A DNA stretch of 51,189 nucleotides from Clostridiales bacterium (lineage in GTDB: Bacteria > Bacillota > Clostridia > Lutisporales > Lutisporaceae): NCBI GenBank assembly GCA_012521375.1, contig JAAYMO010000226.1, forward strand, positions 1-51,189, in the 5' to 3' direction. The notes beneath the pieces were generated by a model. The model was given only the letters and a program-made list of their open reading frames with translations, did no database searches and had not been told where the DNA came from. Positions within the stretch are counted from its first letter, which is position 1, and every line of letters begins with the position of its first letter. A program made the position numbers and the translations under genes. This document shows, piece after piece, positions 1 to 51,189 of this stretch.

Positions 1-267
1 AAGGAGGCAAATATAGATATTCGAAATGATTACAATAACCCAATTTATACAATTGAAACTTTAGAATTTAAAGAAGGTTTAACACATGCTATTGAATTAT
101 TACCAGAGAAAGAAAAACGCGTAATTACTCTTTACTATTTTGAGGAACTTACATATAAAGAAATAGGTTCTATACTTCAAATATCTGAGTCCAGAGTTTC
201 CCAACTTCATACTAAAGCTATATTAAGATTAAAAGCAAAGCTTGAGTTATTATTTTATAAGCAATAA
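1..267 (+). CDS. sigD: RNA polymerase sigma factor, SigD/FliA/WhiG type (3' end)
   Basis: An open frame runs from base 1 to a TAA at 265-267, so only the last 88 residues are present. They contain a sigma region 4 helix-turn-helix: LPEKEKRVITLYYFEEL followed by TYKEIGSILQISESRVSQLH, the -35 recognition helix typical of flagellar/WhiG-type sigma-28 factors. This family directs transcription of flagellar, chemotaxis and autolysin genes. The neighbourhood supports the call: in Firmicutes sigD ends the fla/che operon and is followed by small genes and then rpsB, as here. SigD versus another sigma-28 paralogue cannot be settled without the N-terminal part. Confidence 0.88.
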   Translation, partial: KEANIDIRNDYNNPIYTIETLEFKEGLTHAIELLPEKEKRVITLYYFEELTYKEIGSILQISESRVSQLHTKAILRLKAKLELLFYKQ

Positions 268-406
268 TGCAACATAGCAATTTAAATATAAATTTCTCAA
301 CATGGATTTCAAGAATTATTCCTCATTCCGTATATACGCTTACAATCAAAACTCTTCTTATAAAGAGTAATTCATTTATTAACAATGTTTTTTAGGAGTT
401 GAAAAC

Positions 407-2068
407 ATGAATAACAACACGATAACTCTCCAAGGAAAAGATTTAGAAAAACTTATTATGGAAGCAGAAAAATATTTTAATACAACCAGAGATAATATTA
501 ATATTGAAGTGATAGAAGAAAGAAGGACTTTATTCAATAAAATTTATAAAATTAACGCAACTATAAAGTTTGTTCCTGAATTGAACAAGATGGAAAAACT
601 GTTAAACAATATAGAATATGATCTAAAAGGTTTGGAAGAAAACAAGCTAGAGGATTTAGCAATTGAAAGTGATGAAGAATCAGGTAAAACAATTGATTCT
701 GAATATGAGATAACAGTTGATAAAGAAGGCATGGAAGCATATTTAACAGTTTATCCACCAATTGGCGGCAAAGAGATTGATAAAGAGGATATTTTAAAAG
801 TTTTGGAGGAAAAGCATATAAAGAGTGGAATATTTTACGAAGACATTGACAAGATTGTAAGCGAAAAAAAATATAACACCAAAATACTGATCGCTAAAGG
901 GAAACCTGCAATACACGGTGAAGATGCTAGAATCGAATATAATTTTAATATTATAAAAGAAAAAAAAGTACGTATTACAGAAGATGGCAGAGTTGATTAT
1001 AAAGACTTATCTTTAATAAATAATGTTGATGAGGGGGAATTGCTTGCTACCATAATTCCTGCAACAAAAGGAGAAAATGGAGAAGATGTATATGGTAATA
1101 TCATTAAAGCTAAAGATGGCAAAAAAATTAGTATACCAAAAGGGAAGAATGTATCTATAAGCGAAGATGGGTCAAAAATTATTTCTATGATAAAGGGAGA
1201 AGTAAAAATTATCGACAATAAAATTAATGTATTTCCAATTCATACTATTGAAGGTAGTGTTGATAACTCTACTGGAAATATTAAATTTGTCGGTAAGGTT
1301 ATAGTAAAAGGTAACGTATTAACCGGATTTACCATAGATGCAGATGAAGATGTTGAAGTATATGGAGTAGTCGAAGGGGCGAATATTATTTCTAAAGGAA
1401 ATATCATATTACACAGAGGCATACAGGGTATAAATAAAGGAGAATTGATATGTGAGGGGGATTTAATAGCTAAGTTTATAGAAAATTGCAGAGTATATGC
1501 AAAAGGTAATATCCAAACTGAAGCTATAATGCATAGCGTAGTTTATTGCGGTAAAAAGCTTGAAGTATTAGGGAGAAAAGGACTTATAGTTGGAGGGGAA
1601 ATTAGAGCATCAGATGAAATAAAAGCAAAAACAATAGGATCACCTATGGCAACAATTACTTCTGTCGAAGTAGGGCTAAATCCAGATGTTAGGAAAAAGT
1701 ATGACGAATTGCTTAAAGAAAAAAACAGGTATACTGAAAATTTAGGAAAACTATCTCAAGCAGTTGATTTATTGACAAAGCTTAATCAAAAAGGGGAACT
1801 TTCTGATGAGAAAAAAGAAATGTTAAACAAATCTATTGTGCTGAAGTTACAAACTCAAAAAGCTTTAGAAGACATAACAAAGGAAATTGAAGAAATAGGA
1901 GCATATATAGAAGATATTTCAAACGGAAAAATAAAAGTTGAGAACATGGTATATCCCGGTACTAGAATTACAATCGGTACTAATTGTATGTATATAAGAG
2001 ACCAGATTCAATATGCAACTTTTTATAGGGTTTCAGGGGAAATAAAAATAGGCTCCTATGAGCCATAA
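407..2068 (+). CDS. fapA: FapA / DUF342 family polymerising protein
   Basis: A 553-residue protein of the DUF342 (FapA) family. The middle third is Gly/Val-rich beta-repeat sequence (for example GNIKFVGKVIVKGNVLTGF and IISKGNIILHRGIQGINKG), consistent with the right-handed beta-helix of this family. Residues about 430-500 are a Lys/Glu-rich coiled coil, and a short beta segment closes the protein. FapA-like proteins often sit in flagellar/chemotaxis operons; their biochemical role is not firmly established. The start ATG has a TTAGGAG Shine-Dalgarno ten bases upstream. The gene follows sigD after a 139-bp gap that holds only a small ACTCTT/AAGAGT hairpin. Confidence 0.85.
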   Translation: MNNNTITLQGKDLEKLIMEAEKYFNTTRDNINIEVIEERRTLFNKIYKINATIKFVPELNKMEKLLNNIEYDLKGLEENKLEDLAIESDEESGKTIDSEYEITVDKEGMEAYLTVYPPIGGKEIDKEDILKVLEEKHIKSGIFYEDIDKIVSEKKYNTKILIAKGKPAIHGEDARIEYNFNIIKEKKVRITEDGRVDYKDLSLINNVDEGELLATIIPATKGENGEDVYGNIIKAKDGKKISIPKGKNVSISEDGSKIISMIKGEVKIIDNKINVFPIHTIEGSVDNSTGNIKFVGKVIVKGNVLTGFTIDADEDVEVYGVVEGANIISKGNIILHRGIQGINKGELICEGDLIAKFIENCRVYAKGNIQTEAIMHSVVYCGKKLEVLGRKGLIVGGEIRASDEIKAKTIGSPMATITSVEVGLNPDVRKKYDELLKEKNRYTENLGKLSQAVDLLTKLNQKGELSDEKKEMLNKSIVLKLQTQKALEDITKEIEEIGAYIEDISNGKIKVENMVYPGTRITIGTNCMYIRDQIQYATFYRVSGEIKIGSYEP

Positions 2069-2080
2069 GGTGGTAATATT

Positions 2081-2383
2081 ATGTCAATAAGGTCTGTAGA
2101 TTTTCAGGTTCTTATACCTAAAGCGCCAGAAGTTCAAAAATTAAAACATATGGAAATGGAAAATTACAAAATCAACCAACAAATTAATATTATGCAAGAT
2201 TCAACTAAAAAATCAGAGGATTTAAAACGAATTAATAAATCAGATAAAACTTATAATCTTGCAATAAATAGAGACGAAGAAAAAAGTAGAAAAAGAGATA
2301 GCGATAAAAATAAAGAAAAAAAAGATAAAAAAAAGAAAAGAAATAACTATTATGCAGGATCAAAAATAGATATTCAAATATAA
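2081..2383 (+). CDS. Conserved small Lys-rich protein, function unknown
   Basis: A 100-residue protein, ATG preceded by AGGTGG. The first 25 residues (MSIRSVDFQVLIPKAPEVQK) look ordered and match a type of small gene I associate with positions downstream of sigD in clostridia. The C-terminal half is very rich in Lys, Arg, Asp and Glu (KDKKKKRNNYYAGSK) and probably disordered. There is no signal peptide, membrane segment or known domain. Its stop codon overlaps the ATG of the next gene (TAATG), so the two are translationally coupled. A role tied to the flagellar operon is possible from position only. Confidence 0.7.
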   Translation: MSIRSVDFQVLIPKAPEVQKLKHMEMENYKINQQINIMQDSTKKSEDLKRINKSDKTYNLAINRDEEKSRKRDSDKNKEKKDKKKKRNNYYAGSKIDIQI

Positions 2384-2913
2384 TGGTGTTGATTATGGTG
2401 AACTATATTAATTATGCTTTGACAATTATAGGAGTATTTTTCATTATACTTTCCTTGTTTTTAATAACTTCAGAAAAAATAAAAGGAAACAATATTTATA
2501 ATAATTTACAAGTAAAAGAAAAAGAAATACGAAAGGCCATTGAAGAAGCGCAAGAAGTGATAAGTGAGTTAGTTTATACATCCCAAACTATTGTTGATGA
2601 AATTGAAAATTATATTTCTAGTAAGAGGAAACTTATCAAGATTGATAATTATAATAGTATAGTGCAAATAAAAAAAGAAGAAATGGAATCAGATGAATTA
2701 GTGAATAAGAGTAAAACAATTAATGAGAATAAGGAAGAGTATGATGAAAATAATAAATTAGAAAAAAGAATATCAAACTATGAAGAGATTAAAAGGTTGT
2801 TTAACCAGGGCATGACCGTTGATGACATCGCTAAAAAGCTTAAAATTGGTAAGGGCGAAGTCAAGCTTATAATGTCATTAAATAGAGGGATTAAAGATAA
2901 TGAAAACATATGA
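2383..2913 (+). CDS. Membrane-anchored coiled-coil protein with C-terminal HTH, DUF6115/SwrB-like
   Basis: A 176-residue protein with one N-terminal membrane helix (about residues 8-26), a long charged coiled coil, and a C-terminal segment VDDIAKKLKIGKGEVKLIMS that looks like a small helix-turn-helix. This architecture, and the position between sigD and rpsB, matches the DUF6115/YlxL group; in Bacillus subtilis the equivalent locus holds swrB, a swarming/flagellar assembly factor. Sequence likeness to SwrB itself is only architectural. The ATG at 2383 overlaps the previous stop; an in-frame ATG at 2395 (MVNYINYAL) is an alternative start. Confidence 0.65.
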   Translation: MVLIMVNYINYALTIIGVFFIILSLFLITSEKIKGNNIYNNLQVKEKEIRKAIEEAQEVISELVYTSQTIVDEIENYISSKRKLIKIDNYNSIVQIKKEEMESDELVNKSKTINENKEEYDENNKLEKRISNYEEIKRLFNQGMTVDDIAKKLKIGKGEVKLIMSLNRGIKDNENI

Positions 2914-3349
2914 TATAAAAAGTATAATGTTAGGCATTGGTTTAGGTTTAGTAATAGCTTCAATCATAAATATAAATACTTACGGTAATTATGGCAGAGT
3001 TTTAAGTGACGATATTTTAAAGATGGAAGCAACTAAAAGGGGTTTTATCATATTTGATCCAGAAGATATAATTAATAAGAATACTATTAATGAGAATAGC
3101 GGCAATATTAGTAGTGCAATGACAAACAACAAAAAGTATGACGAAGAAGCTAAAATAGAAATAATGAAAGGATATGATGCTTTTACAACGTCGAAACTTT
3201 TGTTTAAGAGCGGACTTATCCAAGATGTTTCGGAATTTTTGCGAAGGATAGAAGAAAAAAATAAGGATAATAAAATTCAATATGGTACTTACATTATTAA
3301 GAAAGGAACAAGTTATGATGATATAATAGACATAATAACCATACCATAG
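2900..3349 (+). CDS. Short membrane protein with MltG/YceG-like N-terminal region
   Basis: A 149-residue protein beginning with a membrane helix (about residues 8-24, IMLGIGLGLVIASI). Near the end, SKLLFKSGLIQDVSEFLRRI followed by YGTYIIKKGTSYDDIIDIIT resembles the 'L...GLI.d...F / G.Y.l..g.s..eii' region that precedes the catalytic domain of endolytic transglycosylase MltG/YceG. The catalytic domain itself is absent, so this is a short family member without transglycosylase activity or an independent peptidoglycan- or membrane-associated protein. It overlaps the preceding gene by 14 bases and ends the sigD-linked cluster, just before the rpsB promoter. Confidence 0.55.
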   Translation: MKTYDIKSIMLGIGLGLVIASIININTYGNYGRVLSDDILKMEATKRGFIIFDPEDIINKNTINENSGNISSAMTNNKKYDEEAKIEIMKGYDAFTTSKLLFKSGLIQDVSEFLRRIEEKNKDNKIQYGTYIIKKGTSYDDIIDIITIP

Positions 3350-3422
3350 AAAAATTGATAATTAGTTGAATAAAATATCCTTCAATGGCAAGTATAAGAG
3401 TATAATTTAAAAAATAATTTTA

Positions 3423-3451
3423 TTGCCAACAAAGTACATATATGCTATACT
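3423..3451 (+). promoter_or_regulatory. SigA-type promoter of rpsB-tsf
   Basis: TTGCCA (3423-3428), a 17-base spacer and TATACT (3446-3451) match the housekeeping consensus. It lies about 100 bases upstream of the rpsB start and so gives a structured leader of roughly 95 nucleotides. Confidence 0.8.
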
Positions 3452-3479
3452 ACATTATGTGAAAAACACACATAGCTTG

Positions 3480-3535
3480 ATTAGTTGAAGGGTGCAGAAA
3501 TGCTTTCAGCTAAGAAGATAGCTATGGAGGAATAA
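3480..3535 (+). promoter_or_regulatory. Structured rpsB mRNA leader (candidate S2 autoregulatory element)
   Basis: Between promoter and Shine-Dalgarno there are two consecutive hairpins: GGGTGCA-GAAA-TGCTTTC (with G-U pairs and one mismatch) and AGCTA-AGAAGA-TAGCT (five perfect pairs). Ribosomal protein operons are commonly autoregulated through such leaders, but I do not recognise this as a named family; the regulatory role is inference. Confidence 0.35.
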
Positions 3536-3553
3536 CCATAGGAGGTGACGATA

Positions 3554-4252
3554 ATGTCAGTAATTACCATGAAGCAATTATTAGAAGCTGGTGTGCATTT
3601 TGGCCACCAAACTAGACGATGGAATCCTAAAATGGCTGAATACATCTTTACTGAAAGAAATGGCATCTATATCATAGACCTTCAGAAAACTGTAATAAAA
3701 GTTGAAGAAGCCTATGAGTTTGTTAAGGAAATTGCCGCTTCAGGAAAGAGCATTCTTTTCGTTGGAACTAAAAAGCAAGCTCAAGAATCCATAGAATACG
3801 AAGCTGTAAGATGTGATATGTTCTATGTTAATCAGCGATGGTTAGGAGGAATGTTGACCAACTTCAAAACCATCAAGAGGAGAATAGAAAGATTACGCGT
3901 GCTTGAACAAATGGAGAATGATGGTACTTTTGAAGTTCTGCCAAAAAAAGAAGTAATAAAACTCAAAGCAGAAAAACAAAAGCTTGAAAAGAATCTGAAT
4001 GGTATTAAGAATATGGATGAGCTACCAGGAGCCTTATTTGTTGTTGATCCAAGGAAAGAAAGAATAGCTATTCAGGAAGCCCGTATATTAGGAATTCCGG
4101 TTGTTGCTATTGTTGATACAAACTGCGACCCAGAAGAAGTTGATTATCCAATACCAGGTAATGATGATGCAATAAGGGCAGTCAAGCTTTTAACTTCTAA
4201 GATTGCTGATGCAGTAATAGAAGCAAGACAAGGCGAACAATTATCGGAATAG
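3554..4252 (+). CDS. rpsB: 30S ribosomal protein S2
   Basis: Ribosomal protein uS2, 232 residues. It binds the 16S rRNA head/body junction and is needed for S1 and mRNA recruitment. The N-terminus [25 protein letters not shown] and the segments [22 protein letters not shown] and IVDTNCDP are family signatures. An in-frame GTG at 3545 lies inside the Shine-Dalgarno (AGGAGGTGA), so the ATG at 3554 is the start. It pairs with tsf, as in nearly all bacteria. Confidence 0.98.
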
Positions 4253-4261
4253 TGATTATGC

Positions 4262-4304
4262 GGTAAGGGTCGGAGTTCTATTTTTAATTTCTCCATCCCT
4301 TACC
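4262..4304 (+). promoter_or_regulatory. Strong intergenic hairpin between rpsB and tsf
   Basis: GGTAAGGG (4262-4269) pairs perfectly with CCCTTACC (4297-4304), and GGAG (4272-4275) with CTCC (4291-4294) inside it. No U-run follows, so it is unlikely to terminate strongly. It may set the rpsB:tsf ratio as an attenuator, processing site or decay barrier. Confidence 0.6.
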
Positions 4305-4329
4305 TTTAATAATGTTAGGAGGAGATAAT

Positions 4330-5238
4330 ATGGTCAAAGCTTCAACTGTCAAAGAACTTAGGGAAATAACCGGAGCAGGTATGATGGATTGCAAAAAAGC
4401 TTTGGTAGAGACCAATGGTGATTTGGAAAAAGCAATAGAGTTATTAAGGGAAAAGGGCTTGGCGGCTGCTGCAAAGAAAGCAGGTAGAATAGCTGCTGAA
4501 GGCCTTATAGGTACATATGTAAATGACGAGAGAAAAGTTGGAGCAATTGTTGAAGTAAATTGTGAAACTGACTTTGTTGCTAAGAATCAAGAGTTTATTG
4601 ACTTTGTTAATTCTTTAGCAAAACTTATAGTTGAAAAAGAGATTAACGATTTAGATGAATTAAATGAGGCAGATTTAGGAGGAGCAAAAGTTAAAGAAGC
4701 ACTTAGTTCATTAATAGCAAAAATTGGTGAAAATATGGCAATAAGAAGATTTGAAAGATTTATCACGCAAGATGGCGTTATTGTGTCTTACTTACATGGC
4801 GGTGGTAGAATTGGTACATTAATTCAATTAGAAAGTTCTATTGTTAATGATACATTGATTGAGTTAGGTAAAGATATAGCAATGCAAGTTGCAGCAATGA
4901 ATCCTTTATATATTAATGCTTCAGATGTTCCTTGTGATTATATTGAAAAAGAGAGAGAAATATTAAGAGTACAGGCTATTAACGAAGGTAAAAAGCCTGA
5001 AGTTGTAGAAAAGATGATCGAAGGCAGACTAAGAAAACAACTTAAGGAAATATGTCTAATGGACCAATTGTATGTGAAAGATAATGAAAGAACAATATCT
5101 AAGCTTTTAAAAGATAAAGCTAAAGAAATTGGTTCAGAAATAGTAATTGCAAGATTTGCTAGGTATGAAAAAGGTGAAGGCTTGCAAAAAAGAGAAGATA
5201 ATTTTGTAGATGAGGTTATGAGTCAAATAAAAAAATAA
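4330..5238 (+). CDS. tsf: Translation elongation factor Ts
   Basis: EF-Ts, 302 residues, the guanine-nucleotide exchange factor that regenerates EF-Tu-GTP. The N-terminal UBA-like module TVKELREITGAGMMDCKKAL and the EF-Tu-contacting NCETDFVAKNQEF are clear. An ATG at 4312 is in frame but lies upstream of the AGGAGG at 4317-4322, so the ATG at 4330, eight bases after it, is taken as the start. It is slightly longer than the roughly 293-residue Bacillus protein but has the normal two-domain core. The gene ends in a strong terminator. Confidence 0.97.
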   Translation: MVKASTVKELREITGAGMMDCKKALVETNGDLEKAIELLREKGLAAAAKKAGRIAAEGLIGTYVNDERKVGAIVEVNCETDFVAKNQEFIDFVNSLAKLIVEKEINDLDELNEADLGGAKVKEALSSLIAKIGENMAIRRFERFITQDGVIVSYLHGGGRIGTLIQLESSIVNDTLIELGKDIAMQVAAMNPLYINASDVPCDYIEKEREILRVQAINEGKKPEVVEKMIEGRLRKQLKEICLMDQLYVKDNERTISKLLKDKAKEIGSEIVIARFARYEKGEGLQKREDNFVDEVMSQIKK

Positions 5239-5251
5239 ATATTTACAATTG

Positions 5252-5283
5252 AAAAAAGAGAACACTTTGTGTTCTCTTTTTTT
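5252..5283 (+). terminator. Rho-independent terminator of rpsB-tsf
   Basis: GAGAACAC-TTT-GTGTTCTC stem followed by a run of T (5277-5283), with A bases on the 5' flank extending the pairing. Confidence 0.93.
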
Positions 5284-5345
5284 CTAAAAACAGAAGGAAT
5301 TTTAGTCTATATGTAGAAATTTTAGCTTAACTGGAGGCATGTTTT

Positions 5346-6059
5346 ATGAGAACAATCAAGTATAAAAGGATTATTTTAAAACTAAGTGGAGAAGCTCTAG
5401 CCGGGGAAAAGGATTTTGGGTTAGATCAGAATACTATAGAGAATATAGCAATAAAAGTGAAAGAGTTAGTAGGTCTGGGTGTACAAGTAGCTATAGTAGT
5501 AGGTGGAGGTAATTTTTGGAGAGGAAGAAGCGGTATAGGAATGGACAGAACCACAGCTGATAATATGGGTATGTTAGCTACAGTGATTAATGCATTAGCA
5601 TTGCAGGATGCTTTAGAAAGAATTGATGTAGCTACAAGAGTCCAAACTGCAATAGAAATGAGACAGATAGCAGAACCTTATATCAGAAGAAGAGCTATTA
5701 GACATCTAGAAAAGGGAAGAGTAGTAATATTTGCTTCAGGTATAGGCAATCCATATTTTTCAACAGATACAACTGCTGCACTTAGGGCTGCTGAGATTGA
5801 AGCGGAAGTAATTCTTTTAGCAAAAAAAGTAGATGGTGTATATGATTCAGATCCGATTGAAAATAAAAATGCAAAAAAATATGATAATCTTTCATACATA
5901 GAAGTGATAAATAAAGGATTAGGAGTAATGGATTCTACTGCAGCATCTCTTTGTATGGATAATAAGATTCCGATAATAGTATTCAATTTAAATAACCCAG
6001 ACAATATTATTAAAGTTATAAAAGGTGAAACAATTGGAACAATAGTAAAGGAGGATTAA
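5346..6059 (+). CDS. pyrH: UMP kinase
   Basis: Bacterial hexameric UMP kinase, 237 residues, which phosphorylates UMP to UDP in pyrimidine nucleotide synthesis. Amino-acid-kinase fold signatures are present: [13 protein letters not shown] at the N-terminus, [13 protein letters not shown], and the nucleotide-binding region [12 protein letters not shown]. The Shine-Dalgarno TGGAGG precedes the ATG. It sits immediately upstream of frr with three bases between stop and start, the usual rpsB-tsf-pyrH-frr order. Confidence 0.97.
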
Positions 6060-6062
6060 TTC

Positions 6063-6620
6063 ATGATTAAAGAGATTGAGAAAACAGCAGAGCAGAAAAT
6101 GAACAAGACTATTGCTATTTTAAAAAAAGAACTTGCTTCACTAAGAGCAGGTCGAGCAAATCCTGCTATGCTAGATAGGATTACTGTAGAATATTACGGT
6201 GTTGAGACACCTCTTAATCAGATGGCCAACATATCTGCACCAGAACCAAGAGTTATGCTCATTCAACCATGGGATACACAAGCAATTGGCCTGATTGAAA
6301 AAGCCATATTAAAATCAGATCTTGGCATTAATCCGTCTAATGATGGAAAAGTTATAAGATTAGTAATACCCCAACTAACTGAAGAACGAAGAAAAGAACT
6401 TGTAAAATTAATCAAAAAAATGGGAGAAGAATCTAAAGTTGCAGTGAGAAATACTAGAAGAGATGCAAATGATAGTTTTAAAAAATTAAAAAAAGATGGA
6501 GAAATAACAGAGGATGAACTAAAAAAAGCAGAAGATGATATGCAAAAATGCACAGACCGTGCTGTAAAAGAGATAGATAAAATTATTGAAGCTAAAGAAA
6601 AGGAAATTATGGAGGTTTAA
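6063..6620 (+). CDS. frr: Ribosome recycling factor
   Basis: RRF, 185 residues, which with EF-G splits post-termination ribosomes. The conserved [42 protein letters not shown] and [15 protein letters not shown] segments span the family and the length is typical. AAGGAGG precedes the ATG. It is co-transcribed with pyrH. Confidence 0.98.
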
Positions 6621-6622
6621 AT

Positions 6623-6823
6623 TTGAACGTAAACCAATTATTAATAGGCTATGAACTTAATGATGCGTTGTTGAAATTATCTAATAATAAAGAAATCATT
6701 ATTGATGTAACTAAATCCCCCAATGTTAACATATCTGAAATGTCAAACTCTTTTAAACATATTGTTGTAAAACATATTGAAAATGAAAAAAGTGTTTTTT
6801 TAACAATCAGCTATTTTAAATAA
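6623..6823 (+). CDS. Small hypothetical protein downstream of frr
   Basis: A 66-residue ORF with a TTG start five bases after TATGGAGG, which itself overlaps the end of frr. The protein (MNVNQLLIGYELNDALLKLS...) is mildly polar with alternating hydrophobic residues and no membrane helix or Cys motif. I do not recognise a family. The good ribosome binding site, the tight spacing to frr and the terminator directly after it argue for a real gene of the pyrH-frr operon. Confidence 0.6.
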   Translation: MNVNQLLIGYELNDALLKLSNNKEIIIDVTKSPNVNISEMSNSFKHIVVKHIENEKSVFLTISYFK

Positions 6824-6834
6824 ATGCTTAATTT

Positions 6835-6863
6835 CCCCCCTCATACTGAGGGGGGTTTTTTTT
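6835..6863 (+). terminator. Rho-independent terminator after frr operon
   Basis: CCCCCCTCA-TAC-TGAGGGGGG stem followed directly by eight T residues. Confidence 0.95.
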
Positions 6864-6915
6864 AAACCAATAATTGTGTAAAATATAGATAAGTAAAATA
6901 TTCGGAGGCATTTAT

Positions 6916-7635
6916 ATGAATGAACAGAAGTTAAAAAATATACCTGAACATGTGGCCTTGATAATGGATGGCAACGGTAGATGGGCAAAACAAAGGGGCT
7001 TACCAAGAACTCTAGGTCATAAAGCCGGAGTTGAAGCTTTAAAAGAAATAGTAAGATATTCAAGTAACATAGGAATTAGAATTTTAACTGTGTATGCCTT
7101 TTCTACAGAAAATTGGGCAAGACCAGCTGAGGAAGTGGATTATCTTATTAATACTCTTTTAGTGGAGTATATGAAGAAGGAATTAAATGAATTACATAAA
7201 AATAATGTGAGGATTAAGATACTAGGAGATATAGATAGCTTGCCTGATCTAACAAAAAAGCAGATAATAGAAGCAGTTGAAACTACAAAGAATAATATGG
7301 GGTTAAAATTTAATATTGCATTAAATTATGGAGGCAGAAAAGAAATAATAGATGCGATTAGGAAAATAACGAATATGGTTCTAAATGGTATGATTTATGA
7401 AAAAGATATAGATGAAGAGCTTTTTTCAAGATACTTGTATACTGAAGGAGATAAAGACCCTGATCTGATAATAAGAACCAGTGGAGAAATGAGAATAAGC
7501 AATTTTTTGATATGGCAGAGCGCATATAGTGAACTATATTTTTCTAAAAAATTATGGCCAGATTTTAGGAAAGAGGATTTAGATGAAGCTATAAATGAAT
7601 ATGCAAGAAGAGAAAGACGCTTTGGAAGTGTTTGA
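6916..7635 (+). CDS. uppS: Undecaprenyl pyrophosphate synthase
   Basis: cis-Prenyltransferase, 239 residues, which condenses isopentenyl diphosphate onto farnesyl diphosphate to make the C55 lipid carrier for peptidoglycan. The motif HVALIMDGNGRWAK holds the catalytic Asp, followed by GHKAGVEAL, YAFSTENWARP, NYGGRKEI, and the C-terminal DLIIRTSGEMRISNFLIWQ and YSELYF segments. A weak promoter (TTTAAA, 17 bases, TATAGA) may lie just after the preceding terminator. It opens the uppS-cdsA-dxr-rseP-ispG run. Confidence 0.97.
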   Translation: MNEQKLKNIPEHVALIMDGNGRWAKQRGLPRTLGHKAGVEALKEIVRYSSNIGIRILTVYAFSTENWARPAEEVDYLINTLLVEYMKKELNELHKNNVRIKILGDIDSLPDLTKKQIIEAVETTKNNMGLKFNIALNYGGRKEIIDAIRKITNMVLNGMIYEKDIDEELFSRYLYTEGDKDPDLIIRTSGEMRISNFLIWQSAYSELYFSKKLWPDFRKEDLDEAINEYARRERRFGSV

Positions 7636-7650
7636 TAATGGAGGATATAT

Positions 7651-8457
7651 ATGCTAAAAACTAGAATTATAAGTGCTTTTTTCGGTTTACCCATAGTAAT
7701 TGGCGTTTTATTATTAGGCGGAAAATTGTTTTATATTTTTATATTCTTACTTTCTATAGCGGGATTATATGAGTATTATAAAGCATTTTTAAATACAGAT
7801 TATAAGCCCATACCTTGGGTTGGATATATAATAACAATTATTTATTATTTGCAGATTTTAATAAATAAATATAATTTTATTACATTTACAGCATTAATCT
7901 TTATTGCCTTACTAATGATATTTTTGGTCATTATAAGAAAGGGATATAATATTTTAAATGTGGCTATAACAATTTTAGGGATTATATATATACCATTTTT
8001 ATTTAGCAACCTTGTATTTATTTATAATACTTCATTTGGTAAGTTCCTTGTTTGGCTTCCTTTTTTAACAGCTTGGTTTTCTGATACTGGTGCATATTTT
8101 ATAGGAAGTTATTTTGGTAAGAATAAACTATGCCCTAATTTAAGTCCAAAAAAAACATTGGAAGGCGCCATTGGAGGAATAATAACAAGTGCAATATTTT
8201 TAGCTATTATTGGTATCATATTCAATAATGCAAATTTTAAACTAAACATAATACACTATTTGTTTTTGGGATTGATTTGTGGAATAACGTCTATTCTAGG
8301 AGATTTATCTGCTTCTTCAATAAAAAGATTTACAAAGATCAAAGATTTTGGCAATATTATTCCGGGACACGGAGGAATATTGGATAGATTTGACAGTATA
8401 TTGTTTACTGCTCCTACTGTATTTATTTACATAGCTATCATTAATAATCTATTATAA
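7651..8457 (+). CDS. cdsA: Phosphatidate cytidylyltransferase (CDP-diglyceride synthase)
   Basis: Integral membrane enzyme of 268 residues with about seven to eight hydrophobic helices. It converts phosphatidic acid and CTP to CDP-diacylglycerol, the precursor used by PgsA (also in this window). The C-terminal signature SSIKRFTKIKDFGNIIPGHG followed by GILDRFDS is the CdsA family pattern. It is preceded by GGAGG and sits between uppS and dxr as in most Firmicutes. Confidence 0.95.
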   Translation: MLKTRIISAFFGLPIVIGVLLLGGKLFYIFIFLLSIAGLYEYYKAFLNTDYKPIPWVGYIITIIYYLQILINKYNFITFTALIFIALLMIFLVIIRKGYNILNVAITILGIIYIPFLFSNLVFIYNTSFGKFLVWLPFLTAWFSDTGAYFIGSYFGKNKLCPNLSPKKTLEGAIGGIITSAIFLAIIGIIFNNANFKLNIIHYLFLGLICGITSILGDLSASSIKRFTKIKDFGNIIPGHGGILDRFDSILFTAPTVFIYIAIINNLL

Positions 8458-8467
8458 GGAGTATAAT

Positions 8468-9625
8468 ATGAAAAATATAACCATATTAGGCTCAACTGGT
8501 TCTATAGGAACACAAGCTTTAGATGTAGTAAGAAACAATAGAAAAGAGTTTAATGTATCTGCATTAACTACTAATACCAATATAGATATTTTATACGATC
8601 AGGTTCTAGAATTTAATCCTGATATAGTTGTCATAACTGATTATGATAACTATAAAGAGTTTAAAACAATCATAGCTACAAAGGATATAAAAACACAAGT
8701 GCTCTATGGTGAAGAAGGCTTAATAGATGCAGCAGTATATGACAAAGCAGATATTATTTTATCTTCGATAGTTGGTATTGCTGGTCTAAAGCCGACTTTT
8801 GAAGCCGTAAAAAAAGGTAAAACTATAGCGCTTGCAAATAAAGAAACTATGGTTACTGCAGGTAAAATAATAACAGAGAAAGCAAAGGAAAGCAATTCCA
8901 CTATAATACCAGTTGATAGTGAACATTCAGCAATATTTCAATGTATAGGTGAAGAAAGGGAGTATGTGTCAAAGATTATTCTTACCGCTTCTGGAGGACC
9001 TTTTAGAAATAAATCATTACAAGAATTAAAAAATGTAACAATTTCAGATGCTCTGAAACATCCAAATTGGACTATGGGCAAAAAGATTACTATAGATTCT
9101 GCTACATTGATGAACAAAGGATTAGAAGTTATAGAGGCCAGATGGTTATTCGATATAGAAGCTGAATCCATTGATGTGATTGTACATCCGGAGAGTATAA
9201 TACATTCTATGGTAGAATTTATTGATGGAGTGATTTTGGCCCAATTAGGTATTCCGGATATGAGAATACCGATTAAATATTCCTTGACTTTTCCTGAAAG
9301 AACTATGGATTATGGTAAAAGATTGGATATTTCTGAAATTAGCAAATTAAGTTTTGAAATTCCTGATGTTAAGAGATTTCCTTGCCTTAAACTTGCTTAT
9401 GATGCTTTAAAAAGCGGAGATAGTAGTTGTATTGTGCTAAACGGAGCTAATGAAGTAGCTGTAACTTCGTTTCTTCAAGGGAAAATAGGTTTTACAGATA
9501 TTTACTATATAGTAGCAAGTGTTTTAGAGAAACATACTAATGTGAAAATAAATAGTATAGAGGATGTATTTGAGGTTGATTATTGGGCAAGAAAAATTGC
9601 TTATGAAATGTTTAATAAGAGGTGA
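8468..9625 (+). CDS. dxr: 1-Deoxy-D-xylulose 5-phosphate reductoisomerase
   Basis: DXR (IspC), 385 residues, the NADPH-dependent second step of the MEP isoprenoid pathway. Visible signatures: the Rossmann start ITILGSTGSIGTQALDVV, IALANKETMV, the metal/substrate region VDSEHSAIFQ, SGGPFRNKS and HPNWTMGKKITIDSATLMNK. With ispG downstream it shows that isoprenoids for UppS come from the MEP route. The AAGGAG Shine-Dalgarno is close to the ATG. Confidence 0.97.
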   Translation: MKNITILGSTGSIGTQALDVVRNNRKEFNVSALTTNTNIDILYDQVLEFNPDIVVITDYDNYKEFKTIIATKDIKTQVLYGEEGLIDAAVYDKADIILSSIVGIAGLKPTFEAVKKGKTIALANKETMVTAGKIITEKAKESNSTIIPVDSEHSAIFQCIGEEREYVSKIILTASGGPFRNKSLQELKNVTISDALKHPNWTMGKKITIDSATLMNKGLEVIEARWLFDIEAESIDVIVHPESIIHSMVEFIDGVILAQLGIPDMRIPIKYSLTFPERTMDYGKRLDISEISKLSFEIPDVKRFPCLKLAYDALKSGDSSCIVLNGANEVAVTSFLQGKIGFTDIYYIVASVLEKHTNVKINSIEDVFEVDYWARKIAYEMFNKR

Positions 9626-9630
9626 ATGAT

Positions 9631-10641
9631 ATGAATTTTGGGAATGCGGTAGTATCAATATTAGTTTTTGCTATCATTGTTATGATACATGAATTTGGAC
9701 ATTTTATTATAGCAAAACTTTCAGGTATTAGAGTAGAAGAATTTGCCATTGGAATGGGTCCTAAAATTTATGGAAAAAAGAGAGGCGAAACTTTATATTC
9801 TTTAAGAACTATACCTATTGGAGGATTTTGTAAGATGACTGGAGAAGATGAATCATCAGATGATGTGAAAGCTTTTAATAAAAAACCTTTGCATATTAGA
9901 ATGGCAGTGATTTTCTTTGGGCCTTTAATGAACTTTTTGCTGGCTATATTAATATTCTCTCTAGTAATAACTCAAAGCACTATAATCAATGAGGTGATTC
10001 AAGGTAAGCCTGCTCATGTTGCAGGTATTCAAAAAGGCGATAAAATAATTGAAATAAATGGCACAAAAACAGAAGATTGGAGTAGCATAAAGCATAGTAT
10101 TTCATCAAATCCTAATACTCCAATAAATATTACTTTAGAAAGAAACAAAGAAATTAAGAATATTACTGTAACGCCAATTGTAGATAATGAAACAAAAGAC
10201 ACTATTATTGGAATAACACCTTCTCTTAAGATAGCCGGTATATCATTTAAGAACGGTTTTTATTCAACATTTGAAATGACCAAAGCTATGGTAAATTTTT
10301 TGGGCAAACTTTTTACTGGTCGAGCATCCTCTGATGATGTATCAGGACCTGTAGGTATAATAGTGTTTATAAATGAAGCCGCAAAGTTTGGTTTTTTATA
10401 TCTTTTGAATTTAACAGCATTTTTGAGTTTAAATTTAGGGATAATAAATTTGCTACCAATACCAGCCCTAGATGGTGGTAGATTGTTATTTTTGTTTATC
10501 GAGCTTATTAGACGAAAACCGATAGAAGCAGAAAAAGAGGGATTTATTAACTTTGTTGGATTTGTGGCATTAATGGTTCTTGCAGTTATAATAGCATATA
10601 AAGATTTGATAAAATTTGGTTTATTGAATTTTTTTAGGTAG
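9631..10641 (+). CDS. rseP: Site-2 intramembrane metalloprotease RseP/RasP
   Basis: A 336-residue S2P zinc protease that cleaves membrane segments such as anti-sigma factors and signal-peptide remnants. The first helix carries MIHEFGHFIIAK (HExxH), a PDZ domain occupies about residues 115-200, and the second active-site motif is LLPIPALDGGRLLF. A GTG at 9622 overlaps the dxr stop and is in frame, but the ATG at 9631 has AAGAGGTGA at proper spacing and is preferred. The order dxr-rseP-ispG is standard. Confidence 0.95.
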   Translation: MNFGNAVVSILVFAIIVMIHEFGHFIIAKLSGIRVEEFAIGMGPKIYGKKRGETLYSLRTIPIGGFCKMTGEDESSDDVKAFNKKPLHIRMAVIFFGPLMNFLLAILIFSLVITQSTIINEVIQGKPAHVAGIQKGDKIIEINGTKTEDWSSIKHSISSNPNTPINITLERNKEIKNITVTPIVDNETKDTIIGITPSLKIAGISFKNGFYSTFEMTKAMVNFLGKLFTGRASSDDVSGPVGIIVFINEAAKFGFLYLLNLTAFLSLNLGIINLLPIPALDGGRLLFLFIELIRRKPIEAEKEGFINFVGFVALMVLAVIIAYKDLIKFGLLNFFR

Positions 10642-10649
10642 GTATTAAT

Positions 10650-11708
10650 ATGAGGAAAAAAACAAAAATAGTGAAAATAGGTAATATTGAGATAGGCGGA
10701 GGAAAAAGAATTGTAGTACAATCCATGACTAATACTAAAACTGAAAACATAAAAGAAACTGTTAAACAAATAAAAGAACTTGAAAGTATAGGATGTGAAA
10801 TTATTAGATTAGCTGTTCCAACTTTTGAAGCCGCTGAAGCATTAAGAACTATTAAAAAGTCTATAAAAATTCCTATTGTTGCAGATATTCATTTTGATTA
10901 TAGGCTTGCCTTAACTTCAATAGAAAATGGAGTTGATAAAATCAGGATTAATCCTGGTAATATAGGAGGAATTGAAAGGCTAAAATATATAGTTAAACTT
11001 GCAAAAGAGAGGCAAATACCTATTAGAGTAGGAGTAAACTCCGGGTCTCTTGAGAAGGATATACTGGAAAAATATGGTGGACCAAAACCTGAAGCTTTGG
11101 TTGAAAGTGCATTAAAAAACATAAGAATGATTGAGGAACTTGATTATGATCAAATTGTAATTTCAATTAAATCGGCTAGTGTAATGGACACCATAGAAAG
11201 TTATATGCGTATATCTTCGATTGTTGATTATCCTCTCCATCTTGGCGTTACGGAAGCTGGAACAATAAGAAAGGGGACAATAAAATCTTCAATAGGTATT
11301 GGATTTCTTCTGTATCAAGGAATTGGTGATACAATAAGAGTATCATTAACAGGTGATCCAAAAGAAGAAGTATATGTAGCATATGAAATATTAAAAAATT
11401 TGGAACTCATAGACTCAGGAATAGATGTAATTTCCTGTCCGACATGTGGCAGGTGTTCTGTAGATTTAGTAAGCATTGCCAATGAAATAGATAAAAGATT
11501 AGAAAGTATTAAAATAAAAAAGAAAATAAAAGTAGCTGTAATGGGTTGCGCTGTTAATGGACCAGGAGAGGCAAAAGATGCAGATATTGGTATTGCTGGC
11601 GGAAGGGGGGAATACTTGCTTTTTGTAAAAGGAAAACCGGTAAGAAAAATAAACGAGGATTCTGCTATAGATGTGTTAATGGAAGAAATAGAAAAAATCA
11701 ATAAATAA
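10650..11708 (+). CDS. ispG: 4-Hydroxy-3-methylbut-2-enyl diphosphate synthase
   Basis: IspG (GcpE), 352 residues, a [4Fe-4S] enzyme that reductively opens methylerythritol cyclodiphosphate in the MEP pathway. The TIM-barrel N-terminus has VQSMTNTKTEN and RINPGNIGG. The C-terminal cluster ligands are in ISCPTCGRCSVD and VMGCAVNGPGEAKDAD. It is the short bacterial form with no inserted domain. Confidence 0.97.
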   Translation: MRKKTKIVKIGNIEIGGGKRIVVQSMTNTKTENIKETVKQIKELESIGCEIIRLAVPTFEAAEALRTIKKSIKIPIVADIHFDYRLALTSIENGVDKIRINPGNIGGIERLKYIVKLAKERQIPIRVGVNSGSLEKDILEKYGGPKPEALVESALKNIRMIEELDYDQIVISIKSASVMDTIESYMRISSIVDYPLHLGVTEAGTIRKGTIKSSIGIGFLLYQGIGDTIRVSLTGDPKEEVYVAYEILKNLELIDSGIDVISCPTCGRCSVDLVSIANEIDKRLESIKIKKKIKVAVMGCAVNGPGEAKDADIGIAGGRGEYLLFVKGKPVRKINEDSAIDVLMEEIEKINK

Positions 11709-11726
11709 ACTCAGGAGGTATAAATT

Positions 11727-12365
11727 ATGGCTGTAGCAGCAATTATACCTGCATATAATGAGGAAAAAACCATTGGAGATGTATTGAAAGTTGTTTGCGG
11801 TATGGATTTAATTAATCAAGTCATAGTAGTAAGTGATGGCTCTTGGGATAATACAGCTAATATCGCTAAAAAACACGGAGCAAAAGTGATAGAGCTAAAA
11901 GAGAATATTGGTAAGGGAGGAGCTATAAAAGTAGGAGTAGAAGAATGTGACTCTGAAATAATTTTACTATTAGATGCTGATTTAATTGGATTGAGGAAAG
12001 AGCACATATTAAGCTTATTAATTCCAGTTATAAATCAACAAGTAGATATGACTGTAGGGGTTTTTAAGCATGGTAGAGTCATAACGGATATTGCTCAGAA
12101 AATAGCTCCTCATCTTTCAGGACAGAGAGCTTTAAGAAGATATATAATTGAAGAACTAGAAGACATGGATATAGCAAGATATGGTATAGAAGTTTCTTTA
12201 ACAATCCATGTCAATCGAAAAACTTATAAGACATTGGAAGTTTATTTAGAGGACATTACACATTTAACAAAAGAAGAAAAATTAGGTGTAATTAATGGAT
12301 TCTCATCTAGATTAAAAATGTATAAAGATATAATTAAAGTATTGAGTAAATCTGTTATACATTAA
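11727..12365 (+). CDS. Family 2 glycosyltransferase (GT-A fold)
   Basis: A 212-residue protein. The N-terminal half is a GT2 fold: AIIPAYNEEKTIGDVL, VIVVSDGSWDNTANIA (where family members usually have DGS.D.T), KGGAIKVGV and ILLLDADLIGL, containing the DxD-type metal site. There is no membrane segment, so it is cytosolic or peripheral. The sugar donor and acceptor cannot be read from sequence; such enzymes often act on lipid carriers, which fits its place beside uppS and ispG. AGGAGG precedes the ATG. It is shorter than the usual 300-residue GT2. Confidence 0.8.
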   Translation: MAVAAIIPAYNEEKTIGDVLKVVCGMDLINQVIVVSDGSWDNTANIAKKHGAKVIELKENIGKGGAIKVGVEECDSEIILLLDADLIGLRKEHILSLLIPVINQQVDMTVGVFKHGRVITDIAQKIAPHLSGQRALRRYIIEELEDMDIARYGIEVSLTIHVNRKTYKTLEVYLEDITHLTKEEKLGVINGFSSRLKMYKDIIKVLSKSVIH

Positions 12366-12393
12366 GCAAAAATTATGATTATTTGGTGATGAA

Positions 12394-15300
12394 ATGCAAA
12401 CAAAGGTCAAAAAATATAATGATTATGTTAGTATTATTAGAAATAGATTTGATATAAAAAAAGTTATGGTGTATCCGAGAAAAAAAATATGGGAATTGTA
12501 TATAAAGCCAAAAGAATTGATTGATGTAAATGATTTGAAATCAATAGAAAGTAAACTTGCAAAAGAGTATGATTTATCCCAATTGAAAATTGTTTTATTA
12601 GACAATATACAATTTGAAAGCAATTATTTTAATATCAAAGATTCTTTAAACCAGATACTAGATAAAATATGTGCTGATAATCCTAGTTTTATTGGGTTTT
12701 TAAGCGATTGCTCCATTGAATATAGCGATAGTAAAATTCAAATTACATTAAACTCAAAGATTTCTTATGATTATGTGATGGAAAAAAATTTATGTCAGAT
12801 GATTAAAGAGAAAGCTTTAGAATTATGCGGAATCAATATATCTATTGATTTTAAATATATTGATGTTGACTTTGACTATGATGAATATATTCAATTATTG
12901 ATAAAAGAAGAGAAAAAACTGATTGCTGAAACATTGGATTCTAATGAAAGCAAAAGCCAAGAGAAAAATAACAATACAATAACAAAAAACCAAGTTATAT
13001 ATGGTAGATCTTTTTCTGATGACATAATTACATCAATAGATGATTTAAACGAAGAATCAGGCAGAGTCGTAATTAAAGGTAATATATTCCATTTGGATAG
13101 CAAGATATTAAATAACGGAAAAAAAATAATAAATGTTTATATAACTGATTATTCAAATTCCATAATATGCAAGTTGTTTTTAAAGGAAGAAGAAAATTTA
13201 GAAGATATAGAAAATAAACTAAGTCCAGGTACCTGGGTTAGAGTTAAGGGGGATGTACACTTAGACACTTATAATAAAGAAGTTGTCATATATCCAATTG
13301 GCATCCTAGAAGAAGAAAAAAAAGAAAGAAAAGATAACGCAGCTATCAAAAGAACAGAACTTCATGCGCATACATCTATGAGTTCAATGGATGGAATGGT
13401 TTCAGCTACAGAGCTTATAAAAAGGGCTAAGGAATGGGGGCATAATGCAATTGCAATTACAGACCATGGTGTGGTACAAGCTTTTCCGGAAGCTTATGAA
13501 GCAGGGAAAAAGTATGGAATAAAAATTCTTTACGGTGTGGAAGGTTATTTGGTAAATGATGGCGCACCTATTGTTTATAATGAAATTGACTATAGTTTCG
13601 ATAATGAATATGTTGTATTTGATATAGAAACAACTGGTCTTAACAATGTTAATGACAGGATAACGGAAATTGGAGCTGTATTAATCAAGAATAAAAAAAT
13701 TGTATCCACATTTTCCTCTTTAATAAATCCGGGTATTCCAATACCAGAAAAGATACAAAAATTAACCGGAATAACAAATGAAATGGTATCAAGTGCTCCA
13801 TACATAGAAGAAATACTGCCCAAATTTTTGAATTTTGTAGGCGATAGACCTTTAGTAGCACATAATGCTATGTTTGATGTTGGTTTCATTAAATATAAAG
13901 CTTCACTATTAGGATTAAGCGTAAACAATCCAATTTTGGACACTTTGCAACTTTCTAGAAATTTGCTATCAATAAATAAACACAAGCTGAACAACTTATG
14001 TGAATATTTCAACATTAAACTAGAAAATCACCATAGAGCTTCTGATGATGCAAGGGCGGCTGCTCTTGCACTTTTAGAGATGTTTAAATTACTTGAAAAA
14101 AGAAATATTAAATCTTTAAATGAAATAAACAGTATCACTAAAGACGATAAAAACCTAAAAACATCAGAATCATATCACATTATTATTTTAGTTAAAAATC
14201 AAGAAGGATTAAAAAATCTATATAAGTTAATTTCTATTTCTCATCTAAAACATTTTTATAAAAAACCTAGAATACTTAAGAGCCAGCTTATGAAGTATAG
14301 AGAAGGTTTAATTATTGGTTCTGCCTGTGAATCAGGAGAAATATTTCAGTCAATAATGAAGAATGTCGATAGGAGTTTATTGCTTGAGAAAGCAAAATTA
14401 TATGATTACTTTGAAATACAGCCATTAGCCAATAATGAATTTTTGATTAGAAATGGCACTATAGATATGAAAGGACTTATAGAAATTAACAAAAAAATAT
14501 ATGAATTGGGGAAGGAACTTAATAAGCCTGTTGTAGCTACAGGCGATGTTCACTTTCTTGAACCTGAAGATGAGGTTTTCAGAAGAATATTAATGGCTGG
14601 GCAAGGATATAGTGATGCAGATGAGCAAGCGCCATTATATTTTAAAACTACTGAAGAAATGTTGGAAGAGTTTAATTATTTCAATAAAGAAATTGCATAT
14701 GAAATTGTTGTAGAGAACCCAGCCAAAATAGCTTGTAGTATCGAAGAAGTAATACCAATACCAGAAGAAACTTTCCCGCCCAAAATTCCTGGTGCCGAAG
14801 AACAAATAAAAGAAATGACAATGAATAAAGCTCATAGAATATATGGTGATAAATTGCCTAAGATAGTGGAAGAAAGACTGAATAAAGAACTGAATTCAAT
14901 AATAAACAATGGCTATGCGGTTTTATATTTAATCGCTCATAAGCTCGTAACAAAATCTATGAAGGATGGCTATTTAGTTGGTTCTAGGGGTTCAGTTGGT
15001 TCTTCATTTGTGGCTACAATGTGTGATATAACAGAGGTTAATCCTCTTCCTCCCCACTATATATGTGGAAATTGTAAATACTCAGAATTTTTTACTGATG
15101 GAAGCATAGGTTCAGGAGTCGATCTGCCAGATAAAGAATGCCCGAATTGTAAAAGTATATTAAAAAAGGATGGGCACGATATACCATTTGAGATTTTTCT
15201 TGGTTTTGAAGGAGACAAAGAGCCAGATATTGATCTAAATTTTGCCGGTGAATATCAGCCTATTGCACATAAATACACTGAAGAGTTATTCGGTAAAGGA

Positions 15301-16644
15301 CATGTATTTAGAGCAGGAACAATTGGTACTATAGCTGAGAAAACAGCATATGGTTTTATAAAAAAATATTTTGAATGCAAAGGCAAAAAACTTAATAGTG
15401 CTGAAGCTAAAAGATTAATAGAAGGTTGTACTGGAATCAAAAGGACTACTGGTCAGCATCCAGGTGGAGTTATGATAGTTCCATCTGATAAAGAGATTTA
15501 TGAATTTACACCTATTCAACATCCTGCAGATGATACTGATTCTTCAGTGATTACAACACATTTTGATTATAACTCTATAAGTGGAAGGCTGTTAAAACTA
15601 GATATATTAGGGCATGATGTACCTACTACAATAAAAATGTTAGAAGATATTACTGGCATACCTGCTCAAAGTATTAGATTGGACGACGAAATGACAATGA
15701 GTATTTTTACTTCAACAGAAGCTTTAGGGGTAGATTTAAAGGAAATTGACTGCCAAGTAGGAACCTTAGGAATACCTGAGTTTGGAACAAAGTTTGTGAG
15801 GCAGATGTTAATGGATACAAAACCTTCAACTTTTGCAGAATTATTGAGGATATCAGGTTTATCCCATGGTACTGATGTTTGGCTCAATAACGCACAAGAT
15901 ATTATAAAGAGCGGCAAGGCTACTTTAAAAGATGTAATATCTACTAGAGATGACATAATGCTATACCTTATTTATAAAGGAATTGAACCAAAATTGGCTT
16001 TTAAGACTGCAGAAAGCGTCAGAAAAGGCAGAGGGTTAAGCCCCGAATCTGAACAAGAAATGAGGAAAAAAGATGTACCTGATTGGTATATCGATTCATG
16101 CAAGACAATAAAATATCTTTTCCCTAAAGCCCACGCAACTGCTTATGTAATGATGTCTTATAGAATAGCGTACTATAAAGTTTATTACCCAGAAGCATTT
16201 TATGCTACATACTTTACTATTAGGTTAGAAGATTTTGACGCAGATTTATTTATAAAAGGAAAAAATTTAGTCAAAGAAAAATGGATTGAATTAAACAAAT
16301 TAGGGAATAATGCAACTACAAAAGAGAAAAATTTAATGACTTTAGCAGAGGTTGTTTATGAAATGTATTGCAGAGGCATAAAACTGTTACCTGTTGATTT
16401 GTATAAATCAGAAGCAGACAAGTTTTTAATAACAACTGAAGGCATAAGGCCGCCATTGAGAGCATTGCAAGGCTTAGGTAACAATGCTGCTTTAAGCATA
16501 ATAAAAGAAAGGGAAAAATATCCATTTATTTCAGTGGAAGATTTAAGGGACCGAACAAAGCTTTCAAAAACTGTTATTGAAATAATGAAAAACCATGGTT
16601 GTTTAAATGGATTACCTGAAAATAATCAATTGAGCCTATTTTAA
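12394..16644 (+). CDS. polC: DNA polymerase III alpha subunit, Gram-positive PolC
   Basis: A 1416-residue replicative polymerase with built-in proofreading. In order: N-terminal region and OB fold (to about 310), PHP domain first half (ELHAHTSMSSMDGMV, about 322; TDHGVVQ), the inserted DEDDh 3'-5' exonuclease (VFDIETTGLNN about 408, HNAMFDVGFI, HRASDDARAAALALLEMF), PHP second half, a Cys4 zinc site (CGNCKYSEF and CPNCKSIL, about 890-925), and the palm with PDIDLNF (about 943). The PHP-interrupted-by-exonuclease layout separates PolC from DnaE. It is the last gene before the rimP promoter, as in Bacillus and Clostridium. Confidence 0.98.
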   Translation: MQTKVKKYNDYVSIIRNRFDIKKVMVYPRKKIWELYIKPKELIDVNDLKSIESKLAKEYDLSQLKIVLLDNIQFESNYFNIKDSLNQILDKICADNPSFIGFLSDCSIEYSDSKIQITLNSKISYDYVMEKNLCQMIKEKALELCGINISIDFKYIDVDFDYDEYIQLLIKEEKKLIAETLDSNESKSQEKNNNTITKNQVIYGRSFSDDIITSIDDLNEESGRVVIKGNIFHLDSKILNNGKKIINVYITDYSNSIICKLFLKEEENLEDIENKLSPGTWVRVKGDVHLDTYNKEVVIYPIGILEEEKKERKDNAAIKRTELHAHTSMSSMDGMVSATELIKRAKEWGHNAIAITDHGVVQAFPEAYEAGKKYGIKILYGVEGYLVNDGAPIVYNEIDYSFDNEYVVFDIETTGLNNVNDRITEIGAVLIKNKKIVSTFSSLINPGIPIPEKIQKLTGITNEMVSSAPYIEEILPKFLNFVGDRPLVAHNAMFDVGFIKYKASLLGLSVNNPILDTLQLSRNLLSINKHKLNNLCEYFNIKLENHHRASDDARAAALALLEMFKLLEKRNIKSLNEINSITKDDKNLKTSESYHIIILVKNQEGLKNLYKLISISHLKHFYKKPRILKSQLMKYREGLIIGSACESGEIFQSIMKNVDRSLLLEKAKLYDYFEIQPLANNEFLIRNGTIDMKGLIEINKKIYELGKELNKPVVATGDVHFLEPEDEVFRRILMAGQGYSDADEQAPLYFKTTEEMLEEFNYFNKEIAYEIVVENPAKIACSIEEVIPIPEETFPPKIPGAEEQIKEMTMNKAHRIYGDKLPKIVEERLNKELNSIINNGYAVLYLIAHKLVTKSMKDGYLVGSRGSVGSSFVATMCDITEVNPLPPHYICGNCKYSEFFTDGSIGSGVDLPDKECPNCKSILKKDGHDIPFEIFLGFEGDKEPDIDLNFAGEYQPIAHKYTEELFGKGHVFRAGTIGTIAEKTAYGFIKKYFECKGKKLNSAEAKRLIEGCTGIKRTTGQHPGGVMIVPSDKEIYEFTPIQHPADDTDSSVITTHFDYNSISGRLLKLDILGHDVPTTIKMLEDITGIPAQSIRLDDEMTMSIFTSTEALGVDLKEIDCQVGTLGIPEFGTKFVRQMLMDTKPSTFAELLRISGLSHGTDVWLNNAQDIIKSGKATLKDVISTRDDIMLYLIYKGIEPKLAFKTAESVRKGRGLSPESEQEMRKKDVPDWYIDSCKTIKYLFPKAHATAYVMMSYRIAYYKVYYPEAFYATYFTIRLEDFDADLFIKGKNLVKEKWIELNKLGNNATTKEKNLMTLAEVVYEMYCRGIKLLPVDLYKSEADKFLITTEGIRPPLRALQGLGNNAALSIIKEREKYPFISVEDLRDRTKLSKTVIEIMKNHGCLNGLPENNQLSLF

Positions 16645-16646
16645 AC

Positions 16647-16675
16647 TTGCATGAATATGTAAACAATGATATAAT
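16647..16675 (+). promoter_or_regulatory. SigA-type promoter of the rimP-nusA-infB operon
   Basis: TTGCAT (16647-16652), 17-base spacer, TATAAT (16670-16675). It starts just after the polC stop and predicts a leader of about 120 nucleotides before rimP. Confidence 0.82.
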
Positions 16676-16706
16676 TTTTCTGGGCATAAACTTATTATTT
16701 TCATTT

Positions 16707-16735
16707 AGAGTGGGGCTTTCCCACTCTTTCCTATT
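16707..16735 (+). promoter_or_regulatory. Leader hairpin upstream of rimP (possible attenuator or polC terminator)
   Basis: AGAGTGGG (16707-16714) pairs with CCCACTCT (16720-16727) around a five-base loop, followed by the T-rich TTCCTATTAT. It lies downstream of the rimP promoter, so it can end polC transcripts and also attenuate the new operon transcript. Confidence 0.6.
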
Positions 16736-16802
16736 ATAAACATATTTCTAAATGCAATAAAGAACAATTAGACTTTTTATATTATGATAAGGAGGAATTA
16801 GC

Positions 16803-17264
16803 TTGAATAAGAAAAAAGTAGAAGATATATTACAAGAGTTAAGTATACCAATTTTGGAAAAATATAAATTTGAGTTTGTAGATGCAGAATATAAAAAAGA
16901 AGGTGGACAATGGTATTTAAGGTTATTTATAGATAAAGATGGCGGTATAACCATAAACGATTGTCAACTAGTTAGTGAAGAGTTAAGTGAGAAACTAGAT
17001 GAAGTTGATCCAATCGACCACTCTTATATATTTGAAGTATCTTCACCAGGAATTGATAGACCATTAAAAACTGAGAGAGATTTTAAAAAGAATTTAAATA
17101 AAGAATTAGAAATAAAGTTTTATGAACCTTACGAAGGTAAAAAAACAATTGAAGCAATTTTGTTAGATTTTGATGATAAAAAAGTAGTTGTGGACCTAAA
17201 TGGTAAACCAACTGAAATTGATAAAAAGATGATAGCTATAATGAGACCTACAATCAAGTTTTAA
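16803..17264 (+). CDS. rimP: Ribosome maturation factor RimP
   Basis: RimP (YlxS), 153 residues, needed for 30S subunit maturation. The family pattern FVDAEYKKEGGQWYLRLFIDKDGGITINDC is followed by SEELSEKLDEVDPI and FEVSSPGIDRPLKTERDF. The TTG start is preceded by AAGGAGGAA at good spacing. It leads the rimP-nusA-ylxR-ylxQ-infB operon. Confidence 0.95.
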   Translation: MNKKKVEDILQELSIPILEKYKFEFVDAEYKKEGGQWYLRLFIDKDGGITINDCQLVSEELSEKLDEVDPIDHSYIFEVSSPGIDRPLKTERDFKKNLNKELEIKFYEPYEGKKTIEAILLDFDDKKVVVDLNGKPTEIDKKMIAIMRPTIKF

Positions 17265-17280
17265 GGAGGGTTAAATATAA

Positions 17281-18324
17281 ATGAACGGAGAATTTCTCCA
17301 GGCAATTCAACAAATTGCAAAGGAAAAAGGAATAAAAGAAGATATATTATTTGATGCTATAGATACAGCATTAGTAACTGCATACAAAAAAAACTACGGA
17401 ACATCACAAAATGTGAGAGTATCTATAAATAGAGAAAGTGGTGATGTTGATGTATTTGCGAGAAAAACAGTAGTTGAAGATGTTAGTAATGAGTTGTTAG
17501 AAATTAGCTTAGAGGATGCTAAGAATATAAACAGGAATTATGAAATAGGAGATATTGTAGAGATTAAAGTTACTCCAAAAAATTTTGGAAGAATTGCTGC
17601 ACAGACAGCTAAACAAGTAGTTGTTCAACGTATTAGAGAAGCTGAAAGAATAAATATTTATGAAGAATTTGTTAATAAAGAGGATGAGATTGTAACTGGA
17701 TTAGTTCAAAGAAAAGAAAAAAATATAGTTTTTATAGATCTAGGTAAAACTGAAGCTATTTTAGGATTAAACGAACAAACACCCGGAGAAACTTATAATG
17801 TTGGAGACAGATTAAAAACTTATGTAGTAGAAGTCAAAAAAACAACTAAAGGACCACAAGTTATTTTATCAAGAACTCATCCAGGGTTAGTAAAAAGGCT
17901 GTTTGAGCTTGAAGTGCCAGAAATAAAAGACGGTATAGTAGAAATTAAGGGTATATCTAGAGAAGCCGGTTCAAGAACTAAAATGGCAGTATACTCACAT
18001 GATGAAAATATTGATGCAGTAGGAGCTTGTGTTGGTCAAAAAGGACAAAGAGTTCAGGTTATAGTAGATGAATTAAGAGGAGAAAAAATAGATATTATTG
18101 AATGGAGCAATGATTTAGCTGAATTTGTAGCTAGCGCATTAAGTCCTGCAAAAGTGATAAGTGTATCTATCGATAAAGAAGAAAATATTGCCAATGTTGT
18201 TGTTAGTGATTCACAATTATCATTAGCAATTGGCAAAGAAGGCCAAAATGCTAGATTAGCAGCAAAGCTTACAGGTTGTAAAATAGATATTAAAAGTCAA
18301 TCTCAAATCTTATCAATGGAATAA
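17281..18324 (+). CDS. nusA: Transcription termination/antitermination factor NusA
   Basis: NusA, 347 residues: N-terminal RNA-polymerase-binding domain, S1 domain (about 130-200; VTGLVQRKEKNIVFIDLGK), and two KH domains (GACVGQKGQRVQVIVDELRG and LAIGKEGQNARLAAKLTGCK). It modulates pausing, termination and antitermination. It lacks the C-terminal acidic repeats of enterobacterial NusA, as is normal for Firmicutes. The Shine-Dalgarno AAGGAGG follows the rimP stop directly. Confidence 0.97.
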   Translation: MNGEFLQAIQQIAKEKGIKEDILFDAIDTALVTAYKKNYGTSQNVRVSINRESGDVDVFARKTVVEDVSNELLEISLEDAKNINRNYEIGDIVEIKVTPKNFGRIAAQTAKQVVVQRIREAERINIYEEFVNKEDEIVTGLVQRKEKNIVFIDLGKTEAILGLNEQTPGETYNVGDRLKTYVVEVKKTTKGPQVILSRTHPGLVKRLFELEVPEIKDGIVEIKGISREAGSRTKMAVYSHDENIDAVGACVGQKGQRVQVIVDELRGEKIDIIEWSNDLAEFVASALSPAKVISVSIDKEENIANVVVSDSQLSLAIGKEGQNARLAAKLTGCKIDIKSQSQILSME

Positions 18325-18335
18325 GAGGTGGTTTG

Positions 18336-18614
18336 ATGTCAAAAAAGAAGGTTCCAATGAGAATATGTGTGGGGTGTAATGAAAAAAAACCAAAAAGGGA
18401 AATGATAAGAGTAGTGAGAAATCCAGAAGGCAATATATTTATGGACTTAAAAGGTAAAGCATCAGGAAGAGGGTGTTATATATGCCCTACAATTGAGTGC
18501 GTTGAAAATGCAATAAAATCTAAAAGCATAGAGCATGCTTTAGAGACAAAAATTGATGCTCAATTAATCGAAAGTCTAAAGGAGCAGATACTATCAAATG
18601 AAAAATCGAAATAA
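18336..18614 (+). CDS. ylxR: YlxR family RNA-binding protein (RNase P modulator)
   Basis: A 92-residue DUF448 protein with PMRICVGCNEKKPKREMIRV and the GRGCYICPTIECVENA motif. YlxR proteins bind nucleic acid; recent work on the family links it to RNase P (RnpM). A TTG at 18333 is in frame, but the ATG at 18336 has better spacing to AGAGGTGG. It lies between nusA and ylxQ and overlaps ylxQ by 17 bases. Confidence 0.92.
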   Translation: MSKKKVPMRICVGCNEKKPKREMIRVVRNPEGNIFMDLKGKASGRGCYICPTIECVENAIKSKSIEHALETKIDAQLIESLKEQILSNEKSK

Positions 18615-18915
18615 GTTGTTATCGATGATTGGTTTTGCATATAAAGCAGGAAAAGTAGTATCAGGCCAAGACCCTACAAAGCTTGCTTTAAGAAAAAATA
18701 ATATTAAACTATTGATAATAGCTGAAGATGCATCTGATAATACAAAGAATAGGTTTATAAATTCGGCACGTTATTATCATATTCCATATATTATTTGCTT
18801 AACTAAGGAAGAATTAAGCATGAGTATAGGCTTAAGAATAAGATCTGTTATTGGTATACTAGATGAAAACATTGCTAAAGGTTTAATCAGTTTAATGGTG
18901 AATAATGGTCATTAA
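18598..18915 (+). CDS. ylxQ: L7Ae-family ribosomal protein YlxQ
   Basis: A 105-residue kink-turn-binding protein of the L7Ae/L30e/S12e family: [40 protein letters not shown], then [17 protein letters not shown]. It is expected to associate with ribosomal or other k-turn RNA. Its start lies inside the end of ylxR and it ends two bases before the infB reading frame opens, the conserved nusA-ylxR-ylxQ-infB arrangement. Confidence 0.92.
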
Positions 18916-18932
18916 AAATGGGGGTGAACTAT

Positions 18933-21155
18933 TTGAGTAAGAAGAGATTATATGAACTAGCTAAAGAATTGGGATTGTCAAGTAAAGAGTTAATTGCTAA
19001 AGCCAAAGAAATAAATATTAATGTAAATAACCATATGAGTAATATTGATAGAGATGAAGAAAAACTGATAAGAGATTTATTTGCAAAAAAAGAAGAAAAA
19101 AGAGAAGATAAAAAGAACGAAAGTAGAATCAATGAATCTGTTAATGTGAAAAATAGAAATGTACCAAGTTATTCCAATGCTAAAAAAAGTACTAAAAAAG
19201 AAGAAAGCGTAAATAGAGAATCAGTTGTTAATGAAGAATATGAAAAAGAGCTTAGTAATGATAAGTCATTAAAAAAGAAAAAAAGAGTATCGCAAAGCAG
19301 AAAAAATGATAGCAATAAAAAGAAACTAAATGTAAAAGGTAATAAAAAGAAAGAAAAAGCAGCGTCTGCTAACCAGACAAAAGATGATGAGCCTATAATA
19401 TCCAAAAAACCAATAAAGATTGGAAATACTATAACTGTGAAAGACTTAAGTGAAAAAACTGGTAAAACTGTTGCAGAGATAATAAAAAAATTATTGCTTC
19501 TAGGGATTGTAGCAACTATTAATCAAGACATAGATTTCGATACAGCAGAATTAATTGCTGACGAATTTGGAATCAAAATTGAGAAAGCAATAGATAAAGA
19601 CGATGAAGAATTGCTTTTGAATGAAGAAGAAGATAAAGAAGAAGATTTAAGACCAAGACCGCCTGTTGTAACAATAATGGGCCACGTAGATCATGGAAAA
19701 ACATCACTTCTAGATGCTATAAGACAAACTAATGTGATTGCTACAGAAGCAGGAGGAATTACACAACATATAGGAGCCTATATGGTTAATATTGAAGGGA
19801 GAAAGATTACTTTCCTTGACACACCGGGACACGAAGCTTTTACAGCTATGAGAGCAAGAGGTGCCAAGGTTACAGATATTGCTATTTTAGTTGTTGCAGC
19901 AGATGATGGGGTTATGCCTCAAACAATAGAGGCCATAAATCACGCCAAAGCTGCAAATGTACCTATAATAGTTGCAATAAATAAAATCGACAAGCCTGGT
20001 TCCAATCCTGATAGAATTAAACAAGAACTAACAGAGCATGGGCTCTTGCCAGAAGATTGGGGCGGGGATACAATCTGTGTACCAGTATCTGCAAAAAAGA
20101 AAATAGGCATCGAAAACCTTTTAGAGATGGTATTATTGGTTGCAGAGATGCAAGAACTTAAAGCTAACCCTAACAGAAAAGCAAAAGGTACAGTCGTTGA
20201 AGCAAAGCTAGATAAAAGTAGAGGGCCAGTTGCAACAGTTTTGATACAAAATGGTACCTTAAATCATGGTGATTTCTTTATTGTTGGAAATACTCATGGT
20301 AAAGTAAGAACGATGTCAGATGAAAAGGGAAAAAGTGTAAAAAAAGCAGGTCCATCAATGCCTGTGGAGATAACGGGCTTATCGGAAGTTCCTGATGCTG
20401 GTGATATATTTATCACAGTGGATGATGAAAAAACAGCAAGAACAATATCAGAAAAGAGAAAAGAGAAATATCGTGAAGAACAATTACAGAGCACTCAAAA
20501 AATATCGCTGGATGATTTGTTCAATCAGATACAAGCAGGTAAAGTTAAGGAGTTAAATATTATTATTAAAGCAGATGTCCAAGGTTCTGTGGAAGCTTTG
20601 AAACAATCTTTAGAAAAATTAAGTAATGAAGAAGTAAAAATAAAAGCAATACATGGTGGTGTAGGTGCCATTTCAGAAACTGATGTGATGTTTGCATCTG
20701 CTTCTAATGCTATAATAATAGGATTTAATGTTAGACCTCAACCTGCAGCTATAATGTTGGCAGAAAAAGATAAAGTTGATATTAGATTATATAGGGTAAT
20801 ATATGACGCTATAGAAGATATGCAATCTGCTATGAAAGGAATGCTAGAGCCTGAGTATAAAGAAGTTTTAACAGGTCATGCTGAAGTTAGAGCTATATTT
20901 AAAGCTTCTAGTATTGGTACTATTGCAGGTTGTTATGTTACTGATGGTAAGATAATAAGAAACAATGAAGCAAGGTTAATTAGAGATGGAGTAGTTGTAT
21001 ATGAAGGGAAAATAGCGTCTTTAAAACGTTTTAAGGATGATGCAAAGGAAGTAAATGCAGGCTTTGAATGCGGAATAACTCTGGATAAGTTCAATGACAT
21101 AAAAGAAGGAGATGTCATTGAAAGTTTTACAATGGAGGCTGTACCAAGAAAATAA
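18933..21155 (+). CDS. infB: Translation initiation factor IF-2
   Basis: IF-2, 740 residues, the GTPase that places fMet-tRNA on the 30S subunit. An IF2N module ([21 protein letters not shown]) is followed by a Lys/Glu/Ser-rich disordered linker and a second IF2N. The G domain begins near residue 245 ([44 protein letters not shown]), followed by domains II-IV. An ATG at 18918 is in frame but precedes the GGGGGTGA; the TTG at 18933 after that site gives the usual LSKKR N-terminus and is preferred. Confidence 0.96.
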
Positions 21156-21174
21156 ATGAGCAGGTGATTTAAAG

Positions 21175-22491
21175 ATGTCTAGTCAAAGATTAAATCGTAT
21201 ATCTGAAGAATTAAAAAAGGAAATCAGTAAAATTGTGATGAATGAACTAAAAGACCCGAGGATTTCTGCTATGTGCAGCATTGTGTCAGTTGAAACAACT
21301 CCGGATTTAAAGTATGCAAAAGTTTATGTCAGCATATACGGTAATAAAGAGGAAAAAGAAAGGACTTTTAAAGGTTTAAAAAACGCTAGTGGATTTATTC
21401 GAAGAAGACTTGGTGATGAAATAAAAATAAGATATCTTCCTGAGATACAGTTTATATTAGATGACTCTATAGAACATGGCGTAAAAATCACTGAAATTTT
21501 AAATGAAATTAAGAAAAAGGAAGAAGGAAAAAAATTGATTAACCAAGTGGTTCTAAAATTGATTAAAGAGAGTAGAAATATTGCTATATTGTCTCATATC
21601 ATGCCTGATGGAGACAATATAGGCTCTTGTCTTGCATTATATAATGCACTTTTAAAGTTGGGTAAAAACCCATTAGTAATATTAGATGATGATGTACCTG
21701 AAGTCTATAAATTTCTTAAGAATTCTAATAAAACTGTAAAACCTGAATTGGAATGCAATTTTGATTTAGTTATAGTACTAGACTGTGGAGATGCTGACAG
21801 ACTTGGTAAAAGTATTAAATATTTAAAAAATAACAATGTAATAAATATTGATCATCATATGAATAATACTAATTTTGGATGTATCAACTTAATCGATATA
21901 AGTGCTGCTGCAACGGCAGAAATAGTATATAGATTAATTAAAGGCCTTGATATACCCTTAGATAAGGATATTTGCCAATGTATTTACACAGGAATAGTCA
22001 CTGACACAGGCCAATTTCAGTATAGTAATACATCTTCATATACTCATGAAATAGTAGCTGATTTAATTAGAAATGGTGTAGAGCCGTCAAAGCTTTATAA
22101 GGCTATATATCAAAACAATTCAAAAGCAAAAATTAAACTAATAAGTGAAGCCCTTAGCACATTAAGGTTTGATTTTGAGGATAAAATAGCTTCTATGACT
22201 ATAAAAAAAGAAATTTTTGATTTAATTGGAGCAAAAGATGAAGATGTAGACGGCATCATCAATCTAGCAAGGGATATTAAAGGTGTTGAAGTAGCTTTGT
22301 TATTTAGAGAGACAGAAGATGGGAAGGTTAAGATTGGTTTTAGATCAAAAGATTTTATTAATGTAAACGAGATTGCGGAGATATTTGGCGGTGGAGGCCA
22401 TAAAAGGGCAGCAGGAGCTATAGTTGCTGGCGATTTAGAAAATATAAAGAATAATATTATTGAAACTGTAATACATGAATTCCGGCGGTGA
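21175..22491 (+). CDS. rbfA-nrnA: Fusion of ribosome-binding factor A and NrnA/DHH phosphoesterase
   Basis: One 438-residue frame encodes two normally separate proteins. Residues 1 to about 118 are RbfA (RLNRISEELKKEISKIVMNE, LKDPRISAMCSIVSVETTPD, YLPEIQFILDDSIEHGVKI), a 30S maturation factor. Residues from about 121 are an NrnA-like DHH/DHHA1 phosphoesterase (SHIMPDGDNIGS, VIVLDCGD, NIDHHMNN, GIVTDTGQFQYS, FGGGGHKRAAGA), which degrades nanoRNA and/or pAp. All DHH metal residues look intact. A TTG at 21535 (residue 121) has an AAGGAAGAAGG upstream and could restart NrnA alone. In relatives these are adjacent genes, rbfA-nrnA-truB. Confidence 0.93.
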   Translation: MSSQRLNRISEELKKEISKIVMNELKDPRISAMCSIVSVETTPDLKYAKVYVSIYGNKEEKERTFKGLKNASGFIRRRLGDEIKIRYLPEIQFILDDSIEHGVKITEILNEIKKKEEGKKLINQVVLKLIKESRNIAILSHIMPDGDNIGSCLALYNALLKLGKNPLVILDDDVPEVYKFLKNSNKTVKPELECNFDLVIVLDCGDADRLGKSIKYLKNNNVINIDHHMNNTNFGCINLIDISAAATAEIVYRLIKGLDIPLDKDICQCIYTGIVTDTGQFQYSNTSSYTHEIVADLIRNGVEPSKLYKAIYQNNSKAKIKLISEALSTLRFDFEDKIASMTIKKEIFDLIGAKDEDVDGIINLARDIKGVEVALLFRETEDGKVKIGFRSKDFINVNEIAEIFGGGGHKRAAGAIVAGDLENIKNNIIETVIHEFRR

Positions 22492-22495
22492 AAAA

Positions 22496-23407
22496 ATGAA
22501 CGGCATCATCAATGTTTTGAAACCTCCTGGCATGACTTCTCATGATGTAGTCAATTTTATTAGAAAACAATTAAAAATCAAGAAAGTTGGACACGCTGGC
22601 ACTTTAGATCCTGAAGCAGCAGGAGTATTACCTATTTGTATAGGCAAATCTACTAAAGCTGTCCAATATCTTATGGAAAAAAGAAAAAAATATAGAGCAA
22701 ATATTAAATTTGGAATTACTACTACTACCCATGATAAATACGGTGAAATAATTAGAAAGACTCAAACACCGGATCTAGACCAAGAAACAATTACTAATCT
22801 AATTAACAGTTTTAAAGGTAAAATTTTTCAAATACCTCCAATGTATTCTGCTATAAAGTATAAGGGTAAAAAGCTTTATCAATATGCATTAGAGGGTAAA
22901 AAAATAGATATAAAAGGAAGATGGGTTGAGATTTATGATATAAAAGTTATTGATAAAATCCATATTGATGAATTTATGATCGATATATCATGTTCAAAAG
23001 GAACTTATATCAGGACATTATGTCATGATATTGGTGAAAAATCAGGCTATGGAGCACATATGTCCCAGTTGATTAGATTAGAAGTATCTCCTTTTATAAT
23101 AGAAGAGTCTATTACTTTAGAGGAGATTAGTGTTGCAGTTAGAGAGAATAGTATTTATAAATTAATTTATCCTCCAGATATGCTTTTTACACATTATGAA
23201 ATTATTCATATAAAAAAAACAGCTGAAAAATCTGCATTAAATGGGAACCCAGTTTTTGCCCCAGGTTTAGATAATGACATTGAAAAATATAAAAAAGGAA
23301 CTATTGTTAGGTTATATATTGATAATAAGTTTATAGCAATTGGAACTATTGAGTTTGACGAAAAATTAAAAAGAAATTATGTAAAAATAAAAACATTATT
23401 TACCTGA
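22496..23407 (+). CDS. truB: tRNA pseudouridine-55 synthase
   Basis: TruB, 303 residues, makes pseudouridine 55 in the T-loop of tRNAs. Catalytic Asp lies in GHAGTLDPEAAGVLPICIG; further signatures are KPPGMTSHDVV, QIPPMYSAIKYKGKKLYQYA and CSKGTYIRTLCHDIG. An ATG at 22475 is in frame but lies within the end of the rbfA-nrnA gene; the ATG at 22496 follows GGCGGTGA by a normal distance. Confidence 0.96.
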   Translation: MNGIINVLKPPGMTSHDVVNFIRKQLKIKKVGHAGTLDPEAAGVLPICIGKSTKAVQYLMEKRKKYRANIKFGITTTTHDKYGEIIRKTQTPDLDQETITNLINSFKGKIFQIPPMYSAIKYKGKKLYQYALEGKKIDIKGRWVEIYDIKVIDKIHIDEFMIDISCSKGTYIRTLCHDIGEKSGYGAHMSQLIRLEVSPFIIEESITLEEISVAVRENSIYKLIYPPDMLFTHYEIIHIKKTAEKSALNGNPVFAPGLDNDIEKYKKGTIVRLYIDNKFIAIGTIEFDEKLKRNYVKIKTLFT

Positions 23408-23423
23408 TCAAGAGGAGATTAAA

Positions 23424-24338
23424 ATGGTAGTATATACTAATTATGAAGAAGCAAAAAAAGATATCCCATATTGTATAGCTCTTGGAAGTTTTGATGGAGT
23501 GCATATTGGACATCAAAAATTGCTTGAAACTGTTATTAATAAAAGCAAAGAACTAAAGTGCAATAGCATGGTTTATACATTTAAAGATCATCCAAAAAAG
23601 GCTCTTCTGCCAAGACTATCCATAGAAATGATAACCCAAAATCATAAACGTGCCGAGATTATGTCAAATATGGGAATAGATGTTATTTATTTTGAAGATT
23701 TTGCAAATATCATGAGAATGGATGAGGAAACATTCGTAAAAGATATATTAATATCTAAATTTAATGTCAAATGTGTAGTAGTAGGATATAATTTTACTTT
23801 CGGTAATGGTAAAAAGGGAAATGCTGAAATTTTGAAAACCTATGGCAATTTATATGGTTTTGATGTATTAGTTGTAGATGCAGTAACTATAAATGGAGAG
23901 ATTGTATCAAGTAGTTTGATAAGAAAAAAAATAAAAGATGGTCAGGTTGATGATATTTATATTTATTTAGGTCGTCATTACAGTATAGATGGACAAGTAA
24001 TTATGGGCAGGAAAAATGGGCGAAAAATAGGTATAAGAACAGCAAATATAGATATTAATAATGGTGTAGTAATACCAAAACCAGGAGTATACTTAACAAG
24101 TACAATTGTAAATAATAAAGAATATAAAAGCGTTACTAATATAGGAACTAATCCAACATTTAATGGTAGAGGAATGAATATAGAAACTCATATAATTGAT
24201 TTTTATGGAGATTTATATGATGAAACTATTGAGATATTATTTCTAAAATGGAGACGTCAAGAAAAGGTATTTAATACACCAATGGAATTGAGATTACAGA
24301 TAATTGAAGATATAAATTTTAGACTAAATTATAAATAA
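23424..24338 (+). CDS. ribF: Bifunctional riboflavin kinase / FAD synthetase
   Basis: RibF, 304 residues, turns riboflavin into FMN and FAD. The N-terminal adenylyltransferase has [22 protein letters not shown] and SSSLIRKKI; the C-terminal kinase domain (about 180-304) has [23 protein letters not shown] and [13 protein letters not shown]. The usual G.PTAN kinase motif reads GIRTAN, a Pro-to-Arg change in a conserved position. It follows truB as in most Firmicutes and ends the operon. Confidence 0.95.
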
Positions 24339-24340
24339 AC

Positions 24341-24369
24341 TTTACACAGAGTCTTGGCTGTGTTAAAAT
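24341..24369 (+). promoter_or_regulatory. SigA-type promoter of rpsO with internal inverted repeat
   Basis: TTTACA (24341-24346), 17-base spacer, TAAAAT (24364-24369). The spacer and -35 box contain the inverted repeat ACACAG-N8-CTGTGT (24344-24363), which could be an operator. Confidence 0.72.
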
Positions 24370-24390
24370 TTATTTGTCAATGATTAGACC

Positions 24391-24451
24391 ATTTGCCAGG
24401 TGTATCGATTCACCGACGTTATGCTTAGCAGATGGCGTAAATATAGGAGGT
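24391..24451 (+). promoter_or_regulatory. Candidate S15 autoregulatory leader of rpsO
   Basis: ATTTGCCA (24391-24398) can pair with TGGC(GT)AAAT (24433-24442) to close a domain containing the GGTG/CACC hairpin (24399-24414) and further sequence; the ribosome binding site GGAGG follows directly. S15 represses its own mRNA through leader structures in several bacteria. The assignment here is inference from position and pairing. Confidence 0.45.
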
Positions 24452-24457
24452 GAAAAT

Positions 24458-24727
24458 ATGGCTTTATCAAAAGAAGTTAAAGAGCAGATAATAAAAAAGT
24501 ATCAATTAAAAGAAGGAGATACTGGTTCTCCAGAAGTACAAATAGCTTTGCTGACTGAAAGAATAAATATCCTAAATGAGCATTTGAAGATTAATAAGAA
24601 AGATCATCACTCCAGAAGAGGGTTGCTGAAGATGGTCGGTCAGAGAAGAGGCTTGCTCAACTATTTGATGTCCAAGGATATAGAACGATATAGGAGAATA
24701 ATCAGTGAACTTGGAATAAGAAGATAG
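24458..24727 (+). CDS. rpsO: 30S ribosomal protein S15
   Basis: Ribosomal protein uS15, 89 residues, a primary binder of the 16S central domain. The motifs [38 protein letters not shown] and RRGLLNYL cover the family signature. An upstream in-frame ATG at 24374 lies in the structured leader; the ATG at 24458 follows AGGAGGTG. rpsO precedes pnp, the usual bacterial pairing. Confidence 0.98.
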
Positions 24728-24737
24728 AATTTACTGG

Positions 24738-24773
24738 TAATGAGCGGTTAATCCGCTCATTATTTGTGTTTTT
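24738..24773 (+). terminator. Terminator of rpsO
   Basis: TAATGAGCGG-TTAAT-CCGCTCATTA stem (24738-24762) followed by the interrupted T-rich TTTGTGTTTTT. Some read-through into pnp is plausible. Confidence 0.85.
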
Positions 24774-24840
24774 AAAATTATAAAGAAGGAAATAATAGAT
24801 ATTATATAGAAATATTCATTTCATGGAAGGAGGTAATAAA

Positions 24841-26943
24841 TTGGAAAATTTCAGTATGGAGTTATCAGGAAGATTACTCACTATTGAAGTAGGCAAAGTA
24901 GCTGAGCAAGCAGATGGAGCAGTTGTTGTAAGATACGGAGATACAGTAGTGCTTGTTACTGCATGTGCTTCAGATAAACCAAAAGAAGGTATTGATTTTT
25001 TCCCACTAAGTGTAGATTACGAAGAAAGACTTTATGCGGTTGGTAAGATACCAGGAGGTTTTATTAAAAGGGAAGGAAAACCAACAGAGAAAGCTATATT
25101 AAATGCAAGGCTAATTGATAGGCCTATAAGACCTTTGTTTCCAAAAGGCTATAGAAATGATGTTCAAGTGATTGCTACTGTTTTGTCAGTTGATCAAGAT
25201 AATTTACCTGAAATAGTAGCAATGATAGGCTCATCTGCTGCATTATCAATATCTACCATACCTTTTATGGGGCCTACAGGATCTGTTTTAGTTGGGCTGG
25301 TAGATGGAGAACTAGTTTTAAATCCTACTGCAGAACAGAGAGATAAAAGCGATCTTCATCTAGTAGTATCTGGGACTAAAGATGCAGTCATGATGGTTGA
25401 GGCAGGTTGCAATGAAGTTACGGAAGAAATTATGTTAGAAGCTATTATGTTTGGGCATGAACATATAAAAAAGATAGTAGAGTTTATAGAAGATATAGTA
25501 TCAAAAATAGGAAAAGAAAAGAAAGAAGTTGTTTTAGCAACCATAGATGAAGAATTAGAAAAAGAAGTTAGAGACTATGCAGAACATAAAATATTAGATG
25601 CCATAAGAACAGTTGACAAGCAACAAAGACAGGATAATATAGAAAAGGTAAATGAAGAAGCTCTGCTATTTTTTTCAGAGAAATATGAAGAGAATTTAAA
25701 AGATGTTGAAGCTGTATTATACGAAATAACTAAAGAACAGGTTAGAGATTTAATTATAAATCACAAGATAAGACCTGATGATAGAAAATTAGATGAAATA
25801 AGGCCAATCTCTGTTGAAGTAGGTCTTTTACCAAGAGTCCATGGCTCTGGACTTTTCACTAGGGGCCAAACACAAGTATTGACTGTTGCAACTTTAGGTG
25901 CTTTACGCGACGTGCAAGTATTAGATGGTTTAGGAGAAGAAGAATCTAAGAGGTATATGCACCATTATAATTTTCCACCATTTAGCGTAGGAGAAACTAG
26001 ATTTTTAAGAGGACCGGGAAGAAGAGAGATAGGACATGGAGCTTTAGCTGAAAGAGCTTTAGAACCAGTTATTCCTTCTATAGAAGAATTTCCATATACA
26101 ATTAGACTGGTATCCGAAGTATTAAGCTCAAACGGCTCCACTTCACAAGCTAGCGTTTGCGGTAGCACATTAGCACTATTAGATGCAGGTGTACCCATTA
26201 AAAAACCTGTTGCGGGAATTGCTATGGGTTTGATAAAAGAAGAAAATGAAGTAGTAATTTTATCAGATATTCAAGGGCTGGAAGATTTTTTAGGCGATAT
26301 GGATTTTAAAGTTGCAGGAACAAAAGATGGCATAACTGCAATCCAAATGGATATAAAAATAGATGGGATAGACAAAGATATATTAAAAAGAGCATTACAA
26401 CAAGCAAAAGAAGGCAGATTATTCATATTAGAGAAAATGAATAGTGTTATCAGTACCCCAAGAGCTGAGTTATCACCTTATGCACCTAAAATACTCATTA
26501 CTAAAGTTGATCCAGATAAGATTAGAGATATAATTGGTCCTGGTGGTAAAATCATTAACAAGATTATTGCTGAAACAAATGTAAAAATAGATATCGAAGA
26601 TGATGGAAAAGTATATATTTCATCGCCGGATATTAAGAATGCAAAGAAAGCTTTGAAGATTATTGAAGGATTAACTAAAGATGTTGAGGAAGGAGAGCTA
26701 TATATTGGAAAGGTTAATAGAATAACTAATTTCGGTGCATTCGTTGAAATATTACCCGGCAAGGAAGGTTTAGTCCATATATCAAAATTAGACAAAAAAA
26801 GAGTAGAAAAAGTAGAAGATGTGGTAAGTATAGGTGATGAAATTCTTGTTAAGGTAACTGATATTGATAAACAGGGAAGAATAAATTTATCAAGAAAAGA
26901 TGCAATAACGGACAACGAAAATAAAGGGATTGATAATAAATAA
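24841..26943 (+). CDS. pnp: Polyribonucleotide nucleotidyltransferase (PNPase)
   Basis: PNPase, 700 residues, a phosphorolytic 3'-5' exoribonuclease. Two RNase PH domains flank a helical domain ([16 protein letters not shown] at the start; RTQ-type [15 protein letters not shown] and [19 protein letters not shown] in the second), followed by KH ([19 protein letters not shown], about 565) and S1 ([20 protein letters not shown]). An ATG at 24823 lies before the AAGGAGG (24827-24833); the TTG at 24841, seven bases after it, gives the typical N-terminus and is preferred. Confidence 0.96.
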
Positions 26944-26948
26944 TTTTA

Positions 26949-26985
26949 GAAACATAAACCATGGTTTATGTTTCTTCATTTTTTT
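26949..26985 (+). terminator. Terminator of pnp
   Basis: GAAACATAAACC (26949-26960) is complementary to GGTTTATGTTTC (26963-26974), followed by TTCATTTTTTT. Confidence 0.88.
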
Positions 26986-27042
26986 GTATTTTATATATCC
27001 TTTAAGAATAAAATTAATTAAAGATATTCGAGGAGGGTTTAT

Positions 27043-27753
27043 ATGAAAGTATTTATAATAAAAAAGAAAACTATAATTGCAGCAGTATTGATAATCATTG
27101 CATTAAGTATTGCGTTATTTTTAATGAGCCGAAGAAGCATAAATACCTTTAAACAATTTGAACCTATTTATAAGGGTAATGAAATGGAAAAAAAAGTTGC
27201 TTTTGCATGTAATGTTGTTTGGGGCAACGAGTATTTGCCTGATATGCTAAGAGAGTTCAAGAAAAATAATATAAAAATCACTTTCTTTATTGGCGGTGAT
27301 TGGGCTGATAAGAATAAGGAATTGCTGATGAGAATCTATGAAGATAATCATGAAATAGGCAATCATGGATATAATCATTTAAAACAAACACAGATCAGTG
27401 AAGAAAAAAATAGAGAAGAAATTATAAAAACAGAAGAAGCAATAAATAATATAATAGGTGTTAAAACAAATTTATTTGCACCTCCCTATGGTGATCTTAA
27501 TAAAAAAGTTGTAACTATAGCTGAAAGCCTTGGCTATAAAGTAATTATGTGGAGTATAGACACAATTGATTGGAACACAAAAGATTATACTAAAATATTA
27601 GAAAGGGTGAATAAAAAAATTCATAATGGAGCTATCATTTTGATGCATCCTACAGAATCTACAGTTAAAGCTTTACCAATAATGATAAATGATCTAATAA
27701 AGAATAATTATAAAATTGTTCCTGTAAGTGAGGTTATTAAAACCAATAATTGA
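27043..27753 (+). CDS. ylxY: Polysaccharide deacetylase-like protein, YlxY type
   Basis: A 236-residue NodB-homology (CE4) protein with an N-terminal signal anchor (about residues 9-27). The histidine metal motif HEIGNHGYNH, the APPYGDLN motif and the late HPTESTVKALP are present. The usual TFDDG catalytic motif is replaced by FACNVVWGNEY, a variant I associate with the YlxY/PdaB-like sporulation group, so it may not be an active deacetylase. It sits between pnp and mlpA exactly as ylxY does in Bacillus. Confidence 0.88.
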   Translation: MKVFIIKKKTIIAAVLIIIALSIALFLMSRRSINTFKQFEPIYKGNEMEKKVAFACNVVWGNEYLPDMLREFKKNNIKITFFIGGDWADKNKELLMRIYEDNHEIGNHGYNHLKQTQISEEKNREEIIKTEEAINNIIGVKTNLFAPPYGDLNKKVVTIAESLGYKVIMWSIDTIDWNTKDYTKILERVNKKIHNGAIILMHPTESTVKALPIMINDLIKNNYKIVPVSEVIKTNN

Positions 27754-27778
27754 AAATTTTATTAATATAGATTATAAT
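27750..27778 (+). promoter_or_regulatory. SigA-type promoter of mlpA
   Basis: TTGAAA (27750-27755, overlapping the ylxY stop codon), 17-base spacer, TATAAT (27773-27778), about 65 bases upstream of the mlpA start. Confidence 0.72.
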
Positions 27779-27847
27779 TCATAGGAAAGTAAAGTTTTCA
27801 TAGTAATATTAATTCAACTATTCATCATTAAACATAGGAGGTAAAAA

Positions 27848-29089
27848 ATGTACATTAAACATAAATTGGATAATGGGGTAAGAATCGTTGCAGAGAACAT
27901 AAAATATGTAAATTCAGTATCTATTGGGATATGGATTAAAGCAGGATCCAGAAATGAAAGTACGGATAATAACGGAATAACTCATTTTATAGAACATATG
28001 CTTTTTAAAGGTACCAAAAACAGAACAGCAAAAGAGATAGCTGGTTCAATTGATAAGGTAGGTGGCCAGTTAAATGCTTTTACCGCAAAAGAGTGTACAT
28101 GTTATTATGCAAAAGTTTTAGATTCACATTTCGATATTGCTCTAGACATATTAACGGATATGTTCTTTAATTCTGTATTCTCAGAAAAAGAGATTGAGAA
28201 GGAAAAAGGTGTAGTTTTAGAAGAAATAGGAATGTATGAAGATTCTCCTGAGGATTTAGTGCATGATATATTTACCCAAACTGTATGGAGTGAAAATTCT
28301 TTGGGAATGCCCATATTAGGCACTGAAAATACTTTAAAAGCCATTACTAGGGAAGATATAATTCAATACATATATAATAACTATACCTCCGATAATATAG
28401 TTATATCAGTTGTAGGAAATTTTGACAAAGAATATGTATTAAATAAGATAACCAAGGCTTTTTCTAACTATAAAATACTAAATAATAATAAAACAATGTT
28501 CCATAAACCATCTTTTACACCTAAATATAAACATAAAGAAAAAAATACTGAACAGGCTCACCTTTGCTTGGGTTTTAATGGCTTGGAATTAGGTAATAAG
28601 CATATGTATTCATTATTAGTCTTAAACAATATATTCGGTGGGGCAATGAGCTCTAGGCTTTTTCAAAAGATCCGTGAGGAAAAAGGATTAGCATATTCTG
28701 TATTTTCATATCCATCATCTTATACAGATTGCGGAATATTATCTATATACGCGGGCATGAAACCAAGTCAATTAGATTATGTCATCGAACTCATTCTTAA
28801 AGAAATAGATTGTATTAAAGAAAATGGAATAACTGAAGAAGAATTATATGATTCTAAAGAACAAATAAAAGGTAATTATATACTAGGTTTGGAGAGCACA
28901 AATGGTAGAATGACTTCTATAGGTAAATCAGAGTTACTTTTAGATAAAATATATTCGCCAAAAGAAATAATTAAATTGATAGATAATGTTACAATGGAGG
29001 ATATAAACTACGTAATTGATTTAGTTTTTAAAAATGATAAAATGGGAGCTGCGGTCATAGGCCCAAATAAAAGTACAATATTAAAATAG
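27848..29089 (+). CDS. mlpA: M16-family zinc peptidase (MlpA/YmxG)
   Basis: A 413-residue pitrilysin-like peptidase. The inverted zinc motif THFIEHMLFKGT (HxxEH) and the downstream Glu region KGVVLEEIGMYEDSPED are intact; the second half (LCLGFNGLELGN, GGAMSSRLFQKIREEKGLAYSV) is the inactive partner domain. Family members process small peptides; in Bacillus the gene (ymxG) lies between ylxY and ymxH. The YlxY-MlpA-YmxH context here is the same apart from dut inserted between. Confidence 0.93.
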   Translation: MYIKHKLDNGVRIVAENIKYVNSVSIGIWIKAGSRNESTDNNGITHFIEHMLFKGTKNRTAKEIAGSIDKVGGQLNAFTAKECTCYYAKVLDSHFDIALDILTDMFFNSVFSEKEIEKEKGVVLEEIGMYEDSPEDLVHDIFTQTVWSENSLGMPILGTENTLKAITREDIIQYIYNNYTSDNIVISVVGNFDKEYVLNKITKAFSNYKILNNNKTMFHKPSFTPKYKHKEKNTEQAHLCLGFNGLELGNKHMYSLLVLNNIFGGAMSSRLFQKIREEKGLAYSVFSYPSSYTDCGILSIYAGMKPSQLDYVIELILKEIDCIKENGITEEELYDSKEQIKGNYILGLESTNGRMTSIGKSELLLDKIYSPKEIIKLIDNVTMEDINYVIDLVFKNDKMGAAVIGPNKSTILK

Positions 29090-29102
29090 GATGGATTTTA
29101 AC

Positions 29103-29558
29103 ATGTATATAGATATAAAAATAAAAAGGATAGAAAAAAATTTTCAATATGATTTCTCAATGCCTAAATACGCTACCTCTGGCTCTGCAGGTTTGGATTT
29201 ACATGCATGCATAGAAAAACCCATTACTATCAAACAAGGACATATATATAGGATTCCGACAGGTATAGCAATCCACATAAAAAACAAAGGAATAGCTGGT
29301 TTTATTTTTCCGAGGAGCGGTATAGCTTCTAAGCATGGTATCTCACTTGCTAATTCTGTTGGAGTTATTGATTCAGATTATACTGGTGAATTAATATGTC
29401 CTATAATTAATCTCGGGAGAGAAGACTATACTATTAACCCTGGGGAAAGGATAGCCCAAATTGTTTTTTTACCTGTATATACTGCAAGACTTATAATGAC
29501 AGAGCAATTAGATGAAACAACCAGAGGATCGAGCGGATTTGGTTCAACAGGCAAATAG
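29103..29558 (+). CDS. dut: dUTP pyrophosphatase
   Basis: Trimeric dUTPase, 151 residues, hydrolyses dUTP to dUMP to keep uracil out of DNA. The five family motifs are visible: ATSGSAGLDLHA, PRSGIASKHGI, GVIDSDYTGEL, GERIAQIVF and the C-terminal RGSSGFGSTG lid. An ATG at 29091 is in frame, but AGGATGGA (29088-29095) is better placed for the ATG at 29103, giving the usual MYIDIKIKRI start. It follows mlpA nearly without a gap. Confidence 0.95.
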   Translation: MYIDIKIKRIEKNFQYDFSMPKYATSGSAGLDLHACIEKPITIKQGHIYRIPTGIAIHIKNKGIAGFIFPRSGIASKHGISLANSVGVIDSDYTGELICPIINLGREDYTINPGERIAQIVFLPVYTARLIMTEQLDETTRGSSGFGSTGK

Positions 29559-29570
29559 TTGGTATATATT

Positions 29571-29622
29571 TACACCATAATCATATAAATACTATTGACA
29601 AGCAATAGAATAAAATGGTGTA
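29571..29622 (+). promoter_or_regulatory. Nested inverted repeat abutting the ymxH ribosome binding site
   Basis: TACACCAT (29571-29578) is complementary to ATGGTGTA (29615-29622); inside lies CTATTG-ACAAG-CAATAG (29592-29608). The outer 3' arm touches the AGGAGTG ribosome binding site. Could fold in the mRNA and affect ymxH translation, or stop dut transcripts. Confidence 0.45.
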
Positions 29623-29635
29623 GGAGTGAAATGTG

Positions 29636-29884
29636 ATGAGGTTAAGCAAACTATATGGAAAAGAAATTGTTACATTGCCAGATTGTGAAAGACTAGGATA
29701 TTTGGGAGACTGCGATATGCTTATAGACGATGAAACTGGAAAGATAAAATCCTTGATCATTCCTGAAAGTAAAGGTTTCTTTTCCTTATTTATTGATAAA
29801 AGATATTTAGAAATACCTTGGGAAAGAATAAAAAAAATTGGCAACGACATGATTATAATAGATTTTGCAGATATATTGAAATGA
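29636..29884 (+). CDS. ymxH: PRC-barrel protein YlmC/YmxH
   Basis: An 82-residue PRC-barrel domain protein: MRLSKLYGKEIVTLPDCERLGYLGDCDM, then IKSLIIPESKGFFS and YLEIPWERIKKIGNDMIIID. YlmC/YmxH proteins are a sporulation-associated family of unknown biochemical role. A GTG at 29633 is in frame, but the ATG at 29636 is at better distance from AGGAGTGA. It keeps its usual place near mlpA and an aspartate kinase. Confidence 0.9.
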   Translation: MRLSKLYGKEIVTLPDCERLGYLGDCDMLIDDETGKIKSLIIPESKGFFSLFIDKRYLEIPWERIKKIGNDMIIIDFADILK

Positions 29885-29931
29885 GGAGTGATGATATTCC
29901 TTATTTTAACTCAAAGAGACTTATGAATAAA

Positions 29932-29959
29932 TTGACACAGAATAGTCTTTTACTAAATA
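29932..29959 (+). promoter_or_regulatory. Possible promoter of the aspartate kinase gene
   Basis: TTGACA (29932-29937), 16-base spacer, TAAATA (29954-29959). A second -10-like TATAAT at 29996-30001 has no good -35. I looked for a lysine riboswitch in the 186-bp gap and did not see one. Confidence 0.4.
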
Positions 29960-30070
29960 AAATTTCCTTACCGCTATATATAATTACTTAAATGATATAA
30001 TAGACTTTTGAGAGAAAACTATTATAACCAATGACAATTGATAATATTTATTAAAAGCGAGAGGATATGT

Positions 30071-31300
30071 ATGAAATTTATTGTTCAGAAATTTGGAGGA
30101 ACTTCAGTCGCTGATCACGATAGGAGAAGTTTGGTAGTAGATAAAATTGGTAATGCAATTAAAAATGATTATTTTCCTATTGTAGTGGTTTCAGCTATTG
30201 GAAGAAGTGGAGATCCATATGCAACGGATACACTAATCAATTTTGCGAAATCCGCAGGTGTTGAACCTAATGCTAGAGAATTGGATTTATTGATGTCTTG
30301 CGGTGAAATAATTTCCTGTGTAGTTTTAGCTAATACATTAAAGAAAAACAGATATGAAGCAAAAGTATTTACAGGAGGTCAAGCAGGAATAATAACTGAT
30401 AATAATTATGGAGATGCTGAAATAATAAGAGTTGAGCCTGATAGTATATTAGCTTGCATGGAAAATAATATAATACCTATAATAGCTGGTTTTCAAGGAA
30501 TAACTGAAGATGGAAATATAACTACATTGGGAAGAGGAGGAAGTGATGTAACAGCAGCAATTATAGGAGAAGCAATAGATGCAGAGTTTGTAGCGATATA
30601 TACAGATGTAGATGGAGTTATGACAGCAGATCCAAATATAGTACACGATGCGAAAGTAATGGAAACCGTTTACTATGATGAAGTATTTCAAATGGCCGAA
30701 TACGGTGCTAAAGTTATACATCCAAGAGCAGTTGAAATAGCAATGAGAAGCAATATTCCACTTTTAATAAAAAACACGCTTAAAGAAAGCAACGGGACTT
30801 TAATAACTAACTATGATAAATCTAGAAGATACAGGCAGGATAAGGATGATAAAATTATTACTTCGATTGCACAAATAGGTAATAGGACGCAATTTAAAGT
30901 TATATTCGATGGTAGTGCAAAACAATATGAGGATGATACTATATTATTCAATATTATAGCTGCTGAAAAAATCAGTATTGATATGATAAATATTTATCCA
31001 GATATTAAAGTTTTTATAGTAGACGGTGCCATTGAATCAAGATTAAAGGATATTTTAGCATCTCAAGGTTATAATTTTGAAATTATATCAAACTGTACAA
31101 AAGTAACAATCATCGGTAATAGAATGAGAGGCATACCTGGTGTAATGGCCAAAATGGTTGAAGCCTTAAATGAAAATAATATAGAAATACTTCAAACCTC
31201 TGATTCTCATACAACAATTTCCTGTTTAATAAAAAGTGATAAAACAAACATTGCCATAAACGCATTACATAAAAAATTTGAATTAGATAAAGATAGGTAA
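30071..31300 (+). CDS. dapG: Aspartate kinase
   Basis: A 409-residue aspartokinase, first step of the aspartate pathway to diaminopimelate, lysine, threonine and methionine. The kinase domain has VQKFGGTSVAD, LDLLMSCGE, TLGRGGSDVTAA and AIYTDVDGVMTADP; two ACT domains follow from about residue 265 (regulatory). The proposed TTG start at 30038 lacks a ribosome binding site; the ATG at 30071 follows GAGAGGAT. By position (after ymxH) it matches Bacillus dapG. Which amino acid inhibits it cannot be read here. Confidence 0.92.
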   Translation: MKFIVQKFGGTSVADHDRRSLVVDKIGNAIKNDYFPIVVVSAIGRSGDPYATDTLINFAKSAGVEPNARELDLLMSCGEIISCVVLANTLKKNRYEAKVFTGGQAGIITDNNYGDAEIIRVEPDSILACMENNIIPIIAGFQGITEDGNITTLGRGGSDVTAAIIGEAIDAEFVAIYTDVDGVMTADPNIVHDAKVMETVYYDEVFQMAEYGAKVIHPRAVEIAMRSNIPLLIKNTLKESNGTLITNYDKSRRYRQDKDDKIITSIAQIGNRTQFKVIFDGSAKQYEDDTILFNIIAAEKISIDMINIYPDIKVFIVDGAIESRLKDILASQGYNFEIISNCTKVTIIGNRMRGIPGVMAKMVEALNENNIEILQTSDSHTTISCLIKSDKTNIAINALHKKFELDKDR

Positions 31301-31312
31301 AATCTATTGATT

Positions 31313-31359
31313 AAAATTATACACCTCATAGTCTAAGTGACTATGAGGTGTATAATTTT
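31313..31359. terminator. Perfect 21-bp hairpin, probable bidirectional terminator
   Basis: AAAATTATACACCTCATAGTC-type arm (31313-31333) pairs over 21 bases with 31339-31359 around the loop TAAGT. The arms begin with AAAA and end with TTTT, so it could terminate either strand; there is no further U-run. Confidence 0.85.
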
Positions 31360-31419
31360 GAATACAAAAAGGGTAAATGGAAAAAATACATTTACTATCA
31401 AGTTTAGGAGTGAATTGAA

Positions 31420-32130
31420 TTGGTTAATAAACTTTTATCAGAAAAGAGCTCAGAAGAAAATGATCGAAAACAAGTCATTGAGAAAACTCAGGAAAGCATT
31501 AAAGAATTAGGCCAAACTAATGTTCCAGAAACAAAAAGCAATATTCATGCCATGACTATAATAGGACAAATTGAAGGTCATATAGTGCTACCACCTCAGA
31601 ATAAAGCTACAAAATATGAACATATAATACCTCAGATTGTTGCTGTTGAAGAGAGTGATGATATAGAAGGATTATTGTTAATTCTTAATACTGTAGGAGG
31701 CGATGTTGAAGCAGGTTTAGCAATTGCTGAATTGATTTCTAGCATGAGAAAACCTACAGTTTCCATTGTATTAGGTGGAGGGCATAGTATAGGAGTACCT
31801 TTAGCTGTTTCGACTGACTATTCCTATATAGCACCTACTGCAACAATGACAATACACCCTATACGAATGAATGGCTTAATTATTGGAGTACCTCAAACTT
31901 ATGATTATTTTAATAAAATGCAAGAAAGAATAATAAATTTCATTGTGGATCATAGCAATATAAAAAGATCCACATTAAAAAAATTGATGTTTACCACAAG
32001 CGAATTAGCCAATGATGTGGGTACCGTTTTAGTAGGTTTGGAAGCAGTAAATTATGGATTAATTCATGAAATTGGTGGATTAAAAGATGCTTTAAAAAAG
32101 CTTAGAAGTTTAATAAAGGAGAAAAAGTAG
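31420..32130 (+). CDS. tepA: ClpP-class peptidase TepA
   Basis: A 236-residue member of the ClpP/crotonase serine peptidase group (B. subtilis TepA/YmfB). After a polar N-terminus (about 45 residues), [34 protein letters not shown], the nucleophile region [14 protein letters not shown] and the His region [10 protein letters not shown] are visible. It has no membrane segment. TepA has been linked to protein export and spore degradation in Bacillus. The TTG start follows TAGGAGTGA. It precedes spoIIIE, as in Bacillus. Confidence 0.9.
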
Positions 32131-32203
32131 AAAAACCTGATAACAAAATTATAAATTAGTATTTTCAAAGATATCACCTTATGCATAAAAGTCCAATAAA
32201 CTG

Positions 32204-32209
32204 TATAAT
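32204..32209 (+). promoter_or_regulatory. Isolated -10-like element upstream of spoIIIE
   Basis: TATAAT at 32204-32209 in the 150-bp gap after tepA; no convincing -35 at 17 bases. Listed as the best candidate for a spoIIIE promoter. Confidence 0.3.
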
Positions 32210-32280
32210 GTTTTATCCCTGTTTACTTTCAATAAAGGATTTTTCAATTTTATGTAGAATTTAAATTTGGGGTGATATCA

Positions 32281-34515
32281 TTGACGAAAAACAAAAAAGC
32301 AAATAGATTAAAATATGATATGCTTGGCATCTTTTTTATAGTTATAGCGATTTATTTTTATATTTCCATGTTTGATAATGATTCGGGTCTAGCTGGTAGA
32401 TTAATTAATAAAATATTATTTGGAATGTTTGGCATAGGTGCATATATTTTTCCTGTACTGCTTATTATTTTAGGTGTAGCAGCTTTTTATTTTAAAGGCA
32501 ATGTAAAACTAAATATAAAATTTTATTCTTTTTGTTTAGCATTTTTTACACTTTTAATGCTGTTATTCTTGATTAATATAGACATTTTCCAGGAATCTGG
32601 CTTGGATTATATAGAAACTCTTTTTGCAGCATATGAACTAGGTTCACAAAATATCGGTGGCGGTATAATCGGTACCGCTGTTGGTTTTTTAATGGTCAGC
32701 ATATTTGGCATTTCAGGGACCTATGTTGTTATATTTGGATTATTTTTTATTTCTTTAATAATGTTTACCGGAGTTACTGCAGCTAATATATTAAATTTCC
32801 TTAAATCAAGTATCCTTAAATTACTGACTTCTATTAACTCAAAAGGGAAAACAGTAAAAATGAATTCGAAAAAAAATGAAAGAAAAGAGAAAATTCCCTA
32901 TGATTTATCAGATGAAAATGATGATGACAACAAAATAGGTGATAATAAAATAAAAATAATAGACTTTACAAAAAAGTTCGATAGTAGCTTTAAGAATAAA
33001 CCAAAGGAAACAACTAAGGAAAGACAAAACATAATAAGCGTTGAAGAAAAAATCACATCGAGTAATACAAAATATTATCCACATTATACATTGCCAAGTA
33101 CAACATTACTTTTTCCGCCGCAAGATAATAAAAGTGGAAATATGAAAAAAGAAATAATGAGTAATGTTAAAATATTAGATGAGACTTTAAAGAATTTTAA
33201 TGTAGATGCTACAGTATCACAAGTGAGCGTAGGCCCATCTATTACAAGATATGAGCTTCAACTAAGCCCAGGAGTAAAGGTCAGTAAAATAGTTAATCTA
33301 GCTGATGATATTTCTCTAAGCATGGCAGCACAAGGTATAAGGATAGAAGCCCCAATTCCAGGTAAAGCTGCAGTAGGGATTGAAATACCTAATAAAGAAA
33401 TCACTACTGTTTACATACGGGAAGTTTTAGAATCAGATGAGTTCAAGAATGTAAAATCTGATATTGCTTTTGCATTAGGAAAAGATGTTGCAGGAAAGAA
33501 TATAATAGCAGATATAGCAAAAATGCCACATTTACTTATAGCAGGTGCAACCGGATCTGGCAAAAGTGTCTGTATAAATTCAATAATTATTAGTATATTA
33601 TTTAAAGCTAAACCAAATAAAGTAAAAATGCTGATGATTGATCCAAAGGTAGTAGAGTTAAGTGTTTATAATGGCATTCCTCATCTTTTAGTACCAGTTG
33701 TTACAGATCCAAAGAAAGCTGCTGGTGCACTAAATTGGGCTGTGTCAGAAATGACAGATAGGTATAAACTTTTTGCATCAAAGAATGTAAGAGATATTAA
33801 AAGCTATAATGCATTGTTTTCTAAAGATGACGATAGGTTACCTCAAATTGTAATAATTATAGATGAGTTATCTGATTTAATGATGGTTGCACCAAACGAA
33901 GTTGAGGACGCTATATGCCGTCTTGCTCAAATGGCTAGAGCAGCAGGTATACATTTGGTAGTAGCTACCCAAAGACCATCTGTGGATGTAATAACAGGTC
34001 TTATAAAAGCAAATATTCCTTCAAGAATCTCCTTTGCAGTAACATCGCAAGTTGATTCTAGAACCATACTTGACATTGGTGGAGCAGAGAAATTACTTGG
34101 GAAAGGTGATATGTTATACCACCCAGTAGGCAAAGCAAAACCTTTAAGGGTTCAGGGAGCCTATATTACTGAAAAAGAAGTCGAATCTGTAGTAGAATAT
34201 ATTAAAGGACAAGTATCGCCATCTTATAATGAAGATATTTTTGAAGAAATTGAAAACCATAAAAATGATAAAATTGATGAAGAAGCGGATGAATTGCTTA
34301 ATGATGCCATATCTCTTGTTGTTGAGACTGGGCAGGCATCTATACTAATGCTTCAAAGAAGATTAAAAATTGGTTACAGCAGAGCAGCAAGGATAATAGA
34401 TCAAATGGAAGAACGTGGAATCATTGGAGGTTATGAAGGTAGTAAACCAAGAAAGGTATTGATTAGTAAAGAAAAATGGGAAAGCATGCAAGAATCAGTA
34501 GAAAAACCACAATAA
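32281..34515 (+). CDS. spoIIIE: DNA translocase FtsK/SpoIIIE
   Basis: A 744-residue FtsK-family ATPase that pumps chromosomal DNA across a division or sporulation septum. Four membrane helices lie in the first 180 residues, then a charged linker, the alpha/beta motor (LLIAGATGSGKSVCINSII Walker A, about 415; IVIIIDELSDLMM Walker B) and the C-terminal gamma winged helix (RLKIGYSRAARIIDQMEERG) that reads polarity sequences. A GTG at 32272 is in frame; the TTG at 32281 sits better relative to GGGGTGA. Whether it serves sporulation or vegetative division cannot be told from this window. Confidence 0.95.
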   Translation: MTKNKKANRLKYDMLGIFFIVIAIYFYISMFDNDSGLAGRLINKILFGMFGIGAYIFPVLLIILGVAAFYFKGNVKLNIKFYSFCLAFFTLLMLLFLINIDIFQESGLDYIETLFAAYELGSQNIGGGIIGTAVGFLMVSIFGISGTYVVIFGLFFISLIMFTGVTAANILNFLKSSILKLLTSINSKGKTVKMNSKKNERKEKIPYDLSDENDDDNKIGDNKIKIIDFTKKFDSSFKNKPKETTKERQNIISVEEKITSSNTKYYPHYTLPSTTLLFPPQDNKSGNMKKEIMSNVKILDETLKNFNVDATVSQVSVGPSITRYELQLSPGVKVSKIVNLADDISLSMAAQGIRIEAPIPGKAAVGIEIPNKEITTVYIREVLESDEFKNVKSDIAFALGKDVAGKNIIADIAKMPHLLIAGATGSGKSVCINSIIISILFKAKPNKVKMLMIDPKVVELSVYNGIPHLLVPVVTDPKKAAGALNWAVSEMTDRYKLFASKNVRDIKSYNALFSKDDDRLPQIVIIIDELSDLMMVAPNEVEDAICRLAQMARAAGIHLVVATQRPSVDVITGLIKANIPSRISFAVTSQVDSRTILDIGGAEKLLGKGDMLYHPVGKAKPLRVQGAYITEKEVESVVEYIKGQVSPSYNEDIFEEIENHKNDKIDEEADELLNDAISLVVETGQASILMLQRRLKIGYSRAARIIDQMEERGIIGGYEGSKPRKVLISKEKWESMQESVEKPQ

Positions 34516-34547
34516 AATAGAGAAATATGGAGAAAAGAGGTAATATA

Positions 34548-34577
34548 TTGATATATTTGACGTATTTCAATTATAAT
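34548..34577 (+). promoter_or_regulatory. Probable promoter of rimO
   Basis: TTGATA (34548-34553), 18-base spacer, TATAAT (34572-34577), in the 130-bp gap before rimO. The inverted repeat TATTTC/GAAATA flanks the -10 box. Confidence 0.55.
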
Positions 34578-34645
34578 CGAAATATTTCATTACCCGGGAA
34601 ATCTATTATTTACAAAAATGGTTATTTAGGGAGAGATGTTACCAA

Positions 34646-35977
34646 ATGAATGTAGCAATGATATCATTAGGATGCGCAAAAAATCAAGTAGACTCAGAAG
34701 TAATGATGAAATTATTAAAAGATGGGAAGTATAAAACAACTGAAAACCCATACTTAGCTGATATTATCATAATCAATACATGTGGATTTATTGAAAAAGC
34801 AAAACAAGAATCTATTGATACCATAATTGAAATGGGACAATATAAAAATGTAGGAAAATGCAAATTACTAATAGCTACTGGTTGTTTATCAGAAAGATAT
34901 AAAGATGTATTACTAAAGGAAATGCCTGAACTTGATGCAGTTATAGGAACTGGAGATTATAAATCCATTGTTAGCGTAATAGAAAAATGTTTAAAAGGGG
35001 ATAAAATTATTTTATATGGAAATCAAGAAAAAATAAGTATAGATAAAATGAATAGATTGATTTCAACAAAAAAACATACTGCATATTTAAAAATTGCTGA
35101 AGGTTGCGATAATAGATGCACCTATTGTATAATACCCTCACTAAGAGGCAGATATAGGAGTAGAAATTGTGATGAAATATTAGCGGAGGCTCAATGGTTA
35201 GCATCGAATGGAGTAAAAGAGCTTGTTTTAATTGCTCAAGATACTACAGTATATGGAAAAGATTTGTATAATAAACTTATGCTCCCGAATCTCCTTAAAT
35301 CTATAGCAAAAATTGAAGGGATAGAATGGATAAGACTTTTATATGCTTATCCTGATGAATTTAATGATGAATTGATTGAAATTATAGCTAAAGAAGAAAA
35401 GATTTGCAAATATGTAGATATTCCTATTCAGCATGCAAGTAATAAAATACTTAAACTTATGGGGAGAAATACGTCGAAGGAAAAAATAAATGATTTGATA
35501 ACAAAATTAAGAAAAAAGATACCTGATATTACTATTAGAACTACATTCATTGTTGGATTTCCAGGTGAAGATGATAATGACTTTGAAGAATTAGTAGACT
35601 TTATAAACCAAGTTAAATTTGACAGAATGGGAGTTTTTACTTATTCAAGGGAAGAAGATACACCTGCTTATAAATTACCTAATCAAATAGATGAAGAAAC
35701 AAAACTTAAAAGACAGGATATATTAATGTGTACACAAATGAATATTTCTTTAAAGAAGAATTTAAGTTTGATCGGAAGAACAATGAAAGTGCTAATTGAA
35801 AACTATATAGATGATCAATACATAGGCAGAACCTATAGAGATGCCCCTGAAATAGATGGTTTTGTTTATTTTACTTCAGACAAAGATTTAGAAATCGGCG
35901 AGTTCGCTAATGTGCTTATAACAGATGCAACTGACTATGACTTATTAGGAGAGTGCGAATATGAATATAGCAAATAA
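34646..35977 (+). CDS. rimO: Ribosomal protein S12 methylthiotransferase RimO
   Basis: A 443-residue radical-SAM methylthiotransferase. The N-terminal UPF0004 domain has SLGCAKNQVDSE and the second-cluster cysteines (NTCGFI, ATGCLSER). The radical SAM cluster is GCDNRCTYCIIPSLRGRYRS, and a TRAM domain closes the protein. RimO modifies Asp88 of S12; the alternative paralogue MiaB would differ in its N-terminal motifs. Its last 17 bases overlap pgsA. Confidence 0.95.
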   Translation: MNVAMISLGCAKNQVDSEVMMKLLKDGKYKTTENPYLADIIIINTCGFIEKAKQESIDTIIEMGQYKNVGKCKLLIATGCLSERYKDVLLKEMPELDAVIGTGDYKSIVSVIEKCLKGDKIILYGNQEKISIDKMNRLISTKKHTAYLKIAEGCDNRCTYCIIPSLRGRYRSRNCDEILAEAQWLASNGVKELVLIAQDTTVYGKDLYNKLMLPNLLKSIAKIEGIEWIRLLYAYPDEFNDELIEIIAKEEKICKYVDIPIQHASNKILKLMGRNTSKEKINDLITKLRKKIPDITIRTTFIVGFPGEDDNDFEELVDFINQVKFDRMGVFTYSREEDTPAYKLPNQIDEETKLKRQDILMCTQMNISLKKNLSLIGRTMKVLIENYIDDQYIGRTYRDAPEIDGFVYFTSDKDLEIGEFANVLITDATDYDLLGECEYEYSK

Positions 35978-36515
35978 AATAACGGTCATTAGAATTATAC
36001 TTATACCAATATTTATGTTTTTTATGCTAACAGATATTACATATAATATGGAAGTAGCACTTATTATTTTTTTAATTGCATCTTTAACGGACAAACTTGA
36101 CGGATATTATGCAAGAAAATATAATTTAATAACTGATCTAGGTAAGTTTTTAGATCCTTTAGCAGATAAGTTGCTTGTAACAGCTGCTTTTCTTATATTT
36201 ATTGAACTAGGAAGAATAAGGGCATGGATTGTATTTGTCATATTAGCAAGGGAATTTGCAGTAACAGGATTAAGAGGAATAGCTGCCAATAGAAACATTG
36301 TTATTGCAGCTAGCTATTATGGCAAATTAAAAACTGTTATTCAAATAGTAACTTTAGTTATACTTTTCTTGGAAAACTATCCATTCACTCTTATTAATCT
36401 GCCCATGGATATTATATTAATATATATTACTTTGTTTATTACCATTGCCTCTGGTATAGATTATTTTATTAAGTATTTTAAAGCTATAGAGAAAAATAAT
36501 AATACAAAAAATTGA
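35961..36515 (+). CDS. pgsA: CDP-diacylglycerol-glycerol-3-phosphate 3-phosphatidyltransferase
   Basis: A 184-residue membrane enzyme with about five helices that makes phosphatidylglycerol phosphate from the product of CdsA. The CDP-alcohol phosphotransferase motif is complete: DKLDGYYARKYNLITDLGKF followed by LDPLADK (D-x2-DG-x2-AR-...-G-x3-D-x3-D). It is translationally coupled to rimO by a 17-base overlap and precedes cinA, the standard Firmicute order. Confidence 0.95.
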   Translation: MNIANKITVIRIILIPIFMFFMLTDITYNMEVALIIFLIASLTDKLDGYYARKYNLITDLGKFLDPLADKLLVTAAFLIFIELGRIRAWIVFVILAREFAVTGLRGIAANRNIVIAASYYGKLKTVIQIVTLVILFLENYPFTLINLPMDIILIYITLFITIASGIDYFIKYFKAIEKNNNTKN

Positions 36516-36530
36516 AAGGAAAATAAGGCT

Positions 36531-37769
36531 ATGAATTGCGAAATCATATGTGTAGGAACAGAATTACTACTAGGTGATATAGTAAATACTAATGCTCAAT
36601 ATTTATCTCAAAAATTGTCTTATGCAGGCATAGATGTTTATCATCAAATTGTAGTCGGTGACAATCTTGAAAGATTAGTTGAAGCAATAAGCATTGCTAG
36701 TAAAAGAGCAGATATAATTATTACAACTGGAGGATTAGGGCCAACTGATGATGATATCACAAGATATGGTATAGCAAAAGCTTTGGGTGTAGGAGTAGTA
36801 CTTGATGAACATTCATTGGAAAAGATTAAAGAAAGATTTGTAAGAAGTGGAAGACCTATGCCGTTTATCAATGAAAGACAAGCTTATATTCCAGCAGGCA
36901 GTAAGGCTATAGAGAATAATAACGGAACTGCGCCAGGGATTATTGGGGAGTATGATAGTAAAATATACATTGCACTTCCCGGCCCGCCTAGAGAAATGAA
37001 ACCTATGTTTGAAGAACAAATACTGCCATATCTAATACAAAAATCTAATTATACTATTAAATCACGGACATTAAAAGTAATTGGTGTAGGTGAATCAGCA
37101 CTGCAAGAAAAACTTGGGGATATTATGTTAAAGCAAAAAAATCCTACAATTGCATTATATGCAAAAGAAGGAGAAGTACATATTAGAATAACTTCTAAAG
37201 AGAAAAATTCCAATGAGGCAGACAAAAAAATAAAAGAAATTGAACATAAGATAATATGCATTCTAGAAAATAATGTATATGGTTACGATGATGATTCCTT
37301 AGAGTCTGTTGTGAATGATTTACTTCAAAAAAGAAAATTGACTGTTTCTTTTGCTGAGTCATGCACTGGAGGTATGATTTCAAGCAGATTTACAAATGTT
37401 CCAAATGCATCAGCTAGTTTCCTTAATGGAATAGTGTGTTATAGCAATGAAGCAAAAATAAATATTCTTGGAGTAAAGCGCGAAACAATAGAAAAATATG
37501 GTGCTGTAAGTATGGAAACAGCTGGAGAGATGGCAATGTGTATAAGAAAGCTATCCAAAACTGACATTGGCATATCTGTAACAGGTATAGCCGGTCCAAC
37601 AGGCGGCACAAAAATAAAACCTATAGGATTATGTTATATAGGAATAGATACTGGCAATGAAGTAAAAGTATTCTCTAATATCTTCAATGGTGATAGAAAT
37701 AAAATTAGGAGATGGGCGACCACGAGGGCATTAGATATATTAAGAAGAACAATTGTAGAAAATTTATAA
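36531..37769 (+). CDS. cinA: CinA family protein (MoaB-like plus NMN deamidase domain)
   Basis: A 412-residue two-domain protein. The N-terminal molybdopterin-binding-like domain has EIICVGTELLLGDIVNTNAQ and TTGGLGPTDDDITR; the C-terminal CinA domain (about 255-412) has VSFAESCTGGMISSRFTNVP and VTGIAGPTGGTKIKPIG. Family members act as NMN deamidases and ADP-ribose pyrophosphatases; in competent bacteria cinA is coupled to recA. Here recA is next but has its own SOS promoter. Confidence 0.95.
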   Translation: MNCEIICVGTELLLGDIVNTNAQYLSQKLSYAGIDVYHQIVVGDNLERLVEAISIASKRADIIITTGGLGPTDDDITRYGIAKALGVGVVLDEHSLEKIKERFVRSGRPMPFINERQAYIPAGSKAIENNNGTAPGIIGEYDSKIYIALPGPPREMKPMFEEQILPYLIQKSNYTIKSRTLKVIGVGESALQEKLGDIMLKQKNPTIALYAKEGEVHIRITSKEKNSNEADKKIKEIEHKIICILENNVYGYDDDSLESVVNDLLQKRKLTVSFAESCTGGMISSRFTNVPNASASFLNGIVCYSNEAKINILGVKRETIEKYGAVSMETAGEMAMCIRKLSKTDIGISVTGIAGPTGGTKIKPIGLCYIGIDTGNEVKVFSNIFNGDRNKIRRWATTRALDILRRTIVENL

Positions 37770-37791
37770 AGATTATGTTTGGTATTATTAT

Positions 37792-37820
37792 TTGACTTAT
37801 ATTAGGAATTGATTTATAAT
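37792..37820 (+). promoter_or_regulatory. SigA-type promoter of recA
   Basis: TTGACT (37792-37797), 17-base spacer, TATAAT (37815-37820). Near-consensus; the LexA box follows eight bases after the -10. Confidence 0.88.
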
Positions 37821-37827
37821 TAAATAA

Positions 37828-37839
37828 GAACAAATGTTC
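37828..37839 (+). promoter_or_regulatory. LexA (SOS) box of recA
   Basis: GAACAAATGTTC fits the Gram-positive LexA/DinR core GAAC-N4-GTTC exactly and lies over the predicted transcription start of recA. The same core occurs at the lexA locus in this window. Confidence 0.88.
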
Positions 37840-37843
37840 GGAT

Positions 37844-37880
37844 AAAGGAGGTGTAGCAGGGTAGCCTGCTATTGATTATG
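37844..37880 (+). promoter_or_regulatory. recA ribosome binding site separated from its start by a perfect hairpin
   Basis: AAAGGAGGTG (37844-37853) is an excellent Shine-Dalgarno, but the first ATG is at 37878. Between them TAGCAGG-GTAG-CCTGCTA (37854-37871) forms a seven-pair hairpin. Folding it out leaves about eight bases between AGGAGG and ATG. In-frame CTG 37866 and TTG 37872 are less likely starts. Confidence 0.75.
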
Positions 37881-38918
37881 AATGATAAGAAAAAAGCGCT
37901 AGAAGCTGCTATTAGCCAGGTTGAAAAACAGTTTGGGAAAGGCTCAATAATGAAATTAGGAGAAAATAGCAAATTAAATTTAGAATCTATTTCAACTGGT
38001 TCTCTAGATTTAGATATTGCTTTGGGAATAGGTGGTGTACCTAGAGGAAGAATTGTTGAAATTTTTGGACCTGAATCATCTGGTAAGACCACCGTTGCCC
38101 TGCATATTATAGCTGAAGCTCAAAAAAACGGAGGAAACGCAGCCTTTATAGATGCAGAACATGCTTTAGACCCTGTATATGCAAAGAATCTTGGTGTAGA
38201 TATAGAAAATCTTGTAGTTTCACAACCTGATACAGGAGAACAAGCTTTAGAGATTTGTGAAACGTTAGTAAGAAGTGGTGCTATAGATGTTATAGTAATA
38301 GATTCAGTTGCCGCTCTGGTTCCAAAAGCTGAAATAGATGGTGACATGGGTGATTCACATATCGGATTACAAGCAAGATTGATGTCACAAGCATTAAGAA
38401 AGCTTGCAGGTGCTATTAATAAGTCTAAAACTACAGCTATATTTATAAATCAACTGAGAGAAAAGGTTGGGGTTATGTTTGGTAATCCAGAAACAACACC
38501 AGGAGGTAAAGCTTTAAAATTTTATGCTTCCGTTAGATTAGATGTACGAAAAGTAGAGACCATTAAACAAGGAAATGATATGGTTGGAAGCAGAACACGT
38601 GTCAAAGTAGTTAAGAATAAGGTAGCACCACCTTTTAAACAAGCTGAGTTTGATATTATGTATGGAAAAGGTATATCGAAAGAAGGCAGTATTTTAGATG
38701 CTGCTGTTGCAAGTGACATTATTCAGAAAAGTGGATCATGGTATTCATATGGTGATACCAGACTTGGTCAAGGTAGAGAGAATGCTAAACAATACTTGAT
38801 TGATAACCCCGAATTTGCAAAAGAGATTGAAGAAAAAGTAAGAGAAATATATGATTTAAGTTTTTCTAAAACTAAAGCTTCTATAGATGATGAATCAGAG
38901 TTATATATAGAAGATTAA
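37878..38918 (+). CDS. recA: Recombinase A
   Basis: RecA, 346 residues, strand-exchange ATPase and co-protease that triggers LexA self-cleavage. Visible: [13 protein letters not shown], Walker [31 protein letters not shown], Walker [17 protein letters not shown], loop L2 region [20 protein letters not shown]. The length is typical. The start ATG is chosen as the residue giving the usual N-terminus ([20 protein letters not shown]). It is SOS-regulated by the box at 37828 and followed by recX. Confidence 0.98.
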
Positions 38919-38931
38919 TACTTGAATATAT

Positions 38932-38970
38932 AGCGCATAAGGATAATAGCCATATGCGCTGTTATTTTAT
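38932..38970 (+). terminator. Hairpin between recA and recX (attenuator or partial terminator)
   Basis: AGCGCATA (38932-38939) pairs with TATGCGCT (38953-38960), followed by the T-rich GTTATTTTAT. It could limit recX expression relative to recA, as reported in principle for other recA-recX operons. Confidence 0.6.
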
Positions 38971-38984
38971 TGTGGAGGGATATG

Positions 38985-39452
38985 ATGGACATAAACCATG
39001 CATATAGTTATTGTATAAAGCTATTATCAATTAAAGATCGGACCACAGCTGAAATAAAAAGAAAGCTAAAGGGAAAAAACTTTTCTGATGAAATTATCGA
39101 AGCAACGCTAAGTAAATTAATAGATTATGGATATATTAATGATGAAAGATATATAGAGAACTGGATAAAAAGTAAATCTACACAACCTGGAATAAGCAAA
39201 AAATATATGTATTATAATTTGCTACAAAAAGGTCTTGACAAAGAACTAATTGACTATATTTTTGAAAAAATAATTATCGATGATTATATTTCAGCCTATA
39301 ATTTTGCACAAAAAAAAATCAAACTATTAGAAGGTGATGACAAAACTAATAAAAACAAGCTTTTTTTGTTACTTACAAGAAAAGGGTATAGCATAGAATT
39401 ATGCAAAAAAGTTATTAATGACATATTTGATGATGATATACCAATAACTTGA
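38985..39452 (+). CDS. recX: RecA regulatory protein RecX
   Basis: RecX, 155 residues, three-helix repeat protein that modulates RecA filaments. The signature is DRTTAEIKRKLKGKNFSDEI, then LIDYGYINDERYIENWIKSK and LLQKGLDKELIDYIF. It is short for Firmicutes (Bacillus RecX is about 260 residues) but similar to clostridial and proteobacterial forms. Of the in-frame starts, the ATG at 38985 is best spaced from GGAGGGA. Confidence 0.9.
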   Translation: MDINHAYSYCIKLLSIKDRTTAEIKRKLKGKNFSDEIIEATLSKLIDYGYINDERYIENWIKSKSTQPGISKKYMYYNLLQKGLDKELIDYIFEKIIIDDYISAYNFAQKKIKLLEGDDKTNKNKLFLLLTRKGYSIELCKKVINDIFDDDIPIT

Positions 39453-39567
39453 CAAAAAAAAGTAAAAGATATAGAATTATTTTAATGTGGTGTATCAATG
39501 CAATTATTGAATATATGAATAATCTTAAGATAATCATATATTGAAAGACTAAGGAGGTGAAAAAACT

Positions 39568-41100
39568 ATAAACACTACTGTTATATATGTAGCAGTTGGA
39601 TTTGGTAGCTTTGCAGTTGGGTATTTTGTTAGAAGATATATTGCTGAATCTAAAATAAAAAATGCAGAAGAAGCAGCGAAGAAGATTGTTGAGGATGCCC
39701 ATAAAGATGCGGAGACAAGAAAAAAAGAGATATTGCTGGAAGCAAAAGAAGAAATCCATAAATTAAGAACCGAATTAGATAAGGAAATTAAAGATAGAAG
39801 AAATGAAGTTCAGAGAATTGAAAGAAGATTGATGCAAAGAGAAGAACTCTTTGATAAGAAAGTTGAAGCTGTTGAACAAAGAGAAGAAATGATCAACAAA
39901 AAACAAAAAGAAATTCAAAAACTTCATGATGAAGTAAAAGAGCTTTATAATAAGCAGGTAAAAGAATTGGAACATATATCAAACTTGTCTTCCGAAGAAG
40001 CTAGACAACTGCTTTTGAATGATATTGAAAAACAAATTAGGCATGAAGCTGCTATTATGATAAAAGATATTGAAACAAAAGCAAAAGAAGAAGCTGATAG
40101 AAAGGCTAAGGAAATAATTGCGTATGCCATTCAAAAAAATGCAGCTGATCATGTTGCGGAAACTACTGTATCTGTAGTTTCTTTACCAAATGATGAAATG
40201 AAAGGTAGAATAATTGGTAGAGAAGGAAGAAATATTAGAACTTTGGAAACTCTTACAGGAGTTGACTTAATCATCGATGATACACCGGAAGCTGTTATAT
40301 TATCAGGTTTTGATCCTATAAGAAGGGAAATTGCTAGAATAGCTTTAGAGAAACTGATAATTGATGGTAGAATACATCCAGCTAGGATAGAAGAAATGGT
40401 TGAAAAATCAAGAAAAGAAGTGGAAAACTATATTAGAGAACAGGGCGAACAGGCAACATTTGATACAGGAATTCATGGTTTGCATCCTGAACTCATAAAA
40501 CTGATAGGAAGACTAAAATTTAGAACAAGCTATGGTCAAAATGTATTACATCATTCCATAGAAGTATCTCATTTAGCAGCAGCTATGGCTGCCGAGTTGG
40601 GTGCTGATGTAAATATAGCTAAAAGAGCAGGTTTGTTGCATGATATTGGAAAAGCATTAGATCATGAAGTAGAAGGACCGCACGTACAAATTGGAGCTGA
40701 CTTAGCTAAAAAATATAAGGAGTCACCAGAAGTAATACATGCTATTTTAGCCCATCATGGCGATGTGGAACCAAATACTATTGAAGCAACACTGGTACAG
40801 GCAGCTGATGCAATATCTGCAGCTCGTCCAGGCGCAAGGAGAGAAACATTAGAATCATATATAAAAAGACTTGAGAAACTTGAGGAAATAGCTAATTCCT
40901 TTGATGGAGTTGAAAAATCTTTTGCTATTCAAGCCGGTAGAGAAATAAGAATTATGGTAAAGCCTGAAGATGTTAGTGATACAGATATAATATATATAGC
41001 AAGAGACATAGTGAAAAAGATTGAAAATGAACTAGAATATCCAGGACAAATCAAAATTAATGTAATAAGAGAAACACGGGCAATTGAATACGCAAAATAA
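39568..41100 (+). CDS. rny: Ribonuclease Y, apparent ATA start
   Basis: RNase Y, 510 residues from the proposed start, a membrane-bound endoribonuclease that initiates mRNA decay. The frame opens after a TAA at 39550 and encodes an N-terminal membrane helix ([20 protein letters not shown]), a long coiled coil (about 35-190), KH ([20 protein letters not shown]) and HD ([12 protein letters not shown]) domains. No ATG, GTG or TTG exists in frame before 39733, which would remove the membrane anchor. AAGGAGGTGA (39551-39560) lies ten bases before an ATA at 39568, exactly where the start should be. A sequencing error of one base (ATG to ATA) is the alternative. Confidence 0.88.
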
Positions 41101-41101
41101 G

Positions 41102-41127
41102 AAAAGAACGGTTATGCCGTTCTTTTT
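41102..41127 (+). terminator. Terminator of rny
   Basis: AAAAGAACGG (41102-41111) and CCGTTCTTTT (41117-41126) form the stem, with T residues at the 3' end, directly after the rny stop. Confidence 0.9.
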
Positions 41128-41240
41128 AAAATGCAAATATTGCTAATAATTTTGGTTAATGCTACAATTCACAATAAAAAGATTGTATAACATGCAACAT
41201 ATTAAAAATTTATAAGCAGTTACATAAGGAGGATGCGATA

Positions 41241-42011
41241 ATGACAATATTATTTATAGGAGATATTTTTGGGAGAACAGGAAGAAGATTGTTAAAGGAT
41301 AACTTAAAAAAAATAATTGAGAAATATAAAATTGACTTTACAATAGCTAACGGAGAAAACAGTGCTGGTGGTATAGGAATAACAAAGGAAATATACACAG
41401 AACTTATAAGCTATGGAATAGATGTTATTACCTTAGGCAATCATGCATGGGCGCAAAAACAGATCTTCGATTTTATCGACGATGCTAATAGATTAGTAAG
41501 GCCAGCAAATTATCCATATGGTACCCCAGGAAAGCCATATGTGATAATAGAAAGTAAAGGAAAGAAAATAGCAGTTATTAATCTGTGTGGCAGAGTATTC
41601 ATGGATTGTCTTGAGTGTCCTTTTAAGACAGCTGATAAAATATTAAATGAAATAGAGAAAAAAGCAGATATAATAATTTTAGATTTCCATGCTGAAGCTA
41701 CTTCAGAAAAGGTAGCTATGGGCTGGTATTTAGATGGCAGAGTTTCAGCAGTATTAGGCACACATACTCATGTGCAAACAGCCGATGAAAGGGTTTTACC
41801 AAAAGGAACAGGATATATAACCGATGTGGGTATGACTGGACCTATTAACTCAGTACTTGGTGTAAAAAAAGATATAATCATTAAAAAATTTTTGACTAGT
41901 TTACCTAGTAAATTTGAGGCTGCAGAAGACTCTGGACAAATAAACGGTGTTATATTAGGAATAAATGATGATAATTTAGTTAGTTATATTAATAGACTTA
42001 AAATATCATAA
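41241..42011 (+). CDS. ymdB: YmdB-family metallophosphoesterase / 2',3'-cyclic phosphodiesterase
   Basis: A 256-residue calcineurin-like phosphoesterase (TIGR00282 type). Metal-site motifs: FIGDIFGRTGRRLL, TIANGENSAGGIG, ITLGNHAWAQKQIFDF, DFHAEATSEK and LGTHTHVQTADERV. In Bacillus YmdB is a cAMP phosphodiesterase influencing biofilm and sporulation gene expression and lies between rny and spoVS, the same order as here. AAGGAGGATG precedes the start. Confidence 0.93.
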   Translation: MTILFIGDIFGRTGRRLLKDNLKKIIEKYKIDFTIANGENSAGGIGITKEIYTELISYGIDVITLGNHAWAQKQIFDFIDDANRLVRPANYPYGTPGKPYVIIESKGKKIAVINLCGRVFMDCLECPFKTADKILNEIEKKADIIILDFHAEATSEKVAMGWYLDGRVSAVLGTHTHVQTADERVLPKGTGYITDVGMTGPINSVLGVKKDIIIKKFLTSLPSKFEAAEDSGQINGVILGINDDNLVSYINRLKIS

Positions 42012-42024
42012 ATTAAAATAATAA

Positions 42025-42054
42025 AAAGGATTTTTAGCATTAAGTGTAGAATAA
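42025..42054 (+). promoter_or_regulatory. SigH-like promoter of spoVS
   Basis: AAAGGATTT (42025-42033) fits the SigH -35 pattern RnAGGAwWW and GTAGAATAA (42046-42054) fits the -10 pattern RnnGAATww, with a 12-base spacer. It ends about 47 bases before the spoVS ATG. spoVS is SigH-dependent in Bacillus. Confidence 0.7.
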
Positions 42055-42100
42055 TTTGGTTGTATTACTAAATTTATGTGGTATTAAGGGGGCATTATTA

Positions 42101-42361
42101 ATGGAAGTATTAAAAGTATCATCAAAATCTAATCCAAATTCAGTAGCAGGAGCGCTCGCAGGAGTATTAAGGGAGAACGGGGGAGCGGAAATACAAGCTA
42201 TAGGAGCAGGTGCTATAAATCAAGCAATAAAAGCAGTTGCTATAGCAAGAGGTTTTGTAGCTCCGAGTGGTATTGATTTGGTATGTGTACCTGCATTTAC
42301 TGACATAGATATTGATGGTGAAGAAAGAACAGCTATAAAATTAATTGTAAGTTCTAGATAG
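42101..42361 (+). CDS. spoVS: Stage V sporulation protein S
   Basis: SpoVS, 86 residues, an Alba-like small protein required for late sporulation and coat assembly in Bacillus. The sequence VLKVSSKSNPNSVAGALAGV, EIQAIGAGAINQAIKAVAIA and ERTAIKLIVSSR is highly conserved in the family. An upstream in-frame start at 42056 lies inside the promoter/leader; the ATG at 42101 follows AAGGGGGCA. It is one of the direct indications of sporulation. Confidence 0.97.
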   Translation: MEVLKVSSKSNPNSVAGALAGVLRENGGAEIQAIGAGAINQAIKAVAIARGFVAPSGIDLVCVPAFTDIDIDGEERTAIKLIVSSR

Positions 42362-42373
42362 AATAAAAATATG

Positions 42374-42415
42374 TGCAAAAAAGCAAAAGCATTTTGACGC
42401 TTTTGCTTTTTTGCA
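42374..42415 (+). terminator. Terminator of spoVS
   Basis: A perfect 17-bp stem (42374-42390 with 42399-42415; core AAGCAAAAGC/GCTTTTGCTT) around ATTTTGAC, ending in a T-rich arm. The next 170 bases up to the PHP gene are AT-rich with only weak promoter-like TATAAT sequences. Confidence 0.9.
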
Positions 42416-42587
42416 TGATAATAGTATCTCAGTCAAAAAAATAATATATTATTTATAAATTAAATCAGATTTCTATTGGAGCATTTTAATGGTTTTATTT
42501 TTTTATAATGAGAAGATTTATACTATAGTTATTGTTTTAGGATATTGGATATAAGGTATAATTCTATATTAGGAGGTGATTCTGAAA

Positions 42588-43415
42588 ATGGAGTATGCAG
42601 ATTTACATATACACACAAATGCTTCTGATGGTTTGTTGAGCCCAGAAGAAGTAGTAAGATGGTCTATAAGAAAAAAATTAAGAGCAATTGCTATTACAGA
42701 CCATGATACAATAACAGGTATCGAATCAGCAATAAATAGTAATGATAGACCTGATGAATTAGAAATTATCCCGGGAATTGAACTTAATACTGAATTTAAT
42801 GGAAAAGAAGTACATATTCTCGGATACTATATAGATTATAAAAATCCATGGTTTTTGGGCATACTTGAAAAAATGCAGAAATCAAGATACCAACGGGCAA
42901 TAAGTATGATACAAAAGCTACATAGATTAGGAATAGAAATTGAATTAAAAAGAGTTGAAGAAATTTCAGAAGGAAGCAGTGTAGGTCGTCCACATATAGC
43001 ACGAGCAATGGTTGAAAGTGGGTATGTGGATAGCATAGCCAATGCATTTGAAAACTATATAGGAGAAGGATGTCCGGCATATGTAGAAAGGTATAAATTA
43101 ACCACTGAAGAATCTATTGAAATAATTAATAAAATTAAAGGAATATCAGTTTTAGCTCATCCAGGTCTTATAATAGACAAGAATATAATAAATAATGTGT
43201 TAGATTTAGGCGTAATGGGTATAGAGGTTTTACATCCTAAACATGATCCTGATATGATAAGCTATCTTTTTTCTATATCTAAAAAGAGAGGACTTTTTAT
43301 TACAGGTGGTACAGATTGCCATGGATACATGCAAAATGGGCAACCGATTATGGGTAGCGTATCTATAGACTACAATAAAGTACTAGAAATAAAAAAATTT
43401 TTAGGCTTAATCTAA
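42588..43415 (+). CDS. PHP-domain phosphoesterase (TrpH/YciV family)
   Basis: A 275-residue PHP protein: YADLHIHTNASDGLLSPEE, AITDHDTITG, IIPGIELNTE, VHILGYYID, SVLAHPGLI and TGGTDCHG supply the His/Asp/Glu metal ligands. Characterised members hydrolyse 3',5'-bisphosphonucleotides or act as 5'-3' exoribonuclease (RNase AM). No polymerase module is present, so it is a stand-alone enzyme. An in-frame GTG at 42576 lies in the Shine-Dalgarno; the ATG at 42588 is preferred. Confidence 0.88.
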   Translation: MEYADLHIHTNASDGLLSPEEVVRWSIRKKLRAIAITDHDTITGIESAINSNDRPDELEIIPGIELNTEFNGKEVHILGYYIDYKNPWFLGILEKMQKSRYQRAISMIQKLHRLGIEIELKRVEEISEGSSVGRPHIARAMVESGYVDSIANAFENYIGEGCPAYVERYKLTTEESIEIINKIKGISVLAHPGLIIDKNIINNVLDLGVMGIEVLHPKHDPDMISYLFSISKKRGLFITGGTDCHGYMQNGQPIMGSVSIDYNKVLEIKKFLGLI

Positions 43416-43456
43416 AAATTGTAGTTATATTTAAATATATAATGGAGGTTATTAAT

Positions 43457-44659
43457 ATGAGTTACAAAATATCTAATAGAGCTACAGATATTAATCCATC
43501 ATTGACTCTTGCAATTGATGCAAAACTGAAGGAAATGATTACACAAGGAATTAAAGTATATGGTTTTGGGGCAGGAGAACCAGATTTTAATACGCCTGAC
43601 TATATTAACAATGCTGCCATAGAAGCTATAAAAAAAGGTTTTACAAGATATACCTCAGCTCAAGGCACTTATGACCTTAGAAAAGCAATATGCAATAAAT
43701 TAAAAAGAGAAAATGATGTAGTATATAATCCCGATGAAATAGTAGTATCAAGTGGAGCGAAACACTCGCTTTCTAATGCTTTTGCTGCAATATTAAATCC
43801 TGGCGATGAAGTAATTTTACCTATTCCTTATTGGGTTAGTTATACGGAGATCATTAAGCTTAATGGAGGAAAACCAGTATTTATCAAAACAAAAAGTGAA
43901 AATAATTTCAAAATAGCTATAGAACAATTAGAATCTACAATAACAGAAAAGACTAAAGCTATACTATTAAATAATCCAAACAATCCTACTGGTTCAGTAT
44001 ATAGTAAAGAAGAACTTAAGTCGTTGGGTGAATGGGCATTAAGACATGGTATATATATTGTTTCAGATGAAATTTATGAAAGAATAACATATGATGGAAT
44101 AAAACATGTAAGTATTGCTTCTTTATCGGACAGTATAAAAAATATTACAATATTAATTAATGGTATGTCTAAAACTTACGCTATGACTGGATGGAGGTTA
44201 GGGTATGCTGCATCCAATGAGAAAATAATAAAGGCCATGACCCATATTCAAAGTCATGCAGTATCTCATCCAAGCTCAATAACTCAATATGCTTCAACAA
44301 TAGCTTTAAATGGACCTCAGGATGATGTAAAATACATGGTTGCTGAGTTTGAAAAAAGAAGAAATTATATGTATGAAAAAATAAATACCATAAAATATTT
44401 AAGTTGTAATAAACCGCAAGGTGCTTTTTATGTATATGTTGATATATCTAAGATACTTAATAGAGAATTAGATGGAAAGATAATCAATAATTCAACAGAT
44501 TTGGCCTTGTCGCTGCTTGATAAAGCAAAAGTAGCTGTAATACCAGGTGCTGCATTTGGAGATGATAATTATATTAGATTGTCATATGCTACGTCTATGA
44601 ATACTATAAAAGAAGGTTTAGACATACTAGAAAATTACTTGAACGAAAATTTAAGATAG
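43457..44659 (+). CDS. aspC: Pyridoxal phosphate aminotransferase, aspartate aminotransferase type
   Basis: A 400-residue class I fold aminotransferase. FGAGEPDFNTPDYI, YTSAQGTYDLRKAI, NNPNNPTGSVYS, VSDEIYERITYDG and the PLP-lysine segment INGMSKTYAMTGWRLGY are the aspartate aminotransferase Ib signature. Substrate preference (aspartate, prephenate, other) cannot be fixed from sequence. An ATG at 43442 overlaps the GGAGG; the ATG at 43457 follows it at normal distance. Confidence 0.93.
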   Translation: MSYKISNRATDINPSLTLAIDAKLKEMITQGIKVYGFGAGEPDFNTPDYINNAAIEAIKKGFTRYTSAQGTYDLRKAICNKLKRENDVVYNPDEIVVSSGAKHSLSNAFAAILNPGDEVILPIPYWVSYTEIIKLNGGKPVFIKTKSENNFKIAIEQLESTITEKTKAILLNNPNNPTGSVYSKEELKSLGEWALRHGIYIVSDEIYERITYDGIKHVSIASLSDSIKNITILINGMSKTYAMTGWRLGYAASNEKIIKAMTHIQSHAVSHPSSITQYASTIALNGPQDDVKYMVAEFEKRRNYMYEKINTIKYLSCNKPQGAFYVYVDISKILNRELDGKIINNSTDLALSLLDKAKVAVIPGAAFGDDNYIRLSYATSMNTIKEGLDILENYLNENLR

Positions 44660-44758
44660 ATTCAATTTGCTTTCAGTAATTGTACTGATTTCGAATACTG
44701 AAATATAAATAAAAATGACCCTTTATAATCCTTTTTAAGGCATTTTTATATAGAGGGT

Positions 44759-44778
44759 AATAGTATTTTACTATTTTT
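44759..44778 (+). terminator. Weak terminator downstream of aspC
   Basis: AATAGTA-TTT-TACTATT followed by TTT; small and AT-rich. Confidence 0.45.
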
Positions 44779-44915
44779 AAAATAAAATTCACTATAACGC
44801 CAAAAACAAGCGTAAACAGAAATGTGATTTAGAGATTGTATTTGCATATGCTAAACTATTGCTATAATTACTTTTTATAAAGCTTATAAAGGTAATTTAT
44901 AGTTTCTTTTAAATA

Positions 44916-44959
44916 ATAAAAACAATTTTGATTAATCAAATAATCAAAATTGTTTTTAT
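44916..44959. terminator. Bidirectional terminator beside tRNA-Trp
   Basis: A perfect 19-bp stem (44916-44934 with 44941-44959, core AACAATTTTGATTA) with a six-base loop. On the minus strand it lies 21 bases after the tRNA-Trp 3' end and ends in TTTTTATTATTT; on the plus strand it ends TTTTTAT. Confidence 0.85.
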
Positions 44960-44980
44960 ACAATTATTATTAAAATAAAA

Positions 44981-45056
44981 TGGCAGGGGCAGTAGGACTT
45001 GAACCCACAACCAACGGTTTTGGAGACCGCTACTCTACCAATTGAGCTATACCCCT
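44981..45056 (-). tRNA. trnW: tRNA-Trp (CCA)
   Basis: On the minus strand a 76-nt cloverleaf: acceptor AGGGGTA/TGCCCCT (one G-U), D-arm with AGCTCAATTGGTAGAGT, anticodon stem GCGGT/ACCGT with loop CTCCAAA (anticodon CCA), T-arm GTGGGTTCAAGTCCTAC and an encoded 3' GCCA. It stands alone with its own promoter and terminator. Confidence 0.97.
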
Positions 45057-45069
45057 AAAGACAATATCA

Positions 45070-45098
45070 ATTATATAAAAAATATGATATTATGTCAA
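45070..45098 (-). promoter_or_regulatory. Consensus promoter of tRNA-Trp
   Basis: On the minus strand TTGACA (45098-45093), 17-base spacer and TATAAT (45075-45070): a full-consensus SigA promoter 14 bases before the tRNA 5' end. Confidence 0.92.
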
Positions 45099-45240
45099 TA
45101 GCAAGAACTTCAAAAAATATTTCATTAAAATAATAGTATGATAAAACATCTTTATTAAATAAAATATATCGTAAATTTAAAAAGTGATAAGTAATTAAAT
45201 TAATATATAATAAAAAGAAGGGAAAAGTAAACTTTTGTAG

Positions 45241-45284
45241 AAGTGCTAATTGCGCTAAATAAATATTTAGCGCAATTAGTACTT
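45241..45284 (+). promoter_or_regulatory. Long stem-loop immediately upstream of the xer gene
   Basis: AAGTGCTAATTGCGCTAAAT (45241-45260) pairs with 45265-45284 over 20 bases with a single G-U, loop AAAT. It ends just before the ribosome binding site. No U-run follows. Could be an mRNA structure or a recombinase/regulator binding palindrome. Confidence 0.6.
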
Positions 45285-45299
45285 AAAGAAGGTGAGAAG

Positions 45300-46265
45300 A
45301 TGGATAATATTCCTGTTATTGTGAAAGATTATTTAGAATATATGGAAACAATCAGAGGAAAATCAAAAAAAACAATACGTGGCTATTTCTACGATTTAAC
45401 ATTATTCTTCAAATTTATGAAAGTTAGAAGAAATATAGTTCCTGAAGATGTAGACTTTGATGATATATCAATAACAGATATAGATAACTACTTTATCAGG
45501 ACAATTGGTTTAAATGATCTTTATGCTTTTATATCTTATGTAGCAAAAGAACGCAACAATCTTAATTATGCAAGAGCTAGAAAAGTAGCATGCCTAAGAT
45601 CCTTTTTCAAATTCCTGCATGTAAAAGCAAAGATAATTGATGAAAATCCAGCTGCGGAACTCGAACCACCAAAAATCAACGTTAGACAACCTATTTATTT
45701 AACTTTAGAGGAAAGCAAAGCCCTATTAGAAGCCGTTGATGGCAAGTATAAAGAAAGAGATTATGCAATGATTATGCTTTTTCTTAATTGTGGTTTAAGA
45801 TTGTCTGAGCTTGTAAATATTGATATAGATAAAATTAGTGGTGATACTTTAAGAGTTATTGGAAAAGGTAATAAAGAACGAATTGTATATTTGAATGATG
45901 CTTGTATAAAAGCTCTTAACGATTATATTAGTATCAGAGTTAAAGAAGAAGTTAAAGAAAAAGACAAAAATGCCCTCTTTATAAGCAGATTTAAAGAGCG
46001 GATTAGTCCAAGGATGGTTCAGGAAATAGTAAAAAAATATATAAAGAAAGCAGGACTTGATGAACACAAGTATTCTCCTCATAAACTTAGACATACTGCT
46101 GCCACTTTAATGTATAAGTATGGTAACGTGGATATTAGAGCTTTACAACAGATACTAGGGCATGAGAGTGTTTCAACCACTCAGATATATACTCATATCG
46201 ATGATGAAAGATTGAGACAAGCTATAAGATCCAATCCTTTGTCTGAAATGTCTAAAGAAAATTAA
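45300..46265 (+). CDS. xerC: Tyrosine recombinase, XerC/XerD type
   Basis: A 321-residue site-specific recombinase. An N-terminal SAM-like domain (about 1-120) is followed by the catalytic domain with all key residues: NCGLRLSELVNIDI (Arg), GKGNKERIVYL (Lys), PHKLRHTAATLMYKYG (His-x2-Arg), LQQILGHESVSTTQIYTHID (His and nucleophile Tyr). Likely role is chromosome dimer resolution; no dif site was recognised nearby. An in-frame start at 45243 lies within the stem-loop; the ATG at 45300 after GAAGGTGAG is preferred. XerC versus XerD cannot be told. Confidence 0.9.
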   Translation: MDNIPVIVKDYLEYMETIRGKSKKTIRGYFYDLTLFFKFMKVRRNIVPEDVDFDDISITDIDNYFIRTIGLNDLYAFISYVAKERNNLNYARARKVACLRSFFKFLHVKAKIIDENPAAELEPPKINVRQPIYLTLEESKALLEAVDGKYKERDYAMIMLFLNCGLRLSELVNIDIDKISGDTLRVIGKGNKERIVYLNDACIKALNDYISIRVKEEVKEKDKNALFISRFKERISPRMVQEIVKKYIKKAGLDEHKYSPHKLRHTAATLMYKYGNVDIRALQQILGHESVSTTQIYTHIDDERLRQAIRSNPLSEMSKEN

Positions 46266-46270
46266 TTGAT

Positions 46271-46320
46271 ACAAACGGTTAAGTTCACATAAATATATTT
46301 ATGTGAACTTAACCGTTTGT
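46271..46320. terminator. Perfect 50-bp palindrome, bidirectional terminator
   Basis: 46271-46295 and 46296-46320 are exact reverse complements (core ACAAACGGTTAAGTTCACAT / mirror). It lies between the convergent xer and Cys-rich genes and is flanked by TTTATTC on the plus side. Could also extrude as a cruciform. Confidence 0.88.
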
Positions 46321-46581
46321 TTATTCTTCATTTATATCTAAAGTATATGGTACTTCATATTTCCAGTTACTATATAAATCTTCTATTTCTCCTACTGCTT
46401 CCCATTCTTCTTCTATTAATATATCATCAATATCTATTCCATAATAATCAGCATGTACTTCTATACACTTACAACAGTTATCACATATTTTATTTATATT
46501 TAAGTCACATATATCATTACATTCACCACATTTGATACAATGCCTATTATACAAAACACAACTATCAGTAAAATATTCCAT
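46321..46581 (-). CDS. Cys-rich small protein, ferredoxin-like or zinc-binding motif
   Basis: An 86-residue protein with nine Cys in the first 39 residues, including CIKCGECNDIC (CxxCxxCxxxC, as in one 4Fe-4S ferredoxin half) and CDNCCKC; the second half is acidic (DDILIEEEWEAVGEIEDL). It therefore probably binds an Fe-S cluster or zinc. I do not recognise a named family. On the minus strand AGGGGAGAG precedes the ATG. Its upstream region holds a 13-bp inverted repeat (46624-46652). Its neighbours are a recombinase and an IS relic. Confidence 0.75.
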   Translation of the reverse strand: MEYFTDSCVLYNRHCIKCGECNDICDLNINKICDNCCKCIEVHADYYGIDIDDILIEEEWEAVGEIEDLYSNWKYEVPYTLDINEE

Positions 46582-46623
46582 ACTAATGCTCTCCCCTTCA
46601 ATAAAGCTTAATCAAAATAAACT

Positions 46624-46652
46624 ATATAATATGATAGATTATCATATTATAT
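46624..46652. repeat. Inverted repeat upstream of the Cys-rich gene
   Basis: ATATAATATGATA (46624-46636) and TATCATATTATAT (46640-46652) with a three-base centre, 43-71 bases upstream of the minus-strand start. It may be an operator or overlap the promoter; no good -35 was found. Confidence 0.55.
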
Positions 46653-46713
46653 ATGAATAGTAAAGTTTCTTGTGTATATTTCAATCGAAAACTGGGCAAG
46701 TTGAAATAAAAAA

Positions 46714-47166
46714 TTAATTATTTTTTTCTAACCATTCTCTAGTTTCTTTTATTCTATAGGATTCTCCATTCATGTTTAATACATATGATTTATGAGTCAT
46801 TCTGTCTATTAAAGCAAATCAAATATATCCTATTCCAGGGTTTCCTGCTAAGATGATATTTCTTCCTTCTTCTATGAAGTTTAAGGTATTAAGCTCCTTA
46901 AGCTTCTTTTTAGCATCTTCTGATAGATAGTCTACATGAAGCTCATCTAAGTATTTTTTATATGGAAAACAAGCATTTCTAATCCTGTTTTTCCTACCAT
47001 TTTCTTTTCTCATGTCATAGGCTTCTATGAAAATATCTCTCAAAAAATCTTCATAAGGTTGATTTAGTCTATATGCTTCTTCAATTTTCATCTTCAATCC
47101 TTGATTTATTCCTGGTATCTTAAGCTCTTTGACATATTTTTTTATTTCATTTATTGTTTCATTCAA
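46714..47166 (-). pseudogene. istB: istB remnant (IS21 helper ATPase), core deleted
   Basis: Residues 1-115 match the N-terminus of IstB up to the P-loop, which reads AGNPGIGYI where GNPGxGKT is expected. A TGA at 46819-46821 follows at once, and the same frame then resumes with FALIDRMTHKSYVLNMNGES and RIKETREWLEKNN, the normal IstB C-terminus, ending at 46714. About 100 central residues (Walker A lysine, Walker B, sensor) are missing. It cannot act as the ATPase transposition helper. Confidence 0.85.
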
Positions 47167-48119
47167 TTTTCATAACCTCCCACTGAATTTAAATTAAACA
47201 TTTTATTTAAGATTGATATTTGTTCTAGAGATGCTCTTTGTATTGATAAATCTTTACTTTCCGAAGGATTGTCCATAGTGGGAGATTTGAAAGCTACATT
47301 TTTTATATTTTCTGTGTTTACCATCTCTATTTTAATTTTTTCTAATTCTTTTATTGCTTTTATTATACTTTCTAAGTTTTTTTCTCTTATCAGTTCTAAA
47401 AGTACTATGAAATCCTTAGGATTATTGATATAATATTTATGGTATATTTCTTGAAGTTCTGGAGAGAGCTGGCATCTGCCTACACTAGAATGCAGCGCTC
47501 CAGGCTTCTTTTTTAATGTATGAATAAAATGATTTATATCTATTGTCCAATGGTGTGATAAGTACGATCTTTCATGGGTTGCTATCAGTTTGTCTTTGTA
47601 ATATATTTCTATGGTGTCCGGATATATTTTAGCCATTACAAATTTCATTACCGCTGGCTACATTTCTGCTTCTTGTCTAACATAGGCTTCATTTTTCTCA
47701 TAAGTATTTCTAATGTAGTTGCAAATTGTGGTATAGCCAATATCATATCCTTTATCTATTAATGCTTCGTATATATCTATCTTTTTCATCAGTTGTTTAT
47801 TTCTTCCCTGTTGCTTGTTTATTTTATTTTGGGAAACAAACTGTTCAATTTCTTTTATTACCTCTTCTGTTAATTTGGCTTTCTTTCTATTACTGGCATT
47901 ATATTTAGGTTTAGATGCCATTTCTTCAATTAGAAGGAGTTTTTCAGCTCTATTTTGTTCTTCATTTTTCATTAATTCTTGCAACATTTCATTTTTAGTT
48001 TCAAATTCCTTAATATATTTTTGAACTGTAGTTCTGGAAATACCAAGTTCTTTTCCTATTGCTCTTTGTGATTTGTTTTCTCTAAAATATTTAAGTAATA
48101 TTTCTGCTTTTTGGTCCAA
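47163..48119 (-). pseudogene. istA: istA remnant (IS21 transposase), DDE core deleted
   Basis: The first fragment (48119-47658) holds the N-terminal HTH (SQRAIGKELGISRTTVQKYI) and second DNA-binding region to EAYVRQEAE; a TAG at 47660-47658 follows. In the same frame the C-terminal beta-barrel region resumes (VMAKIYPDTIEIYYKDKLIA, HERSYLSHHW) and runs to 47163. The DDE catalytic core between them, about 200 residues, is absent. In total about 317 codons remain where intact IstA has about 500. Confidence 0.87.
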
Positions 48120-48266
48120 CCTAATTACCTTCTATTTCCCCCTTAAAAACATTCATAGGGGTATTATATTTTTAAGGTGGCCCAGTTTTCAATTGAAATG
48201 GTGGACCATTTTTAGATTAACATGAACATCTTGTTTTTTAATACTTTATATGTCTGGTTATTCATT

Positions 48267-48581
48267 TTAATTATTATATATAGGTAGAAAAATAATTTGG
48301 CCAGGTTTTATCATAGCTGATTTAAGGTTATTATACCTTATTACCTCATCTATATACTGTCTTATATCCATATCATCTTTTAAATATTCCTTACATATAG
48401 CCCATAATGTGTCTCCTTCTTGTATGTAAACAGGTTGCACTCTATATTCAGTTATTCCTTCAGCATTAGCTATTAAAAAACTGTAATAAATAACATATGT
48501 AACTATTAAAACAGATACTAAAAACAGAAAAAATCTAAACTTGTTAATAATTTTATATTTTTTATGATGCTTAACTATCAT
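48267..48581 (-). CDS. yneA: YneA-like LysM membrane protein, SOS cell-division inhibitor candidate
   Basis: A 104-residue protein with a membrane helix (about residues 16-38, FFLFLVSVLIVTYVIYYSFL) and a C-terminal LysM domain (VYIQEGDTLWAICKEYL ... NNLKSAMIKPGQIIFLP). It is divergent from lexA and lies under LexA boxes, the exact arrangement of Bacillus yneA, which blocks division during SOS. A longer frame begins at 48638, but the ATG at 48581 has AGGAGGATT upstream. Divergence outside the LysM makes the functional call positional. Confidence 0.82.
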   Translation of the reverse strand: MIVKHHKKYKIINKFRFFLFLVSVLIVTYVIYYSFLIANAEGITEYRVQPVYIQEGDTLWAICKEYLKDDMDIRQYIDEVIRYNNLKSAMIKPGQIIFLPIYNN

Positions 48582-48618
48582 AATAATCCTCCTATAAAGA
48601 AGTAATAGATATAACAAC

Positions 48619-48658
48619 TTATATAGATAAAAGAACATATGTTCTTTTATCTATATAA
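48619..48658. repeat. 40-bp perfect palindrome centred on a LexA box
   Basis: 48619-48638 and 48639-48658 are exact reverse complements: the core GAACATATGTTC is extended on both sides by TTATATAGATAAAA and its complement. It overlaps the yneA -10 region and transcription start. Confidence 0.92.
48633..48644. promoter_or_regulatory. LexA (SOS) box 1, yneA-lexA intergenic region
   Basis: GAACATATGTTC, perfect GAAC-N4-GTTC, placed just downstream of the predicted yneA -10. Confidence 0.9.
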
Positions 48659-48683
48659 TAATCGAACATATGTACTAAGTCAA
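48655..48683 (-). promoter_or_regulatory. yneA promoter
   Basis: On the minus strand TTGACT (48683-48678), 17-base spacer, TATTAT (48660-48655). The spacer contains LexA box 2. Confidence 0.78.
48664..48675. promoter_or_regulatory. LexA (SOS) box 2, imperfect
   Basis: GAACATATGTAC, one mismatch to GAAC-N4-GTTC, between the -35 and -10 of the yneA promoter. Confidence 0.75.
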
Positions 48684-48692
48684 TATATTTCC

Positions 48693-48704
48693 GAACATTT
48701 GTTT
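48693..48704. promoter_or_regulatory. LexA (SOS) box 3, imperfect, at the lexA promoter
   Basis: GAACATTTGTTT, one mismatch in the right half site, touching the lexA -35 box. Confidence 0.7.
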
Positions 48705-48731
48705 GATTTTTTATTATTGTTTTGTTATAAT
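48703..48731 (+). promoter_or_regulatory. lexA promoter
   Basis: TTGATT (48703-48708), 17-base spacer, TATAAT (48726-48731), about 72 bases before the lexA start. Confidence 0.78.
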
Positions 48732-48802
48732 CAATATATAAAATTTATTTTAGCAAATATTTGTAGCAACTAAGCTAATAAACATGAAGGTTGTGAAATG
48801 TT

Positions 48803-49423
48803 ATGAATATAGATGATCTTAGCAAAAAGCAGATTGAGATTTTAGAATTTATAAAAAAAGAATTAGCAACAAAAGGCTATCCCCCTTCTGTAAGAGAAAT
48901 ATGTGAGGCAGTTAATCTTAAGTCTACATCAACTGTTCATGGACATTTAGAGAAACTAGAGAAAAAGGGTTATATTAGAAGGGACCCAACTAAGCCAAGG
49001 GCAATTGAAGTGTTAGATTCTAACAGCTATATTTTTTCTAAAAAAGAAATAGTCGAGCTACCTATTGTAGGAAAAGTAACTGCAGGACAGCCGATACTGG
49101 CTCAAGAGAATATTGAAGATACATTTCCAATACCTATAGATTTTGTGGGAAATAAGGTCTCTTTTATGCTAGTTGTAAAAGGTGATAGTATGATTAATGC
49201 AGGTATATTAGATGGAGACTATGTAATAGTGCAAAAACAATCTTACGCTAATAATGGAGATATAGTAGTAGCTCTTTTAGATGATGAAGCAACTGTAAAA
49301 CGTTTTTTTAAAGAAAAAAATTATTTTAGATTGCAGCCAGAAAACCCTATATACGAACCTATTATTACAGAGAATCTTTTAATTATTGGTAAAGTAACAG
49401 GAGTTTTGAGAAAGTTTAAATAA
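48803..49423 (+). CDS. lexA: LexA SOS repressor
   Basis: LexA, 206 residues. The N-terminal winged HTH ([40 protein letters not shown]) precedes the autoproteolytic domain: cleavage site Ala-Gly in [12 protein letters not shown], catalytic Ser in [15 protein letters not shown], catalytic Lys in DEATVKRFF. It represses itself, yneA and recA through the boxes listed. The gene converges on ynbB with a shared terminator. Confidence 0.97.
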
Positions 49424-49440
49424 AAATGAAAACGATCAAA

Positions 49441-49480
49441 ATAATTAAAGCTTCTAGTTAAGAAGCTTTAATTATTTTTA
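49441..49480. terminator. Bidirectional terminator between lexA and ynbB
   Basis: ATAATTAAAGCTTCT (49441-49455) pairs perfectly with AGAAGCTTTAATTAT (49461-49475), followed by TTTTTAT on the plus strand and A-rich mirror sequence for the minus strand. Confidence 0.9.
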
Positions 49481-49482
49481 TA

Positions 49483-50775
49483 TTATATATTGATCAATCC
49501 TTCTTTAAGCAATTCTTTTATGGCAAAAAGAATTCCAATTTTAGCATGATCATAAGTTATTCCACCTTGTAAATATGCTATATATGGTGGTCTTATCGGT
49601 GCATCAGCACTTAGTTCAATAGACGCACCTTGAACAAATGCACCGGCAGCCATAATCACTTTATCATTATAACCAGGCATACCCCATGGTTCAGGTGATA
49701 CAAATGAATCAACAGGTGAACCTGATTGTATACCTTTGCAAAATGAAATTAACGCACGACTATCGCCGAACTTTATAGCTTGTATTATATCACTTCTTAA
49801 TGAATCATAACTGGGATTGACATTATAACCTAAGTATGAAAAAATTTTAGAACAAAACACAGCTCCTTTGATAGCTTCAGATACCACATGAGGTGCTAGA
49901 AACAAACCTTGAAATATTAAGCGATTTGTTCCTAGGGTTGCTCCAGTATCCTTACCTATACCTGGTGCTATCAACCTATCTGCTGCCATTTCAACATACT
50001 TCTTTTTGCCTACTATATATCCCCCTGTGGGAGCAATACTGCCTCCTGGGTTCTTTATTAAAGAACCTGCGGCGATATCAGCTCCTACTTCTGTTGGTTC
50101 ATAAAAATCCACAAATTCTCCATAGCAATTATCAACCATACAACATATATCATTATTAATACTCTTGATAAATTCAATTGCTTCTTGAATCTTTTTTATA
50201 CTTAAAGAATTACGCCAGGCATAACCTGTAGATCTTTGAATTAATACCAATTTTGTATTCTTTTTAATGCTGTTTCTTATTCTTTCAAAATCGAAATTAC
50301 CATCTTCTAATAAGTCAACTTGATTGTATGTAATATTGTAGTCTCTCAAAGAACCTTGATTAAATTTTTTAATACCTATTATATCTTCCAGTGTATCATA
50401 AGGTTTTCCTGTTATTGATAGCATTTCATCCCCAGGTCTAAGTATACCAAATAAACAAAGAGATAAAGCATGTGTGCCTGATACGATATTAGGCCTTACT
50501 AGAGCATCTTCACATTTAAAAATATCTGCATAAACCTTGTCTAGCGTTTCTCTTCCAATGTCTCCATATCCATACCCTGTTGAATAATTAAAATGTATAT
50601 CGCTCAGTTTATTTTTTTGCATACTGTTTAAAACCTTATATTGATTATATTCTCTTATTTCATCAATAAAAATAAACTGATCTTTTATTTCTTCTTCACA
50701 TTTTTCTGCTAAATCTATAATTTTTGTATCTATATCAAAAATATTTTTTAAATAGTTTTTCGTTAATTTGTGCAT
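49483..50775 (-). CDS. ynbB: YnbB-type PLP enzyme, methionine gamma-lyase family
   Basis: A 430-residue PLP-dependent protein of the family annotated 'methionine gamma-lyase family / aluminium resistance protein'. Signatures: FNYSTGYGYGDIGRETLDKVYADIF, NIVSGTHALSLCLFGILRPGD, CMVDNCYGEFVDFYEP, the PLP-Lys region AAGSLIKNPGGSIAPTGGYI, and GSPVDSFVSPEPWGMPGYND. The true substrate is not established. AAGGTGAGAG precedes the start. It follows hfq with a nine-base gap, as in many Firmicutes. Confidence 0.92.
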   Translation of the reverse strand: MHKLTKNYLKNIFDIDTKIIDLAEKCEEEIKDQFIFIDEIREYNQYKVLNSMQKNKLSDIHFNYSTGYGYGDIGRETLDKVYADIFKCEDALVRPNIVSGTHALSLCLFGILRPGDEMLSITGKPYDTLEDIIGIKKFNQGSLRDYNITYNQVDLLEDGNFDFERIRNSIKKNTKLVLIQRSTGYAWRNSLSIKKIQEAIEFIKSINNDICCMVDNCYGEFVDFYEPTEVGADIAAGSLIKNPGGSIAPTGGYIVGKKKYVEMAADRLIAPGIGKDTGATLGTNRLIFQGLFLAPHVVSEAIKGAVFCSKIFSYLGYNVNPSYDSLRSDIIQAIKFGDSRALISFCKGIQSGSPVDSFVSPEPWGMPGYNDKVIMAAGAFVQGASIELSADAPIRPPYIAYLQGGITYDHAKIGILFAIKELLKEGLINI

Positions 50776-50784
50776 TCTCTCACC

Positions 50785-51045
50785 TTAAGCCTGTTTGTTA
50801 CCATTATCATTACTTTTATCAGAAAAAATAAATGTAACTTGTTTTTGGGGTATCAATGTGGAAACTGCATGCTTATATACCATTTGCTGTTTACCTTCGC
50901 TGTCTAAAATAATTGTATAGTTATCAAAACCTCTTACTATACCTTTTAATTGAAAACCATTAATAAGATAAATAACTATGGGGATATGCTCTTTTCTAAC
51001 TTGATTTAAAAATACATCCTGTAAGTTTATAGATACCTTATTCAT
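50785..51045 (-). CDS. hfq: RNA chaperone Hfq
   Basis: Hfq, 86 residues, a hexameric Sm-like RNA-binding protein. Sm1 is [20 protein letters not shown] and [20 protein letters not shown], Sm2 is [15 protein letters not shown] (YKHAxST). A polar tail of about ten residues follows. CGGAGGGG precedes the ATG. The miaA-hfq-ynbB order appears intact. Confidence 0.97.
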
Positions 51046-51132
51046 CTTAACCCCTCCGAAAAATTTTTATAATTTTAAAAGAAAATTTTTCCTTTGACAT
51101 ATATATTATTATAATAATAACTGATATTTATT

Positions 51133-51189
51133 CTATATTAAACTAATTTTTCCTGCTGTATATCTAATAATATTCTCTACCAAAATTTC
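51133..51189 (-). CDS. miaA: Probable 3' end of miaA (partial)
   Basis: On the minus strand an open frame enters from the window edge and ends at a TAG (51135-51133): EILVENIIRYTAGKISLI. The IxxYxAGK ending resembles the C-terminus of tRNA dimethylallyltransferase MiaA, which normally precedes hfq. Only 18 residues are visible, so the call rests mainly on gene order. The 87 bases between it and hfq are AT-rich and may carry an hfq promoter; no clear one was found. Confidence 0.42.
   Translation of the reverse strand, partial: EILVENIIRYTAGKISLI

Follow-up and report, generated by a model that had tools for sequence, protein, structure and literature searches.

A Frame Joining RbfA and an NrnA-type Phosphoesterase in One Clostridiales Lineage: A Probable Recent Accident or One-base Slip of Assembly

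RESULTS

One Open Frame Covers RbfA and an NrnA-type Phosphoesterase

We analyzed a 51,189-nucleotide stretch of DNA from a Clostridiales bacterium (contig JAAYMO010000226.1; hereafter the window), in which ribosome-binding factor A (RbfA) and an NrnA-type DHH phosphoesterase are encoded in a single frame. This arrangement has the look of an accident of recent date, or of a single-base slip in assembly, and not of a purpose-built two-part protein, and we regard it as a frame effect, confined to one lineage, at a translationally coupled gene pair. The reading that we place first, with somewhat better than an even chance of being right, is that an ordinary rbfA-nrnA pair lost one or two bases between the nrnA Shine-Dalgarno sequence and its TTG start codon, which joined the two frames. 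That the feature is real in the organism we judge to be slightly the better bet; if it is not, a one-base miscount is the most likely explanation.

The frame runs from 21175 to 22491 on the plus strand, from an ATG to a TGA stop, and its 438 codons specify 438 residues, in agreement with an earlier sequence-only reading of this DNA. Its parts, and the features of the junction, are as follows.

21175-21534, plus strand: RbfA-coding part, residues 1-120 of the fused frame
21517-21527, plus strand: Shine-Dalgarno-like AAGGAAGAAGG for the nrnA start, within the last rbfA codons (KEEG), kept in all congeners
21528-21534, plus strand: A7 run that sets the frame by its length, in phase as A_AAA_AAA with GG before it (junction alignment A1)
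21535-21537, plus strand: TTG, the conserved nrnA start codon, from which free NrnA (318 codons, to 22488) is probably started internally
21535-21542, plus strand: out-of-frame stops, TGA at 21536-21538 in one frame and TAA at 21540-21542 in the other
21535-22491, plus strand: NrnA-type DHH-DHHA1 phosphoesterase part (Pfam DHH and DHHA1)

The junction reads AAGGAAGAAGG-AAAAAAA-TTG-ATTAAC, with the A7 run at 21528-21534 and the TTG at 21535, and the peptide that spans it in the fused frame is EEGKKLINQVVLK.

Both domains are complete within the frame, which confirms that one frame covers the two proteins. Pfam places RBFA (PF02033) at residues 5-109 with an E-value of 1.7e-35, matching positions 1-105 of the 105 in the model, and TIGR00082 scores the RbfA part at 116 bits against a cut-off of 51. 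The DHH domain (residues 135-274, 1e-21) is followed by DHHA1 (residues 352-431, 3e-13), so that the NrnA part has the DHH-DHHA1 order together with the PDGD, DHH, and GGGH motifs. The sequence-only reading had called the NrnA metal motifs intact, and they are: PDGD, DCGD, IDHH, TDTG, and GGGGHKRAAG are all present and are common to the separate NrnA proteins of relatives. The NCBIfam equivalog model for NrnA (NF053633) gives this part 151 bits, below its curated cut-off of 350, and hence we use "NrnA-type" as the safe name and claim no orthology to the equivalog set. The best solved relative of the RbfA part is 8bxa_A, a free-standing RbfA (E-value of 3e-26), and solved relatives of the NrnA part are TmPDE (5o1u, 1.2e-55), Mycobacterium tuberculosis Rv2837c (5jju and 5cet), and NrnA (5j21). 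Identity to congeners is 83-88% for RbfA and 67-82% for the NrnA part.

Almost no linker lies between the two parts, again as that reading had it. In an AlphaFold2 model of the fused chain, used for domain integrity, the mean pLDDT is 92.3 and the pTM 0.69, and pLDDT falls under 50 only at residues 116-120, a hinge located at the RbfA/NrnA junction. With both domains confidently predicted, the fusion would at least be foldable.

RbfA is matched nowhere in the assembly but in the fused frame. Just one other NrnA-domain match was found there, a different gene on another contig with a frame of 679 residues, which by its length is presumably GdpP-like. In a congener (G005:C139:6541-7688) the second DHH-domain gene, whose length in other genomes is GdpP-like, has two matches, one in a frame of 590 residues and one in a frame of 196, which suggests a frame break there.

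In All Readable Relatives the Two Genes Are Separate

The genes rbfA and nrnA form a near-constant pair in this bacterial class. The family comprises 22 genomes including the window's own, and the genus six; the junction was readable in 19 of the 21 family relatives, G017 and G021 being the two without a readable junction. In every one of the 19, which include 5/5 congeners, rbfA ends in a stop codon and RbfA is a small single-domain protein that ends past its C-terminal helix, and the fused frame is found in none of them (0/5 congeners, 0/19 readable family relatives). As assembled, the RbfA of the window is not such a protein, with 318 further codons following its own. The premise that the two genes are normally separate neighbors is thus borne out, and the search for the same fusion in related genomes that the sequence-only reading had proposed came back negative, all 19 readable relatives having separate genes; this is one half of what that reading had named as refuting the fusion, the other half being an assembly error.

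The genes of these relatives are closely apposed. At 10 of the 18 junctions that could be scored, the nrnA start overlaps the rbfA stop in a four-base TTGA or GTGA, and in the remainder the start lies at most 8 bases from the stop. The start candidate at the homologous place is TTG in 13/18; the others are ATG or TTG in L006, GTG in L009, and ATG in L018, L022, and L035. Pairing of the Shine-Dalgarno sequence ranges from -4.4 to -11.1 kcal/mol across the relatives, where it is encoded by the KKEEG or KKDGG codons of the RbfA tail. These conserved C-terminal residues double as the nrnA Shine-Dalgarno sequence both in the window (21517-21534) and at the homologous junctions L003-L022, and the tail may therefore be kept by the start signal of the neighboring gene and not by RbfA function. 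In the ancestral state, an RbfA stop overlapping or touching the nrnA start would have allowed NrnA to be initiated by coupling as well as from its own Shine-Dalgarno sequence.

One family locus, L026 (G012), has a frameshift in nrnA and was for that reason left unscored for its start, although its rbfA stop is visible; at about 1390-1460 the nrnA frame changes near query residues 155-166, leaving the start and the rest of the gene in different frames, and this break is either a draft error or a pseudogene. Alignment A2 shows part of the 31 listed loci, omitting the RbfA segment of L025, the translation of which crosses a stop, and taking only NrnA from L031 and L030.

The Frames Are Joined by a Shortened Junction

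The distance from the start of the GG codon to the TTG is 11 bases in five relatives, the norm of the genus, 10 in the sister species, and 9 in the window (junction alignment). The A7 stretch is accordingly 2 bases shorter than in the five relatives and 1 base shorter than in the sister, of whose AAAAAACA it is the equivalent minus one C, leaving A7. This shortening by 1-2 bases makes the fusion a frame effect. The sequence-only reading had held that the RbfA stop was lost; it is right that there is no in-frame stop, but the stop was not mutated away, the frame having been shifted past it by the change in length. Read in the frame of the TAA at 21540-21542, RbfA would end as ...GKKID, against the tail ...GKNID of the sister species, and the fused frame is a single base in the run away from one in which RbfA is separate and has a tail resembling those of relatives. 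Given that the sister already carries an indel at the junction, the site appears to be labile in this lineage, which suggests that real changes in length do occur here.

The same comparison lends itself to another explanation, a miscount at the A run during assembly or consensus calling, which we consider possible but clearly short of probable. With one base more, the genes would be separate, their ends overlapping as in the sister, and RbfA would end ...ID-TAA with NrnA starting at the TTG. One extra junction base puts the frames in precisely the relation seen in the sister (L003), the genes are separate in all relatives, the contig belongs to a draft genome of 308 contigs, and about 80 same-frame pairs elsewhere remain separated by stops. 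However, the sister's run contains a C, so that what was lost may be other than a homopolymer base, and the assembly shows no tendency to such errors. We compared open reading frames of four congeners (613 kb) with 456 kb of the window's genome (66 pieces from 65 of the 308 contigs), and in 54 genes at ≥50% identity, covering 52,464 bases and 77 A/T runs of at least 7, there was no frameshift in the window's genome; the reverse comparison, over 58 genes, gave no frame break apart from the rbfA-nrnA junction. Zero frameshifts at 77 runs puts an upper bound of roughly 4% (95%) on the rate of miscounts per run. With no other unexplained frameshift among the 54 genes, a general problem of assembly error is unlikely, which still leaves room for a single miscount at A7. 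Two raw candidates in the window, from the comparison with the four congeners, were rejected as antisense shadow ORFs, the first overlying the ends of infB and rbfA and the second the genes at 9622-10641 and 10650-11708.

The nrnA Start Signal Is Retained

An evolved fusion might be expected to lose the start signal of its second gene, but here both the TTG and the Shine-Dalgarno sequence are retained. The pairing energy, calculated with a typed generic anti-Shine-Dalgarno sequence, is -7.2 kcal/mol in the window and the same in the sister L003. In the sampled part of the genome, pairing of -7.2 kcal/mol or stronger precedes 4.0% of 1509 internal TTG codons, and this level is reached in 67% of 286 gene-start regions, a generous figure in that the best of several start candidates was taken for each region. 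An internal restart of NrnA at TTG 21535, as the sequence-only reading had suggested, is hence credible: the codon is the conserved start of the family and its pairing is above chance. With the TTG and its Shine-Dalgarno sequence kept, free NrnA is probably still made.

At the other end of nrnA, the ORF of the next gene (truB-like product MNGIINVLKPPG...) was called from ATG 22475, inside nrnA; its likelier start is ATG 22496, right behind the nrnA stop (window 22475-22496).

The A7 Run as a Slip Site

Conceivably, the A7 run is itself functional, with slippage by RNA polymerase or ribosomes on some of the transcripts yielding RbfA, RbfA-NrnA, and NrnA in set proportions; we regard such recoding as improbable. 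The A_AAA_AAA is in phase with rbfA and has a Shine-Dalgarno sequence before it, and in each of the other two frames a stop follows within 8 bases, giving an end like that of RbfA. There is also precedent, since PMC3711429 names A_AAA_AAA and poly-A runs as known slip sites and PMC5574713 describes transcript insertions that rise exponentially with the length of A/T runs. On the other hand, the run is not conserved, differing even in the sister species and being absent from the other aligned relatives, and A7 runs are a common feature of ordinary genes in this genome, with 77 A/T runs of at least 7 in 52 kb. The sequence A_AAA_AAA is moreover much less shift-prone than A_AAA_AAG in Escherichia coli, according to PMC5009743, and transcript slippage is reported mainly at runs longer than 7 in PMC3711429. 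Equally improbable in our estimation is its strongest form, in which A7 would act as a three-way switch, in-frame reading giving the fusion, slippage in either direction a normal RbfA, and internal initiation free NrnA. Were this the case, a single gene would fix how much 30S assembly factor is made relative to nanoRNase and to the tethered form of the latter, and the run could also flip between strains by replication slippage.

The Fusion Is Confined to One Genome among the Matches Listed

No other RbfA-NrnA fusion was present among the matches listed for samples of 391 genomes of the class and 398 of the phylum, which reach down to about 217 and 233 bits, respectively, so that a divergent fusion scoring below these levels would be missed. 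By hand count, both genes are matched in one frame in about 80 listed rows (46 from the class and 34 from the phylum, with one genome shared, and G019 of the family), with one or two stops between them. A single substitution would fuse many of these pairs, yet none of those listed is fused, which hints that fusion is disfavored. The same-frame unfused pairs, for example in G045, G214, G536, and G438, are a natural data set on selection against fusion.

Four long open frames were examined as candidates and rejected. In G104 (520 aa) and G336 (540 aa), rbfA and nrnA are separate, with a spacer of ∼230-330 bases containing stops; in G076 (599 aa) the RbfA and NrnA matches lie in different frames; and in G043 (506 aa) the matches share a frame with no fused ORF listed there, the sole long ORF listed being on the other strand. 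Among the papers listed on RbfA with NrnA, nanoRNase, or Rv2837c, PMC3814617 and PMC4014445 among them, no title or abstract describes an RbfA-NrnA fusion.

These data bear directly on the suggestion of the sequence-only reading that nanoRNA/pAp cleavage could be tethered through RbfA to the 30S subunit as it matures, which would make the fusion a selected one. In its favor, neither domain is truncated, confident folding of both is predicted with a short hinge only (mean pLDDT of 92.3), and the near-constant neighborhood of rbfA and nrnA hints at related roles. However, among the matches listed for class and phylum the fusion occurs in one genome only and is absent even in the sister, it has no adapted linker, and because NrnA has kept its independent start, most of it need not be tethered. 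The long infB-rbfA-truB operon may by itself account for the proximity of rbfA and nrnA. With all five congeners and the 19 readable relatives unfused, the tether as a functional design is unsupported, and we consider it very improbable, more so than recoding.

DISCUSSION

Our preferred reading is the loss of one or two bases at a coupled rbfA-nrnA pair. In the shortened stretch, a ribosome arriving from rbfA would miss both out-of-frame stops and enter nrnA, giving the 438-residue fusion, while the untouched Shine-Dalgarno sequence and TTG would allow free NrnA to be made by internal initiation, as before. We infer that the organism truly has this base count, that it makes both products, and that the fusion persists by tolerance and not by selection. 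That same-frame pairs stay unfused among the matches listed suggests that selection usually acts against fusion, and a genuine, fixed one is a priori unlikely for that reason. RbfA is buried in the cleft between head and body of the 30S subunit, as described in PMC9032327, and a 35-kDa appendage might therefore interfere.

If the base count is real, the window offers a natural snapshot of a coupled pair becoming a fusion by a change of 1-2 bases with the second start kept, and it puts to the test whether RbfA can function with a 35-kDa protein at its C terminus. A miscount, on the other hand, would warn that A runs at the junction of overlapping pairs lead to the annotation of spurious fusions. 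In neither case should a ribosome-tethered NrnA be claimed further without reads and protein evidence.

Relation to Known Systems

The closest comparison is the sister locus (L003/DUSG01000056.1, a Clostridiales metagenome-assembled genome), with 88% identity in RbfA and 82% in NrnA, which shares with the window the rbfA-nrnA order, the TTG start, and the rbfA-encoded Shine-Dalgarno sequence, but has one more junction base, so that a stop ends RbfA. The RbfA part has the complete KH-type domain of the solved RbfA structures (8bxa/8byv, 7afl, and 7bog) and differs from them in having no in-frame stop past the C-terminal helix. Similarly, TmPDE (TM1595, 5o1u), Rv2837c (5jju/5cet), and NrnA (5j21) match the second part over the full DHH-DHHA1 length with like catalytic motifs; these solved phosphodiesterases are free-standing, whereas the frame in the window is continuous with RbfA. 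The main text of PMC3711429, on frame transitions classed by GeneTack, does not mention RbfA, DHH, or phosphoesterase. The coupled overlapping pairs described there have a co-located stop and start as the signature of coupling, and it is this arrangement that the rbfA-nrnA junction resembles.
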